Position numbers and translations under genes: made by a program
The notes under the pieces: model-generated
The model's input: the letters and a program-made list of their open reading frames with translations, nothing else
Told to the model about the DNA's origin: nothing
Databases searched by the model: none
In this document: piece by piece, positions 1 to 55,194 of the stretch
How the letters are laid out: the number at the start of each line of letters is the position of its first letter
Numbering within the stretch: position 1 is the first letter of the stretch
Source: Gemmatimonadota bacterium
GTDB taxonomy: Bacteria > Gemmatimonadota > Gemmatimonadetes > Gemmatimonadales > Gemmatimonadaceae
Direction of reading: 5' to 3'
Assembly (NCBI GenBank): GCA_028287345.1
Contig: JAQBPV010000149.1
Coordinates: 1-55,194, forward strand
Length of the DNA: 55,194 nucleotides

Positions 1-2672
1 TGTACCACAACGACTGCCACGGCGGCTTCACGGACGTCTCGGCCAAGGCGGGCATTCTCGCCGAAGCGGGTTACGGGCTTGGAGTGGCCGTGGCGGATCT
101 GAACGGTGACGGCCGGCCGGACATCTACGTCTCGAACGATGGCGCACCTAACGACGTCGTTTACATCAACAACGGTGACGGCACGTTTCGCAACAGGGCG
201 GCACAGTCCATCAAGCATGGAAGCTTTGCCGGTATGGGTGTCGACATCGGCGACTTCAACAACGATGGGCAACCCGACATCCTGCAGGTCGACATGCTTC
301 CGGCGGCGCTCAGTCGCCGCAAGCTGGTGGGGGGCAACACGACGTACCGCGGCCTGATCGAGTCTCGCTCGCGCGGATTGCGCGACGACTACGATGCCAA
401 CAGCCTACAGCTCAACAACGGGATCGCGCCGGATGGCGATGTCCTCTTCAGCGAAATCGGGCGTATGGCTGGTGTGTCCGCCACCGAGTGGAGCTGGAGC
501 GCGCTGTTCGTCGACTTCGACAATGACGGCCTGAAGGACATCTTCATCGGCAACGGCTATCCCAAGGCCGTTAACGATTTCGATTACTCCGAGGCAGCCA
601 ATGCGGCGTATCGGAGGGGTGATACGAAGCGCGTTCACCAACTGCTCAAGGACGTCTACACCTTCGAGGTTCCGAACTTCGTGTTCCGGAACAATGGCGA
701 CCTGACGTTCACGGACAAGTCCAGGACGTGGGGCCTCGACACGCCCAGCATTTCCTACGGAGCCGCCTACGCGGATCTCGACAACGACGGCAAGCTCGAT
801 CTCGTCGTGAACAACATGAACGCGCCGGCATTCATCTATCAGAATGTCCAGCCAACCGACGACGTTCACCATTGGCTGGGCGTCAAGCTCGTGGGGGACT
901 CGCTCAACACTCACGGCATCGGCGCCACGCTGAGCCTGTTCACGGGCGGCCGAACGCAGCAGATCTACAACACGCCAGTCCATGGTTTCATGTCCAGCAT
1001 GGACGGACCGGTCCACTTCGGCCTCGGCAGCGCCAAACACGTCGACAGCCTGCGAGTCACCTGGCCCGGCGAGCGTGCACAGGTACTGAGGAATCTCGAT
1101 CCGGATCGGATCATCGTCGTCAGGAAGGCAGATGCAAATGCCGTGGGGTTGCCGCCGGCGGGTCCATCGACGACGGCCACCCTGTTCGAGAACGTCACGC
1201 TGCCGGGATTGGCGTACCTTCATCACGCGCCGGCGCAGATCGATTACGCCATACAGGCCCTCCTGCCGTACATGCCGTCCCGTCAGGGTCCCCCGATCGC
1301 TGTGGGCGACGTGAATGGCGACGGTCTCGACGACGTCTTCATCGGCGGCGGTGGGGCAGGGACGCCCGGCAAGCTGTTCGTGCAGCAGAAGGATGGACGG
1401 TTCGCCGAACTGAATCAGGGACAGCCATGGTTGGCCGACGCCGCGTACGAAGACTGGGGCGCACAGTTCTTCGACGCGAATGGCGATGGCCTGCCCGACC
1501 TCTACGTCGCAAGTGGCGGATATCAGCTCTCCCCGATTTCTCCCCTTCTGCAGGGGCGCCTGTACATCAACACGGGAGCTGGTCGTTTTACCCGTGCTCC
1601 CGCGAATGCACTTCCGCCGATGCTCACGAGCACGGCCGCGGTGCGCGCCGGCGACTTTAGCGGGGACGGAAAGCCTGACCTCTTCATCGGTGGACGACTC
1701 ATCCCGAGAAGCTATCCCGCTCCATCGAGGAGCTACCTGCTGCGTAACGATGGTGATCACTTCACCGATGTCACGGAGCAGGTCGCCCCGGAGCTCGCGC
1801 ATCCCGGCGGAATGGTGACTGATGCCGTCTGGGTCGACTTCGACGGCGACGGGAAGCTCGATCTCATCACGGTCGGCGAGTGGATGCCCATCCAGTTCTA
1901 CCACAACGACGGGAAGCAGCTACGGAACGTGACCGCGTCGACCGGACTCCCGGCCTCGCGTGGCTGGTGGAGCAGCATCGCTGTGGGAGACTTCGATGGC
2001 GACGGTCGCCCCGACATCGTGGCTGGCAATCTTGGATTGAACCACAGCTACACGACGTCACCGTCGAGCAAGTTTGGCGTCTACGGCGCGGACTTCTCGG
2101 GCAATCGTGGCTACGATGTCGTTCTAACGCAGGAAGAAGGCGGAGTCGAATATCCACTTTCTGGACTTGCACCGCTCGGACGCGAGATCTACACGCTTGG
2201 CCTGCGCTATCCCACTTACGGCGCGTTCGCAAAAGCGTCCATTCCGCAGCTGTTCAACCCTGCGCAGCTTCAGCAGGGCGTACACTATCAGGCCGACACG
2301 TTTGCGAGTGTGTTTCTGCACAACGATGGAGGAGGAAAGTTCACCTCCACTCCACTTCCGAACCTGGCGCAGATTGCGCCGATCAAGGGCATCATTCCGT
2401 ACGACGCTGACGGCGATGGTCACCTGGATCTCCTCGTCGCAGGCAACCTGTTCGAGACAGAGCCGAACACGCCGAGGGCGGACGCGGGCAATGGGCTGTT
2501 CCTGAAGGGTGACGGCAAGGGCCACTTCACTGCCGTGTCGCCTCGCGCGAGCGGCTTTCTGGCGCCGCGCAATGTCGCAGGCCTCGCCCTTCTCAACACG
2601 CCTACGGGCAAGGCGGTGCTGGTGGCCAATACCGGCGATTCGCTTCAGGTGATCAAGGTGCGTAAACGCTGA
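1..2672 (+). CDS. FG-GAP/VCBS repeat protein with ASPIC/UnbV-like domain (CRTAC1 family), 5' truncated by window edge
   Basis: Frame stays open upstream of the listed start to base 3 (YHNDCHGGFTDVSAKAGILAEAGYGLGVAVADLNGDGRPD). Many D-x-[DN]-x-D-G FG-GAP repeats and an ASPIC-like segment (NTHGIGATLSLFTGGRTQ...). Confidence 0.93.
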   Translation, partial: YHNDCHGGFTDVSAKAGILAEAGYGLGVAVADLNGDGRPDIYVSNDGAPNDVVYINNGDGTFRNRAAQSIKHGSFAGMGVDIGDFNNDGQPDILQVDMLPAALSRRKLVGGNTTYRGLIESRSRGLRDDYDANSLQLNNGIAPDGDVLFSEIGRMAGVSATEWSWSALFVDFDNDGLKDIFIGNGYPKAVNDFDYSEAANAAYRRGDTKRVHQLLKDVYTFEVPNFVFRNNGDLTFTDKSRTWGLDTPSISYGAAYADLDNDGKLDLVVNNMNAPAFIYQNVQPTDDVHHWLGVKLVGDSLNTHGIGATLSLFTGGRTQQIYNTPVHGFMSSMDGPVHFGLGSAKHVDSLRVTWPGERAQVLRNLDPDRIIVVRKADANAVGLPPAGPSTTATLFENVTLPGLAYLHHAPAQIDYAIQALLPYMPSRQGPPIAVGDVNGDGLDDVFIGGGGAGTPGKLFVQQKDGRFAELNQGQPWLADAAYEDWGAQFFDANGDGLPDLYVASGGYQLSPISPLLQGRLYINTGAGRFTRAPANALPPMLTSTAAVRAGDFSGDGKPDLFIGGRLIPRSYPAPSRSYLLRNDGDHFTDVTEQVAPELAHPGGMVTDAVWVDFDGDGKLDLITVGEWMPIQFYHNDGKQLRNVTASTGLPASRGWWSSIAVGDFDGDGRPDIVAGNLGLNHSYTTSPSSKFGVYGADFSGNRGYDVVLTQEEGGVEYPLSGLAPLGREIYTLGLRYPTYGAFAKASIPQLFNPAQLQQGVHYQADTFASVFLHNDGGGKFTSTPLPNLAQIAPIKGIIPYDADGDGHLDLLVAGNLFETEPNTPRADAGNGLFLKGDGKGHFTAVSPRASGFLAPRNVAGLALLNTPTGKAVLVANTGDSLQVIKVRKR

Positions 2673-2704
2673 CACGGCACTGGAGCGAGTGCCCCAGTGC
2701 CGTG
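2673..2704. terminator. Bidirectional hairpin between convergent genes
   Basis: Perfect 11-bp stem CACGGCACTGG / CCAGTGCCGTG with a 10-nt loop, directly after the TGA at 2670-2672 and before the SusD stop. Confidence 0.75.
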
Positions 2705-2733
2705 CGCGAACCGCCTTCAGTGTTGCCGGGAGA

Positions 2734-4545
2734 TTACCAGCCCGGATTCTGCGTGAGCCCGGCGCCGCCCGTGCCGCCCTTGCTCAAGTCGATCTGAATC
2801 GATGGAATGGGATAGAGGGTGTGCTTGGTCCCGACCGTCGCGGCGTTCGCGAGATACAGTCGCCGAGTCTTTTCGGATCCGCCACCAACACCGTTGATGT
2901 ACGCCGGAATGACTGTTTCCACCTGACCCCAGCGCCGGAGGTCGAAGAACCGCTGACCCTCCATCGCCAACTCGAGACGACGCTCCGTGCGTACCGCTTC
3001 ACGTGCAGCGGCCTGCGTGGCGAAGAATGGCGACCCTGCCGGATAGGTGCTGATGTTGTAGTTCGCCCAGGTGACTGAAGCGTCGCCATAGGGAACCGCC
3101 ATGTTTGCCGCCGTCGTGCCGGGCCCCTGCACACGCACCTTGGCCCGCGTCCTGATCTGGTTCACCAGCGCCATGGCATTCGGCAGCGAGCCGACTTCCA
3201 CTTCCGCCTCGGCGAGAAGGAGCATCACATCGGCGAAGCGCAGCAGGTGGATGTTGACGGAGTTCAACTGCGTATTCTGCCATCCGACCGTCGAGATCGC
3301 GCCGCTGGACTTCTCGGCTGCATTCTTCTTGGCTTCGTAGAATCCGCCGTTCGCCACGTCACGCACCCACGTGGAGTTTTCCGGACCCCAGTCCTTATAC
3401 GGTACGCCATCGCGACCAACCGTCCAGTCGAGCCGAGGATCGACGGGCGGCTTGAGGTTCGCGTCCAGGTTCGCGTTGTTCGTGTTCCACGTGGTGGGAG
3501 CCGTGAGTGACATCGGCAACCCCGTCGCCGCATCCGTGCCGAAGAAGTTCACGAGGTTCTGCGACGGCTGGTGAAATCCGCAGCATCCGCCCGGGCTGCT
3601 GCTGCCACCGTTGGGCAGGTTCAACCGCTCGCCGAAATTCGCGTTGTTTCCGTTCGGCTCGCCGTCATTCGCCGACGCCTGATAGGCGAAGACGGTTTCC
3701 TTGCCATTCTCCTGGGCGAAGATGCCGGTCCAGACCTTGTCGTAGCTGCTCTCCAGTGCGTAGGGACCGTTGTTGACGACGTCCTTCAGGGTGACGAGCG
3801 CACCCGCAAAATCCTTCTTGTACATCTGGACCCGGCCCTTGAGCGCCTTCGCTGTCCACTGCGAGGCGCGACCGACACTGCCGCCGCGAGGAGACACTGG
3901 TAGCAGGGCGATTGCTGCGTCCAGATCCTTGATGATCTCGTCGATTGCCGCAGCCTGCGTGAGGTTCGCCTTCCGGAAATCCGTATCTCCTTCGCGATAG
4001 TAGGGGATGTTTCCCCACATCTTCCACGCTTCGAAGTGGAAGTACGCGCGGAGGAAGGTCGCCTCGCCCTCGATACCCTTCTGGTCCACTGGCAGTATCT
4101 CGCCGGGTTTGGCGGTGATGACCGACCTGAGGAGGTTGATGGCGGCGTTCGAGCGGCTGATGCCCTCGTACGTGGCCTTCCACTTGTCGTTCAGGTCTCC
4201 CTGTGCATCAGGTGAAGACCAGGCATAGGCCTCCACTGCCGTGATTCCTGGCTGGTCGCTCGCCGTCGATCCCTTGTAGGAATCGTCGCTCGCCACACTG
4301 GCCCAGATCCAGTTGCTGGCGGCACTGCCCCACCCGCCGCCGACACCATTGCTGTAGTCGAGCTGTCTGTACGCCGCGATGAGCGAACCTTCCACTCCCG
4401 CTTTGGTCCCCAGCGTACCCTGATCCAGTGTCCCCTGCGGCAGCGCGGCATCCGTGAGGAAATTCTTGCACCCATGCAGGGTCCCCAGGGAGCACAACAT
4501 CACTGCCATGCCAATGAGCACTGGCCGCTTCGAAACCTTGTTCAT
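2734..4545 (-). CDS. RagB/SusD family nutrient-uptake outer membrane lipoprotein
   Basis: Lipobox-like LGTLHGC near N-terminus, SusD-type helical sequence, C-terminal RRLELAMEGQRFFDLRRWG...YPIPSIQIDLS...LTQNPGW. ORF extends to 4572; MNKVSKRP start preferred. Confidence 0.93.
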   Translation of the reverse strand: MNKVSKRPVLIGMAVMLCSLGTLHGCKNFLTDAALPQGTLDQGTLGTKAGVEGSLIAAYRQLDYSNGVGGGWGSAASNWIWASVASDDSYKGSTASDQPGITAVEAYAWSSPDAQGDLNDKWKATYEGISRSNAAINLLRSVITAKPGEILPVDQKGIEGEATFLRAYFHFEAWKMWGNIPYYREGDTDFRKANLTQAAAIDEIIKDLDAAIALLPVSPRGGSVGRASQWTAKALKGRVQMYKKDFAGALVTLKDVVNNGPYALESSYDKVWTGIFAQENGKETVFAYQASANDGEPNGNNANFGERLNLPNGGSSSPGGCCGFHQPSQNLVNFFGTDAATGLPMSLTAPTTWNTNNANLDANLKPPVDPRLDWTVGRDGVPYKDWGPENSTWVRDVANGGFYEAKKNAAEKSSGAISTVGWQNTQLNSVNIHLLRFADVMLLLAEAEVEVGSLPNAMALVNQIRTRAKVRVQGPGTTAANMAVPYGDASVTWANYNISTYPAGSPFFATQAAAREAVRTERRLELAMEGQRFFDLRRWGQVETVIPAYINGVGGGSEKTRRLYLANAATVGTKHTLYPIPSIQIDLSKGGTGGAGLTQNPGW

Positions 4546-4575
4546 AGCAGCCCTCTGATTGAAGAATTTCATGGA

Positions 4576-7500
4576 TCAGAACGAGGTGGTGAAACCGATG
4601 CTGATCGTGCGGCTGCTCGGATACACGCCCGAGTCGATCCCCATGGCCTGATCGCGATTGTCGCCGAGCGAGCTGGTGGTATTCAGCTTGGGCAGCGAGG
4701 GGTCGAGACCTGGATAGCCAGTGATGGTGAAGAGGTTTTCGCCCTGCACGTAGACGCGCGTGTTCGAGAAGTATCTCGACATCGACTGCGGGAGCGTGTA
4801 ACCGAGCTGCAGGTTCCGCAGGCGCGTATAGGAGCCGTCCTCGACGTAATAGCTGCTGATCGCCTTGCTGTAGGTATCGCTGTTGTCCAGCTTCGGATAC
4901 TTCGCATTGAGGTTCGTCGGCGTCCAGGAGTTCGCGAGCAGGTCGCTGCGCACGTTGGTGAAGAAATCCTGGAAGACGTAGAAGTCCTTCTGCGACTCGA
5001 AGATCTTGTTCCCGTACGAGCCGAAGAACGTGCCGTTCAGATCCCAGTTGCCGCGACGGTACCCCAGATCTAGACCACCCGTGAATTTCGGGTGCGGGTT
5101 TCCGATGATGACGCGGTCCTTGTCGTTGATGACCTTGTCACCGTTGGTATCGGCGAACTTGATGCGACCCGGCGCAGCGCCCGTCTGGCTCGCCGACGCA
5201 GCGACGTCAGCGGCATCCCTGAAGAAGCCGAGCGACTGCAGGCCGAAGAACGAGCCGATTGGCGCGCCAAGCTGGTTGATCGAGATGTTGCCGACACGGT
5301 TCGAGAACGACCCGAGGAAGAACGTCTGGACCCCGTCGATCGATTCGATCTTGTTGTCGTAGTGGCTGCCGGTGAACGTGACGTTCCAGTTCACCGCCTG
5401 GTGGCCCACCGAGAAATCGTACCCCTTGTTGTTGATCTTGCCGATGTTCACGATCGGCGAAGCGGCGAGGCCGGCGGTCCCTGGCAGGGCCGGGTTGTAG
5501 AGCAGATCGTCGGTGGTCCTGGTGTACCAGTCGAACACCACGCTGATCGCATTGTCGAACAGCGCGAGGTCGGCGCCGATGTTCGTCGACTTCTGCTTCT
5601 CCCACTTCAGATTGGCGTTCCCGATCGATACCTCGCGGAAGCCCGACTGCACTGACGTGTTGGACCCGTTGATGTCGTAGTACGTATCGCCGTTGCTGCC
5701 GCCGAACTGGTTGAGCGTGCGGCCCGACGGAATCGACTGATTGCCGGTGATGCCATAGCCCGCGCGCAGCATGACATCCGACAACACGCGGTTGTTCTCG
5801 AGGAAGCTCTCCTTCGAGATTCTCCAGCCGAGTCCCACGGCCGGGAACGTACCCCACTGGTGAGTCGGTCCAAGGCGCGAGGAACCGTCGCGACGGACGG
5901 TGCCGCTGAGGATGTACTTGTCAGCGAAATTGTAGTCGGCCTTGCCGAAGTACGACAGCAGGGCGCTCTCTCCGCCAAAGCTGTTCACCACCTTGCTCTT
6001 CGCATCGCCGAGCGCGTCCTGAATGTACCGCGCATTGAGGTCGGACGAGAGCAGGTTCGCCTCGGAGCCCTGAATCTGCCGGTTCGCAGAATGCTGCGCC
6101 TCCTGTCCAACCAGCAGGCTCAGTCCATTCCGGTTGTACTGCCGATTGAACTTCGCCGTGTTGCTCCACGTCCAGTCGGTCTGCGTATTCTGGTTCTCGT
6201 TGATGGCGTTGCTGAACGTCGCTTCTGCATTTTCCGGCGTCGGCGCGGTGTAGCCATTGAACGTGCGCTGGTAGGCGCTGAATCCCAGGCTGGTCCGCAG
6301 GGCGATGTACGGGTTCACCGTGAGCCCGGTGAACACGTTGCCGAACACACGATTGTTCGCGGTGACGTTGTTCCGTCCCTCGTACGCGACCTTCAGCGGG
6401 TTCGTGTTGTTGCCGAGACCCACGGCCTTTCCTGATGCGAAGTTGCCCATCGCGTCATAGACCGCGACGACCGGCTGCGACAGGATATTCTTGCCGATGA
6501 GGCCAGTCTCGCCACCCTGATCGTCCGGGAGGCCGCCGAAATGACGCTCGCCCGAGAGGGCAACGTTCTCACCGAACTGCAGCTTGCCCCGGTTGAACTG
6601 CGTGTTCACCCGGACGTTCGCGCGCTTGAAGTTGGTGTATGCCGCAGTGCCGTCCTGATCGAAGTAGTTGAACGACACACCATAGCCGTTGTCCGCGCCT
6701 GCACCGGCAATGCTGAGGTTATAGTCCCCAACGCGTCCGGGCTTGCCGAAGACGGCGTCCCACCAGTTCGTGCCTGGGCTGCCGAGCTGAATCAGGGTGT
6801 TCGGATAGGAATACTTCGAGAGATCGACGCCGGTGATCTGGCCGAAGGCGTTCGTCGTCACGCCGGTGCCCGGTGCCGCATACGTATACGTCGGCACGGT
6901 CGGGTTGTTCGGGTCACCGAAAATGTTGGTCGGGACCTTGAGGCCGGCACCCTCGTAGCTCGCCTTCTCGACTGCGAAGTAGTCGAGCGAGTTGGTGACG
7001 AGGAACTTGTCATAGCCATTCACTGGCGACGCGTAGCCCGTCCGCATGGACGCCGTCATCTTCGGTGGACCAAACGCGCCACGCTTGATCGTCTCGATGA
7101 GGATCACGCCGTTGCTGGCGCGCGAGCCGTAGATCGAGGCGGACGACGCATCCTTCAGCACCTGGATCGACGAGATGTCGTTCGGGTTGATGAAGTTGAT
7201 GTAGGAGTCCTGGACCGGCACGCCGTCGATGACGTAGAGCGGATCGTTGTTCTGAAAGGAGCTGATGCCGCGGATGCGCACCGTGCTGCGCGAGCCGGGC
7301 GATCCGTTGCTCGCCACCGAGATGCCAGGGACGGCATCGAGACGCTGGAGGATACTGGCCGAGGTCGGACGCTGCGCCGACTCGATGTTGATGCTCGAGA
7401 CGGCGCCCGTGATGTCGCCGCGCCGCTGTTCGGTATAGGCGGTGACGACGACCTCCTCGAGATACGAGATCTGCGACATCTGCACGTCGATGCGCGTGCG

Positions 7501-7809
7501 TCCGCCGATCTGCGCCTGTTGCGGTTTCCGGCCGAAGCTGACGAAAGTCAGCACGCCATCGCTTGGCGCGGTGATGCTGTACCGGCCGTTATCCGTGGTG
7601 ACCGCCCGCGTCGTCGAGCCCAGCACACCCACCGCGACTCTGCCGAGGGGCGCTCCCGATGACGAGGTGACGGTTCCGCTGATCGCAATTTGCTGAGCCG
7701 ACGCCGTAATGCTGAGCGCGAGCCCCAACAGCATGCTCGCTCCCAAGGCGCGAAGACCGCGCAAGGGATCGAGCCAGACTGACCGCCGGTCCGGCAACGT
7801 CTTCTCCAT
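4576..7809 (-). CDS. SusC/RagA family TonB-linked outer membrane receptor
   Basis: N-terminal carboxypeptidase-like domain, plug motif NNDPLYVIDGVPVQDS, C-terminal SSRTISIGFTTSF. MEKTLPD start at 7809 has upstream GGAGG. Confidence 0.95.
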   Translation of the reverse strand: MEKTLPDRRSVWLDPLRGLRALGASMLLGLALSITASAQQIAISGTVTSSSGAPLGRVAVGVLGSTTRAVTTDNGRYSITAPSDGVLTFVSFGRKPQQAQIGGRTRIDVQMSQISYLEEVVVTAYTEQRRGDITGAVSSINIESAQRPTSASILQRLDAVPGISVASNGSPGSRSTVRIRGISSFQNNDPLYVIDGVPVQDSYINFINPNDISSIQVLKDASSASIYGSRASNGVILIETIKRGAFGPPKMTASMRTGYASPVNGYDKFLVTNSLDYFAVEKASYEGAGLKVPTNIFGDPNNPTVPTYTYAAPGTGVTTNAFGQITGVDLSKYSYPNTLIQLGSPGTNWWDAVFGKPGRVGDYNLSIAGAGADNGYGVSFNYFDQDGTAAYTNFKRANVRVNTQFNRGKLQFGENVALSGERHFGGLPDDQGGETGLIGKNILSQPVVAVYDAMGNFASGKAVGLGNNTNPLKVAYEGRNNVTANNRVFGNVFTGLTVNPYIALRTSLGFSAYQRTFNGYTAPTPENAEATFSNAINENQNTQTDWTWSNTAKFNRQYNRNGLSLLVGQEAQHSANRQIQGSEANLLSSDLNARYIQDALGDAKSKVVNSFGGESALLSYFGKADYNFADKYILSGTVRRDGSSRLGPTHQWGTFPAVGLGWRISKESFLENNRVLSDVMLRAGYGITGNQSIPSGRTLNQFGGSNGDTYYDINGSNTSVQSGFREVSIGNANLKWEKQKSTNIGADLALFDNAISVVFDWYTRTTDDLLYNPALPGTAGLAASPIVNIGKINNKGYDFSVGHQAVNWNVTFTGSHYDNKIESIDGVQTFFLGSFSNRVGNISINQLGAPIGSFFGLQSLGFFRDAADVAASASQTGAAPGRIKFADTNGDKVINDKDRVIIGNPHPKFTGGLDLGYRRGNWDLNGTFFGSYGNKIFESQKDFYVFQDFFTNVRSDLLANSWTPTNLNAKYPKLDNSDTYSKAISSYYVEDGSYTRLRNLQLGYTLPQSMSRYFSNTRVYVQGENLFTITGYPGLDPSLPKLNTTSSLGDNRDQAMGIDSGVYPSSRTISIGFTTSF

Positions 7810-8212
7810 TGTCAATCCTCCGAGTGGCGCATGCGTGAATCCTCCTGGTCCGTTAGGACTGCGGGGCCGTACATCAACGATGTGAGTGAGGTCAAACGGG
7901 GCGGGCGCCGCGCGGCTCGACGGCATCGCGATGTCGCTGCGATGTGAGCCCACGCATGCATCGGCACTGTCGACGTTTGTCGGCAGCGCGAACAAAGACC
8001 CGCCAGGTGGCGGCTGGGCGAAACGACTTCGACGAAGCAGCTGCGTACGACCGTCCAGGTGAGGAGGAGGTCAGCGACGACTGTACTTCATACCGCGTAG
8101 CCGGTTACGCGACATCGCGTAGGGCGCGGGACACCCCGTTCTACAGCCCAAAAGGCGGCTTGTCAAGTAAGTGGAGAAAAGCGGACTTTGGCCTTCCGCC
8201 TATCTCCTCGCC

Positions 8213-8289
8213 CATGCATTTGACCGCCCCACATGCAAATGCGCCACATCTTTATGCAAAGCTTTTTTGCCATGCAACGCTTTTTGGGC
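8213..8289. promoter_or_regulatory. Phased ATGCAA/T direct-repeat array between divergent SusC and DinB genes
   Basis: ATGCAT at 8213, ATGCAA at 8233, 8254 and 8272 (spacing 20, 21, 18 bp). Last two are in an imperfect 18-bp tandem ATGCAAAGCTTTTTTGCC / ATGCAACGCTTTTTGGGC. Confidence 0.45.
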
Positions 8290-8416
8290 CGTCCGTCGCG
8301 ATACGTCTGAAGCGCTGGTCCTTGCCACGCCGCACTGGCACCTCGGCCACCGGTGCCCTAGCATCAGCGTTCTCTGTAGCTCGCACTCACCCGCGCACAA
8401 CCCGGAGCACCGCTCG

Positions 8417-8917
8417 ATGATCAGAACCATTGCCGATTTCGTGGCTGTCTGGAACCACGAAGCCGACAGCACCAAATCGCTGTTTCGCGCACTCTCCGAT
8501 GCATCGATGGCGCAGTCCATCAACGCCGAGCACCGTGACCTCGGCCGTCTCGCATGGCACATCACGACGACCATCCGCGAGATGATGGAGCGCACCGGAT
8601 TGCATGTCGAAGGTCCCGACCCGGACGCACCCGTGCCGTCGACCTCCGCAGAGATCGTCCGCACCTACGAGACGTCTTCCGCGTCACTGGTGAAAGCGCT
8701 CGACAGCTGGACCGACGCGACACTCGACGAGAAGGACAACATGTACGGCGAGGAATGGCGTCGCAGCGTGACGCTCCAGATCCTCCTGCTGCACCAGACG
8801 CATCATCGCGGTCAGATGACGGTGCTCATGCGACAGGCGGGGCTCGCCGTTCCCGGCATGTATGGTCCGTCGAAGGAGGACTGGGCCAAGTACGGCATGC
8901 CGAGCCCCGCGATCTGA
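8417..8917 (+). CDS. DinB family protein
   Basis: LGRLAWHITTTIREMME and LLHQTHHRGQMTVLMRQAG...GMYGPSKEDWAKYG are DinB-like with metal-binding His. ATG at 8417. Confidence 0.88.
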   Translation: MIRTIADFVAVWNHEADSTKSLFRALSDASMAQSINAEHRDLGRLAWHITTTIREMMERTGLHVEGPDPDAPVPSTSAEIVRTYETSSASLVKALDSWTDATLDEKDNMYGEEWRRSVTLQILLLHQTHHRGQMTVLMRQAGLAVPGMYGPSKEDWAKYGMPSPAI

Positions 8918-8925
8918 GCGCTCGG

Positions 8926-8956
8926 CGCGACGGCGCGGGCGCGCTACGCCGTCGCG
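8926..8956. terminator. Hairpin between convergent DinB and LysR genes
   Basis: Perfect 10-bp stem CGCGACGGCG / CGCCGTCGCG with an 11-nt loop, overlapping the 3' end of the LysR gene. Confidence 0.55.
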
Positions 8957-10800
8957 TGGGCCTGCGCGCGAAAGACCTCCGCTACCTGGCGCACGACGGG
9001 GTCCGCATCATCTCGGCGACACTGCAAGACGACTTGCCACGGTATGCTCAGTCCCGCCACGCGTCGCGCGACGGTGCCCGCTGGCGCAGCATGGGTCAGG
9101 GATCGCGGACCGATGCCCCATCCCTCACCACTCGCCACAGCGGCCCAGATCGAGCGCGCGCCGTTGTACTGCGTGCGAACACTCGCGCCGAGGCCCAGCC
9201 GGCGTACTTCGCCGACGATGAGATCGTGTGCGGCGGGCGAAAATGCGCGCGAGATGATGAGGAAGGTGATGTCCGCCAAATCCGCCGGCGTGAGCACGTC
9301 CCGATCGGCCAGCGGATGCGAGGCCGGCAACAGGGCGCACTCGAGCGGATCGTCGTAGAGAAAGGTGGACGAGATCAGGGGATCTTTCACGGCGCCCGAG
9401 AAGAGCGGCACGATCGACAGGTCGACCTCGCGCGCCACGAGCGCGTCGCGATACGAGCCCTCCGCCACGGTGATCTTGAGCTCGGGGTAGCTCCCGGTCA
9501 GTTGCTTCAGCGCTCCCACCAACAGCCCGTTCATGAGCTCCCGTGGCATCGTGCCAATGGCACACCGCCCGGTCATTCCGCGCGCCGTGCGTCTCGCGTG
9601 TGCGAGCGCCGCGTCGACCAGGTCGAGAATCGCCGTCGCCTCGGTGCGAAGCATCTCGCCCGCAGTGCTGGCGACCAGGCGTCCGTTGGACCGCGTCACC
9701 AGGGGAACGCCGACCGCGCGCTCGAGGCCGCGAATCTGCCGTGAGATCGCCGACTGCGTGAGACCGACTCGATCGGCGGCTGCGCTCAGCGAGCCTTCCT
9801 TCAATGCTGTCACCAACGCCACGAGTTGATGCAGCCGCAAGTCGGGTGTCGCACGCGCGGCGGGGGGATCGTCGACGATGATCGTGGGACGGGATATCGC
9901 ATCGCGCAGCTCGCCGTCGTCGGTGACAACTGCGCACTCGGCGACGGCGAGCAGATTGCGAAGCACGGGGAGGTCGTCGCTCGTTCGTCGCCACAGCACC
10001 ATTGGTATGCGCACGTCGAGCCCGCGCAGCGGTCGGAGCACCAAGCCTGGCGGCGGGCTCGCGAATCGTGAGCTTGGTGCGATCGTCCAGCCATCGCCAG
10101 CGGCAACGTAGCTGAAGATCGTGTCGAGGCCCTCGAGCTCCTGCCACGAGAAGCCGAGCTGCTGGAGTCGTGCGCGGAGGTCGGGGAAGCGCGGCAGCGT
10201 TTCGCCATCGAGAAGAAGCGGAACGTCGCGCAACTCGTGCGGATCGATCGCTCCGTCGAGTGCCAGTGGATGCGACGCGGCGAGCAGGGCGTTGCCGATG
10301 CGCTGCTGGAACAGGATCTGTCCTGTCAGCTCCGCGTCAGCTCCGATGCCGAGCCCGATCGTCACGTCGACGTCGCCGTCCTTGAGCGCCTGCGCCTGTG
10401 CACACACGCCGATCTCGCGCACGACCAGCTCTACATCGGGAAACTGTTCATTAAATGCGGCGATGACCTGGCCGATGCGCTGACTGATCAATGCGCCTCG
10501 GCTCAGTCCCAATCGCAGCGTCGCGAGCCTCCCCTCGTGCGCGAGTCGTACTCGCCGCAGCACTTCGTCGAGCCGACCGAAGATGCGCTCGACGTCGTCT
10601 CGCAATCGAAGACCGGCCGTTGTCAGCTGCACGCCACGGTGATCACGCGCGAAGAGCGGTGTCTCGACCGCCCGTTCCAGCTCGTGGATCTGCCGCGAGA
10701 GCGCCGGTTGCGCGACGAGAAGTCGGGATGCTGCGCGTGAAATGCCACCTTCTTTCGCAACCGTGGCGAAGTAGTGCAAACGCCGAAGTATCACGTGCAA
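8944..10800 (-). CDS. Tandem (double) LysR-type transcriptional regulator, two HTH-effector modules in one polypeptide
   Basis: 618 aa. First HTH: LHYFATVAKEGGISRAASRLLVAQPALSRQIHELERAV. Second HTH: LHQLVALVTALKEGSLSAAADRVGLTQSAISRQIRGLERAV. Each is followed by a substrate-binding-like domain. Confidence 0.92.
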   Translation of the reverse strand: MHVILRRLHYFATVAKEGGISRAASRLLVAQPALSRQIHELERAVETPLFARDHRGVQLTTAGLRLRDDVERIFGRLDEVLRRVRLAHEGRLATLRLGLSRGALISQRIGQVIAAFNEQFPDVELVVREIGVCAQAQALKDGDVDVTIGLGIGADAELTGQILFQQRIGNALLAASHPLALDGAIDPHELRDVPLLLDGETLPRFPDLRARLQQLGFSWQELEGLDTIFSYVAAGDGWTIAPSSRFASPPPGLVLRPLRGLDVRIPMVLWRRTSDDLPVLRNLLAVAECAVVTDDGELRDAISRPTIIVDDPPAARATPDLRLHQLVALVTALKEGSLSAAADRVGLTQSAISRQIRGLERAVGVPLVTRSNGRLVASTAGEMLRTEATAILDLVDAALAHARRTARGMTGRCAIGTMPRELMNGLLVGALKQLTGSYPELKITVAEGSYRDALVAREVDLSIVPLFSGAVKDPLISSTFLYDDPLECALLPASHPLADRDVLTPADLADITFLIISRAFSPAAHDLIVGEVRRLGLGASVRTQYNGARSIWAAVASGEGWGIGPRSLTHAAPAGTVARRVAGLSIPWQVVLQCRRDDADPVVRQVAEVFRAQAHATA

Positions 10801-10923
10801 CGTCCGGTAAGCGTGGCGTGAGTGCGATCAGAAATACAGGTGCGGCGACGAGACCACTGTTGGTCCATGATAAAAATGCGCGGTGTCGTGAAAAAGAAGT
10901 ATTGGGTGGAATAAGCGAACCAG

Positions 10924-12849
10924 ATGTATCACTGTGACTTCGTGTCTGGCCGAGCTTCGAGATGCGCCACGCATGCAGAGCTCGAACCCGGAGTGGAACT
11001 GTCAAAGCCGACCGACCCCGCGTCACGAACCGGTGCACTGTCGACCGTTTCGATCGAGCACAAGCTACCCCTGTTGTTCGGGAGTCTTCTTCTCGCGGTC
11101 ATCTTGGGGGTATCGGCATTTGCCGACGTAGAGATGAGGAGTACCGTCCTGCGAGCGGCCACCGATCGTTCGGCGAGCCTCACGAAGCAGTTCGGGTCAC
11201 TCATTCAGCAGTCGAGCATACAGCTTCGTGCGCCCGCAACGTTGACGGCGGCGAAGCCGGAAGTCGCGGCTTTCGCCAAGTCGCCCGACGAGCGCACCCG
11301 TGTCGCCGCGGTTGCGGCGCTCGCGTATCGTGGTCCCCAGGCTGAGCAGGTCGTCGCCACCGAATTGCGCGACAGCAGCGACGCGGTGGTTCTCAGCGCG
11401 AGAACCGACACGAGCGTCTCTCCACTTCTAACGGAGGACGAGCGGCTTCCGACGTCGACTGGCCAGAACGCGACGATCGGCGCCTTTCGCCGAATAGGAC
11501 GGAAAGCGGTTTATCCCGTCGTCGTGCCGGTCGTTGGCGCTTCGGGATTCCATGTGGTGCAATGGCGTCACGTCGCGGAATCGCGCGAAGGGCGCGAAGG
11601 ACTCAAGAGCCTCATCGGCTCGGATGCGACGCTGTATCTCGGCAACCGTGATGGTTCATACATCACTGATCTCGAGCGCGATGTGCCGGGCCTGACGTTG
11701 AGCAAGGAGTCGTTCTCGTCGCCGCAGGTCGAGTCGCGGCCCGACCTGAACGGCGACTCCGGCGACAGCCGCCGCCTCGTGAGCTGGGCAGCAGTACCCG
11801 GCACGCCGTGGGCTGTGGGCGTGGAATCCCCGCTCGCCGTGATCCTCGCCCCTGTGAACGCGTACATGAAGCGCATCGCGCTGTTGGCGTTCGCCGCGCT
11901 CGTGGTTGCGCTCTTCGTCGCGTGGATGATGAGTCGGCGGTTGACCGGCCCACTGAGCCAGCTCGCGGCAGCGGCGGACGCCATGTCGAGCGGCAACTAC
12001 TCGCAGACCGTGTCCATCGATCGATCCGACGAGCTCGGACGACTGGGGCGCAGCTTCAACAGCATGGCCGCGGAAGTCGCGGAGTCGCGCCACGGTCTCG
12101 AGGATATGGTCGAGCAGCGCACACGAGACCTGAACGCGACGCTTCATCAGCTGCACGACGCGCAGGAGTCGCTCGTTCGGCGCGAGAAGCTCGCGATGCT
12201 CGGCCAGCTGGCGAGCGGCGTGGGCCACGAGCTTCGCAACCCGCTCGGCGTCATGACGAATGCCGTCTACTACCTGAAGGCAGTACTGCCCGCGGCGCCG
12301 GCCAATGTCATCGAGTACCTGGGCATTCTTCAACAGCAGATCACGCTGTCCGAGAAAATCGTCAGCGACCTGCTCGACTTCGCACGACTGAAGCCTCCCA
12401 TCCGTTTTGCCGCCTCGTTCGAGGACATCGCGCGCGAGCAGATCGCTCGGCTCGGCCCGACGAATGGCGTCACCATCGTCACGGATTTCCCGGATCAGCT
12501 GCCGCCGGTGCTCGTCGATTCGGTACAGGTTGGGCAGGTGATGCTCAACCTGCTGACGAACGCGATGCAGGCGATGGCAGACTCGGGTCAAATCAGCCTG
12601 AGTGCGCGCGCGGACGGCTCGATGATCTGGTGCGACGTGCGCGATACGGGGCCGGGCGTCAGTGCCGAAAACATCGGCAAGATCTTCGAGCCGTTGTTCA
12701 CCACGAAGGCGCGCGGCATCGGGCTGGGGCTCGCCGTGTCACGAACACTTGCGCGAGCCAATCAGGGTGATCTCACGCTGGCCGAGACACTCGATACCGG
12801 CGCGGTCTTTCGCCTGACGCTGCCAATCGCGACTTCCGCAGGAGGCTGA
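10924..12849 (+). CDS. Membrane sensor histidine kinase (periplasmic sensor, HAMP, HisKA, HATPase)
   Basis: N-terminal TM, second TM, HAMP (SRRLTGPLSQLAAAADAMSSGNYSQ), H-box VGHELRNPLGVM, N/G boxes NLLTNAMQAMA, DTGPGVS, GIGLGLAVSRTL. Start uncertain. Confidence 0.93.
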   Translation: MYHCDFVSGRASRCATHAELEPGVELSKPTDPASRTGALSTVSIEHKLPLLFGSLLLAVILGVSAFADVEMRSTVLRAATDRSASLTKQFGSLIQQSSIQLRAPATLTAAKPEVAAFAKSPDERTRVAAVAALAYRGPQAEQVVATELRDSSDAVVLSARTDTSVSPLLTEDERLPTSTGQNATIGAFRRIGRKAVYPVVVPVVGASGFHVVQWRHVAESREGREGLKSLIGSDATLYLGNRDGSYITDLERDVPGLTLSKESFSSPQVESRPDLNGDSGDSRRLVSWAAVPGTPWAVGVESPLAVILAPVNAYMKRIALLAFAALVVALFVAWMMSRRLTGPLSQLAAAADAMSSGNYSQTVSIDRSDELGRLGRSFNSMAAEVAESRHGLEDMVEQRTRDLNATLHQLHDAQESLVRREKLAMLGQLASGVGHELRNPLGVMTNAVYYLKAVLPAAPANVIEYLGILQQQITLSEKIVSDLLDFARLKPPIRFAASFEDIAREQIARLGPTNGVTIVTDFPDQLPPVLVDSVQVGQVMLNLLTNAMQAMADSGQISLSARADGSMIWCDVRDTGPGVSAENIGKIFEPLFTTKARGIGLGLAVSRTLARANQGDLTLAETLDTGAVFRLTLPIATSAGG

Positions 12850-12850
12850 C

Positions 12851-13582
12851 ATGCAGCCACAACGTCGCGTGTTGGTCGTCGACGACGATCTGTTCATGGT
12901 GAAGACGCTTACCGACGTCCTTCGCCTGAGCGGCTGGGACGTGCACGGCGCGTCGTCGGGGCTCGCGGCCATCGCCGCCGTAGCCGAACATGACTTCGAC
13001 GCGATCGTCATGGACGTGAAGATGCCGGGTATCGACGGCGTTTCGGCACTGAAGGCCATCAAGGAACAGCGGCCGGATGCGCGTGTGTTCCTCATGACGG
13101 CGTACGCGGCGCATGAGCTTCTCGCCGAAGCGGAACGTGCGGGAGTGGCGCGCATCCTCGCCAAGCCGGTGAACGTCCCGGCACTCCTCGCGCTGTTGAC
13201 GCGCAGTGTCGCGGCGCAGCGACCCGTGCTGGTGGTGGATACCGATGCGGCATTCCTGTTGACGCTCGCTGACGTGCTCGGCCTGCGCGGCTTTCCCACC
13301 GTCACGGCGCACTCACTCGACGAGGCGATGCGCCTGATGTCGAGCGAGCAACCCAGGGCCGTGTTGCTCCACCTTCATCTCGGTATCATCCCGCCCGAGG
13401 AGGCCATTCTCGCCGTGCACGTGGCGGGTCCGGCGTCCTCGCTCATCCTGTACAGTGGCAAGCCGGACGGCGAGGAGAGCATCCCGAGCGAGCTGCCGCG
13501 CGAATGGATTCACGCCTACCTGCAGAAGCCATTTGCGGTGGAACACATAACCGGAGTGCTCGATGCGATCAGCGCCCGTTAA
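12851..13582 (+). CDS. Response regulator with two tandem receiver domains, the second lacking the phospho-Asp
   Basis: First REC: VLVVDDD, MDVKMPG, MTAYA, AKPVN. Second REC: VLVVDTD, VLLHLHLG (Asp replaced by His), LQKPF. Confidence 0.92.
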   Translation: MQPQRRVLVVDDDLFMVKTLTDVLRLSGWDVHGASSGLAAIAAVAEHDFDAIVMDVKMPGIDGVSALKAIKEQRPDARVFLMTAYAAHELLAEAERAGVARILAKPVNVPALLALLTRSVAAQRPVLVVDTDAAFLLTLADVLGLRGFPTVTAHSLDEAMRLMSSEQPRAVLLHLHLGIIPPEEAILAVHVAGPASSLILYSGKPDGEESIPSELPREWIHAYLQKPFAVEHITGVLDAISAR

Positions 13583-15569
13583 CGCGCTGACGATTCTCGT
13601 CATCGACGACGACAGTGACCTGATCCGGACGCTCGCGGACATCCTCCGTCTGCACGGCTATTCGCCCGAGACGGCTGCGACGGGATGGGAGGGACTTCAG
13701 CTTGCCGAGCGGTGTTCGCCGGCGCTGGCCATCGTCGACCTGCGGCTGCCGGACATGGACGGCGTGGAGCTCGTGGCGAAGTTGCATGCGCTGTCCGAGC
13801 GCATGGAGGTGGTCGTCCTCACGGGCAACGCGACGGTGGACAGCGCTATCGCCGCGCTGCGGCAGAACAGCGTGGACTACCTCGTGAAGCCCGTGCAGGT
13901 GGACCGGTTGCTCGCCGTGGCATCCGTCGCGACGGAACGGTGGCAGCGGCGCGACGCGGAAGACCGCTTGCGAGAATCCGATGAACGATTTCGCCGAGTC
14001 GTCGATTCGAACATGCTGGGCATCATGTTCTGGAAGGCCTCTGGACAGATCTACGATGCCAATGACGCCTTTCTCAATATGGTCGGCTACACGCGCGAGG
14101 AACTGGGGGAGGGACTCCTCGTCTCGTCGCGCATCACGCCGTCCGAGTTCGAGGCGATCGACCGGGAGATGATGGCGAACGTCGCGGTGCTCGGGACCAT
14201 CGCTCCGTACGAAAAGGCGTATCGGCGAAAGGACGGCGCGCGCGTCCCTGTGCTCATCGGTGCCGCGACGCTCGAGGGACGCACCGATCGCGGCGTCTGC
14301 TTCGTGCTCGACATCACGGAGCGGAAGTCCGCAGCGCTGGCGCTCGAAGCCCGCGCACGCCAGCAGGAAGCAGTCGCGCACTTCGGCCATCGCGCGTTCG
14401 GTGCGACGGACCTGCCGAAGTTGTTCGACGAGGCGGTGGCGCTCGTCGCCGAGATTCTCGACCTGCCATTCTGCTCGATCCTCGAGCGGAGAGCGGATGG
14501 AAATGCGCTCGACTTCCGCGCCGGCGTCGGATTCGAGGACATGGGAAGACCGGTCGTCGTTTCAATCGTCGACAGCGCGCAGGGTGGTCACACCGTACTC
14601 GCCGACGAATCGGTCATCGTCAACGACTACGCGACGGACACGCGCTTCCCCGACACCCACCTGCAGCGGAAACTCGGCGTGCAGAGTGGGGTCACCGTGC
14701 CAATTCCCGGGCTCGTACATCCCTTCGGCGTGCTGGCCGCGTTCGACGACCGGGCGCGCGAATACACGCCGGCCGAGGTGCACTTTCTGGAGGCGATGGC
14801 GCATTTCGTCAGCACCGCGGTGGAGCGTCATCGCTCCGATCTCGCGGGTCGCCAATCGCAGCGGCTCGAAGCGGTAGGCCGGCTGGCGAGCAGTGTCGCG
14901 CACGACTTCAACAACATGCTCACGGTGATCTCCGCCTTCGGCCAACTCGTGCACGATGGGCTGCCGGGCGACGACGCCCTCAGAGTCGATGTGGACGAAA
15001 TCCTGAAGGCCGCAGAACGCGCGGCGAACCTCACGCGTCAACTGCTGGCGTTCAGCCGACAGCAGGTGCTGCAGCCCAAGAAGGTGCTGCTCAACGACAT
15101 CGTGATCGACATGGAACCGATGATCAGGCAGCTCGCCGGCAAGTCCGTCGAGCTGTCGTTGACGTTGGCGCCGGACCTCGCGTACATCATGGCGGACCCG
15201 ACACAGCTCGAGCAGGTCATTCTCAATCTCTGCGTCAACGCGCGCGATGCCATGCCGAATGGCGGCCGCATCGCCGTTGCCACGCTGAACGTCCACGTCG
15301 ATGCTGCGCAAGCCATCGAGCATTCGATAGAGCGCGTGGGGGATTACGTGTCGCTGGTCGTGTCGGACACCGGACAGGGAATGGATGCCGAGACGAAGGG
15401 ACGGATCTTCGAGCCGTTCTTCACGACGAAGGGTCCGGAGAAGGGCACGGGCCTCGGACTCGCCACCGTATACGGCATCGTGAAGCAGAGCCGGGGCGAA
15501 CTCAGTGTTCACAGCGAGGTCGGTCGCGGAACGGAGTTCAGGATCTTCCTTCCGACGCTCGGTGCGTAG
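13563..15569 (+). CDS. Hybrid REC-PAS-GAF sensor histidine kinase
   Basis: N-terminal REC (ILVIDDD, VDLRLPDMDG, LTGNA, VKPVQ), PAS, GAF (LPFCSILERR...), H-box VAHDFNNMLTVI, G-box GTGLGLATVYGIVKQSRG. Overlaps upstream gene by 20 nt. Confidence 0.93.
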   Translation: MRSAPVNALTILVIDDDSDLIRTLADILRLHGYSPETAATGWEGLQLAERCSPALAIVDLRLPDMDGVELVAKLHALSERMEVVVLTGNATVDSAIAALRQNSVDYLVKPVQVDRLLAVASVATERWQRRDAEDRLRESDERFRRVVDSNMLGIMFWKASGQIYDANDAFLNMVGYTREELGEGLLVSSRITPSEFEAIDREMMANVAVLGTIAPYEKAYRRKDGARVPVLIGAATLEGRTDRGVCFVLDITERKSAALALEARARQQEAVAHFGHRAFGATDLPKLFDEAVALVAEILDLPFCSILERRADGNALDFRAGVGFEDMGRPVVVSIVDSAQGGHTVLADESVIVNDYATDTRFPDTHLQRKLGVQSGVTVPIPGLVHPFGVLAAFDDRAREYTPAEVHFLEAMAHFVSTAVERHRSDLAGRQSQRLEAVGRLASSVAHDFNNMLTVISAFGQLVHDGLPGDDALRVDVDEILKAAERAANLTRQLLAFSRQQVLQPKKVLLNDIVIDMEPMIRQLAGKSVELSLTLAPDLAYIMADPTQLEQVILNLCVNARDAMPNGGRIAVATLNVHVDAAQAIEHSIERVGDYVSLVVSDTGQGMDAETKGRIFEPFFTTKGPEKGTGLGLATVYGIVKQSRGELSVHSEVGRGTEFRIFLPTLGA

Positions 15570-15670
15570 TTGAACCGGCAGGACGGCGATGACGTTCGCC
15601 TCCGTCTGACCGAAGCGACGACGTCGTCGAAGGGATGTGTGATCGGACGCTAGGCGCCATATTCGCCGGC

Positions 15671-17353
15671 ATGACCTCACGACGACAGTTTCTCGAGCAG
15701 ACGGCACTGGCAGCGGTGGGACTCTCGCTGCCTGCACCTCGATTCGAGGCGATCCAGGCGCCACGCGGTTTTCTCGATGTGCGTCGCACGCCAGACAGCG
15801 TCTCCGTTCAGACCGCAAACGGCGAGGTGCGTCTCGCACGGGCCGCCAACGGTCGTTGGAGCGATGGGGGTACGATCGTCACGACGTCAGAGCGCAGCGA
15901 TGCGCTGAACGTCTCACTCGCGGCGCCGGCGGTCGCGATCACGCGGGTGCATCTCCGCTGGCGCGCGCGCTTGACCGACGTACGCCTCATCCTCGGCGAC
16001 GCCTGGGAGCGTGGCTATGGTGATCTGGAGTGGCGGTCATGGGTGCCAGACCGCGTCATGCCGTGGTACGCCGCGACGTACGATGGTTCGCTGACTCACT
16101 CGTACGGTGTTCGCACCGGAGCGCGTGCGTTCTGCTTCTGGCAGGTCGATCCCGAGGGGATCTCCCTCTGGGCCGACGTGCGGAGTGGCGGCGTCGGCGT
16201 GCAGCTCGGTGATCGCGTGCTCGACGTCTGTGATGTGATGTCGCGTGCGGGTCGCCAAGGCGAGACGGCATTCGCTGCGCTGCATGCATTCTGTCGACAG
16301 ATGTGTCCCAACCCGCGTCTTCCTGCGCAGCCGATATATGGAAGCAACGACTGGTATTGGGCGTACGGAAAGAACAGCGCGCAGACCATCCTCACCGACA
16401 CTCGCCATATCGTCGAGCTGTCGCCGTCGGGAGGCACCCGTCCATTCTCGGTGATCGACGACGGTTGGCAGCCGGAGCGTAGCGCGGACAAGATGGGCGT
16501 CGGTACATGGGATCACGGCAACGAGAAGTTTCCCGACATGCCGGGGCTCGCCGAGGAGATTCATCGCTCTGGTGCAAGGCCAGGCGTGTGGATTCGTCCG
16601 CTGCAGGCAATGAAGGATGCGCCGGAGTCCTGGCGTCTTCCGCGCGACAAGGCGTATCTCGATCCGACGGTGCCCGATGTATTGAAGAAGGTCGGCGACG
16701 ACATCGCGCGGCTACGACAGTGGGGCTACGAGCTGATTAAGCACGACTACACGACGTTCGACTTGTTCGGCCGCTGGGGATTCCAGATGGGCGCGGCGAT
16801 GACGCGCGACGGGTGGACGTTTGCTGCCGGTCCGACGCGGACGACGGCTGAAATCATCGGTGAGTTGTACGGTACGATTCGCCAGGCCGCCGGCGACAGT
16901 CTCGTCATCGGCTGCAACACGGTCAGCCATCTGTCAGCGGGGCACTTCGAGATCTGCCGCATCGGCGACGACACGAGCGGCACCGAATGGGCGAGGACGC
17001 GGAAGATGGGCGTGAACACGCTGGCGTTCCGCGGCGCGCAGCACGGTGCGTTCTATGTGGCCGACGCGGATTGTGTCGGCGTGACGAATGCGATTCCGTG
17101 GGCGCAGAACAAACAATGGCTCGACCTCCTGGCACGCAGCGGCACGATGCTGTTCGTCTCGCTGGCACCCGACGCACTCGGCGCCGAGCAGCGACGCGAT
17201 CTCAAGGAAGCGTTGGCACTGGCAGCCGCACCGCATCCCCTCGCCGAACCGCTCGATTGGCTGACGACCGTCTATCCGTCGCGCTGGAAGATGCTGGGTC
17301 GTGAGCGGACGTTCGACTGGATCGGCGAGGAGGGCGCGGGGTTGTCTCACTGA
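15671..17353 (+). CDS. Sip1/raffinose-synthase-like alpha-galactosidase (GH36-like), Tat signal
   Basis: TSRRQFLEQTALAAVGLSLPA twin-arginine signal; VIDDGWQPE and LIKHDYTTFD resemble GH36 active-site motifs. ATG at 15671. Confidence 0.8.
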   Translation: MTSRRQFLEQTALAAVGLSLPAPRFEAIQAPRGFLDVRRTPDSVSVQTANGEVRLARAANGRWSDGGTIVTTSERSDALNVSLAAPAVAITRVHLRWRARLTDVRLILGDAWERGYGDLEWRSWVPDRVMPWYAATYDGSLTHSYGVRTGARAFCFWQVDPEGISLWADVRSGGVGVQLGDRVLDVCDVMSRAGRQGETAFAALHAFCRQMCPNPRLPAQPIYGSNDWYWAYGKNSAQTILTDTRHIVELSPSGGTRPFSVIDDGWQPERSADKMGVGTWDHGNEKFPDMPGLAEEIHRSGARPGVWIRPLQAMKDAPESWRLPRDKAYLDPTVPDVLKKVGDDIARLRQWGYELIKHDYTTFDLFGRWGFQMGAAMTRDGWTFAAGPTRTTAEIIGELYGTIRQAAGDSLVIGCNTVSHLSAGHFEICRIGDDTSGTEWARTRKMGVNTLAFRGAQHGAFYVADADCVGVTNAIPWAQNKQWLDLLARSGTMLFVSLAPDALGAEQRRDLKEALALAAAPHPLAEPLDWLTTVYPSRWKMLGRERTFDWIGEEGAGLSH

Positions 17354-18888
17354 TCCCGCGATAGCCCGCGGCGGTGAAGTGTGGCACCGATCTGCGCCGC
17401 CTGTTCGAGCAGCGCGTCTATGTCAGTGGCCTCCGTGCGGAAGTTCACGATGCATGCGCGCAGCGCGAACCGCTCGTCGATGACCGCATTGGAGGGAAAG
17501 ACGCGCCCAGCCATCTGCAGCTCCGTCATCAGTCGCTCATTCAGCTTGTTGAGATACGGCTCCGCTGATGCGACACCGCGAAGCTCGCGAGGGACGTAGC
17601 GAAAGCAGGCGATCGACAGCTCGGGCGCCGGACCTACCGTCTCGAGGTCGGCGTGCGTCGACGCGCGTCCGTAGAGGTATTGCGCGAGCTCGACGTCGTG
17701 CGCGATGCGGCGTTCGTAGGCACTCCAGCCGTGCGCGAGCAACGACACCCAGATCTTGAGCGCGTGGAACCCTCGCGAGAATTGCGGCCCGAGCGTGTAC
17801 ATGTCCGCGCCCCGGCCCGTCAACACCTTGTCCTCGTAGGTGTAGCTGGGATCGATCGAGAAGGCGTCGGCGAGCGACTGCATGTTGCGCACGACGAGCA
17901 CGCCACCGGAATGCGGCGTGTACAGCCACTTGTGGGGATCGAGCACCACCGAGTCGGCGCGCTCGATGCCGCGAAAGAGTGGAGACAGCGCGTCAGTCAG
18001 CGCGGCGACGCCACCGTACGCGCCATCGACGTGCAGCCACAGCCCGAATTCGGCGCAGATGTCGGCGATCTGATCGAGTGGATCGATGGCGCCTGTCGAT
18101 ACAGAGCCCGCGGTGGCCACCACAGCGATCGGCTTGTGGCCAGTGCGGATGTCGCGCGCGATGGCGAGGCGCAGCGCGTCGGGTCGCATGCACTGCAGCG
18201 CGTCGCATGGCACGAGACGAAGCGCCTGTCGCCCGAGCCCGAGCATGTCGACGGCGCGAGCGTTGACGTCGTGCACCTGCGCCGACGCATATACGGTGAG
18301 CGGCGGACCGGCGCGCGTTCCGAGCTCGCGGATGGACCATCCGGCGCGCGCATCGCGCGCGGCCTTGAGCGCCACGAACGCGCCCATGGCTCCGCCCGAC
18401 GTCACGTATCCGCCAGCGCCTTCAGGAAGGCCGAGCCTGTGCGCGAACCAGCGGCCCAGGTGCAACTCGATCTCCGTGGCGCCGGGTGCGAGCCGCCAGC
18501 CGCCGACATTTTGATTGAGCGCGGCGGCGAGGAGATCCGCTGCCGCTCCCGGCACGGTGCCGGATCCGCTGATGTACCCCATGAATCCGGGGTGGCCCGT
18601 ATACGTGGAATGCTCGAAGGCCAACGTCCGCAGCGAGTCGATGAGCTCATCGGTGTCGAGCGGCTCGTCTGGCACGTTGCGCAACACGGATGCGCGCACC
18701 TCGGCAGCCGTATCACTCTTCGCGACGGGCAGGGAGGGGAGTCGCTCGAGCAACTCGATCCAGATGTCGAGGACCTTGCTGCCGAACTCGCGGGCGCGAT
18801 CCGCATCCCAATCCAGGTCGGTCACTGGCTCCGGCACGGTACCCTCGGCGAAGAACACAGGGAATAATGTCGTCTCGTCAAGCTGCAT
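17347..18888 (-). CDS. Pyridoxal-dependent (group II) decarboxylase family protein
   Basis: PLP-Lys motif DPHKWLYTP, GFMGYISGSGTVPGAAADLLAAALNQNVGGW, HVDGAYGG. Stop overlaps convergent gene. Confidence 0.92.
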   Translation of the reverse strand: MQLDETTLFPVFFAEGTVPEPVTDLDWDADRAREFGSKVLDIWIELLERLPSLPVAKSDTAAEVRASVLRNVPDEPLDTDELIDSLRTLAFEHSTYTGHPGFMGYISGSGTVPGAAADLLAAALNQNVGGWRLAPGATEIELHLGRWFAHRLGLPEGAGGYVTSGGAMGAFVALKAARDARAGWSIRELGTRAGPPLTVYASAQVHDVNARAVDMLGLGRQALRLVPCDALQCMRPDALRLAIARDIRTGHKPIAVVATAGSVSTGAIDPLDQIADICAEFGLWLHVDGAYGGVAALTDALSPLFRGIERADSVVLDPHKWLYTPHSGGVLVVRNMQSLADAFSIDPSYTYEDKVLTGRGADMYTLGPQFSRGFHALKIWVSLLAHGWSAYERRIAHDVELAQYLYGRASTHADLETVGPAPELSIACFRYVPRELRGVASAEPYLNKLNERLMTELQMAGRVFPSNAVIDERFALRACIVNFRTEATDIDALLEQAAQIGATLHRRGLSRDQ

Positions 18889-18949
18889 GACACTCGAGCT
18901 CTCATGAAGGTGAGGCCGGCGCGCTGGACGATGCGCGCCGGCGTTCGAT

Positions 18950-19423
18950 CTATCTCTTTCCGACGATTCGCGGCGTGTCCGCGGGATTGATGTAGGTCAG
19001 CGCGAATGGCCCGATCGCGTGCACCTGCACGACGGTGAGCCCCTGCGCCTGGGCGTAGTGTGCCTCGTTCGCGGGCGCGCTCACGAAGCCGCCGGCGTTG
19101 AGGGTCAGCATGCCGTTGCTCTCGAACTTCTTGCCCATGCCGAGGCGGAGTGTGCCGCTGATGACCGTGACGTTTTCGTCGGTCGGGTGCCAATGCGGCG
19201 CGATGGTGTATCCGCTCGGGAAGCGGAGGCGGACGGTGAAGGGTTCGGCCTTGCCGGGGTTGCCCTGCATCACGGCCATCTGCGCGCCGGCGGGAAACAC
19301 GGCTGGGGCGGGGCCCCACTTGGGTTCAGATGCAGTGTGGCGGTCAGCCTGCGCGGATGCGGTGGCGCCAGCGAGGGTGAGCAGGAGTGTAGCGGCGGTG
19401 AAACGCATGTCGATGATCTCCAT
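18950..19423 (-). CDS. Cupin-domain exported protein
   Basis: Signal peptide MRFTAATLLLTLAGATASAQA; cupin motif APHWHPTDENVTVISGTLRLGMG. Confidence 0.85.
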   Translation of the reverse strand: MEIIDMRFTAATLLLTLAGATASAQADRHTASEPKWGPAPAVFPAGAQMAVMQGNPGKAEPFTVRLRFPSGYTIAPHWHPTDENVTVISGTLRLGMGKKFESNGMLTLNAGGFVSAPANEAHYAQAQGLTVVQVHAIGPFALTYINPADTPRIVGKR

Positions 19424-19756
19424 TTGGGGGCCTGGCTCAACCGGCCGGCGACATCACCGGCGCGGTACGTGGGCAGAGGATATCCTCGAATGGGAAGCGA
19501 GTCTCCGTGACAAGTACGGGGAAATTCAATTTCTGTACGGGTTCTTTGGCGTGCGGCGGCCTTCTTCACTTCCCGGATCCTGCGAGACGGTGTTTGTCGT
19601 CAACGCAGTAGTTCGTGCGCTTGAGCGCCTACGTGGCCGGATTCGAATCGTTCCGGCGCCGCAGCACGGATCGCGTCACGCAACACGCCTCACTCCGTCC
19701 GGCGCGCCGCACGCCGCATCGGCTGTGGCACCTCACGCCGCACGACTGCCGCACGA

Positions 19757-22700
19757 CTATGGATGCTTGAGCTGCTTGTCCGCCCAAACCGCAATCTGTG
19801 CGCGAGAGGTAAACCCAAGCTTCGCCAGAACGGACGCCACATACCCTTCGACAGTCCGCTCACCAATACCCAGCTGCCGCGCGATAGCCCGATTCGATTT
19901 CCCCAACGCGACCAACGCCGCCGTATCACGCTCGCGACGCGTCAGCCCTCCATGGGCATCCCGAGCCACTTGCCCCGCTGTGCGCACCGATGGCGGCGGT
20001 GCCAGGCGGTCGACCGCCGAACGGAACGACGCCACGTACGCCGGCTGGTCGAGCTCCAAGACAAGCTCCTCGGCGGCCGAGCGCGCGGCGTCGAACGAGC
20101 GTCGCGCCTCGAGACGATGGCGTTGTCCCAGATGCACTGCGCCGCACATGGCGTCGATCCGCCAGAGCAACGCGCGCGCTCCCTGTCGCACCGCTTCGCT
20201 TCGGGCGCCGTCGAGTGTCTTCGCCGCTTCATCCCACCGCTCCAGCAGTACCAGCGCTTCCGCGCGAAGCAACGCGGTGCGCGGTGCGCCATCCGACTCT
20301 GTCTCGCTGATGATGTCGAGGACGTCATCTGGGTTGCCCTTGGCGAGCGCGATCTCTGCCCTCGCCAGTGCAATGAACCGCTCTCCGAGCGTACGCAACT
20401 CGCCGCTCTGGGTAGAACGCGGGAGTGTGTGATCCACGGCGTCGAGGACTGCTGTCGCCTGCTCCGATTGACCGTCGCGCGCCAAGGCGATGGCCAGCGG
20501 CGCTCCCGTCCAGCGCGTCCATGTCGCCGATCCCAGCCGTCGCGCGATATCGTGCGCCGCGCTGAACTGCGCGATCGCCTCTTCCGACGCGTACATATCG
20601 AGCGCGATGACACCGAGCACTCGGCGCGTGCCGCACTCCCACTGGAGGTGCTCGATCTCCTGCGTGATCGCCAGTGAATCGCGGGCGAGCTTCAGCGCGC
20701 GACGATATTCACCGCGCCACGCGAGGCAATCGGCGAGCAGGTAGCGCGCGAACGCCTCGCCGGCGCGCCACCCGATATCGATCGTCAGGCCAATGGCGCG
20801 TTCGTCCTTCAGCAGAGCGGCCGAATGGATGCTCGCGCCTACGCGCGCGGGTGACGCGTGATGGCTCGGCCCACAGACACCGAGTACCGCGAGCGCATTC
20901 GCCAACCCACGGCGATCATCGAGGGCGGTGAAGAGTTCGACCGAACGTTCGTACATCGTGGTCGCGGTGACCTGCGCACCGGCGACGTGATGCGCCATCG
21001 CGAGGAGATCGACCGTTTCCGCCACGCCCCTCGCGTCGCCGACTTGCTCGAAGATCGCGAGTGCCTCGTTGTGGTGCGGAATGCCCGAATGCGGTTCCTC
21101 GCGGTTCGCGAACCAGTTGCCGACGCGGTTCAAGCTGCGCGCAATGACGGCCGGATCGCCGATGGCGCGCGCCACCTCGAGTGCGTCCTGGCGGTAGTGG
21201 CCAGCGCGGTCGTAGTCGCGCGCGGCCCACAGCATGCCGAGCGAGTGGAGGGCCATCCATTCGTTGCGGCGGTCATCCGTGTCGCGCGCCGCGGCGAGCG
21301 CCGCGGTGAAATCATCATTCGCCAACCCAAACGCACCCAAGGTCTCATTCACCCGCCCTCGGCCAATCAATAACGAGGCGTCGGCAGGCAGTCCGGCGTT
21401 TTCTGTCGCGGTGACGGCGCGCTCGAAGTGCTGCAGTGCTTCGCGTGGCGCGCTGAGCGTGAGGGCGCGAGCGGCAGCGCGCAGGGCGTAGCGTCGCGCA
21501 GCGTCCCAGGCGCCGGCTTCGAAGGTGTGATACGCCAAGGCGTCATCGCTGTCGTCCTGCGGGCGACGCGCGTGATCCTGCTCGAGCGCCGTGGCGATGG
21601 CGCGGTGCAGCGCGACGCGCTCGCGCGCCAACAGACGCGCGCGAATGGCCTCGCGCGTGAGGGCGTGCCGGAATGCAAAGCGGTCGGCCGACTCCTCGAT
21701 CACGAGCTGCGCGTCGACGAGCTCCTTGACCAGCGACAGCAACTCCACTTCGCCATGCGTCGTAAGCGTTTGCAGCAGCCGGAAGTCAAAGCGCCGGCCG
21801 GCTACCGCAGCAATGGACGCGACCTTTCGTGCCTCTCCACTCAATCCAGCCAACCGCCGCCCCACGGCCTCCGTCGCCGTCCTCGGCACATGCACGTTGT
21901 CCAGCGGACGCGCGCGCCACGCGCCGTCCGTCCGCGCGAGATCGCCCGCGACGACCATCCCTTTGAGCATCTCCTCGATGAAGAACGGATTGCCCTCCGT
22001 CAGCTCGTGCAGTGTGTTGACGAACGACGACCCGAACGCCACCTGCGAGCCGAAGATCGACTGCAGCATGCTCGAGACGTCTTGCACACCAAGCGGATTG
22101 AGGCTGACTTCCGAGGCACAGCGCGCGCGATCGAAGTCCGCCAGCAGCCGCCCGAGCCGACTGCCCACTTCATCGCTGCGAAAGGTGAGGATGACCGAGA
22201 TGGGATCCGCACTGATGCGCCGAGCGAGGTGGAGCATCAGGTCGAGGGTGGCGTCGTCGCTCCAGTGGACGTCCTCGATGACGAGGAGCACCGGTTGCAC
22301 TTTGCCGAGTGTGTGGATGGCCTCCGAGAACGAATGGAACAGCCGGCGCCGGTCTTCTTCCGGGTCGAGAGTTTGCCGAGCGGTGGTGTCGGGGAAAATG
22401 GTGCGGAGCTCGGGGAAGAGCGTCACCAATTCGACGCTCGCCGGCGCGAAATAGTGCTCGACGAGCGCGGGCGAGCTCGTAGCGGCCAGGCCGCGCGCGA
22501 GGTCGAGAATGGGGCCGTACGGGTGCGCGCGGTCGGCCTCGAAGCAGGCGCCCTGCAGCGTGATGAAGCCGAGGCTACGGGCGCGCTCCAGCATCGCGCG
22601 GACGACGCGCGACTTTCCGATTCCCGCCTCGCCGGAGACGAGCAGCGCGCCGCCGTGAGCGGCACGCGCGCGATCGAGCGCGTGGAAACCGGCAGAGAGC

Positions 22701-22774
22701 GGTGCGACGCGCCCGACGAGAATTGGGCAGACGACGATCTGCTCAACGAGCATGCGCTCAGACCCTGACGTCAT
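19757..22774 (-). CDS. LuxR-family regulator with N-terminal AAA ATPase
   Basis: Walker A SGEAGIGKSR, Walker B LLVIEDVHWSD, C-terminal LuxR HTH LTRRERDTAALVALGKSNRAIARQLGIGERTVEGYVASVLAKLG. Start MTSGSER (22774) avoids overlap with divergent neighbour. Confidence 0.92.
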   Translation of the reverse strand: MTSGSERMLVEQIVVCPILVGRVAPLSAGFHALDRARAAHGGALLVSGEAGIGKSRVVRAMLERARSLGFITLQGACFEADRAHPYGPILDLARGLAATSSPALVEHYFAPASVELVTLFPELRTIFPDTTARQTLDPEEDRRRLFHSFSEAIHTLGKVQPVLLVIEDVHWSDDATLDLMLHLARRISADPISVILTFRSDEVGSRLGRLLADFDRARCASEVSLNPLGVQDVSSMLQSIFGSQVAFGSSFVNTLHELTEGNPFFIEEMLKGMVVAGDLARTDGAWRARPLDNVHVPRTATEAVGRRLAGLSGEARKVASIAAVAGRRFDFRLLQTLTTHGEVELLSLVKELVDAQLVIEESADRFAFRHALTREAIRARLLARERVALHRAIATALEQDHARRPQDDSDDALAYHTFEAGAWDAARRYALRAAARALTLSAPREALQHFERAVTATENAGLPADASLLIGRGRVNETLGAFGLANDDFTAALAAARDTDDRRNEWMALHSLGMLWAARDYDRAGHYRQDALEVARAIGDPAVIARSLNRVGNWFANREEPHSGIPHHNEALAIFEQVGDARGVAETVDLLAMAHHVAGAQVTATTMYERSVELFTALDDRRGLANALAVLGVCGPSHHASPARVGASIHSAALLKDERAIGLTIDIGWRAGEAFARYLLADCLAWRGEYRRALKLARDSLAITQEIEHLQWECGTRRVLGVIALDMYASEEAIAQFSAAHDIARRLGSATWTRWTGAPLAIALARDGQSEQATAVLDAVDHTLPRSTQSGELRTLGERFIALARAEIALAKGNPDDVLDIISETESDGAPRTALLRAEALVLLERWDEAAKTLDGARSEAVRQGARALLWRIDAMCGAVHLGQRHRLEARRSFDAARSAAEELVLELDQPAYVASFRSAVDRLAPPPSVRTAGQVARDAHGGLTRRERDTAALVALGKSNRAIARQLGIGERTVEGYVASVLAKLGFTSRAQIAVWADKQLKHP

Positions 22775-22831
22775 AGGGGGAATGATACGAGTGGGTCGCA
22801 TCGACGTAAGAGAGCAACGGCTTGCGCTCGC

Positions 22832-23662
22832 ATGGCCGCCGGGCAGCTTTTGCATATGAAAGCTCCTGGACGATGGACACTGCTTGCCGCCGCGCTCTCG
22901 TTCGCTCGGGCCGGGTCGGCGCAACTAACCCCGCTCGAGCATGCGCATGCGCACAACGACTACGTGCATGCGAGGCCGCTCCTCGATGCGCTCGAGCGCG
23001 GGTTCAACAGCGTGGAGGCGGACGTCCATCTTGTCGGCGGGCAGCTGCTGGTCGCGCATTCACGCGACAGTGTGGATGCGACGCGCACGCTCGAGTCGCT
23101 GTACCTCGCGCCGTTGCGCACGTACGTGCAGCAGCATGGCGGACGCGCGTATCCGGGCGCTGGGCCCCTGACGCTCCTCATCGATGTGAAGGCGGATTCG
23201 GAGGGCTCGTACGTCGCGCTGGATTCAGTGTTGCGACGCTACGCGGATCTCTTCACGATCTACGCCGGCGGCGAAGTCATTCAAGGGCCCGTCGCGGCGA
23301 TCATCTCCGGCGAGCGCGCGATCGGCAAGATGAAGAAGGCGCGTGTTCGCTTCGCGGGAATCGACGGACGAATCCCGGACCTGCACGCGAAGTTGCTGAC
23401 GCCGCGAACCGTGATGCCTCTGATCAGCGATTCGTGGGACCGCATCACCAAATGGAAGGGCGTCGGTGAGATGCCCGCCAACGTCAGGCGCGACGTGGAG
23501 CGCGTCGTCGCGCTTGCGCACAGCAGGGGTCAGCGTGTGCGTTTCTGGGGCACACCGGACAACGAGGTGGTGTGGCAGCTCATGCTCGACGCAAAGGTCG
23601 ACTTGATCGGCGCGGATGATCTCGATGCGTTGCGCGACTTTCTGCTGCGCCATCGCGATTGA
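22832..23662 (+). CDS. PI-PLC/glycerophosphodiester phosphodiesterase family protein (AIM6-like), secreted
   Basis: Signal peptide and EHAHAHNDYVHARPLLDALERGFNSVEADVHLVGGQLLVAHS; LIDVKAD; WGTPDN. Confidence 0.87.
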   Translation: MAAGQLLHMKAPGRWTLLAAALSFARAGSAQLTPLEHAHAHNDYVHARPLLDALERGFNSVEADVHLVGGQLLVAHSRDSVDATRTLESLYLAPLRTYVQQHGGRAYPGAGPLTLLIDVKADSEGSYVALDSVLRRYADLFTIYAGGEVIQGPVAAIISGERAIGKMKKARVRFAGIDGRIPDLHAKLLTPRTVMPLISDSWDRITKWKGVGEMPANVRRDVERVVALAHSRGQRVRFWGTPDNEVVWQLMLDAKVDLIGADDLDALRDFLLRHRD

Positions 23663-23762
23663 GCTCCGCAAGAGTGGCGGCACAGTGCGAAAGTCGGCAA
23701 TCTCTCCCATCGCAACCAGCGCCATCATGCTCGACATCGGGCTTCCCTGAAGCACACAAGCA

Positions 23763-24665
23763 TTGACCGAGTCCGTCACACGATCGATCGCATGTCTCAA
23801 CTGCGGAGCGCCGCTCACCGGGCCGTTCTGCGCGGAGTGTGGCCAGCGCGACATCCCGCCATATCCGAGCACGCGCGAGCTCGTCGTCGACGCATTCTGG
23901 GAGCTCTCCGGCTGGGACGGCCGCTTCGCGGCGACGGTGCGTGCGCTGGTGCAGCGTCCGGGCATGCTCACGCGCGAATTTCTCGAGGGACGCCGCGCGC
24001 GGTTTCTTTCGCCGCTGCGACTGTACCTCCTGGCGAGTCTCGCGTACTTCGTGATCGCAGCTGCGACGCCAGACGTCCGATTGCCTGGCAAGAACACCAA
24101 TGGGTTGACAGTGTCCGCGACGGCGAAATCGCGTCCCGAACGTGTGGCGGACGCCGTGAGCGGGTCGCTCGACAAGAGCCAGGTGCTGACGAGCGCGGAC
24201 CGTGAGGCCGCGCTGAAGGACATCGAACGCGCGCCCGCGCTCATCCGTCCCTTTCTGCACAAGGCGGTCGCCGATCCAACCGGTTTCAAGCGCGGCATCG
24301 TCGAGGCGATGCCGCGCATGCTGTTCGCACTGCTGCCGATATTCGCGGCGATCGTGGCGGTGTTCTATCGGCGCAGGAAATATCCGGAGCATCTGTACTT
24401 CGCCATCCACCTGCACGCTTTCATGTTCCTCGCGCTGAGTGTGGCAGCGCTGTCCAAGTTCACGCGTGTACCGACGATCGTCGAGGCGTTCACGCTCGTC
24501 TCCGTGCTGTGGATTCCCGTCTATGCGACGCTCTCGTTTCGTCGCGTGTACGGTGGTTCGATCGCGATGACATTGGTGAAGGAGGTCGCGATTGGCACGA
24601 TCTACTTTGCGGTGTCGGTGATCGCGTTCATCCTCACGCTCTATTGGGTTTCGGTCGCGGGCTGA
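23763..24665 (+). CDS. DUF3667 domain membrane protein
   Basis: CLNCGAPLTGPFCAECGQ zinc ribbon then RPGMLTREFLEGRRARFLSPLRLYLLASLAYF and several TM segments. Confidence 0.87.
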   Translation: MTESVTRSIACLNCGAPLTGPFCAECGQRDIPPYPSTRELVVDAFWELSGWDGRFAATVRALVQRPGMLTREFLEGRRARFLSPLRLYLLASLAYFVIAAATPDVRLPGKNTNGLTVSATAKSRPERVADAVSGSLDKSQVLTSADREAALKDIERAPALIRPFLHKAVADPTGFKRGIVEAMPRMLFALLPIFAAIVAVFYRRRKYPEHLYFAIHLHAFMFLALSVAALSKFTRVPTIVEAFTLVSVLWIPVYATLSFRRVYGGSIAMTLVKEVAIGTIYFAVSVIAFILTLYWVSVAG

Positions 24666-24827
24666 CAGGTTACCGAAGCTGCGCGAGCTCCGGATCTCCG
24701 GAGTCGCATTTCATCCGATGTCGCCGACGTATTCCGACCAGGTCGGGGGCCCGGGGAGTGAATGTCCGCAAACCGGTCGAACCGTCAGGTGCGCTAGGGC
24801 GGCGGCCCTTACCCCTGCCTTGCAAGT

Positions 24828-24849
24828 GAAAGAAACTTTCTGTAATATT
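24828..24849. promoter_or_regulatory. Candidate autoregulatory operator/promoter of the Xre-RES pair
   Basis: Inverted repeat GAAAG-AAA-CTTTC (24828-24840) adjoining TAATATT (24843-24849), just upstream of ATG 24857. Confidence 0.45.
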
Positions 24850-24856
24850 GCAGAGT

Positions 24857-25240
24857 ATGACGGCTCCTACCCTCGCCCATCCCGGCTCGGCCCCTGAGCC
24901 GGGTCTGGTGCTCGCCAAGGCGGCGCTGGCCGCGGCGGCGCGGCTCGGGTTGCGCAACCGCCATCTCGCGCTCGTCATCGGATCGAGCGAAGCCTCAGTG
25001 TCTCGCCTGCAGAATGGCCGAGGGCTGGATCCGGAGAGCAAGGAGGGAGAGCTCGCGCTGTTGTTCGTGCGACTCTACCGCTCGCTCGATGCGCTCGTTG
25101 GTGGCGACGACGCCAAGGCGCAGGCCTGGCTGCACGCCGAGAACGACCACGTTGCCGGTGTGCCCGCCGATCGCATTCGAACCGTCGAAGGTCTCGTCGA
25201 TGTCGTCCAATATCTGGACGCGATGCGCGGGCGACTCTGA
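24857..25240 (+). CDS. Xre/MbcA/ParS-type antitoxin (DUF2384)
   Basis: N-terminal HTH LRNRHLALVIGSSEASVSRLQNGRG and C-terminal toxin-binding-like DAKAQAWLHAENDHVAGVPADRIRTVEGLVDVVQYLDAMRGRL; followed by RES gene. Confidence 0.9.
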   Translation: MTAPTLAHPGSAPEPGLVLAKAALAAAARLGLRNRHLALVIGSSEASVSRLQNGRGLDPESKEGELALLFVRLYRSLDALVGGDDAKAQAWLHAENDHVAGVPADRIRTVEGLVDVVQYLDAMRGRL

Positions 25241-25961
25241 GCTTCGCCCACTTCGACTCTCGCCATGGCGGGTGGTCGAGGCACAGCACCAGGTCTCCAC
25301 GCGAAAGCTCGTCGATTCGGCTGATGAGCAGGTGCTGCTCGAGGAGCTCATCGAGCGCGTGAAGCCGCCCGATGTCACGGGCGGCCGCCTGCACTATCTG
25401 CTGTTCACGCCATTTCGATATCCGCCGCTCAGACATGGGTCGCGTTTCGGTGCGCGACATGAGCGTGGGGTGTGGTACGGTTCGGAGGATCGGCGGACGG
25501 CGTTTTCCGAAGTGGCCTACTATCGACTGCTCTTTCTCGAGGGGACGCGTGCGCAACTCGGTGCTGTGACCACGCAGCTCACCGCGTTCACCGTCCGTGT
25601 GCGCTCGACGCGCGGTATCGATCTCGTGTCGCCGCCGTTCGACGCGCATCGCAAAGCCATCGCGTCGCCGACGAAGTATGCGTCGGCGCAGGCGTTGGGT
25701 TCCGCCATGCGTGAGGCTGGCGTCGAGCTGTTTCGTTACCCCTCGGCGCGCGACATCAGCGAAGAGGGCGGAGTGAACGTCGGCGCATTTTCGCCGGCGG
25801 TGTTCGGCTCGGCGAAGCCACATGGATTCGAGACGTGGCATTGTACGGCCGAGCGTGAGAAGGTCGAGCTGACGAAGGGTGACTTCTTCAAGCGTGAGAC
25901 GTATGCGTTCATGCGTGAGCAGTATCTCGTGGGCGGAGAACTGCCGGCACCGGCGTTGTGA
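25200..25961 (+). CDS. RES-domain toxin (putative NAD+-degrading)
   Basis: SRFGARHERGVWYGSEDRRTAFSEVAYYR is RES-like; overlaps the antitoxin by about 41 nt. MSSNIWTRC start at 25200 preferred over ORF start 25014. Confidence 0.88.
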   Translation: MSSNIWTRCAGDSELRPLRLSPWRVVEAQHQVSTRKLVDSADEQVLLEELIERVKPPDVTGGRLHYLLFTPFRYPPLRHGSRFGARHERGVWYGSEDRRTAFSEVAYYRLLFLEGTRAQLGAVTTQLTAFTVRVRSTRGIDLVSPPFDAHRKAIASPTKYASAQALGSAMREAGVELFRYPSARDISEEGGVNVGAFSPAVFGSAKPHGFETWHCTAEREKVELTKGDFFKRETYAFMREQYLVGGELPAPAL

Positions 25962-26002
25962 AATTGCGGTGGAGATGAGCGCGCCGCCGCTCTTGAACCG
26001 AG

Positions 26003-26047
26003 GGGAACGGATTAGACGGATCTGACGGACAAGGGCCGGATTTTCCC
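26003..26047. repeat. GGAT-rich intergenic repeat fragment
   Basis: AACGGATTAGACGGATCTGACGGACAAGGGCCGGATTTTCC; same ACGGAT unit as the element at 32963-33097. Confidence 0.4.
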
Positions 26048-26184
26048 CGAGCGTGGGATGGCGCCGTGCGCGAAGGCTCTCCGCGCAACAGAAATGAAGA
26101 ACTTTAGTAGTGGCGGAGACTGTCGACTTCGCGTGTAGTGATGCGTCGCGCGGAAGAATCGGGCATCACGCTCACGATCAGCGA

Positions 26185-26201
26185 GGTAGCATGATGCTAC
26201 C
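26185..26201. promoter_or_regulatory. Perfect 17-bp palindrome, operator-like
   Basis: GGTAGCAT-G-ATGCTACC, 8-bp arms around one central base. Confidence 0.35.
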
Positions 26202-26531
26202 AGCGCTCTCGCTCGAGCCGATTCTTCGGTGTCCCAAGTGCGGAGAGAAGCACGAGAGCCTGTATGTCGAGAGAGGCATCGGTTTCCCTGAATGTCATAG
26301 GTGCCCACCAGGAATGGTCGGCCCTGCTGCTTCGGCGAGGTGCAGTGCTGCCGCAGCTCACATTCGAGTTCGAGGATGAGCAGATCCCGACGACGCTGGT
26401 CGAGACCTACCAGCTGCCGGCCGTCCTGGACGACCGGCGATTCTGGCAGTTGATGCTGCGACCGAAGGAGATGTAAAGCACCGAGAGTCGTCACCGTCGA
26501 TGCTCTTCCGCTCCATGCTGCTTCTTCCGGC

Positions 26532-26669
26532 CTAGCCGAACTTTGACCACAATGTGACGGCCGCCACAGCAAAGGCCCCCAAGGCGGCCAGTATTTGGGC
26601 GACGTGCTTCACCGTTTCGAGCCGTGCAGTCTTCGGCCCCGTGTTACGTCTGCGCCTCCAGTTGGTCAT
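26532..26669 (-). CDS. Small candidate membrane peptide (45 aa)
   Basis: Below ORF-track size cut-off. MTNWRRRRNTGPKTARLETVKHVAQILAALGAFAVAAVTLWSKFG*; AGGAG Shine-Dalgarno 7 nt upstream; basic N-terminus and one hydrophobic segment. Confidence 0.45.
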   Translation of the reverse strand: MTNWRRRRNTGPKTARLETVKHVAQILAALGAFAVAAVTLWSKFG

Positions 26670-26712
26670 ACAAATACTCCTGCCCGGTCCCCCGGGCTTG
26701 AGAGTTGGTCCT

Positions 26713-26756
26713 CGAACGCGTTCCCCTCCGCCTGAGAAACGAAGGGAGCGCGTTCG
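26713..26756. repeat. Strong hairpin CGAACGCGTTCCC / GGGAGCGCGTTCG
   Basis: 13-bp stem with one G.U-type pair and an 18-nt loop. Confidence 0.6.
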
Positions 26757-26803
26757 TGCTTTCTACAGGTCCTTCTTTCGGATGACGAGGGCCTTCCGTG
26801 GCG

Positions 26804-26849
26804 GTCACGTGCGTGACGGGCGCAATAGGTACACTGTGACGGGGGTCAC
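26804..26849. promoter_or_regulatory. Two GTCAC/GTGAC inverted repeats 32 bp apart
   Basis: GTCAC-GTGC-GTGAC at 26804-26817 and GTGAC-GGGG-GTCAC at 26836-26849. Confidence 0.35.
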
Positions 26850-27217
26850 GTCGGTGATTTTCGGCACACCATTTATGGTAATTTCGTTATCAAGTTCTTT
26901 GCTCTGTGAACACCTGTTGAGTGCCCTAAACAAGAGTCGACCGCCAGATCACCGGCCACACAACACATAGCAGGGCATCGCGCCTTCATCCGTGAGATTC
27001 TCACGATGAAGGCGCCTCTTGTCGTTCCCCTCACCTGCCTTCGTTGCCTACTCGCTCGCTTCATCCCTGTGGTCAACCGCGCTGCCGGACGCTCGTTGCG
27101 TAGGGTCGTTGTGCTGAGCACCGCGCGATCGAACAGCGACCGCGCGGTGGCGCGATCGTCAGCGAGGCACGGCACACGAGCGGATGTACACCGCTGAATT
27201 GCGCCGTGAGCGAGCGC

Positions 27218-27511
27218 TCTTCCTCTCGCAGCCCAAGCGGCAATGCCGAGGTTGGCTATTTGCTACACTCACCGTTCTGGCGACAGGGCTACGCCACCGA
27301 GGCCGCACTCGGTGTTCGCGCCTACTCGTTCGAGCAACGGCGCTATCTCCGGGTGATCTCGCTCATCCGGCCGGAGAATCTGTCGTCGCAGGTGGTAGCG
27401 CGGCGGCGGGGCATGAACGTGATCGCGGAGACATCGTATGTCGGTTTGACACATCTGGTATTCGGCATCGCTGCTGAACAGGTTGAAGCACGACCCTCGA
27501 CGCATCCATGA
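27218..27511 (+). pseudogene. C-terminal remnant of a RimJ/RimL-type GNAT acetyltransferase
   Basis: AEVGYLLHSPFWRQGYATEAALGVRAYSFEQRRYLRVISLIRPENLSSQVVARRRGMNVIAETSYVGLTHLVF matches the family's acetyl-CoA-binding half; N-terminal half not found upstream. Confidence 0.7.
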
Positions 27512-27956
27512 CTTCCGGCCTACAGTGGCTACTTCGCTGAAGCGCATTTTCGTCGTCACGGCTGGCCTCAGCGCAATCGGCATCGCGTGTGGTATTGTCC
27601 TCGGCTCCATCGCCTTCTGGGTCGAGCTGTGGCGCATACCAGGACAGACGGCGCCTGAAGATCGGCTGCGGCTGGCGTTGTTGGGTGCCGCTGGCGGAGC
27701 GTTGTTCGGCGCGGTGCTCGCTCCGATCGTCGCGTGGATCTTCCTGAGACGGGTGACGATCGGACGCGCTATCGCTGAAACATCGATTGGAGTTCTCGCG
27801 GGGATCGCGGTGGGCGGACTCTTTCAGCCGCAGTTGACGATCCTCTACGCGCTCGGCGGATTCGTGGCGGCGGGCGCTCGTTTGTGGGCGATGGTGCCGG
27901 AGCAGTCAGCCGACCTCCGCGAGCCGATCACACACGAGCGGCTGAAGATCAACTGA
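27483..27956 (+). CDS. Hypothetical multi-pass membrane protein
   Basis: 157 aa with several hydrophobic segments; start uncertain (GTG 27525 possible). Confidence 0.6.
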   Translation: MKHDPRRIHDFRPTVATSLKRIFVVTAGLSAIGIACGIVLGSIAFWVELWRIPGQTAPEDRLRLALLGAAGGALFGAVLAPIVAWIFLRRVTIGRAIAETSIGVLAGIAVGGLFQPQLTILYALGGFVAAGARLWAMVPEQSADLREPITHERLKIN

Positions 27957-27965
27957 CGACTTTGC

Positions 27966-29180
27966 CTAAGGCATCCGGCCGTATTTCTTCAACGCCGCGA
28001 CGACGCGATCCCCAGGGAGGCCTTGCATCCGCAATCCATCGACACCCTCCATCGTCGTCGCGGCCAGCATCGCGTTGACGACTGCCTCCTCCGTCGCATC
28101 GATCGTCGCCTGAAAGAACGGGTTCAGCAGATCGTTCGACAGCGATAATGCCTGCTCGACCTTGTGAGTCTCCGCGTTACTGCGGTTGGCGGTCGAGAAT
28201 GCGAGGAACAGGTCACCCGATCCGTTGCCCGCCCAGCTTCCGAGTCTTCCCAATCCCATGCTGACGCGTCGGGTCAAGCGCTCGAGTTGGTGCGGTAGCA
28301 GGGGCGCATCCGTCGCCACGATGACGACGATCGAACCGCGGCCGAGTGGACCATCAGTCTCCTCGTTGCGCGTGGTTCCGCGCTCGCCGCACTGCGGCAC
28401 GCCACGAATCCACGGACGTGACTGCTCGCCATCGAGCATGCTGCACGTGCCCATCCCGATAATTTCCTTACCCACCGGCACGCCAAGTATGCGCAGGTCG
28501 CCGCTGTAGTTGCACTGCACGAGTATGCCGAGCGTGTACGTGCTCGCGCCGGCCACGGTGATCACGCGCGACGAAGTCCCGATGCCGCCCTTGAAGCCAT
28601 TGCAGCCCATGCCCGTGCCGCCGCCGACCGCACCTTCGCGCACGGGGCCAGGCTTCGCGCTGTCGAGCGCGGCCCACGCGTGCTCCGGCTTTACATGACT
28701 GCCATTCGCATCGTTCATCAGGTCGAACGTCTCGGCGACGACAGGATACGTGAACGTGAACTCACGACCGTGCGCGAGCTGCCACTGAATGGCGGCGTCG
28801 CGAACCGTGCCGACGCTGTGCGTGCCGGTGAGCAAGATTGGGCCTTCGAGAAAGCCCGACTCCTTGATCCAGTTCACGCCGGTCATGTCGCCGTTGCCGT
28901 TCAAGTTGAACGTCGCCGCCATGACGAAATCCCAGTCACCGCGCGGCCTCGGCAGGATCGCCGTGACGCCAGTGCGGATCGGTCCCTTTCCCGGCACGAG
29001 ACGACCGCTGCCTTCGATCAGCGTGACTTGTCCGACGGCAATTCCCGGTACATCGGTGATGGCGTTCCATTTTCCCGGCGTCCCGGGGAACGGAATGCCG
29101 AGCTCGCGCCCGCGCGGCCGTGACTGCGCTGCAACCGGAAGCGCGACGAGCGAGAGCGCAACGACGTACGAGAGTCGCAT
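27966..29180 (-). CDS. P1 family peptidase (DmpA-like)
   Basis: Signal peptide; GIPFPGTPGKWNAITDVPGIAVGQVTL, GGGTGMGCNGFKGGIGTSSR, VIVATDAPLLPHQLERL. Confidence 0.93.
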   Translation of the reverse strand: MRLSYVVALSLVALPVAAQSRPRGRELGIPFPGTPGKWNAITDVPGIAVGQVTLIEGSGRLVPGKGPIRTGVTAILPRPRGDWDFVMAATFNLNGNGDMTGVNWIKESGFLEGPILLTGTHSVGTVRDAAIQWQLAHGREFTFTYPVVAETFDLMNDANGSHVKPEHAWAALDSAKPGPVREGAVGGGTGMGCNGFKGGIGTSSRVITVAGASTYTLGILVQCNYSGDLRILGVPVGKEIIGMGTCSMLDGEQSRPWIRGVPQCGERGTTRNEETDGPLGRGSIVVIVATDAPLLPHQLERLTRRVSMGLGRLGSWAGNGSGDLFLAFSTANRSNAETHKVEQALSLSNDLLNPFFQATIDATEEAVVNAMLAATTMEGVDGLRMQGLPGDRVVAALKKYGRMP

Positions 29181-29183
29181 CGA

Positions 29184-30833
29184 TCAATACCTCCAGCTAC
29201 GCAAGTCAGCACCAGCAGGAGCGGACTTCTCCATGTGCGCGGTCATTTTTGGAATCAGCTCCTGCAGCGACGGACCCCAGCAGTGTGGCGCCATCGGTTG
29301 GAAGACGATCTCGCCCGTGTGCTTCGGGTTGCTCGTCTTCTTGAGGAACTCATCGAGCCTGTGCACGCCCATGTTGAGGAAGTACGTGTCCGCGTCTCCG
29401 ACGTAGACGTTGATCTTGTCCGCGACCTTGGGGCCGAGCGTGGACCAGTTGGTCTCGAGGATGTTGCGGAGATCGTAGTGCTGCTTCCAGTAGTCCGCGA
29501 CTTTCTTGTCGATCACGCCGGTCTTCTTGTTCCAGATCGGCACCGGATAGCCGTCGGCGCCGACGGGGCCATACGTCGCCTCCCAGATGTCCCACTGGCC
29601 GCCACCGCGCGCGTGATCGCCGGCAGCGAGCTCGAACCAGTTCTCATCCTTCATCATCGTCTGGACGTTGCCGTCGGGGCGACGACTGTCGGGACGATCG
29701 ATGGCCATCCACGATCCGCGCTTCAACCAGTAGGCGTTGGTGTCCGCGTAGATGTCGACGATCTGGTGATAACGGAAGTCGACGCCGTCGGGACAGAGCG
29801 ACCACGTGCCGCCGTACGAATCGGGATAGAGCACCTGATGCGCAAGTGAGATCCACCCTCCGGTGGAACCACCGGTGAGCAAGCGCGACCACGGCTGGCG
29901 CAGTACGCGGAATTGTGTCTCGATCTTCGGCAGCAGCTCTTGCATGATCGCATCGCCGTACGGGCCGTTGTTCTCGGAGTTCACGCCATACGAGTCGTCG
30001 TAGTACGGCGACGGATGCTGCAGCGTGACGAGAATGACGCGGGGCGTGCCGTCCGCGTTCCAGTAGCTGGTGAAGGCCGCGCCGCCGCCGGACGTCGCAC
30101 CGAATCCACCAGGCGCGCGCAGCGAGAAGTGACCATGCTGATAGACGACGGGATACTTCGCGTCGGGATGCTTGTCGTAGTCCTTCGGCAGCAGGACGGT
30201 GGCGCCGAGGAAGATGGGATGGCCCCACCATTTGGTGAGGATGGCGCTCTCGAACTTGATGCGCTTGACGCTCTCGTTGTCGGCGGGAACCGCGACGGGA
30301 GGAATGACCTTGTCGGCGACGAGCTTGATGGGCGTCGACGACTTGGGATCCCAGGTGATCGTGACCGGCTCTCCGTAGATGTTGCCGGGTGACGACTTCC
30401 ACTGCTGTCCTTCCCACTGGTCCATGTGCAGCCAGACCGTCTTTCCGTCGGCACGTGCGAACTTCGTATAGACATTCACGAACGGCTGCACGCGATATCG
30501 TCCCGCGGGGATGTCGCGCAGGCTCTGCACGGGGTGGCCAAAGGCGGTGGCATCGATGACGGCGGAACGTCCCGCAGCGAGATTCTCGACGTTGGCGCCG
30601 AACAGGGGATCGCCGGATTCGCCGGTGCGCCGAATGGGCGTGCCGCTGGTGTCGGCGAGTTTGCTGATGGCGACGTAGACGCGTCCAGTGACCGGCTCAG
30701 CGCGCGCCGCCGGGGCGATGGAGACTTCGAAGCGCGGGCCGGCCTGCGCGACGACTGTGGTTGAAGGAACGCCAAGCGCAAGGAGGAGTGCGCCGGCGGT
30801 GCGTACGGGATGGAAACGGGTGGCTATTGGCAT
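29184..30833 (-). CDS. Secreted esterase-family alpha/beta hydrolase
   Basis: Signal peptide; KYPVVYQHGHF, GGSTGGWISL nucleophile elbow, GTWSLCPDGVDFRYHQIVDIY. Confidence 0.82.
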   Translation of the reverse strand: MPIATRFHPVRTAGALLLALGVPSTTVVAQAGPRFEVSIAPAARAEPVTGRVYVAISKLADTSGTPIRRTGESGDPLFGANVENLAAGRSAVIDATAFGHPVQSLRDIPAGRYRVQPFVNVYTKFARADGKTVWLHMDQWEGQQWKSSPGNIYGEPVTITWDPKSSTPIKLVADKVIPPVAVPADNESVKRIKFESAILTKWWGHPIFLGATVLLPKDYDKHPDAKYPVVYQHGHFSLRAPGGFGATSGGGAAFTSYWNADGTPRVILVTLQHPSPYYDDSYGVNSENNGPYGDAIMQELLPKIETQFRVLRQPWSRLLTGGSTGGWISLAHQVLYPDSYGGTWSLCPDGVDFRYHQIVDIYADTNAYWLKRGSWMAIDRPDSRRPDGNVQTMMKDENWFELAAGDHARGGGQWDIWEATYGPVGADGYPVPIWNKKTGVIDKKVADYWKQHYDLRNILETNWSTLGPKVADKINVYVGDADTYFLNMGVHRLDEFLKKTSNPKHTGEIVFQPMAPHCWGPSLQELIPKMTAHMEKSAPAGADLRSWRY

Positions 30834-30878
30834 GGGTGAATGGTACAGCTTTCATCGGCGGAGTCGAGGTTGGCCCAA

Positions 30879-31283
30879 GTGACGAGAGCTCGTCTGACAT
30901 ACCTCGCGTGCGCGCTGGCGACGATCGTCGTCGGGCTCGCGGTCGCGCGTGCGGGCCATGCGCTGCCGACGGCCCTGCGCGATAAGCTCGGCGACGCGCT
31001 GTGGGCCGTCATGATCTTCTGGTTGACGGGGGTGGTCGCGCCGCGAGGGGCGCCGTGGTATCGCGGCATCATCGCGGTCGTCGCCTGTTTTGCAGTCGAG
31101 CTGAGTCAGCTCTACCATGCGCCCGGCATCGACGCACTTCGTTCCACGACGCTCGGCCACCTGGTGCTTGGTAACGGCTTCGACGCCATCGACCTCGTGG
31201 CGTACACGATTGGTGTCATTGTGGCCGTGATCCTGGAGCGGGTCGTCCGATACCCTCTCGCCACGAATGGCCGTCCTTCCTAA
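30879..31283 (+). CDS. DUF2809 membrane protein
   Basis: LGDALWAVMIFWL...VELSQLYHAPGIDALRSTTLGHLVLGNGFDAIDLVAYTIG. GTG 30879 preferred because ATG 30840 lies 6 bp from the divergent start codon. Confidence 0.82.
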   Translation: MTRARLTYLACALATIVVGLAVARAGHALPTALRDKLGDALWAVMIFWLTGVVAPRGAPWYRGIIAVVACFAVELSQLYHAPGIDALRSTTLGHLVLGNGFDAIDLVAYTIGVIVAVILERVVRYPLATNGRPS

Positions 31284-31319
31284 GTTGATCGACACATCGA
31301 CAGCTTCGGGGCACATCGC

Positions 31320-31502
31320 ATGAGAACCTACGTCATAACGACCGGCGCGATCTTCGGCCTGCTGGTTGTTGCTCACATCTGGCGCATGATCGAAGAAAAC
31401 CCGCAGCTGGCGACGGACCCTTCATACCTCGCGATCACGTTCGTCGCGGCCGCGCTCTGTCTTTGGGCCGTTCGCCTCGTCACTCGTTCCGCGCGCACGT
31501 GA
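31320..31502 (+). CDS. Small hypothetical membrane protein (60 aa)
   Basis: MRTYVITTGAIFGLLVVAHIWRMIEENPQLATDPSYLAITFVAAALCLWAVRLVTRSART; two TM-like segments. Confidence 0.6.
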   Translation: MRTYVITTGAIFGLLVVAHIWRMIEENPQLATDPSYLAITFVAAALCLWAVRLVTRSART

Positions 31503-31895
31503 CGGGCGTTCCACCGGCGGTCTCCAGCGCACTCGACGCACTCGCAGTGGGTCGCGAAACGTCGGCGGTTCTGCTCAGCAAACGGCGACACGCCGTCCGT
31601 CGCGCCGTGCCGCGGATTCCGCGCGTGCTTGGCGTCGAGTTCGTATGGCGCTTCGATGAATTCGCGCGTGTCATGCCGCTCTCGGCGAATCAAACACCAC
31701 TGGGCGACGCCGTTGCGTTTCTGGGCTGGCTCAGGAAGAATGCGCTCCTGCCGCGAGAGCTGCGCCGTCTCGGTATCCGGTTGCGCTGGCGGCGAGTTCG
31801 CTCGTGGTGGAGGGGGCGTGTAAGCGCCTGACGACAAAGCGCACCGGAAACCGAGTGATACTCACGCACTCGGATTCCAGTGCACCTGTGCGCTG

Positions 31896-32069
31896 TCACG
31901 TATGTGAAAGGTGGCCGCCCGCGCACGGATCATCGACAATTCGCTTGATTCCTCCGCCCTTGACCTTGTCGACGTCCTCGGGCCGCGCGTCGAGATCCTT
32001 GTTGATGTCCATTTCCGAACTGGTCTTGCCCGGCTGTGCGGACTTCTGGGAATCTGGTGCCTTGGCCAT
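31896..32069 (-). CDS. KGG-type leader peptide, candidate RiPP-like precursor (57 aa)
   Basis: AGGAGG 5 nt before ATG 32069. MAKAPDSQKSAQPGKTSSEMDINKDLDARPEDVDKVKGGGIKRIVDDPCAGGHLSHT; acidic leader, DVDKVKGG motif, short Cys-containing tail. Confidence 0.7.
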   Translation of the reverse strand: MAKAPDSQKSAQPGKTSSEMDINKDLDARPEDVDKVKGGGIKRIVDDPCAGGHLSHT

Positions 32070-32134
32070 ACGTGCCTCCTGGGCCGCATGAAATGGAGAG
32101 GTATATTCGTCGCGTCCTTCCCCAGGAGTCAAGC

Positions 32135-32950
32135 GTGAGCGAAGCGGGCGCGGCGGCGCGCGAGGTTCTGGTCGGGGCGCTGTCGTCACATGTTGCGGCT
32201 GCGTCTGGACCTACGCCCGATTTGCTCACTCAACTTCTTATTCGACTGCGGAAGCCGGCCGGCGATGATGACTCGCTCGTCCACTCCCTCGTCGCGTTCG
32301 CGGGTGTGGATGACGATCGGCGCGCGGAGTTGACCAACATCGTCGGTGTTGCGGCGCGCGAGCTGGCGCCGGACGATGTGCCGCCAGTGCGCGGCGCGGC
32401 GGCGGAGGCGTGGCGGGCGCTGGTCGTCACCGCCGATCGGTTGCATGGCAGCGGTGCGTACGCACTCGGCCGACCGGCATTCGTCACCGACCGATTGCTG
32501 GGATTGCTCGTCGAAGAGTCGCGCGCAGAAAGACCGAGTGATCTCGGGGGACGTCGCGCGACGTCGGCTCCGGGCGATGTTCTCGCGGCGCTCGCGGTGA
32601 GCCGTCAGCTCGCGACTGCGATGAACGATGCGCTCCCGTTCAAGGTGGTGCCGACGTACGACGCGCTATACGAATACGATCCGCCGGGAGGTCGGGTGCG
32701 CACGCATGTGGATTCGCGCGACTTCGAGATCGTATTCCACCTGTTGCTGGAGCAGCCGTCGCCGGCAGGCGAGGAGGCGAAGTCGGTGCTCGTGGTGCAT
32801 CGCCCGCTGGAGAGTGAGCCGAGTCGGCTGCGTCTTCGCGTGGGAGAAGCTGTCGTGCTGCGCGGACGCGGGACGATTCACTCGTGGGAGCCACTCGGGC
32901 GAGAGGAAACGCGCACGCTGGTGGCCGTCGGATTCACGCGGAAAACGTGA
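32135..32950 (+). CDS. Putative 2OG-Fe(II) oxygenase (prolyl-4-hydroxylase-like C-terminal fold)
   Basis: YEYDPPGGRVRTHVDSRDFEIVFHLLLEQ (HxD), LRVGEAVVLRGRGTIHSWEPLGREETRTLVAVGF (distal His, Arg). AGGAG precedes GTG 32135. Confidence 0.68.
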   Translation: MSEAGAAAREVLVGALSSHVAAASGPTPDLLTQLLIRLRKPAGDDDSLVHSLVAFAGVDDDRRAELTNIVGVAARELAPDDVPPVRGAAAEAWRALVVTADRLHGSGAYALGRPAFVTDRLLGLLVEESRAERPSDLGGRRATSAPGDVLAALAVSRQLATAMNDALPFKVVPTYDALYEYDPPGGRVRTHVDSRDFEIVFHLLLEQPSPAGEEAKSVLVVHRPLESEPSRLRLRVGEAVVLRGRGTIHSWEPLGREETRTLVAVGFTRKT

Positions 32951-32962
32951 GCCGGAACTACA

Positions 32963-33097
32963 CAACTGCCTGACACGGATGACAGACGCGGATAACTACG
33001 CGGATTTACACTGATACGACAGAGAACAAAAAAGTCTTCGTCGTATCCGTGAAAATCCGGCCGTTAATCCGTGTCAGTTATCCGCGTCAAGCAGTTG
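32963..33097. repeat. Long imperfect inverted repeat of GGAT/ATCC-rich units between convergent genes
   Basis: CAACTGCCTGACACGGATGACAGACGCGGATAACTACGCGGATTTACACTGATACGAC pairs imperfectly with GTCGTATCCGTGAAAATCCGGCCGTTAATCCGTGTCAGTTATCCGCGTCAAGCAGTTG. Confidence 0.75.
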
Positions 33098-33128
33098 TTT
33101 GTTTCTGTGGTTCCGTGGTTCTGTCTCT

Positions 33129-34922
33129 CTACAAACGCGGACGAGTCACACGCGGCACCTTGCCGCAGTTGGTTGGCCAGTTCGCCGGCCACGTGCCCGG
33201 CGACTTGTCGCGCTTGATGAACTCCGGATCTTCGCTGGCGAGGTACGCCATCATCGCCGCGAGGGTCGCGTTGTGCTTGAGGTCATCGAACACGACCTTG
33301 TCATACGTGTCGCGGTTGGTATGCCACGTGTAGGTGCCGTAGTTCCACTGCACGGCGCCCATGCCGAACGACGGCGTACCGAAGCACGCGAACACGGCGC
33401 CGTCGGTGCCGCCCGGATTTCCCGTCGGCACGTCGTTGAAGCTCCACGACACCACGTTGTTGCTCATGCTGTCGGTGTAGAAGCTCGGCAGCTGCATGTA
33501 CCACGACTTGAGATGGCGGCCGATGTCGGAAAGGCCGGACGACGACAGCGACTGCACGCGACCCGTTCCGTTGTCCTGATTGAACAGCGCCTGCAATCCC
33601 TTCATCACTTCGGGGTGATCCTCGGTGAACGCTGTCGAGCCGTTGAGACCCTGTTCTTCGCTCGCCCAGTGTCCCACCATGATCGTCCGCTTCGGATGCG
33701 GATACGCCTGCTTGAGGATGCGCATCGCCTCCATCGCCATCATGGTGCCGGTGCCGTTGTCCGTCGCGCCGGACGATCCATCCCACGAGTCGAAGTGCGC
33801 GGATAGCATGACGTATTCGTCAGGCTTCTCGGTGCCCTTGATGACGCCGATCGTGTTGAACGCCGGCTGCTCGCCGAGCTGCTTGGCGTCGACGTCGAGC
33901 CGCACGACGGGCTTCTGGTTGTTCGCGGCGAGGCGATACAGAAGGCTGTAGTCCTCGCACGTGAGCGTGACCGCAGGTGCCGTCTTGTTGTACGTCTCGA
34001 ACACTTCGATGACGCCCCAACCGCCCGAGCCCTGCTGCGCTGCCGCTCCGCGACCAGCACCACCACCAGCCTGCGCGCCGCCCGGGGGTCCGCCGCCACG
34101 TGCGCTCGCCGGTCCGGGCGTCTGCCCACCGCCCCGTCCACCGAAGCCGCCGCCAGCACCTGCCGGTGCGAATGGGTTGTTGAAGCCACTCAGCTTGTTG
34201 CGCGACGAGATCATCCCGGCGACGCCGGCCTTCTCGAGCCGCATACCGAGGGTGCCCGTGCCGAGTGCCAGGGAGTAGCCCGTGCCGCGATAGAGCTTGG
34301 TGCTGTCAGGCTTGCCGCTCGCGTCGGTCATGACGGCCCAGTCGCGCTGCATGAGGCCGATGAGCGTATCCATGCGCGCGCGCGACTCCGCAGTGGCGAA
34401 GCGGTTCCAATCCTCTGAGGGACGGCAGGTCGGCCACGCCGGCGACAGCAGGACGATCTTGCCCTTCGCCTTCGGCAGCCATTTCACGAACTCGGTGCTG
34501 TCGGCGAACTTCGGCAGCACGATCGCCTCGGCCTTCACCGGTTTGCCGTTGGTTCCCGGACTCCAGGCGAGCATGGTTCCCTCGAGGGAGCGGACACGCG
34601 GTTCGACGAGGTCGATGTGCGAAACACCGCGCTCCCAACCACGCCAGGTGCCGTACTGCTCGCGCCTGGCGTCGATGCCCCACGACTTGTACTTGCCGAT
34701 GACCCAATCGCTCGCGTTGCGGATGCCGGGGCTGCCGGTGAGGCGCGGGCCGATGGAATCGAAGAGCGTCTGCGACAGCGACTGGACCTGCGAGCTGTCC
34801 ATGCCGAGGCGCCAGATGCGCTGCAGCGTGGGATCGTTGGTCGGAAACTGCTGGGCAGAAAGGGGAACGGCGCCCAGGAGAGCGAGGGCGCCGACGACGG
34901 AGATTGTACGGAAAGGGGTCAT
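33129..34922 (-). CDS. M28 family zinc peptidase, secreted
   Basis: SAHFDSWDGSSGATDNGTGTMMAMEAMRIL, GHWASEEQGLNGS; N-terminal signal peptide. Confidence 0.92.
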   Translation of the reverse strand: MTPFRTISVVGALALLGAVPLSAQQFPTNDPTLQRIWRLGMDSSQVQSLSQTLFDSIGPRLTGSPGIRNASDWVIGKYKSWGIDARREQYGTWRGWERGVSHIDLVEPRVRSLEGTMLAWSPGTNGKPVKAEAIVLPKFADSTEFVKWLPKAKGKIVLLSPAWPTCRPSEDWNRFATAESRARMDTLIGLMQRDWAVMTDASGKPDSTKLYRGTGYSLALGTGTLGMRLEKAGVAGMISSRNKLSGFNNPFAPAGAGGGFGGRGGGQTPGPASARGGGPPGGAQAGGGAGRGAAAQQGSGGWGVIEVFETYNKTAPAVTLTCEDYSLLYRLAANNQKPVVRLDVDAKQLGEQPAFNTIGVIKGTEKPDEYVMLSAHFDSWDGSSGATDNGTGTMMAMEAMRILKQAYPHPKRTIMVGHWASEEQGLNGSTAFTEDHPEVMKGLQALFNQDNGTGRVQSLSSSGLSDIGRHLKSWYMQLPSFYTDSMSNNVVSWSFNDVPTGNPGGTDGAVFACFGTPSFGMGAVQWNYGTYTWHTNRDTYDKVVFDDLKHNATLAAMMAYLASEDPEFIKRDKSPGTWPANWPTNCGKVPRVTRPRL

Positions 34923-35079
34923 GGACTCAGGAGGCTCAGTACGAAGGCGGTTTCACAGTACTACGCGAGGGGGAAGCTATCCGTTCGCCCCCCGTGCGGC
35001 GATGGGCGCCCGATATCGTAGTGTGTCATATGAACCCCCGCCTCGTGCCACTCATCGACGCTCACCAACGGGAGGGCGG

Positions 35080-35586
35080 GTGATCCACGCCGATCTGGCA
35101 GCGGAGCTGGAGGCGCTTCACCCGAACAGCTTCGGCTGGGCGATGGCGTGCTGTGAGCGGCGCCGCGATCAGGCGGAGGATGTCCTCCACGACGTGTACG
35201 TGAAGGTTCTCGCCGGCGAGGCAAGGTTCGATGGACGCTCGACGTTCAAGACATGGCTCTTCGGTGTGGTTCGACGAACGGCGTCATCGGTTCGGCGGCG
35301 ACACCGGCTCCACGCGCTGCTCGGACTACGCGACGCTCGGGATATGCATCGGTTCCAGGCCTCGCCCGAAGACGACGCGATCTCGACCGACCGGCGCGAG
35401 CGCACTCGACGCGCGCTGAGTGCGCTCTCGGTTCGACAGCGTGAAGTATTGCATCTCGTCTTCTATCAGGATCTCACCATCGAGGAAGCAGCGAACATCA
35501 TGCGCGTATCAGTGGGCTCGGCGCGGACGCATTACCATCGGGGCAAGGCACGCATGGCCGTGCTGTTGCGCGAGGATCGCCCATGA
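35080..35586 (+). CDS. ECF-type RNA polymerase sigma factor
   Basis: Region 2 RRDQAEDVLHDVYVKVL...FKTWLFGVVRR; region 4 ALSALSVRQREVLHLVFYQDLTIEEAANIMRVSVGSARTHYHRGKARM. GGAGGG before GTG 35080. Confidence 0.9.
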   Translation: MIHADLAAELEALHPNSFGWAMACCERRRDQAEDVLHDVYVKVLAGEARFDGRSTFKTWLFGVVRRTASSVRRRHRLHALLGLRDARDMHRFQASPEDDAISTDRRERTRRALSALSVRQREVLHLVFYQDLTIEEAANIMRVSVGSARTHYHRGKARMAVLLREDRP

Positions 35587-35951
35587 CCGTCGACGACGAC
35601 GCGCCGCTTCGTGCGGCATTCGACGAGTTGAAGGCAGACGATGGTCGCGCGCACTCCACATATGCAGGCGTGGTAGCGCGTGCAGAGCGGCCGAGCGCGA
35701 GGGTGCTCACCTCGCCGGTGCTCAAGCTCGCTGCAGCCGCGGTCGTCATCGTCGTCGCAGGCGCGACATACCGCGTTGCATACATGCACGAGCCAAGGCT
35801 CACGGTGCCAACGGAGGTCGTGTCGCTCGTGGCATGGCGTCCGGAGACCGACGTGCTGCTCGCAGCGCCAGTGCAGCTGTTGCGCGCACAAACGCAGGTT
35901 CGAGAATCGATGATCGATCTCGACACACTCATGACAGGAGTCGTCCGATGA
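35583..35951 (+). CDS. Single-TM protein, candidate anti-sigma factor
   Basis: ATGA overlap with sigma gene; cytoplasmic N-terminus, one TM (LKLAAAAVVIVVAGATYRVAY). No HxxxCxxC anti-sigma motif. Confidence 0.6.
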   Translation: MTVDDDAPLRAAFDELKADDGRAHSTYAGVVARAERPSARVLTSPVLKLAAAAVVIVVAGATYRVAYMHEPRLTVPTEVVSLVAWRPETDVLLAAPVQLLRAQTQVRESMIDLDTLMTGVVR

Positions 35952-36442
35952 GACGCATTCTACGTTTGACACTCACGTCGGCCGCACTGCTGGCCGCGCC
36001 TACGCTGCGTGCGCAGCAGCCGTCACCGCAGAAGCCGCTCTACATCGTCGACGGCGTTCCACAGGGGGATCCGCGACAGCAGCAGCAGGGGCAGGGCGAT
36101 CCGTTCGCGCGCTTCTTCATTCCACCCGAACTGGTGATGCAGCATCAGGCCGAGATCGGACTCACGGATGCGCAGCGCAGCACGCTCATGACACAGATTC
36201 AGCAGGCGCAATCGAAGTTCGTCGAGGTGCAGTTCAAGCTCAGCGCCGAAGGGCAGAAGCTCGTCGGGCTACTGCAGGGCGCCACGATCGACGAATCGCA
36301 GACGCTCGACGAGATCGACAGGATCCTCGCCCTCGAGCGTGAAATGAAGCGCGCGCAGATCGGGTTGCTCGTGCGAATCAAGAACGCGTTGACGCCGACG
36401 CAGCAGGCGAAGTTGATGCAGCTTCGTCAGCCGCGGGAGTAG
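35948..36442 (+). CDS. Spy/CpxP-like periplasmic protein
   Basis: ATGA overlap; signal peptide MRRILRLTLTSAALLAAPTLRAQ; LTDAQ and LTPTQ motifs in a helical domain. Confidence 0.72.
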   Translation: MRRILRLTLTSAALLAAPTLRAQQPSPQKPLYIVDGVPQGDPRQQQQGQGDPFARFFIPPELVMQHQAEIGLTDAQRSTLMTQIQQAQSKFVEVQFKLSAEGQKLVGLLQGATIDESQTLDEIDRILALEREMKRAQIGLLVRIKNALTPTQQAKLMQLRQPRE

Positions 36443-36449
36443 TCGAAGC

Positions 36450-37467
36450 TCAGACAAGCTTCTGCTCCATGATCGTGCGCGCAGTCACCGCGATCGCTCG
36501 GCCGGAACGAGTGTGCGGCCGAGGAGTGCCTTTGCTTCGAGTGACTCTGTCGTTCGCGTGTAGCCCAGTTCGCACAGGCTGCCGCGCACTTCGCCATCGA
36601 TGCGGCCGACGATGCGCGTGACCCAATCAGGCAGCTCGAACTTCGGCAGTTATCCCGCGCGCGCCGGGATCGTCTGGCCAACGATCCGCACGATCTCCAT
36701 GAGCGAATAGCTCCGGTCTCCCAGCGGGAACCGACGACCACCTGCGGCGGGATTCGTCATCGCCGCCAAGTGGAGGCCGGCGACATCGCGCACGTCTGCG
36801 ATGATCATCTGAATCTTCGGCACCGCCGGCACTTTTCCGCCGAGCATGCGGACGATCATGTTGGCGCTCGTACCAGGATCTTCGTCGAGCAATGGGCCGA
36901 AGATTGCGCCGGGATTCACGGCGACGAGGTCCTTACGTCGTCCATGCTTGTCCGCGATGCTCCACGCCGCCTTCTCGGCGAGCGTCTTCGACTCGACATA
37001 GGCGTTGATGTCGGGGCTGTCGAGATTGCTCCAGTCGTCCGCCGTGATCGGCTTCGTGCGCGCTTTACCATGACCGTACATCATCGCCGAGATGGATGCG
37101 GTCATGACGACGCGCCCTACTCCAAGGGCGAAGGCGTTCTCGAGGGCTCGTGTGGTGCCTTCGACGGCGGGGCGCACCAGCTCCATGCTGTCTTTCGGCA
37201 TGACGAACATGAGCGGTGACGCGATGTGGTGCAGGTAGCGCACATCGCGCATTGCGTCGGCCCAACCCGCATCGCTCTTGAGATCGAGCGCGACGAATTC
37301 GAGGCGGGAGACATCGGCGCCGTTGCGCGCCAGCGTTGCACGAACCTTGTCGCCCTTCTTTACATCGCGGACGCTGCCGCGCACGATGTAGCCAGCGTTG
37401 AGCAATTGCAGGGCGGTATGGCCGCCCACGAACCCGAGACCCCGGTGACGAGGACACGATCAGGCAT
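36450..37467 (-). pseudogene. NAD-dependent epimerase/aldehyde reductase (SDR) with multiple frameshifts
   Basis: MPDRVLVTGVSG shifts frame into FVGGHTALQLL; middle frame intact; stop at ARAG*; sequence resumes as PKFELPDWVTRIVGRIDGEVRGSLCELGYTRTTESLEAKALLGRTLVPAER and shifts again before VTARTIMEQKLV*. Confidence 0.8.
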
Positions 37468-37644
37468 AGCTTAGCTCCGGCGATACGAATGGTGGGGATT
37501 CAATCGCAGAACGGCCGCGAGTATACGTACGCGTATGCAAAACGGCAACAGCACAAGCGAACCCTTGCGGTATGCACACACAGGTGAAACTTCGGTACAT
37601 CGCCGGCGTCTAGTGGTGAAGCAGTGCATCCTGGAGACATCGAC

Positions 37645-38238
37645 ATGACATACGAGCAGAGCGGGAGTTCGGCCGACGTCAACGCTCTTCAGCAGCATCT
37701 GAACGAGATCCAGCTTCGCGCGAGCGATCTCAAGGTACGTCTCGATCAGCTGCGTGAGCAGCAGGCGCGTGCCGGAGATCGAGACCGATCGAGCCTCAAT
37801 CAGTCGATCGCCCAGTTGCAGCACGACTATACCGCGACAATGATCGACATGGAGATGGCAAAGAAAAGGCTGGTCATGATGGAGGCGGGAACGACAGTGC
37901 CGCCGCCGCACGATCCGTTGATCGACCGGTCGATGCTGGAGAAGACGGGCACTGGTGTCTTCCTGCTCATGATCCCGATCGTGTTCGCCCTTGCGCGGCG
38001 GATCTGGGTGCGCAGCGGCTCACGCGTGCAGCCCGTGATCGACCTCGAGTCGAGCCCGAGGATGCAGCGACTCGAAGAGGCCATCGAGTCAATCGCGATC
38101 GAGGTGGAGCGCATCGGTGAAGCGCAGCGTTTCGCGACGAAGCTACTGACCGAACGTCCCGAGCCCGCCGTGAATCGCGCATCGGCGGCGCCAGCTCCGA
38201 TCGCGCGAAAAACGCCGGGCACGATTACGCCGCACTGA
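37645..38238 (+). CDS. Hypothetical coiled-coil protein with one TM segment
   Basis: LQQHLNEIQLRASDLKVRLDQLREQQ coiled coil, TM GTGVFLLMIPIVFALARRIW. Confidence 0.65.
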   Translation: MTYEQSGSSADVNALQQHLNEIQLRASDLKVRLDQLREQQARAGDRDRSSLNQSIAQLQHDYTATMIDMEMAKKRLVMMEAGTTVPPPHDPLIDRSMLEKTGTGVFLLMIPIVFALARRIWVRSGSRVQPVIDLESSPRMQRLEEAIESIAIEVERIGEAQRFATKLLTERPEPAVNRASAAPAPIARKTPGTITPH

Positions 38239-38252
38239 GTACATGATCAGCC

Positions 38253-38771
38253 ATGGTTCCTCCTGATTACGGGAATTCGAACGCGCTCGAGATCTCGGCA
38301 GAACCGCTGATGGGAGCTGTGGCGCAATCGCTCATCGGGACGCTCAATGCGGAGCTCTCGGCGCTCTATCCGGAGCCCGGCGCGACGCACTTTCAGCTCG
38401 ACCCCGCGCAAGTTGCGCCTGGCGCAGGCGCGTTTCTCGTCGCGCGGCGAGAGGGACAGCCCATCGGGTGTGGTGCGTTGCGCCGTCTCACTGATGCAGA
38501 TGTCGTCGCGCAATTGGGCACCGACACCGGAGAGCTCAAGCGAATGTTCGTGGCGCGCGAAGGGCGTGGGCAGGGAATCGGCCGGGCGCTGTTGACGCAA
38601 CTCGAGTCCGAGGCACGAGCGCTCGGCCTCTCGCGTATCGTGCTCGAGACAGGAATTCGCCAACACGAGGCGCTGGCTCTGTATCGTCGCGCGGGATACA
38701 CGGACATCGCCGCCTACGGCGAGTATTCATCGTCGCCGGGAACGAGCGTCTGTCTGGCGAAGACATTGTGA
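38253..38771 (+). CDS. GNAT family N-acetyltransferase
   Basis: ELKRMFVAREGRGQGIGRALLTQLESEARALGLSRIVLETG...ALALYRRAGY. Confidence 0.92.
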   Translation: MVPPDYGNSNALEISAEPLMGAVAQSLIGTLNAELSALYPEPGATHFQLDPAQVAPGAGAFLVARREGQPIGCGALRRLTDADVVAQLGTDTGELKRMFVAREGRGQGIGRALLTQLESEARALGLSRIVLETGIRQHEALALYRRAGYTDIAAYGEYSSSPGTSVCLAKTL

Positions 38772-39271
38772 CGGGAGAACGGCGCGCCGAGCGTTGGATC
38801 TGGGCGGCGCCGCTGGTCTTTCTGATCCATGACAGCGAAGAAATCGCGACGGTCGTTCCCTGGCTCCATGCGCATCGCGAACGACTGCCAGTGCTGGTGC
38901 AGCCACTCACCGCACTGACGACGCAGGAATTCGCACTCGCCGTCGGGCTCCTCTTCGTCGGAGTGCTCCTCGCGTCGACGCACGGCGCAATGCGCGCGCG
39001 CCGCGGAGCGCGATCCATTCCGTTTCTGCTGATTGCCGGTGCGTTGATCGGCAACGGCGTGACGCATGTCATGCAGGTGGTCTACTTTCGCGAGTACACG
39101 CCGGGTGTCGTCACCGCCGCGCTTCTCGTGCTTCCGTACGGCTTTCTGCTTGGACGAGCGCTGGAAGAGCGCAAGCTCGCCAGCCGCAGGACATGGCTCG
39201 GCGCGATCGCGCTCGGCGCCATCATCCAGGCCCCGATCGTAGCGGCGCTGCTGTTCGCCGTTCGGAGATAG
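38768..39271 (+). CDS. HXXEE domain membrane protein
   Basis: FLIHDSEEIATVVPWLHAHR carries the HxxEE motif; multi-TM. GTGA overlap with GNAT. Confidence 0.8.
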   Translation: MTGERRAERWIWAAPLVFLIHDSEEIATVVPWLHAHRERLPVLVQPLTALTTQEFALAVGLLFVGVLLASTHGAMRARRGARSIPFLLIAGALIGNGVTHVMQVVYFREYTPGVVTAALLVLPYGFLLGRALEERKLASRRTWLGAIALGAIIQAPIVAALLFAVRR

Positions 39272-39365
39272 GCCGCGGAGCGACGGGGTCGGTCGAGACT
39301 GTAGCCGGGCATCGTCGGCTCGCCTATAGTACGGGAGCCACGCTTCTTCGCCTCGAGGTGTTCCA

Positions 39366-39923
39366 GTGAGCCTGCCCTCAGATGTCGCGCTGCTCCTCAT
39401 CGACGTACAACAAGGCCTCGACGAACCGCGATGGGGAGCGCGGAACAATCCCGACGCCGAGCGGCGCATCGCTGACCTGTTGGCCGCGTGGCGCGCGGCG
39501 AAGCGGCCGGTGATTCACGTGCAGCATCTGTCGACCGAGCCGAACTCTCCGCTGCGCCCCGATCGACCTGGACACGTGTTCAAGGTCGAAGCGACACCGA
39601 TCGAAGGCGAGCCGGTGTTCCAGAAGAACGTCAACAGCGCGTTCATCGGCACGGATCTCGAGACTCATTTGCGCGATCGGGGAATCGATTCGCTCGTCAT
39701 CGCGGGGATCACGACGGATCACTGCGTCTCGAGCACGACACGCATGGCTGGCAATCTCGGATTCACCGTCACCGTGGTGGAAGATGCGACGGCGACGTTC
39801 GACCGCGTCGGGCCTGATGGAGCGCACTACAGCGCGGACGTCATGCATCGCGCCGCATTGGCGAGCCTGCACGGTGAGTTCGCGACGGTGCGCAGCACCA
39901 GGGATGTTCTCGCCGACGCGTAG
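39366..39923 (+). CDS. Isochorismatase-family cysteine hydrolase
   Basis: LLLIDVQQGLD, FQKNVNSAFIGTDLETHLR, VIAGITTDHCVSSTTR catalytic Asp/Lys/Cys pattern. Confidence 0.92.
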   Translation: MSLPSDVALLLIDVQQGLDEPRWGARNNPDAERRIADLLAAWRAAKRPVIHVQHLSTEPNSPLRPDRPGHVFKVEATPIEGEPVFQKNVNSAFIGTDLETHLRDRGIDSLVIAGITTDHCVSSTTRMAGNLGFTVTVVEDATATFDRVGPDGAHYSADVMHRAALASLHGEFATVRSTRDVLADA

Positions 39924-40090
39924 CAGGTTTCTCACTTCGTTCGGAACGACGACATGGACCTCAACGCCGCAGGCACCGACGCCTTCATCGACGCGCTGGA
40001 CGGCAAGTAGTGCCGGTGATCGGTGACCGAGCACCATTTCGCCGGGTTGACCAAGGGTGAAGCTGACTCTCCCCGAGATTCCCTGACGTC

Positions 40091-40624
40091 ATGATGCGCG
40101 CATCCTTCTCCCGCTTTGCCCTCGTCGCCCTGGGCGGACTTCTTACCATGTCATGCCGCTCGTCGACCGAGCCAGTCGTGTCCGACGCGACATTCCTTGC
40201 TCGGTGGCAAGGACAGGAGTGGCAGGGAAAGGCTTCCGCGACCTTGTTGCGTGCCCCTTCGGCCGACACGCTGTATCTCTTCGGCAACCGCCCGGTGACC
40301 AACTCGTTGGGGAGCTACGAAGAAGTCGTGCGGGTTCGCGTGGCGTTCCACGGAGTCGGTCAATACCCGCTCGACTCGGCCGCCGTCGAGCTCCTCGAGA
40401 TCATCGGCGGAGACGGCATCTCCGGATCGTTCACTGGCACCAGCTCCAGCGTCGGCGTACTCGATGTCACGGCCTACGGCGGCCCGAGCGGTGACATCCA
40501 GGGAACGGTGCAGTTCGACGCACGTCGAGCACGGAGCGCGTCGAGCCCCATCATTCGCTTCGAGAACGGGCGGTTTCGTGCGACCGTCGTCGCAGCCAGC
40601 CTATCGGACCGCGTCGTTCCCTAG
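40091..40624 (+). CDS. Hypothetical lipoprotein
   Basis: Lipobox ALGGLLTMSCRSS; no family recognised. Convergent stop shared with 40621. Confidence 0.65.
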   Translation: MMRASFSRFALVALGGLLTMSCRSSTEPVVSDATFLARWQGQEWQGKASATLLRAPSADTLYLFGNRPVTNSLGSYEEVVRVRVAFHGVGQYPLDSAAVELLEIIGGDGISGSFTGTSSSVGVLDVTAYGGPSGDIQGTVQFDARRARSASSPIIRFENGRFRATVVAASLSDRVVP

Positions 40625-41937
40625 GGAGTCGGCTTCACCGCGCCGCCCGTCAACAGGAAATCCATCGCGAGGTTGCTCATCGTGCGGACGCCCACGGGCA
40701 GCGCGCGATCGTCCGCCTGAAACAGCGGCGAGTGATTGCTCGCGGCGGTCCGCACGTCGATCTCCGGCGGCGTCACGCCCAGCCCCACGAAGAAGCCCGG
40801 CGCCCGCTCGGCAAAGCGTGAGAAATCTTCCGCGGGCATCGAGAGATTCGCCTGTGATGCGCCCGCAGCGCCGGCCACGCGCTTCAACGTCGGAGTGAAC
40901 TTCGCCACCGTGGCCGGATCGTTCACCGTCACCGGATAGCCGATCACGATGCTGACGTCTGCCGTCGCACCACTCGCCGCCGCGATACCTTCGGCCATCC
41001 GCTTCAACTTTTCGTGGATCGACGTACGCACCTTCGCGTCGAAGGTGCGAATGGTGCCGATCATCCACACGGAGTCGGGGATGATGTTCTCGCGATTGCC
41101 GCCGTGAAACGCACCGACGGTGACGACGACAGGCGATTGTGTGAGGTCGATCTGCCGCGAGACGATCGTCTGCATCGCGCTCACGATCTGCGCACCGATG
41201 ACGATAGGATCGATCGTCGCGGCTGGCATCGCACCATGACCCTGCTTGCCATGCACGACGATTCGCCAGTTGTCGGCGCTCGCCTGCACCGGTCCGGAGC
41301 GATAGGTGAGTGAACCGAGCTTCCCGGGGAAGACGTGCAGCCCGAAGATGCCGTCCACGCCATCCATCACGCCGGCATCGATCATCGGGCCGGCGCCGCC
41401 ACGCGGTGTGACTTCCTCCGCCGGTTGGAAGATGAACTTTACCGTACCCGGAATGCGCGCCCTGAGTCCCGTCAACACTTCCGCGGTGCCCATCAGCATG
41501 GCGACGTGCGTATCGTGCCCGCATGCGTGCATCACGCCGACCTGCTCGCCGTTCCACATTGCGCGCACCGTTGACTTGAACGGGATGCTCACCTGTTCCG
41601 TGACGGGCAGGGCATCCATGTCGGCGCGCAGGGCGACTGTCGGTCCGGGCTTGCCGCCTTTGAGAATGCCGACGACGCCCGGAATTCCGCCCACGTTTTC
41701 CTGCACCTCGAGACCGAGCGCCTTGAGGTGCGCCGCGACGATCCCGGCCGTGCGTGTCTCCGCGTAGCCGAGCTCGGGATGCTGGTGGATGTCGTGGCGC
41801 CACGCCGTGACCTTGTCGGTAATGGCTGCCGTGCGACGATCGATCTCCGCCGCGAGGGCGGGATCCGGTGCGACTTGCGCCGCAGCGGGCGAGGAGAGCA
41901 CGAGCGCCGCGGCGCTGACCACGAGGAGTATACGCAT
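40621..41937 (-). CDS. M20-family amidohydrolase, exported
   Basis: HQHPELGYAETRT, VALRADMDALPV, HACGHDTHVAMLMGTAEVL, FIFQPAEE. MRILLVVSAAALVLSS signal peptide at 41937. Confidence 0.94.
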   Translation of the reverse strand: MRILLVVSAAALVLSSPAAAQVAPDPALAAEIDRRTAAITDKVTAWRHDIHQHPELGYAETRTAGIVAAHLKALGLEVQENVGGIPGVVGILKGGKPGPTVALRADMDALPVTEQVSIPFKSTVRAMWNGEQVGVMHACGHDTHVAMLMGTAEVLTGLRARIPGTVKFIFQPAEEVTPRGGAGPMIDAGVMDGVDGIFGLHVFPGKLGSLTYRSGPVQASADNWRIVVHGKQGHGAMPAATIDPIVIGAQIVSAMQTIVSRQIDLTQSPVVVTVGAFHGGNRENIIPDSVWMIGTIRTFDAKVRTSIHEKLKRMAEGIAAASGATADVSIVIGYPVTVNDPATVAKFTPTLKRVAGAAGASQANLSMPAEDFSRFAERAPGFFVGLGVTPPEIDVRTAASNHSPLFQADDRALPVGVRTMSNLAMDFLLTGGAVKPTP

Positions 41938-42005
41938 GTGTGAAGTTGCAGCCGTCACGTCGCGCACGCCAGATTGATGACGACGGATCAAACAGGTCGA
42001 GAAAC

Positions 42006-42455
42006 ATGAATACACGATCCAAAACGGCGGGGCTCCCGCCGAACCGCTCGATGCCAGCGAGCACGGTGATTCCAGTGGTTGGCTATCCTGACGTGCGCGT
42101 GGCGACCGAGTGGCTGCACCGCGCTTTCGGATTCACCGAACGACTGCGCATCGGCGACCACCGCGTGCAGCTCGACGTCGGCGACGGGAGTATCGTCATC
42201 ACGCGGGCTCCAGGCCCGGCGGCTGGTCGATGTGCGCACTCGATCATGGTGCGCGTCGCCGACGCGAAGGCGCATTGCGAGGGAGCGACGAAGGCGGGCG
42301 CGCGCATCATCAACGAGCCGACGGACTACCCCTATGGCGAGCGGCAGTATTCCGCCGAGGACTTCGCGGGGCACCAGTGGACGTTCTCGCAGACGGTCTC
42401 CGACGTCGATCCCGCGTCATGGGGTGGCACGTTGGTAGCGCCTTCGAAGTCGTGA
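42006..42455 (+). CDS. VOC (glyoxalase/bleomycin resistance) family protein
   Basis: VIPVVGYPDVRVATEWLHRAFGFTERLRIGDHRVQLDVGDGSIVIT...YGERQYSAEDFAGHQWTFSQTV. Confidence 0.9.
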   Translation: MNTRSKTAGLPPNRSMPASTVIPVVGYPDVRVATEWLHRAFGFTERLRIGDHRVQLDVGDGSIVITRAPGPAAGRCAHSIMVRVADAKAHCEGATKAGARIINEPTDYPYGERQYSAEDFAGHQWTFSQTVSDVDPASWGGTLVAPSKS

Positions 42456-42886
42456 AGGTGCGCCGCGCGACGACCTCCGACGCGCCTGCGATGGCGGCGC
42501 TCCTCGGCCAACTCGGCTATCCGTCGAGTGTGGAAGTGCTTCCCAGCCGAGTCGACGCCATCGAGCGCGAAGGTGGTGCCGTGTATGTCGCGACCGCTGC
42601 CGACGACCGAATTCTCGGCCTCGCGAGCGCCGCGCGTCTTGCGACGCTTCACGCCGGCGCGCAGGTGGCGTACATCACCGCGCTCGTGACGGCCGACGAC
42701 GCGCGCGGGCAGGGAGTCGGCCGCGCGATGGTCGCCACGATCGAGCAGTGGGCGCGGGACTGCGGCTGCACTCGGCTGTCCGTCACGAGCGCTGAGCGTC
42801 GCGCCGATGCGCATGCGTTCTACCCGCGCTGCGGAATGCCCTACAATGGACGTCGCTTTTCCAAACAACTCGATGCCGAGTCATAG
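42452..42886 (+). CDS. GNAT family N-acetyltransferase
   Basis: VRRATTSDAPAMAALLGQLGYP...ALVTADDARGQGVGRAMVATIEQWARDCGC. GTGA overlap with VOC gene. Confidence 0.9.
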   Translation: MKVRRATTSDAPAMAALLGQLGYPSSVEVLPSRVDAIEREGGAVYVATAADDRILGLASAARLATLHAGAQVAYITALVTADDARGQGVGRAMVATIEQWARDCGCTRLSVTSAERRADAHAFYPRCGMPYNGRRFSKQLDAES

Positions 42887-43274
42887 CCTTCCACTCACGG
42901 TGCTGACCGCACGGTTCGCGCTCTGTCGTCTCCAGCCCGGCGACGCCATTCCCACGTGGACGTCGGCCGCGCGAGAGTTCCTGACCATCAGTCGCACGCC
43001 CGCCGAGCTGTCGATTCTGGCCGACGAGAGTGTGGTGCCACCGAGCATCGAGGCCACGCGAGGCTTTCGCGCCCTGCGCGTCGAAGGGCCGCTGCCCCTC
43101 GAAATGGTCGGCGTGGCCGCGTCCCTTGCCGGTCCGCTCGCCAAGGCGAACATCTCGATCATCCCGATCGGGACGTACGACACGGACTACATCTTCGTGC
43201 GTGATACCGATCTGGCCCACGCGGTCACAGCGCTGACGGCCGCCGGCCACTTCGTTCGCCTGGCGAGTCCGTGA
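42873..43274 (+). CDS. ACT-domain protein
   Basis: LPLEMVGVAASLAGPLAKANISIIPIGTYDTDYIFVRDTDLAHAVTALTAAGH. Confidence 0.8.
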   Translation: MPSHSLPLTVLTARFALCRLQPGDAIPTWTSAAREFLTISRTPAELSILADESVVPPSIEATRGFRALRVEGPLPLEMVGVAASLAGPLAKANISIIPIGTYDTDYIFVRDTDLAHAVTALTAAGHFVRLASP

Positions 43275-44035
43275 ATGAAGGCCAAATGCGAGTAGCCGCG
43301 CTCTACGACATCCACGGAAACCTCCCCGCACTCGAGGCAGTGCTCGACGACATTCGCTCGGCCGGAGTGGACGAGATCGTCGTGGGCGGAGACGTTGTGC
43401 TTGGTCCGATGCCGAACGAGACGCTTGCCTCCCTGCTCGTTCTCGATCTGCCTGTTCGGTTCATCGAAGGCAACTGCGATCGCGAGGTGTCCGCCGAGGT
43501 CGCGGGCGACGACCTGAGTCATTTGCCCGCACAGGTGCGAGAGATCGTGAGCTGGGTCGCGCAACAAATGCCACCAGGCTACGTGCATGAGCTGAACAGT
43601 TGGCCGAAGACTCTCCGTCGCACGATCGACGGCCTGGGCGACGTGTTGTTCTGCCACGCCACGCCGCGCAACGACAACGAGATCTTCACGCAGGCAACTC
43701 GAGAGGAGGTGCTGTTGCCGGTGTTGCGGGATGTCGATGCAGCGGTCGTCGTCTGCGGACACACGCACATGCAGTTCGACCGGACGGTCGGAGCGCTGCG
43801 CGTGATCAATGCGGGAAGCGTCGGCATGCCGTTCGGTGAGCCTGGTGCCGATTGGCTTCTGCTGGGTCCCGACGTCGAGCTCCGTCACACGACGTATGAT
43901 ATCGGCGACGCCGCGGCGCGCGTTCGCGCCACCAGCTTTCCGTATGCGAATCAATTCGCGAGCCAGAGCATCCTCCAACCGCCGACGAAGGAGACGATGC
44001 TCGAAGTCTACGCCAAGATGGAATTGACTCCGTGA
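43271..44035 (+). CDS. Metallophosphoesterase family protein
   Basis: VAALYDIHGNLPALEAVLDDI, VVGGDVVLGP, FIEGNCDRE, VVCGHTHMQFDR. GTGA overlap. Confidence 0.93.
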   Translation: MNEGQMRVAALYDIHGNLPALEAVLDDIRSAGVDEIVVGGDVVLGPMPNETLASLLVLDLPVRFIEGNCDREVSAEVAGDDLSHLPAQVREIVSWVAQQMPPGYVHELNSWPKTLRRTIDGLGDVLFCHATPRNDNEIFTQATREEVLLPVLRDVDAAVVVCGHTHMQFDRTVGALRVINAGSVGMPFGEPGADWLLLGPDVELRHTTYDIGDAAARVRATSFPYANQFASQSILQPPTKETMLEVYAKMELTP

Positions 44036-44137
44036 ACGCGCGCGCGCCGTACATCCTGTGGTGTGCGCTGCTGCCGCCGATACTCGGACGGACGTCACGG
44101 AATCACGAGCGTCGCGCAGCGGCGCAGATCTGAATCA

Positions 44138-44932
44138 GTGCATTCCAGAGCGACACTCTCGGCTCACCTCGGCGCACTCGGCCTCGCCGCGGGCGACGTC
44201 GTGATGATGCACGCATCGGTCCGCGCGATTGGCGAAGTCGCCGGCGGGCCCGATGAGATCCATCTCGCCATCAAGGACGTCATCACCAGCGACGGCACGC
44301 TCTTCATGTACGCCGGATGTCCACAGTACGTCGACGAAGTGGGGCGGGGGAGTCTTTCCGCAGAGGAGGAGGCCGAGGTCCTCGAGAAGCTGCCCGCCTT
44401 CGATGCGGAGCGCGCGCGGTGCGATCGCAGTCACGGAATATTGGCGGAGTTCTTTCGAACGTATCCCGGAACGCGAGTGAATCATCACGTCGCGCGATTC
44501 GCAGCCTGGGGTCGACAGGCCGAGCATTTGTTGGCGCCTACGCCGTGGGATTTCGCGTATGGACGCGGTTCCATCTTCGAACGATTCGTCGCGATGAATG
44601 GAAAGATCCTGTTGCTCGGCTCCGATCACGGCAACGTCACCTTCCTCCACCACGCTGAGCATGTCGTCGATCTACCCGACAAGCGCGTGGCGCAATTCAA
44701 GGTGCCCGTGCTGGAGAATGGCGTGCGTGTCTGGCGTGACATGAAGGAGTTCGACACGTCACAGGGCGCACATGGCAGTTTTCCGCCCGACATGTTTTCG
44801 CGGATCGTCGACGAGCATCTCGCTGCGACGAAGAATCGTGGCGGCAGAGTCGGCAACGCGCAGTCGTATGTCATCGACGCGTGCGGGCTGCTCGAATCTG
44901 CACTCTCAGCGATGAAGACCGTGGCCTCCTAA
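44138..44932 (+). CDS. AAC(3)-family (aminoglycoside N3-acetyltransferase-like) protein
   Basis: GDVVMMHASVRAIGEVAGGPDEI, DGTLFMYAGCP, AEFFRTYPGTRVNHHVARFAAWG, ILLLGSDHGNVTFLHHAEH. GTG 44138. Confidence 0.85.
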   Translation: MHSRATLSAHLGALGLAAGDVVMMHASVRAIGEVAGGPDEIHLAIKDVITSDGTLFMYAGCPQYVDEVGRGSLSAEEEAEVLEKLPAFDAERARCDRSHGILAEFFRTYPGTRVNHHVARFAAWGRQAEHLLAPTPWDFAYGRGSIFERFVAMNGKILLLGSDHGNVTFLHHAEHVVDLPDKRVAQFKVPVLENGVRVWRDMKEFDTSQGAHGSFPPDMFSRIVDEHLAATKNRGGRVGNAQSYVIDACGLLESALSAMKTVAS

Positions 44933-45141
44933 GGATGTGCTCTGAACTACGTGCTCCGCGTTGGGGCTCGGGTTGAGCATCCCGGCGGTTCATGCCGGCC
45001 CACCCGTGACGGGTCGCACGAACGCCGTCTTTGCCGCCGACTCGCTCATGCTGCGCCGTTTCGCGATCGCACCGTAGGACTTGCCCGGTGCATGGCTGAG
45101 TGCTCAACGTTCGAGACACCATTTACCCGACGAGGCTGAGA

Positions 45142-45366
45142 ATGGCGGACCGTACGCTCGAATGCCTGCGCTGTGGCGGACCGATGGAGCAGGGCTTCGT
45201 TGCCGACAAGGCGCACTACTCCGTACCGGAAACACAGAACTGGGTGGAAGGAGTTCCCGAGCGCACGTTCTGGTCGGGAATCAAGTTGAAGGGCAAGGAG
45301 GTGCTTCGGGTGATGACGTACCGCTGCGAGAAATGCGGCTACCTGGAGTCGTACGCCAACAAGTGA
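45142..45366 (+). CDS. Small zinc-ribbon protein
   Basis: LECLRCGGPMEQGFV...WVEGVPERTFWSGIKLKGKE...YRCEKCGYLESYANK. Confidence 0.75.
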   Translation: MADRTLECLRCGGPMEQGFVADKAHYSVPETQNWVEGVPERTFWSGIKLKGKEVLRVMTYRCEKCGYLESYANK

Positions 45367-46034
45367 CTGCACGCTCCGTCGTGCTGCTTCACGGCCTCGG
45401 CCGCACCTCACGATCGATGCGCCCACTCGCATCGGCCCTCCAGGCGCGAGGGTTTCGCGTCTGCAACCTCGCCTATCCATCGCGCACAGCCGGAGTCGGC
45501 GCATTGGCGGCGCACGTCGCACGACAGATCCGTGACATCGACGACGACGAGCCGCTGCACTTCATCACGCACTCGCTCGGCGGAATCCCGTTGCGCGTTG
45601 CCGTCGCGAATGGCGCCATCCCGCTCGACCGCATCGCCCGCGTCGTGATGCTCGGCCCGCCCAATGGCGGAAGTCACGTGCCCGACGCATTCGGCCGGTG
45701 GCGCATCTCGGGCGCCTTGTATCGGTTGGTCACTGGTCCGGCGGGCGTCGAGCTCGGCATTGGTGAGGGAAGTGTCGTCAGCCGGCTTCCACCTCTGCCA
45801 TTCGAGGCGGGGATCATTGCCGGATCACGAAGCGTGAATCCGGTGCTCTCACTGTTCTTGCCCGGGCCGAACGATGGCAAGGTGAGCGTCGAACATGCGT
45901 CGGTGGTCGGGATGCGCGCGTTTCTCGTGGTGCCGCATTCGCACCCGTTCCTGATGAGTGCACCGGCGGTGATGACGCAGGCGATTCGCTTTCTCGAAAC
46001 CGGTGCCTTCGAGGCATTCGCACCGCGTCGCTAG
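45363..46034 (+). CDS. Alpha/beta hydrolase (lipase-like)
   Basis: VVLLHGLGRTSRSM, HFITHSLGGIPLR, VVMLGPPNGGSHV. GTGA overlap. Confidence 0.87.
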   Translation: MTARSVVLLHGLGRTSRSMRPLASALQARGFRVCNLAYPSRTAGVGALAAHVARQIRDIDDDEPLHFITHSLGGIPLRVAVANGAIPLDRIARVVMLGPPNGGSHVPDAFGRWRISGALYRLVTGPAGVELGIGEGSVVSRLPPLPFEAGIIAGSRSVNPVLSLFLPGPNDGKVSVEHASVVGMRAFLVVPHSHPFLMSAPAVMTQAIRFLETGAFEAFAPRR

Positions 46035-46435
46035 CGCGACGAATAGCTGGAGCTCGGCGCAATTGCGACGACCTTCACACCGGCGGATCGGGCGACGTCC
46101 ATCGCGGCGAGCACGGACTGATAGCTGGCGTCGCGATGGCCAGCAACCTGGATGATCTTCTCCGGACGATTCGCGTAAACGCTGCGCAGCTGGGCCAGGA
46201 GATTCGCAGGACTCACGGAGGCGCGAATAAGCAGGAAACTTCCGTTGCCGAGCACTTCGAGGACGATCGCCTGGTTGCCCGCGGCGCAGATGTCGGCGCA
46301 GGGAACCGGCAGTTGGACATCCATCGTCTTGCGCGCTGTGACGGATGCGAGAAAGATGATCATCAGCACGAGCAGGACGTCGAGAAACGGCGTAACATTG
46401 ATGTCGGACGTGAGTGAGCGCGACGAAACTGTCAT
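46031..46435 (-). CDS. ExbD/TolR family biopolymer transport protein
   Basis: SDINVTPFLDVLLVLMIIFLAS TM with conserved Asp; no ExbB adjacent. Confidence 0.88.
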   Translation of the reverse strand: MTVSSRSLTSDINVTPFLDVLLVLMIIFLASVTARKTMDVQLPVPCADICAAGNQAIVLEVLGNGSFLLIRASVSPANLLAQLRSVYANRPEKIIQVAGHRDASYQSVLAAMDVARSAGVKVVAIAPSSSYSSR

Positions 46436-46813
46436 GTGAGCTCCCGTTGGCGGTTGCCCACACGATATCTGTGCGGTATTAGCTGGACGTGAGGTATGGA
46501 TGACCGAACTGTGAGCGGTCGATTACGGTTCGATGAAGGCGATCAACACTTCGGAGGTCTTCAGCGGCCTCGGCCTTCTGACGACCCGGGCGACGCGAAT
46601 GGCAGTCCGCGACAGCGCAACCATTGATTTGGGAAGCAGGCGCCAATGCAGATTTCCGGGTGGCCCTGCCATTGCCCGCGCAGCGGGTGCAGCAGCAGTG
46701 TGGGCGTACGCCGGACTTGCGGCCGTGCAGCGCACACCATCGACTGAGGCAGTCATTTTGTGCAACTTACTCACCGTTGAGTCCAGCCCATCTTCATGAA
46801 GGAGCAATGAACG

Positions 46814-47080
46814 GTGGATACACCTCGGAAGTCCGTGACGACCAGCCTGCCCAAAGCCTACAGGAGCTCGACCGGCGATTCTGGCGTCGTCTCGTACGAT
46901 CTTGGCCCGGAATTCATCACGCTGCAGTTCAAGGACGGCGCGGTCTACCTGTACAACTACGAAAAGCCGGGAAAGGAGCACGTCGAGCGAATGAAGGAGC
47001 TCGCGAAAGCGGGCGCTGGGCTCAGCACGTACGTCAGTCGGCAGGTGAAGGACGCATATGCCCGACAACTGTGGCCTTGA
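46814..47080 (+). CDS. KTSC-domain-like small protein
   Basis: SGVVSYDLGPEFITLQFKDGAVYLYNYEKPGKEHVERMKELAKAGAGLSTYVSRQVKDAY. Confidence 0.75.
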   Translation: MDTPRKSVTTSLPKAYRSSTGDSGVVSYDLGPEFITLQFKDGAVYLYNYEKPGKEHVERMKELAKAGAGLSTYVSRQVKDAYARQLWP

Positions 47081-47107
47081 AGGCGACGAATCTGGAGGAG
47101 CATCCCC

Positions 47108-47374
47108 ATGTGCAGGAACATCAAGACGCTGGCCAACTTCGAGCCACCCGCGACCGATGACGAGATTCGCGCGTCGGCGCTGCAGTTCGTGAGAAAGTTG
47201 AGTGGAACGAGCAAGCCGTCACGCGCGAATGAAGAAGCGTTCAACGTCGCAGTGGACGAGGTGACTGCGTCGGCGCGGAGACTCATCGCGTCGCTCGAGA
47301 CGCATTCCGCGCCCCGCAACCGCGAAGAGGAAATGCGGAAGGCGAAAGAGCGGTCGCTGAAACGGTTCGCTTGA
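47108..47374 (+). CDS. DUF2277 family protein
   Basis: MCRNIKTLANFEPPATDDEIRASALQFVRKLSGTSKPSRANEEAFNVAVDEV. Confidence 0.88.
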   Translation: MCRNIKTLANFEPPATDDEIRASALQFVRKLSGTSKPSRANEEAFNVAVDEVTASARRLIASLETHSAPRNREEEMRKAKERSLKRFA

Positions 47375-47476
47375 CGGCAACACCAACAGCAACCGCGCAG
47401 TGATGCAATTCGTTTTTCATTCACATGATTCAAGTCAGTCAGTTGCTGTTTTTTCTCCTACTGATTCTCCAATGAG

Positions 47477-47514
47477 TTGAAGGCCCTGTACCTCGAGAGG
47501 TACAGGGCCTTCAA
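47477..47514. terminator. Perfect 18-bp hairpin between convergent DUF2277 and LVIVD genes
   Basis: TTGAAGGCCCTGTACCTC-GA-GAGGTACAGGGCCTTCAA. Confidence 0.85.
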
Positions 47515-47534
47515 ATCGTTCAGAACTTCGACGG

Positions 47535-49481
47535 CTACGGCATCGTCACCGACAGGTCGCGCGCCGCACCCGCCAGCTTCTGCACCTTGGCGCCGTCGCA
47601 CGAGCTGCGTGCTTCGCCGTCGAGCTGCGAGGCCAGCGTGTTCAGCGCATCACGACGCTGCGCACCAGACGCCCGCTCGGCAGTCGAGAGCGCCGCGCGC
47701 ACGGAGGCCACCCGGCCGGCGCCGAGGCAGCTCGAGCGCTCGAGCTGGTCGACGTATGCGCGCGCGAGCGCGAAGCTCGGCGGCCATACCATCTTCGGCT
47801 GGCCCTGCGCGTTCAGGTACTCGTAGTGCACCGTCTTCGCCGCGTCGATCTCGTTCTGCGAGATGTACTGGCTCGGCGTGAGCTCGGCGATGTCGAGGCC
47901 GCGCGCGATCTCGGAGCTGACGATCGAGCCGTTATACCAGTAGACCGACCACGAACCGCCCATGGTGAAGCGCGTGGAATCGATCGGGCCGCGGTCGAAG
48001 AACGCGATCTCCTTCGGATTCGCCGCGTCCGTCCAGTCGAACACCGAGATACCGCCCTGATACCACGCCTGCACCATGACGTCACGGCCCGGAATCGGAA
48101 TCAGCGAGCCGTTGTGTGCGACGCAGTTCTCCTTGTCGGTCTGCGGAGCGGGAAGCTTGTAGTAGCTCTTGAAGTTCATCTTCCCGTTCTCGAGCGTGAA
48201 GATCGCGTCCGCACCCCACTGCTTCGGATCCGTCGCACGACACTTCGGTGCGCCACCGCCGCCCCATTCATCGGAGAAGAGAACCTTGGTGCCGTCGTTG
48301 TTGAACGTGGCGGAGTGCCAGTAGGAGAAGTTCGAGTCGGCTACTGCGCCGATGCGGCGCGGGTTCATCGGATCCTTGATGTCGAGCAGGAGTCCGTAGC
48401 CGCCGCAGGCGCCGCCCGCGAGGCCGATGGCCGGATAGACAGTGATGTCATGGCACTGGTCGGGTCCGCGGCGCGGACCGCCGCTGCTGAACATCTTGTC
48501 GATGATGCTCTGAAGGTTCGTGCGCAGCGCGGTGCTGTCGGCGCCGTTGGCCGCCGTGCGGCCGTTCGACTTGGCGACGCTGTCCAGCAGCTGCTTGGCG
48601 AAGCCATTCGGCAGCGGACGCTCCGCGCCGAACAGGCTCGCGACGTATCCACCAGCGGCGCGCGAGGAGTCGGCCGACTTCTTCATCGCGACGATGTCGG
48701 ACGCTGCTTCACCGTGCTGCGGTGGTGCGGCCAGGTTGTCGAAGATGCGCGGCGAGGTCGCGATTGCCGCCCGCTCCGGATTGGCCACCGGCACCTTGAT
48801 CACTTCGATGCGGAAGTGCGAGGAATTCGGATCGGTCTCGGGCTGGGCATTCGAGCAGCCCGGGAGCTCATCTGCCGAGCGGACGCCAGCCGAACCGGAC
48901 ACGTAGATGTACACGTTGTCGCGATCGTTCGGATCAACGACCACCGTGTGCGTGTGCGAGCCGCGGCAGGTCTGCACGTTGGCGACGTACTTCGGCTTGG
49001 AGATATCGGTGATGTCGAAGATGCGGATGCCGCGCAGCCGCTCCTTGCTGACCGGATCCTTCACGCCCTGATCGCCGCAGTCGAGACGGCCGCTGTTTCC
49101 CTCACCGGAGACGAAGAGCAGGTTCTTGTAGACGGAGACGTCACTCTGCGAGGCTGGGCAGTAGTACGACGTCGTGAGCACTGGCGCGCTGGGCGTCGAG
49201 ATGTCCCAGACCTGGAAGCCGTTGTAGTTGCCCTGGATGGCGTACTTGCCGGTGAACGCCATGTCGGAGTTGGTGCTTCCGATGAACTTCGCGGGCGGCT
49301 GCGTCCGCGAGACGATGCGGAGGTTGGACACCGCCTCCGCCGCGTTCATCATTCCGGCGCCCAGCCCGACTCGCGGATCTGGCGTCGGCATCGGCTCGTT
49401 GTTGCCCGATGTAGTGGTGGCTGTGGAGCACGCCGCAACGGACAGCAAACCGGCGGCGAGCGTGAGCTTCAAGACGTTCAT
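47535..49481 (-). CDS. LVIVD-repeat exported lipoprotein
   Basis: Lipobox SVAACS; repeated GFQVWDIS, GIRIFDITDISKPKYVANV, GISVFDWTDAANPKEIAFF. Confidence 0.85.
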   Translation of the reverse strand: MNVLKLTLAAGLLSVAACSTATTTSGNNEPMPTPDPRVGLGAGMMNAAEAVSNLRIVSRTQPPAKFIGSTNSDMAFTGKYAIQGNYNGFQVWDISTPSAPVLTTSYYCPASQSDVSVYKNLLFVSGEGNSGRLDCGDQGVKDPVSKERLRGIRIFDITDISKPKYVANVQTCRGSHTHTVVVDPNDRDNVYIYVSGSAGVRSADELPGCSNAQPETDPNSSHFRIEVIKVPVANPERAAIATSPRIFDNLAAPPQHGEAASDIVAMKKSADSSRAAGGYVASLFGAERPLPNGFAKQLLDSVAKSNGRTAANGADSTALRTNLQSIIDKMFSSGGPRRGPDQCHDITVYPAIGLAGGACGGYGLLLDIKDPMNPRRIGAVADSNFSYWHSATFNNDGTKVLFSDEWGGGGAPKCRATDPKQWGADAIFTLENGKMNFKSYYKLPAPQTDKENCVAHNGSLIPIPGRDVMVQAWYQGGISVFDWTDAANPKEIAFFDRGPIDSTRFTMGGSWSVYWYNGSIVSSEIARGLDIAELTPSQYISQNEIDAAKTVHYEYLNAQGQPKMVWPPSFALARAYVDQLERSSCLGAGRVASVRAALSTAERASGAQRRDALNTLASQLDGEARSSCDGAKVQKLAGAARDLSVTMP

Positions 49482-49540
49482 GGCAGATTCCTCTGGGGGG
49501 AAACGGGGTGTGGCAACGACTTCTCTTCGTAACTTGGCAA

Positions 49541-50227
49541 TCAGGGAACGTGGACACCGAAGATGACGGCGGCGAGCATCTTCTCCATCCGACCGATCTC
49601 GGTGGTCTGATCGACGTTGACGTCCGAGGCGAACTTGAACACGATTTCGTCCTGGCCGGCGCCGTAGCTGTCGAACAGCTCCTTGACCATCGACGTCGCG
49701 CCGCGGTGGTGCTGGATCATGAAGCTCAGGAACAGCCGATCGAAATCGCCGCCGGTCGCCGCGTCGAGCTCCTTCATCTGAGCGTCGGACAGCATTCCGG
49801 GCATGAGCATGTCATGCTCCATCCCATTCATCATCATCTTCATCGGACCCGGCTTCGCTTCCGGCACCGGCTGGCGTCGGTCGCGAAGCCACTGCTGCAT
49901 GATCTTGATCTCGTCGGTCTGGGCGTTGATGATTCGCTCCGCCAGCCGCTTCACTTCGTCGTTCGCGCCGTGCGTCGGCGCCATCTTCGACATCACGATG
50001 GCCTGCGAATGGTGCCCGATCATTCCGGACATGAAATGAATGTCCGCCGCAGTGTAGGGCAGGCGAGCGCTGTCCGCCCGCGCCTTGACCACGGCCGGAT
50101 CGTTCTGGCTCGCCGCTGCCACCGGCTGCTGCGCCGAAGCCGCGGACGACACGAGAGCACTGCCGGACGCCACAATGGCGGCCGACGCCAAGGCTCGCGT
50201 GAGGCGTTGGGTATATGTATGGATCAT
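49541..50227 (-). CDS. DUF305 family exported protein
   Basis: DIHFMSGMIGHHSQAIVMSKMA and FLSFMIQHHRGATSMVKELF. ATG 50227 after GGAG. Confidence 0.92.
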   Translation of the reverse strand: MIHTYTQRLTRALASAAIVASGSALVSSAASAQQPVAAASQNDPAVVKARADSARLPYTAADIHFMSGMIGHHSQAIVMSKMAPTHGANDEVKRLAERIINAQTDEIKIMQQWLRDRRQPVPEAKPGPMKMMMNGMEHDMLMPGMLSDAQMKELDAATGGDFDRLFLSFMIQHHRGATSMVKELFDSYGAGQDEIVFKFASDVNVDQTTEIGRMEKMLAAVIFGVHVP

Positions 50228-50422
50228 TTTGTCATTTCTCCTGCGGGCATGACGGACCAAAGCCCCATGAAGTTCCACGCCAACGATAGATATTAGCATC
50301 GCGAAAATGGTTGGTAAGAGACCATGCTCCAGCCCGCCTCGCCTTCCAGCAGAGCCTGCGGCATCATTCACGCAATGGGATCGTGACCGTACCCCCCAAA
50401 GCGACCGTCACGGAGCAAAAGA

Positions 50423-52255
50423 ATGAGTGAGACGAATCAGTCTCCCGACCTCACCGCCCTCGAGAACGACTACGACGTCGTTGGCGAGGTGAGGGGGCCG
50501 GGAGGCGTGCGCGCCTACACCGCAACACGAAAGGACGAAGCGGCAAAACGCCGCGAAGACCAGGCCGGCGTACTGATCTCGGTCGTGACGACTCCGGAAG
50601 GTGACGAGGGGAACGCGCTGTCGCACCTGGCAGCGGACACGAAGCTGCTCGCCGGCATGTCCCACCGCCGTCTCATCCCGGTGATCGAGGGACGATGGGT
50701 GGGCACGGACGCCTTTGCCGTCGTCACACAACGCACCACCGACCCCTCGCTCGCCCAGAAACTCGCCACGAGCGAGGCCTTCTCGACACCTCGCGTCGCG
50801 GCCATCCTGCGCGAGGTGAACGGCCTGCTGGAATGGGCCCGCGAGCACAAGCTGGTGCACCGCAACGTCACCGCCGATCGGATCTTCCTCGAGCCCAAGA
50901 CCGATCGCGTCCGCGTGATGTTCGGCGTCGCGCCCATCATCCGTCTCAAGCACGTCGATCCCGAGACGGAAGACGCCCGCACCATCGTCCGTCTGGTCGT
51001 CGCCATGCTCACGGGCAGCGAGGATCCCTCGGAGTACGAGGGGCAGACGCTCACCGAGCTGCGTCCCGACCTGCCCGACCAGCTTCAGGAGGCCACGGTC
51101 GCGCTGCTCGACGAGACCAACGCGCACACGGCGGCCGACGTCGCCACGTTCCTCGCCCTCGTCGGAATGGCGGGCCCGCTCGCTGCCGGCGAAACAGAGG
51201 CCGAGCGCATCCGCGACGAGTCGCTCGGTGAGCAGATCGCCGAACGCGAGAAGCTCGCCGAAGAGCGCGCAACGTTCGAGCAGGATATGGCGAGGGAGAA
51301 GGCGAACTTCGAGCGCGTCATGGCCGAGGGCCGCGAGGCGTTCGAGAAGCTGATGGCGGATGAGCGCGAAAAGTTCGCGAAGGAGAAGGAAGCCCTCGAG
51401 CGAAAGCTCGCGAAGGAGAAGGACGACCTGCAGCGAGCGGCGCTCGCAGAGCGTGAAGCGATCGTCGCCAAGCGTGCGGAACTCGAGAAGACGGTGGCCG
51501 ACCAGCGGCGCGAGCTCGAACGTGTCGCAGCGGAAGATCGCCGCCAGATCGAAGCGTTGCGGGCGGAGATCAAGCGCGCCGGCGACCTGGAGTTGGAGCG
51601 GAAGCGCGAGGCGGCGCTGGACGAGATCACCGACGCCGACTCGACCATGGAGAACCCGGTCTACGCAACGCCGTTGTTCGCTGCGCCGGTGATGGAACCC
51701 ATCGAGCCACTGGAATTCGATGACGACACGGCGCTGATGCGCGACTCGAAGGAAGTCGTCATGCCGCCGCCGATGACGATGACCGAGGAAGCTGCGCTCC
51801 CTGCCGAGGCACTGGCGGAGCGGAAAGCGGCCGTCGCGGCCGTCGCCGCGGCGAGCAAACCGCCACAGCGGAAGTGGCTCATTCCTGCGGGTATCGTGGG
51901 GTTCGTCGCAATCCTTGCCGCCGGCGCAGTCACACTGGGCCGGCGCGAACCAGCTGCGCCGCCAGCGAAGCCGGTGGCAACGCTGCCGGTCACGAAGGCT
52001 CCGGTCGCGCGGGTTGCCAGCGCGCCGGTAATGCCTCCGCCCGCGGTACCATTGCCTGATTCCGTGGGCGTCGCCGCAGCGGACAGCGTCGCGCGCGCGG
52101 ACTCGGTGCGCGAAGCGGCGGCTCGTCGTCGCCGGCGCTTCGTGCGCGACTCCATTGCACGGCGTGACAGCATCGGACAGGTTCGTCGGGACAGTATCGC
52201 GAAAGCTCGTCGCGACAGCGCTGCCGTCGCGCGGCCGGACACCCTTCCACGCTAG
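50423..52255 (+). CDS. Pseudokinase - coiled-coil - TM - basic-tail protein
   Basis: Kinase-like fold with HRN for HRD and MFG for DFG; coiled coil EERATFEQDMAREKANFERVMAEGREAFEKLMADEREKF...; TM WLIPAGIVGFVAILAAGAVTLG; RRDSI-repeat tail. Confidence 0.82.
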   Translation: MSETNQSPDLTALENDYDVVGEVRGPGGVRAYTATRKDEAAKRREDQAGVLISVVTTPEGDEGNALSHLAADTKLLAGMSHRRLIPVIEGRWVGTDAFAVVTQRTTDPSLAQKLATSEAFSTPRVAAILREVNGLLEWAREHKLVHRNVTADRIFLEPKTDRVRVMFGVAPIIRLKHVDPETEDARTIVRLVVAMLTGSEDPSEYEGQTLTELRPDLPDQLQEATVALLDETNAHTAADVATFLALVGMAGPLAAGETEAERIRDESLGEQIAEREKLAEERATFEQDMAREKANFERVMAEGREAFEKLMADEREKFAKEKEALERKLAKEKDDLQRAALAEREAIVAKRAELEKTVADQRRELERVAAEDRRQIEALRAEIKRAGDLELERKREAALDEITDADSTMENPVYATPLFAAPVMEPIEPLEFDDDTALMRDSKEVVMPPPMTMTEEAALPAEALAERKAAVAAVAAASKPPQRKWLIPAGIVGFVAILAAGAVTLGRREPAAPPAKPVATLPVTKAPVARVASAPVMPPPAVPLPDSVGVAAADSVARADSVREAAARRRRRFVRDSIARRDSIGQVRRDSIAKARRDSAAVARPDTLPR

Positions 52256-52267
52256 GTATCTGCACGA

Positions 52268-52705
52268 GTGAACGGCCCGATCGAAATTCGTCTCCTCGGC
52301 GCAAAGGACGCCGGCGTGCTCGATCGCGTTGGTGACGACGTCTTCGACGCGCCGGTCGATCCCGTCTGGTGCAGTGAGTTCTTCAAGGACTCACGACATC
52401 ATCTTGCGGTGGCGATCGAGAATGGCGCCGTGGTCGGCATGGTGTCGGCGGTGCACTACGTGCATCCCGACAAGGCGCCGCAGCTATGGATCAACGAGCT
52501 CGGCGTCGCGTCGACGCATCGTCGTCGCGGCATCGGCCGACAATTGCTCGACGCCATCCTTGCACACGGACGCACCCTCGGCTGCACCGAGGCATGGCTC
52601 GGAACGGAGGAGTCGAACGAGGCGGCTCGTCGTCTGTATCGGGGCGCCGGCGGAAAGTCCGAGCCGTTTACGCTGTATGCGTTTCCCCTCGAGTCGCCGA
52701 GATGA
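52268..52705 (+). CDS. GNAT family N-acetyltransferase
   Basis: LWINELGVASTHRRRGIGRQLLDAILAHGRTLGCTEAWLGTEESNEAARRLYRGAGG. Confidence 0.92.
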   Translation: MNGPIEIRLLGAKDAGVLDRVGDDVFDAPVDPVWCSEFFKDSRHHLAVAIENGAVVGMVSAVHYVHPDKAPQLWINELGVASTHRRRGIGRQLLDAILAHGRTLGCTEAWLGTEESNEAARRLYRGAGGKSEPFTLYAFPLESPR

Positions 52706-53034
52706 GCATCTCGTTACACGCATTGCGCGATCGATTCACGAGCGATCGCGCGCGGGAGGCCGAGGGGCGGAACGACGTGTCAAAGGCTCGCCTCGAGCAG
52801 GCGCTCGACGCAATTGGATGGCGGTCGGCCGGTGGGTCGTCGTCGGAGGAAGTGGCGGCGATCGCCGTGCACATCGTGGAGAACTGCGTCACTCAGAATC
52901 GCGACGTCGCCGTCGCCATCAGGCAGGTCGCCGAGCTGCTGCACAACTCGGCCGCCACGCTCGATGGGTCGATGTCGTCGGCGTCGATGTATATCCCAGC
53001 GGCAGAGGAAGTGCTCGCGCGATACGCACGCTGA
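52702..53034 (+). CDS. Hypothetical protein (110 aa)
   Basis: ATGA overlap with GNAT; MSISLHALRDRFTSDRAREAEGRNDVSKARLEQALDAIGW... No family recognised. Confidence 0.6.
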   Translation: MSISLHALRDRFTSDRAREAEGRNDVSKARLEQALDAIGWRSAGGSSSEEVAAIAVHIVENCVTQNRDVAVAIRQVAELLHNSAATLDGSMSSASMYIPAAEEVLARYAR

Positions 53035-53158
53035 CGCTCGGAGCGACACGACCAACCTGCCGATCGACTGACGCCTCGGCGCCCATTCGATAGCCGACGT
53101 TCGGGCCCGCCTATAAGTTGGGGCGCCTTCCATTCCGGAGGCCTGCCGGAGATCGGTC

Positions 53159-55194
53159 GTGTCCACCGAGCTACACGAGAAGCTGCAGGAGGCGCTGGGC
53201 GGTGTATACGTCCTCGAGCGCGAGCTCGGCGGCGGGGGGATGAGTCGTGTGTTCGTTGCCCGCGACGACGCCCTGAGCCGGCGCATCGTGGTCAAGCTGC
53301 TCCCACCGGAGATGGCGGCGGCGGTGAACATCGAGCGGTTCCGGCGCGAAATTCAGCTCGCCGCGTCGTTGATGCACCCGCACTTGATTCCGCTGCTCAG
53401 CGCCGGCGAAGTGCTCGGGCTGCCGTACTTCACCATGCCGTACATCGAGGGCGAGTCGCTGCGCACCCGCCTCACGCGCGAGGGACAACTGCCCGTCCGC
53501 GAAGCGATCCGGCTTGGCATCGAGGTGGCTCGAGCGCTCGACTATGCGCACCGCAGTGGCATCGTGCATCGAGACATGAAGCCGGACAACGTGCTCACCC
53601 ACGACGGCCACGCGCTGGTGACGGATTTCGGCATCGCACGCGCGCTCAACGAAGCATCGAATGGCATTGCGCTGACGTCGGTGGGCATGGCCATCGGCAC
53701 ACCGGCCTACATGAGCCCCGAACAGGCGGGCAGCGGCAGCGACATCGACAGCCGCAGCGACATCTACTCACTCGCCTGCGTGATGTACGAGATGCTCGCC
53801 GGACGTCCGCCATTCACCGGCATGAGTCAGGTGGCCATCCTCATGATGCATCGCACGGCGCCGGTGCCGAGCGTGCGTGCGTTGCGCGAGGAGGTTTCCC
53901 AGGAAATCGATCACGTGTTGGCGAAGGCGCTCGCCAAGGATCCGGTGCACAGGTTCGCGACGGCGGCGGAGTTCGCGGACGCACTTGAACGCGCAGGTGG
54001 CGCTCATCTCACGCCCGGCTCCACGCGTACCGTCTCGGGCGAACAACGGATGGCTGACGCACAGACGCATTTCGTCGTCGTGCTGCCATTCGCGAACATG
54101 AGCGCTGACAAGGAGAACGAATACTTCTCGGACGGCATCACCGAGGACATCATCGCACAGCTCTCGCGCATTCGCGGCTTGCGCGTGATGTCGCGGACGT
54201 CGGCGATGCGCTACAAGGACCACCCGGGAAGTGTGCGCGACATCCAGCGCGAGACGGGCGTCTCACACGTACTCGAGGGCAGCGTGCGCCGAGCGGGAAC
54301 GCGACTGCGCATCGTGGCGCAGTTGATCGACGCGCGCACCGACGAGCACGTGTGGGCCGAGACGTGGGATCGCGAGATGGACGACGTCTTCGCCATCCAG
54401 AGTGAGGTCGCCGAGCACATCGCCGAAACCCTGCACACGCGGCTGACGTCGTCCGAGCGCTCGATCATCGCCAAGAAGCCCACCGACGATCTCGAGGCGT
54501 ACAACTTCTACCTCCTCGGCCGCCATCACTACAACAAGGTGACGCCGGAAGACTTCGGTAAGGCGCTCGAGTATTTCCGCAAGGCAATCGACCGCGATCC
54601 GAACTTCGCTCGCGCCTATGCGTCGCTCGCCGAGGCACTGTTGTACCTAGGCCTTGGCTATTGGGGAGTGCGGCCGCGCGAGATGATGTCGGAGTCGTTC
54701 GCGCTCGCCACGAAGGCGCTTGCGCTCGATCCGTACAGCGCGGAGGCACATGCGTCGTTGAGCATGTACCACTCGTTCCATGAGTTCCGCTGGGAGAAGT
54801 CCGGCTATTACATGGCGCGTGCTGTCGAGCTGAATCCCAGCAACTCGATGATCCGGATGTACTACGCCATGGAGCTGTGTGCGTACGGCCGCTTCGACGA
54901 AGCGATGGCGCAGCGCGAGGCCGCCTGCCAGCTCGATCCGAGTGCGATGGTGATTCGCGGCAATGCGACGTGGATTCTCTATCTCGCGCGTCGAATGGAT
55001 CAGGCGGTCGCGGAGTGTCGCACGTTGCGCACGATCGACCCGACGTCCGCGTTTGGCGCGTTCTCACACGGGCTCGTGTGTGCGCAAAGCGGCGATGCGA
55101 TGGAAGCGATCGGCGCCTTCCGCGATGCATTGCGGCTCTCGAACAACGAGTCGCTGTACAGCGTGATGCTCGCCTATGCGCTTGCCGTGGGTGG
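53159..55194 (+). CDS. Ser/Thr protein kinase with TolB/CadC-like domain and TPRs, 3' truncated by window edge
   Basis: Not in the ORF track, probably because it has no stop before the edge. GGGGMSRVFVARDD, VVKLLPPE, HRDMKPDNVL, TDFGIA, GTPAYMSPEQ; VVLPFANMSADKENEYFSDGITEDII; TPR-like C-terminus. Confidence 0.92.
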   Translation, partial: MSTELHEKLQEALGGVYVLERELGGGGMSRVFVARDDALSRRIVVKLLPPEMAAAVNIERFRREIQLAASLMHPHLIPLLSAGEVLGLPYFTMPYIEGESLRTRLTREGQLPVREAIRLGIEVARALDYAHRSGIVHRDMKPDNVLTHDGHALVTDFGIARALNEASNGIALTSVGMAIGTPAYMSPEQAGSGSDIDSRSDIYSLACVMYEMLAGRPPFTGMSQVAILMMHRTAPVPSVRALREEVSQEIDHVLAKALAKDPVHRFATAAEFADALERAGGAHLTPGSTRTVSGEQRMADAQTHFVVVLPFANMSADKENEYFSDGITEDIIAQLSRIRGLRVMSRTSAMRYKDHPGSVRDIQRETGVSHVLEGSVRRAGTRLRIVAQLIDARTDEHVWAETWDREMDDVFAIQSEVAEHIAETLHTRLTSSERSIIAKKPTDDLEAYNFYLLGRHHYNKVTPEDFGKALEYFRKAIDRDPNFARAYASLAEALLYLGLGYWGVRPREMMSESFALATKALALDPYSAEAHASLSMYHSFHEFRWEKSGYYMARAVELNPSNSMIRMYYAMELCAYGRFDEAMAQREAACQLDPSAMVIRGNATWILYLARRMDQAVAECRTLRTIDPTSAFGAFSHGLVCAQSGDAMEAIGAFRDALRLSNNESLYSVMLAYALAVG

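Follow-up and report, generated by a model that had tools for sequence, protein, structure and literature searches.

Results

A short peptide gene lies head to head with a putative oxygenase gene

The locus studied here raises the question of whether a short peptide, P1, is the substrate of OX, a putative 2-oxoglutarate (2OG)-Fe(II) oxygenase encoded next to it, and how such a peptide would then be cleaved and exported. Both genes lie in a 55,194-nt stretch of DNA (the window), which is contig C322 of a 6.08-Mb assembly of 543 contigs (91.8% complete, 5.6% estimated contamination); we take the assembly to be a metagenome-assembled genome (MAG) and its host to be a soil-type bacterium. A preliminary description of this DNA had placed P1 and OX divergently, each behind its own Shine-Dalgarno site, and our reanalysis arrived at the same coordinates, starts, ribosome-binding sites and spacing, with 65 bp between the two start codons (Table 1). 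P1 starts at ATG 32069 with AGGAGG 5 nt upstream (CAGGAGGCACGT-ATG) and runs to 31896, stop codon included, and OX starts at GTG 32135 with AGGAG 6 nt upstream (CCAGGAGTCAAGC-GTG). The G+C content by codon position of OX (0.77/0.51/0.74) fits a coding sequence, and the fit is weaker for P1 (0.62/0.45/0.71). That P1 is a spurious open reading frame (ORF) was ruled out by its leader relatives, described below, together with its Shine-Dalgarno site. No sigma-70 consensus promoter was found in 31400-33200.

Table 1. Features of the P1-OX locus in window coordinates.
Feature	Position	Strand	Basis
P1, putative 57-aa KGG-leader peptide, MAKAPDSQKSAQPGKTSSEMDINKDLDARPEDVDKVKGG/GIKRIVDDPCAGGHLSHT (slash, predicted C39 cut)	31896..32069	-	Shine-Dalgarno site and leader relatives
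P1 predicted leader, residues 1-39, ending in DVDKVKGG	31953..32069	-	Alignment to DLPxxP...VKGG leaders
P1 predicted core, 18 aa, GIKRIVDDPCAGGHLSHT, single Cys	31899..31952	-	Unlike other cores
Divergent intergenic region, 65 bp, holding both Shine-Dalgarno sites	32070..32134	.	
OX, putative 271-aa divergent 2OG-Fe(II) oxygenase, H191/D193/H249	32135..32950	+	

The predicted P1 leader resembles those of other KGG peptides

P1, which reads DLDARPEDVDKVKGG at its double-glycine site, matched none of the Pfam and NCBIfam models. Relatives were collected in several ways. The DNA pattern DL...VKG had 35 matches in the same genome, and one of them, on contig C11, plainly encoded another short KGG peptide. 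When 399 genomes of the phylum were searched with a profile of P1 and the C11 peptide, a tandem pair of peptides on C189 of the P1 genome, one peptide in genome G145 and several in G149 were added. Three on C501 and further ones in G149 came from reading the loci that encode C39 peptidases, and one on C286 from a wider profile. The genome of P1 thus holds at least seven further KGG peptides (one on C11, two on C189, three on C501 and one on C286). The typical leader pattern of these peptides is DLPxxP...VKGG, and the peptides of G145 and G149-C69 adjoin a C39-ABC transporter and an HlyD-like protein. In G149, locus L082:9270-9980 encodes a tandem array of three GG-leader peptides, each with two Cys and a conserved DPCxKPAxLPG tail.

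When the P1 leader was realigned with these leaders and scored against its own shuffles, p values of 0.000-0.007 were obtained for G149a, G145, C501a, C286 and an L085 leader, of which the C501a and L085 leaders had been found by their position near an exporter and not by similarity to P1. The same test gave p values of 0.19 and 0.24 for C501b and C501c. For the P1 core, the best p value of ten comparisons with other cores was 0.15. Together, these values indicate a conserved leader and a variable core, as the preliminary description had envisaged for P1. A Cys core motif, PCA..G.H, common to P1 and the C11 peptide was non-significant after correction for the ten comparisons and was not used. 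A leader profile built without P1, but including some leaders found via P1-derived queries, ranked P1 first among the 666 ORFs of the window (E 9e-4; runner-up, E 2). Profiles of only three or seven independently found leaders missed P1, and we therefore base the leader assignment on the pairwise tests and the wider profile. By these comparisons, P1 very probably carries a real KGG leader of the double-glycine, C39 type.

OX is probably a divergent 2OG-Fe(II) enzyme

OX stayed below the cut-offs of all Pfam and NCBIfam models, as did its nearest homologue. Around the second His, OX showed weak similarity to the HalD/BesD-type amino-acid halogenases and hydroxylases (PF23169; HalD, E 0.07). OX aligned to a plasmid protein of Metabacillus sp. 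B2-18 annotated as "2OG-Fe(II) oxygenase" with 30% identity over 232 aa (E 8e-18), and a chain of homologues led from the Metabacillus protein to Glutamicibacter and on to Streptomyces. The HxD...H...R signature that had been read from OX at the outset could be assigned to residues 191-193 (HVD), the distal conserved His H249 and R260 at H+11, and H191, D193 and H249 were invariant in a six-member homologue alignment. R260 is thereby the candidate in OX for the conserved basic residue expected to bind 2OG; five of the six instead have Arg at H+2, where OX has Trp.

A profile of this six-member alignment matched the PDB weakly (best E 0.034), and the matches were 2OG enzymes by name or known identity, including a lysine halogenase, halogenase B, clavaminate synthase, a TauD-like protein and a P. 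putida protein that we take to be a prolyl hydroxylase. The same profile also detected, at E 6e-7, proteins from the same bacterial family whose matches to HalD and PF13640 exceed the cut-off. Single-sequence AlphaFold models (pLDDT 37 and 43) were too poor to assess the double-stranded beta-helix fold expected of such enzymes, and Foldseek gave weak cupin-like matches only. The invariant triad, the PDB matches and the proteins that bridge to HalD and PF13640 make it highly probable that OX is a divergent 2OG-Fe(II) enzyme of an unnamed family. In HalD-type halogenases, the Fe-ligand Asp is replaced by Gly or Ala. As OX retains Asp193, we ruled out a HalD halogenase; halogenation would be unexpected, and oxidation is favoured.

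Most OX homologues are encoded in RiPP-type surroundings

We examined the genomic settings of the OX homologues in a small sample consisting of plasmids only. The S. cadmiisoli locus encodes a YcaO protein, a cupin, HlyD, two NHLP exporters and a peptide with a GG site and weak similarity to NHLP leaders. In Glutamicibacter, a 40-aa peptide is found with the 2OG enzyme, a methyltransferase, an MFS exporter and a weak match to an aKG-HExxH peptide hydroxylase (E 0.0035, below cut-off). In both Streptomyces NBC_01244 and NBC_01006, a TPR-2OG fusion adjoins an HExxH protein (match to TIGR04267 at E 3e-5, below cut-off); on the NBC_01244 plasmid (L114:3939-6447), a 52-aa peptide with two LTRRLDHSVPDG repeats lies beside these two genes, and the whole looks like an uncharacterised RiPP cluster. 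Gene content thus supports placing the Streptomyces and Glutamicibacter homologues in RiPP-type clusters. The locus of the nearest homologue, from Metabacillus, comprises a 97-aa ORF, a NodU-like carbamoyltransferase (identified by sequence inspection) and annotated MFS and GNAT genes; it appears natural-product-like, and its RiPP nature is less clear. The S. cadmiisoli, Glutamicibacter and Streptomyces NBC proteins share with OX the divergent 2OG family, the invariant H, D and H and RiPP-type surroundings, but differ in having other leaders and peptides, directly adjacent partner enzymes and only 16-25% identity to OX. To our knowledge, none of them has been characterised.

Closer to the host, neither P1 nor OX was found in 60 relatives, and OX was not found in the 399 phylum genomes; OX search matches at E 4e-4 to 8e-3 were weak, covered short stretches that mostly missed the catalytic part and were set aside. 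An empty-site test via the neighbouring M28 peptidase gene showed no conserved synteny. Two scans of genome contigs, together with viral contigs and phages, gave no homologues, the genome-contig patterns being poor and hence weak evidence of absence. As no second genome with the pair was found among those searched, and neither gene was found in relatives, the exact P1-OX pair rests on one MAG.

The C39 exporters of the genome are encoded on other contigs

The preliminary description had seen no protease or transporter near P1, which is correct for C39 exporters: the window contig encodes no C39 peptidase, and only two C39 matches exist in the genome, on contigs C501 (E 3e-40) and C11 (E 1e-34). 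The C501 locus (L047:7338-16279) encodes a cNMP-C39-ABC exporter (PCAT), HlyD, a sigma-54 activator, the three KGG peptides, an ATP-grasp ribosomal peptide maturase (TIGR04187, E 2e-67, under the strict cut-off) and a PpiC-type partner protein that exceeds the family cut-off of TIGR04500. Judged by these protein families, it is a graspetide-type locus. The C11 locus (L048) encodes a C39 transporter, an HlyD-like protein and an NHLP-like peptide (16263-16625) with the Cys-containing tail GGGCTACGAS; a gene at 17478-19721, judged by eye, probably encodes a YcaO protein. Among the ORFs neighbouring P1, no ATP-grasp protein was recognised by reading.

With the exporters and the graspetide-type locus encoded elsewhere, P1 appears to be an orphan precursor that is presumably processed in trans, and its leader likeness makes C501 a better guess than C11 for serving it. 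The preliminary description had called P1 and OX a minimal peptide-modification pair. A KGG peptide beside a 2OG-family enzyme is indeed what we find, yet the pair is not self-contained, as cleavage, export and possibly ring formation would come from C501 or C11.

Discussion

A model in which OX tailors P1 before export in trans

The identities of both genes have good support. We infer, with moderate confidence, that OX tailors the P1 core and that KGG cleavage and export follow in trans. P1 would give rise to a modified peptide of ribosomal origin, and OX, a non-haem Fe(II)/2-oxoglutarate oxygenase, would hydroxylate at least one core residue in the cytoplasm; desaturation or another oxidation appears less likely than hydroxylation. 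A C39-peptidase ABC transporter from elsewhere in the genome would next cleave the modified precursor behind GG and export the product; the C501 transporter, which has three other KGG peptides as neighbours, is the likeliest candidate. Tailoring of P1 by OX is favoured by the adjacency of the two genes, by how rarely OX occurs and by the RiPP-type surroundings of most OX homologues. It is weakened by the pair turning up in only one of the genomes searched, by the less clear RiPP setting of the nearest homologue, from Metabacillus, by the Trp of OX at H+2, by the failure of the independent-leader profiles to find P1, by the estimated contamination of the MAG and by the unrelated neighbours of the other orphan KGG peptides.

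Those neighbours also bring up the possibility, to which we give about one-third of the weight, that P1 is a genuine orphan KGG peptide exported in trans while the substrate of OX is an amino acid or small molecule and the two genes are neighbours by coincidence. As the other KGG peptides of the genome adjoin unrelated genes, the adjacency of P1 and OX could be accidental, and no OX-like oxygenase was found beside any of the other KGG peptides examined. The remote relationship of OX to HalD-type amino-acid halogenases and hydroxylases, and the Metabacillus homologue with its carbamoyltransferase, MFS and GNAT neighbours, are consistent with such an unrelated role. However, OX is rare, as none of the relatives searched has it, and RiPP-type clusters hold its Streptomyces and Glutamicibacter homologues; that two rare RiPP-type genes should come to lie 65 bp apart by accident is less likely than that they are functionally linked.

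If OX does tailor P1, ring formation might come first. The rosaritide graspetide locus (MirABCD) combines TIGR04187, TIGR04500 and PCAT and is described without a 2OG oxygenase (PMC13097080). C501 has the same three protein families together with KGG peptides, and the P1 leader resembles one of the C501 leaders; P1 and OX lie outside the C501 locus, and recognition of P1 by its ATP-grasp enzyme is putative. In corallotide, a Lys-Asp ring forms within KIVAD, followed by DP, and the 2OG-Fe(II) enzyme CorC hydroxylates the Lys after ring closure (PMC13097080). The P1 core contains K-R-I-V-D-D-P, and the pattern K-x-x-x-D-D-P occurred in 58 of 200000 core shuffles and in no other ORF among the 666 of the window. 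The likeness to CorC thus lies in a divergent 2OG-Fe(II) enzyme together with a ribosomal peptide holding such a stretch, the activity of OX on P1 being putative. By this analogy, P1 could be a graspetide-type precursor: Lys and Asp of KRIVDDP (i to i+4) would be joined into a ring by the ATP-grasp enzyme of C501, and hydroxylation of this ring by OX would follow. We consider this improbable, as the likeness is short and was noticed post hoc; moreover, the other C501 cores do not have the motif, OX matches no Pfam family above cut-off whereas CorC belongs to PF13640, and P1 has no adjacent ATP-grasp gene. Slighter still is the prospect of a general scheme in which orphan KGG precursors across the genome share one graspetide and export locus and single orphans keep a private tailoring enzyme, such that P1 would be cyclised (Lys-Asp) in trans by the C501 ATP-grasp enzyme before OX hydroxylates it, which would make OX the founder of a new family of 2OG-dependent RiPP hydroxylases. 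Least probable of all is that P1 is exported and used unmodified, as a bacteriocin-like or signalling peptide whose KGG leader serves secretion alone: C39 exporters handle unmodified peptides too and most orphan KGG peptides of this genome have no neighbouring modifying enzyme, but P1 directly adjoins a 2OG enzyme from a family found in RiPP-type clusters.

The proposed tailoring of P1 by OX with cleavage and export in trans has a partial parallel in the prochlorosins, whose dispersed precursors are served by one central machinery. Here, too, many orphan precursors have a common leader type and unlike cores; in contrast to the prochlorosins, the gene next to P1 encodes a putative tailoring enzyme, and the part of the central machinery would fall to a C39 exporter. 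If correct, this reading would extend the RiPP tailoring enzymes by a divergent 2OG-Fe(II) family that has no name yet, and would exemplify a scattered arrangement: the orphan precursor is paired with a modifying enzyme of its own but relies on another locus for cleavage and export. Genome mining anchored on transporters or known enzymes would overlook such pairs.

A dispersed repeat downstream of OX

Between OX and the M28 peptidase gene that follows it, the window contains a 151-nt near-perfect palindrome (32955-33105) with a predicted fold of -77.9 kcal/mol (z -12.2). The palindrome belongs to a dispersed repeat family with 70 matches in the genome at E <= 0.001. Many of these span both arms only (positions about 9-63 and 89-143), and some are paired ~150 bp apart; overall, the repeat resembles elements of the MITE or REP type.
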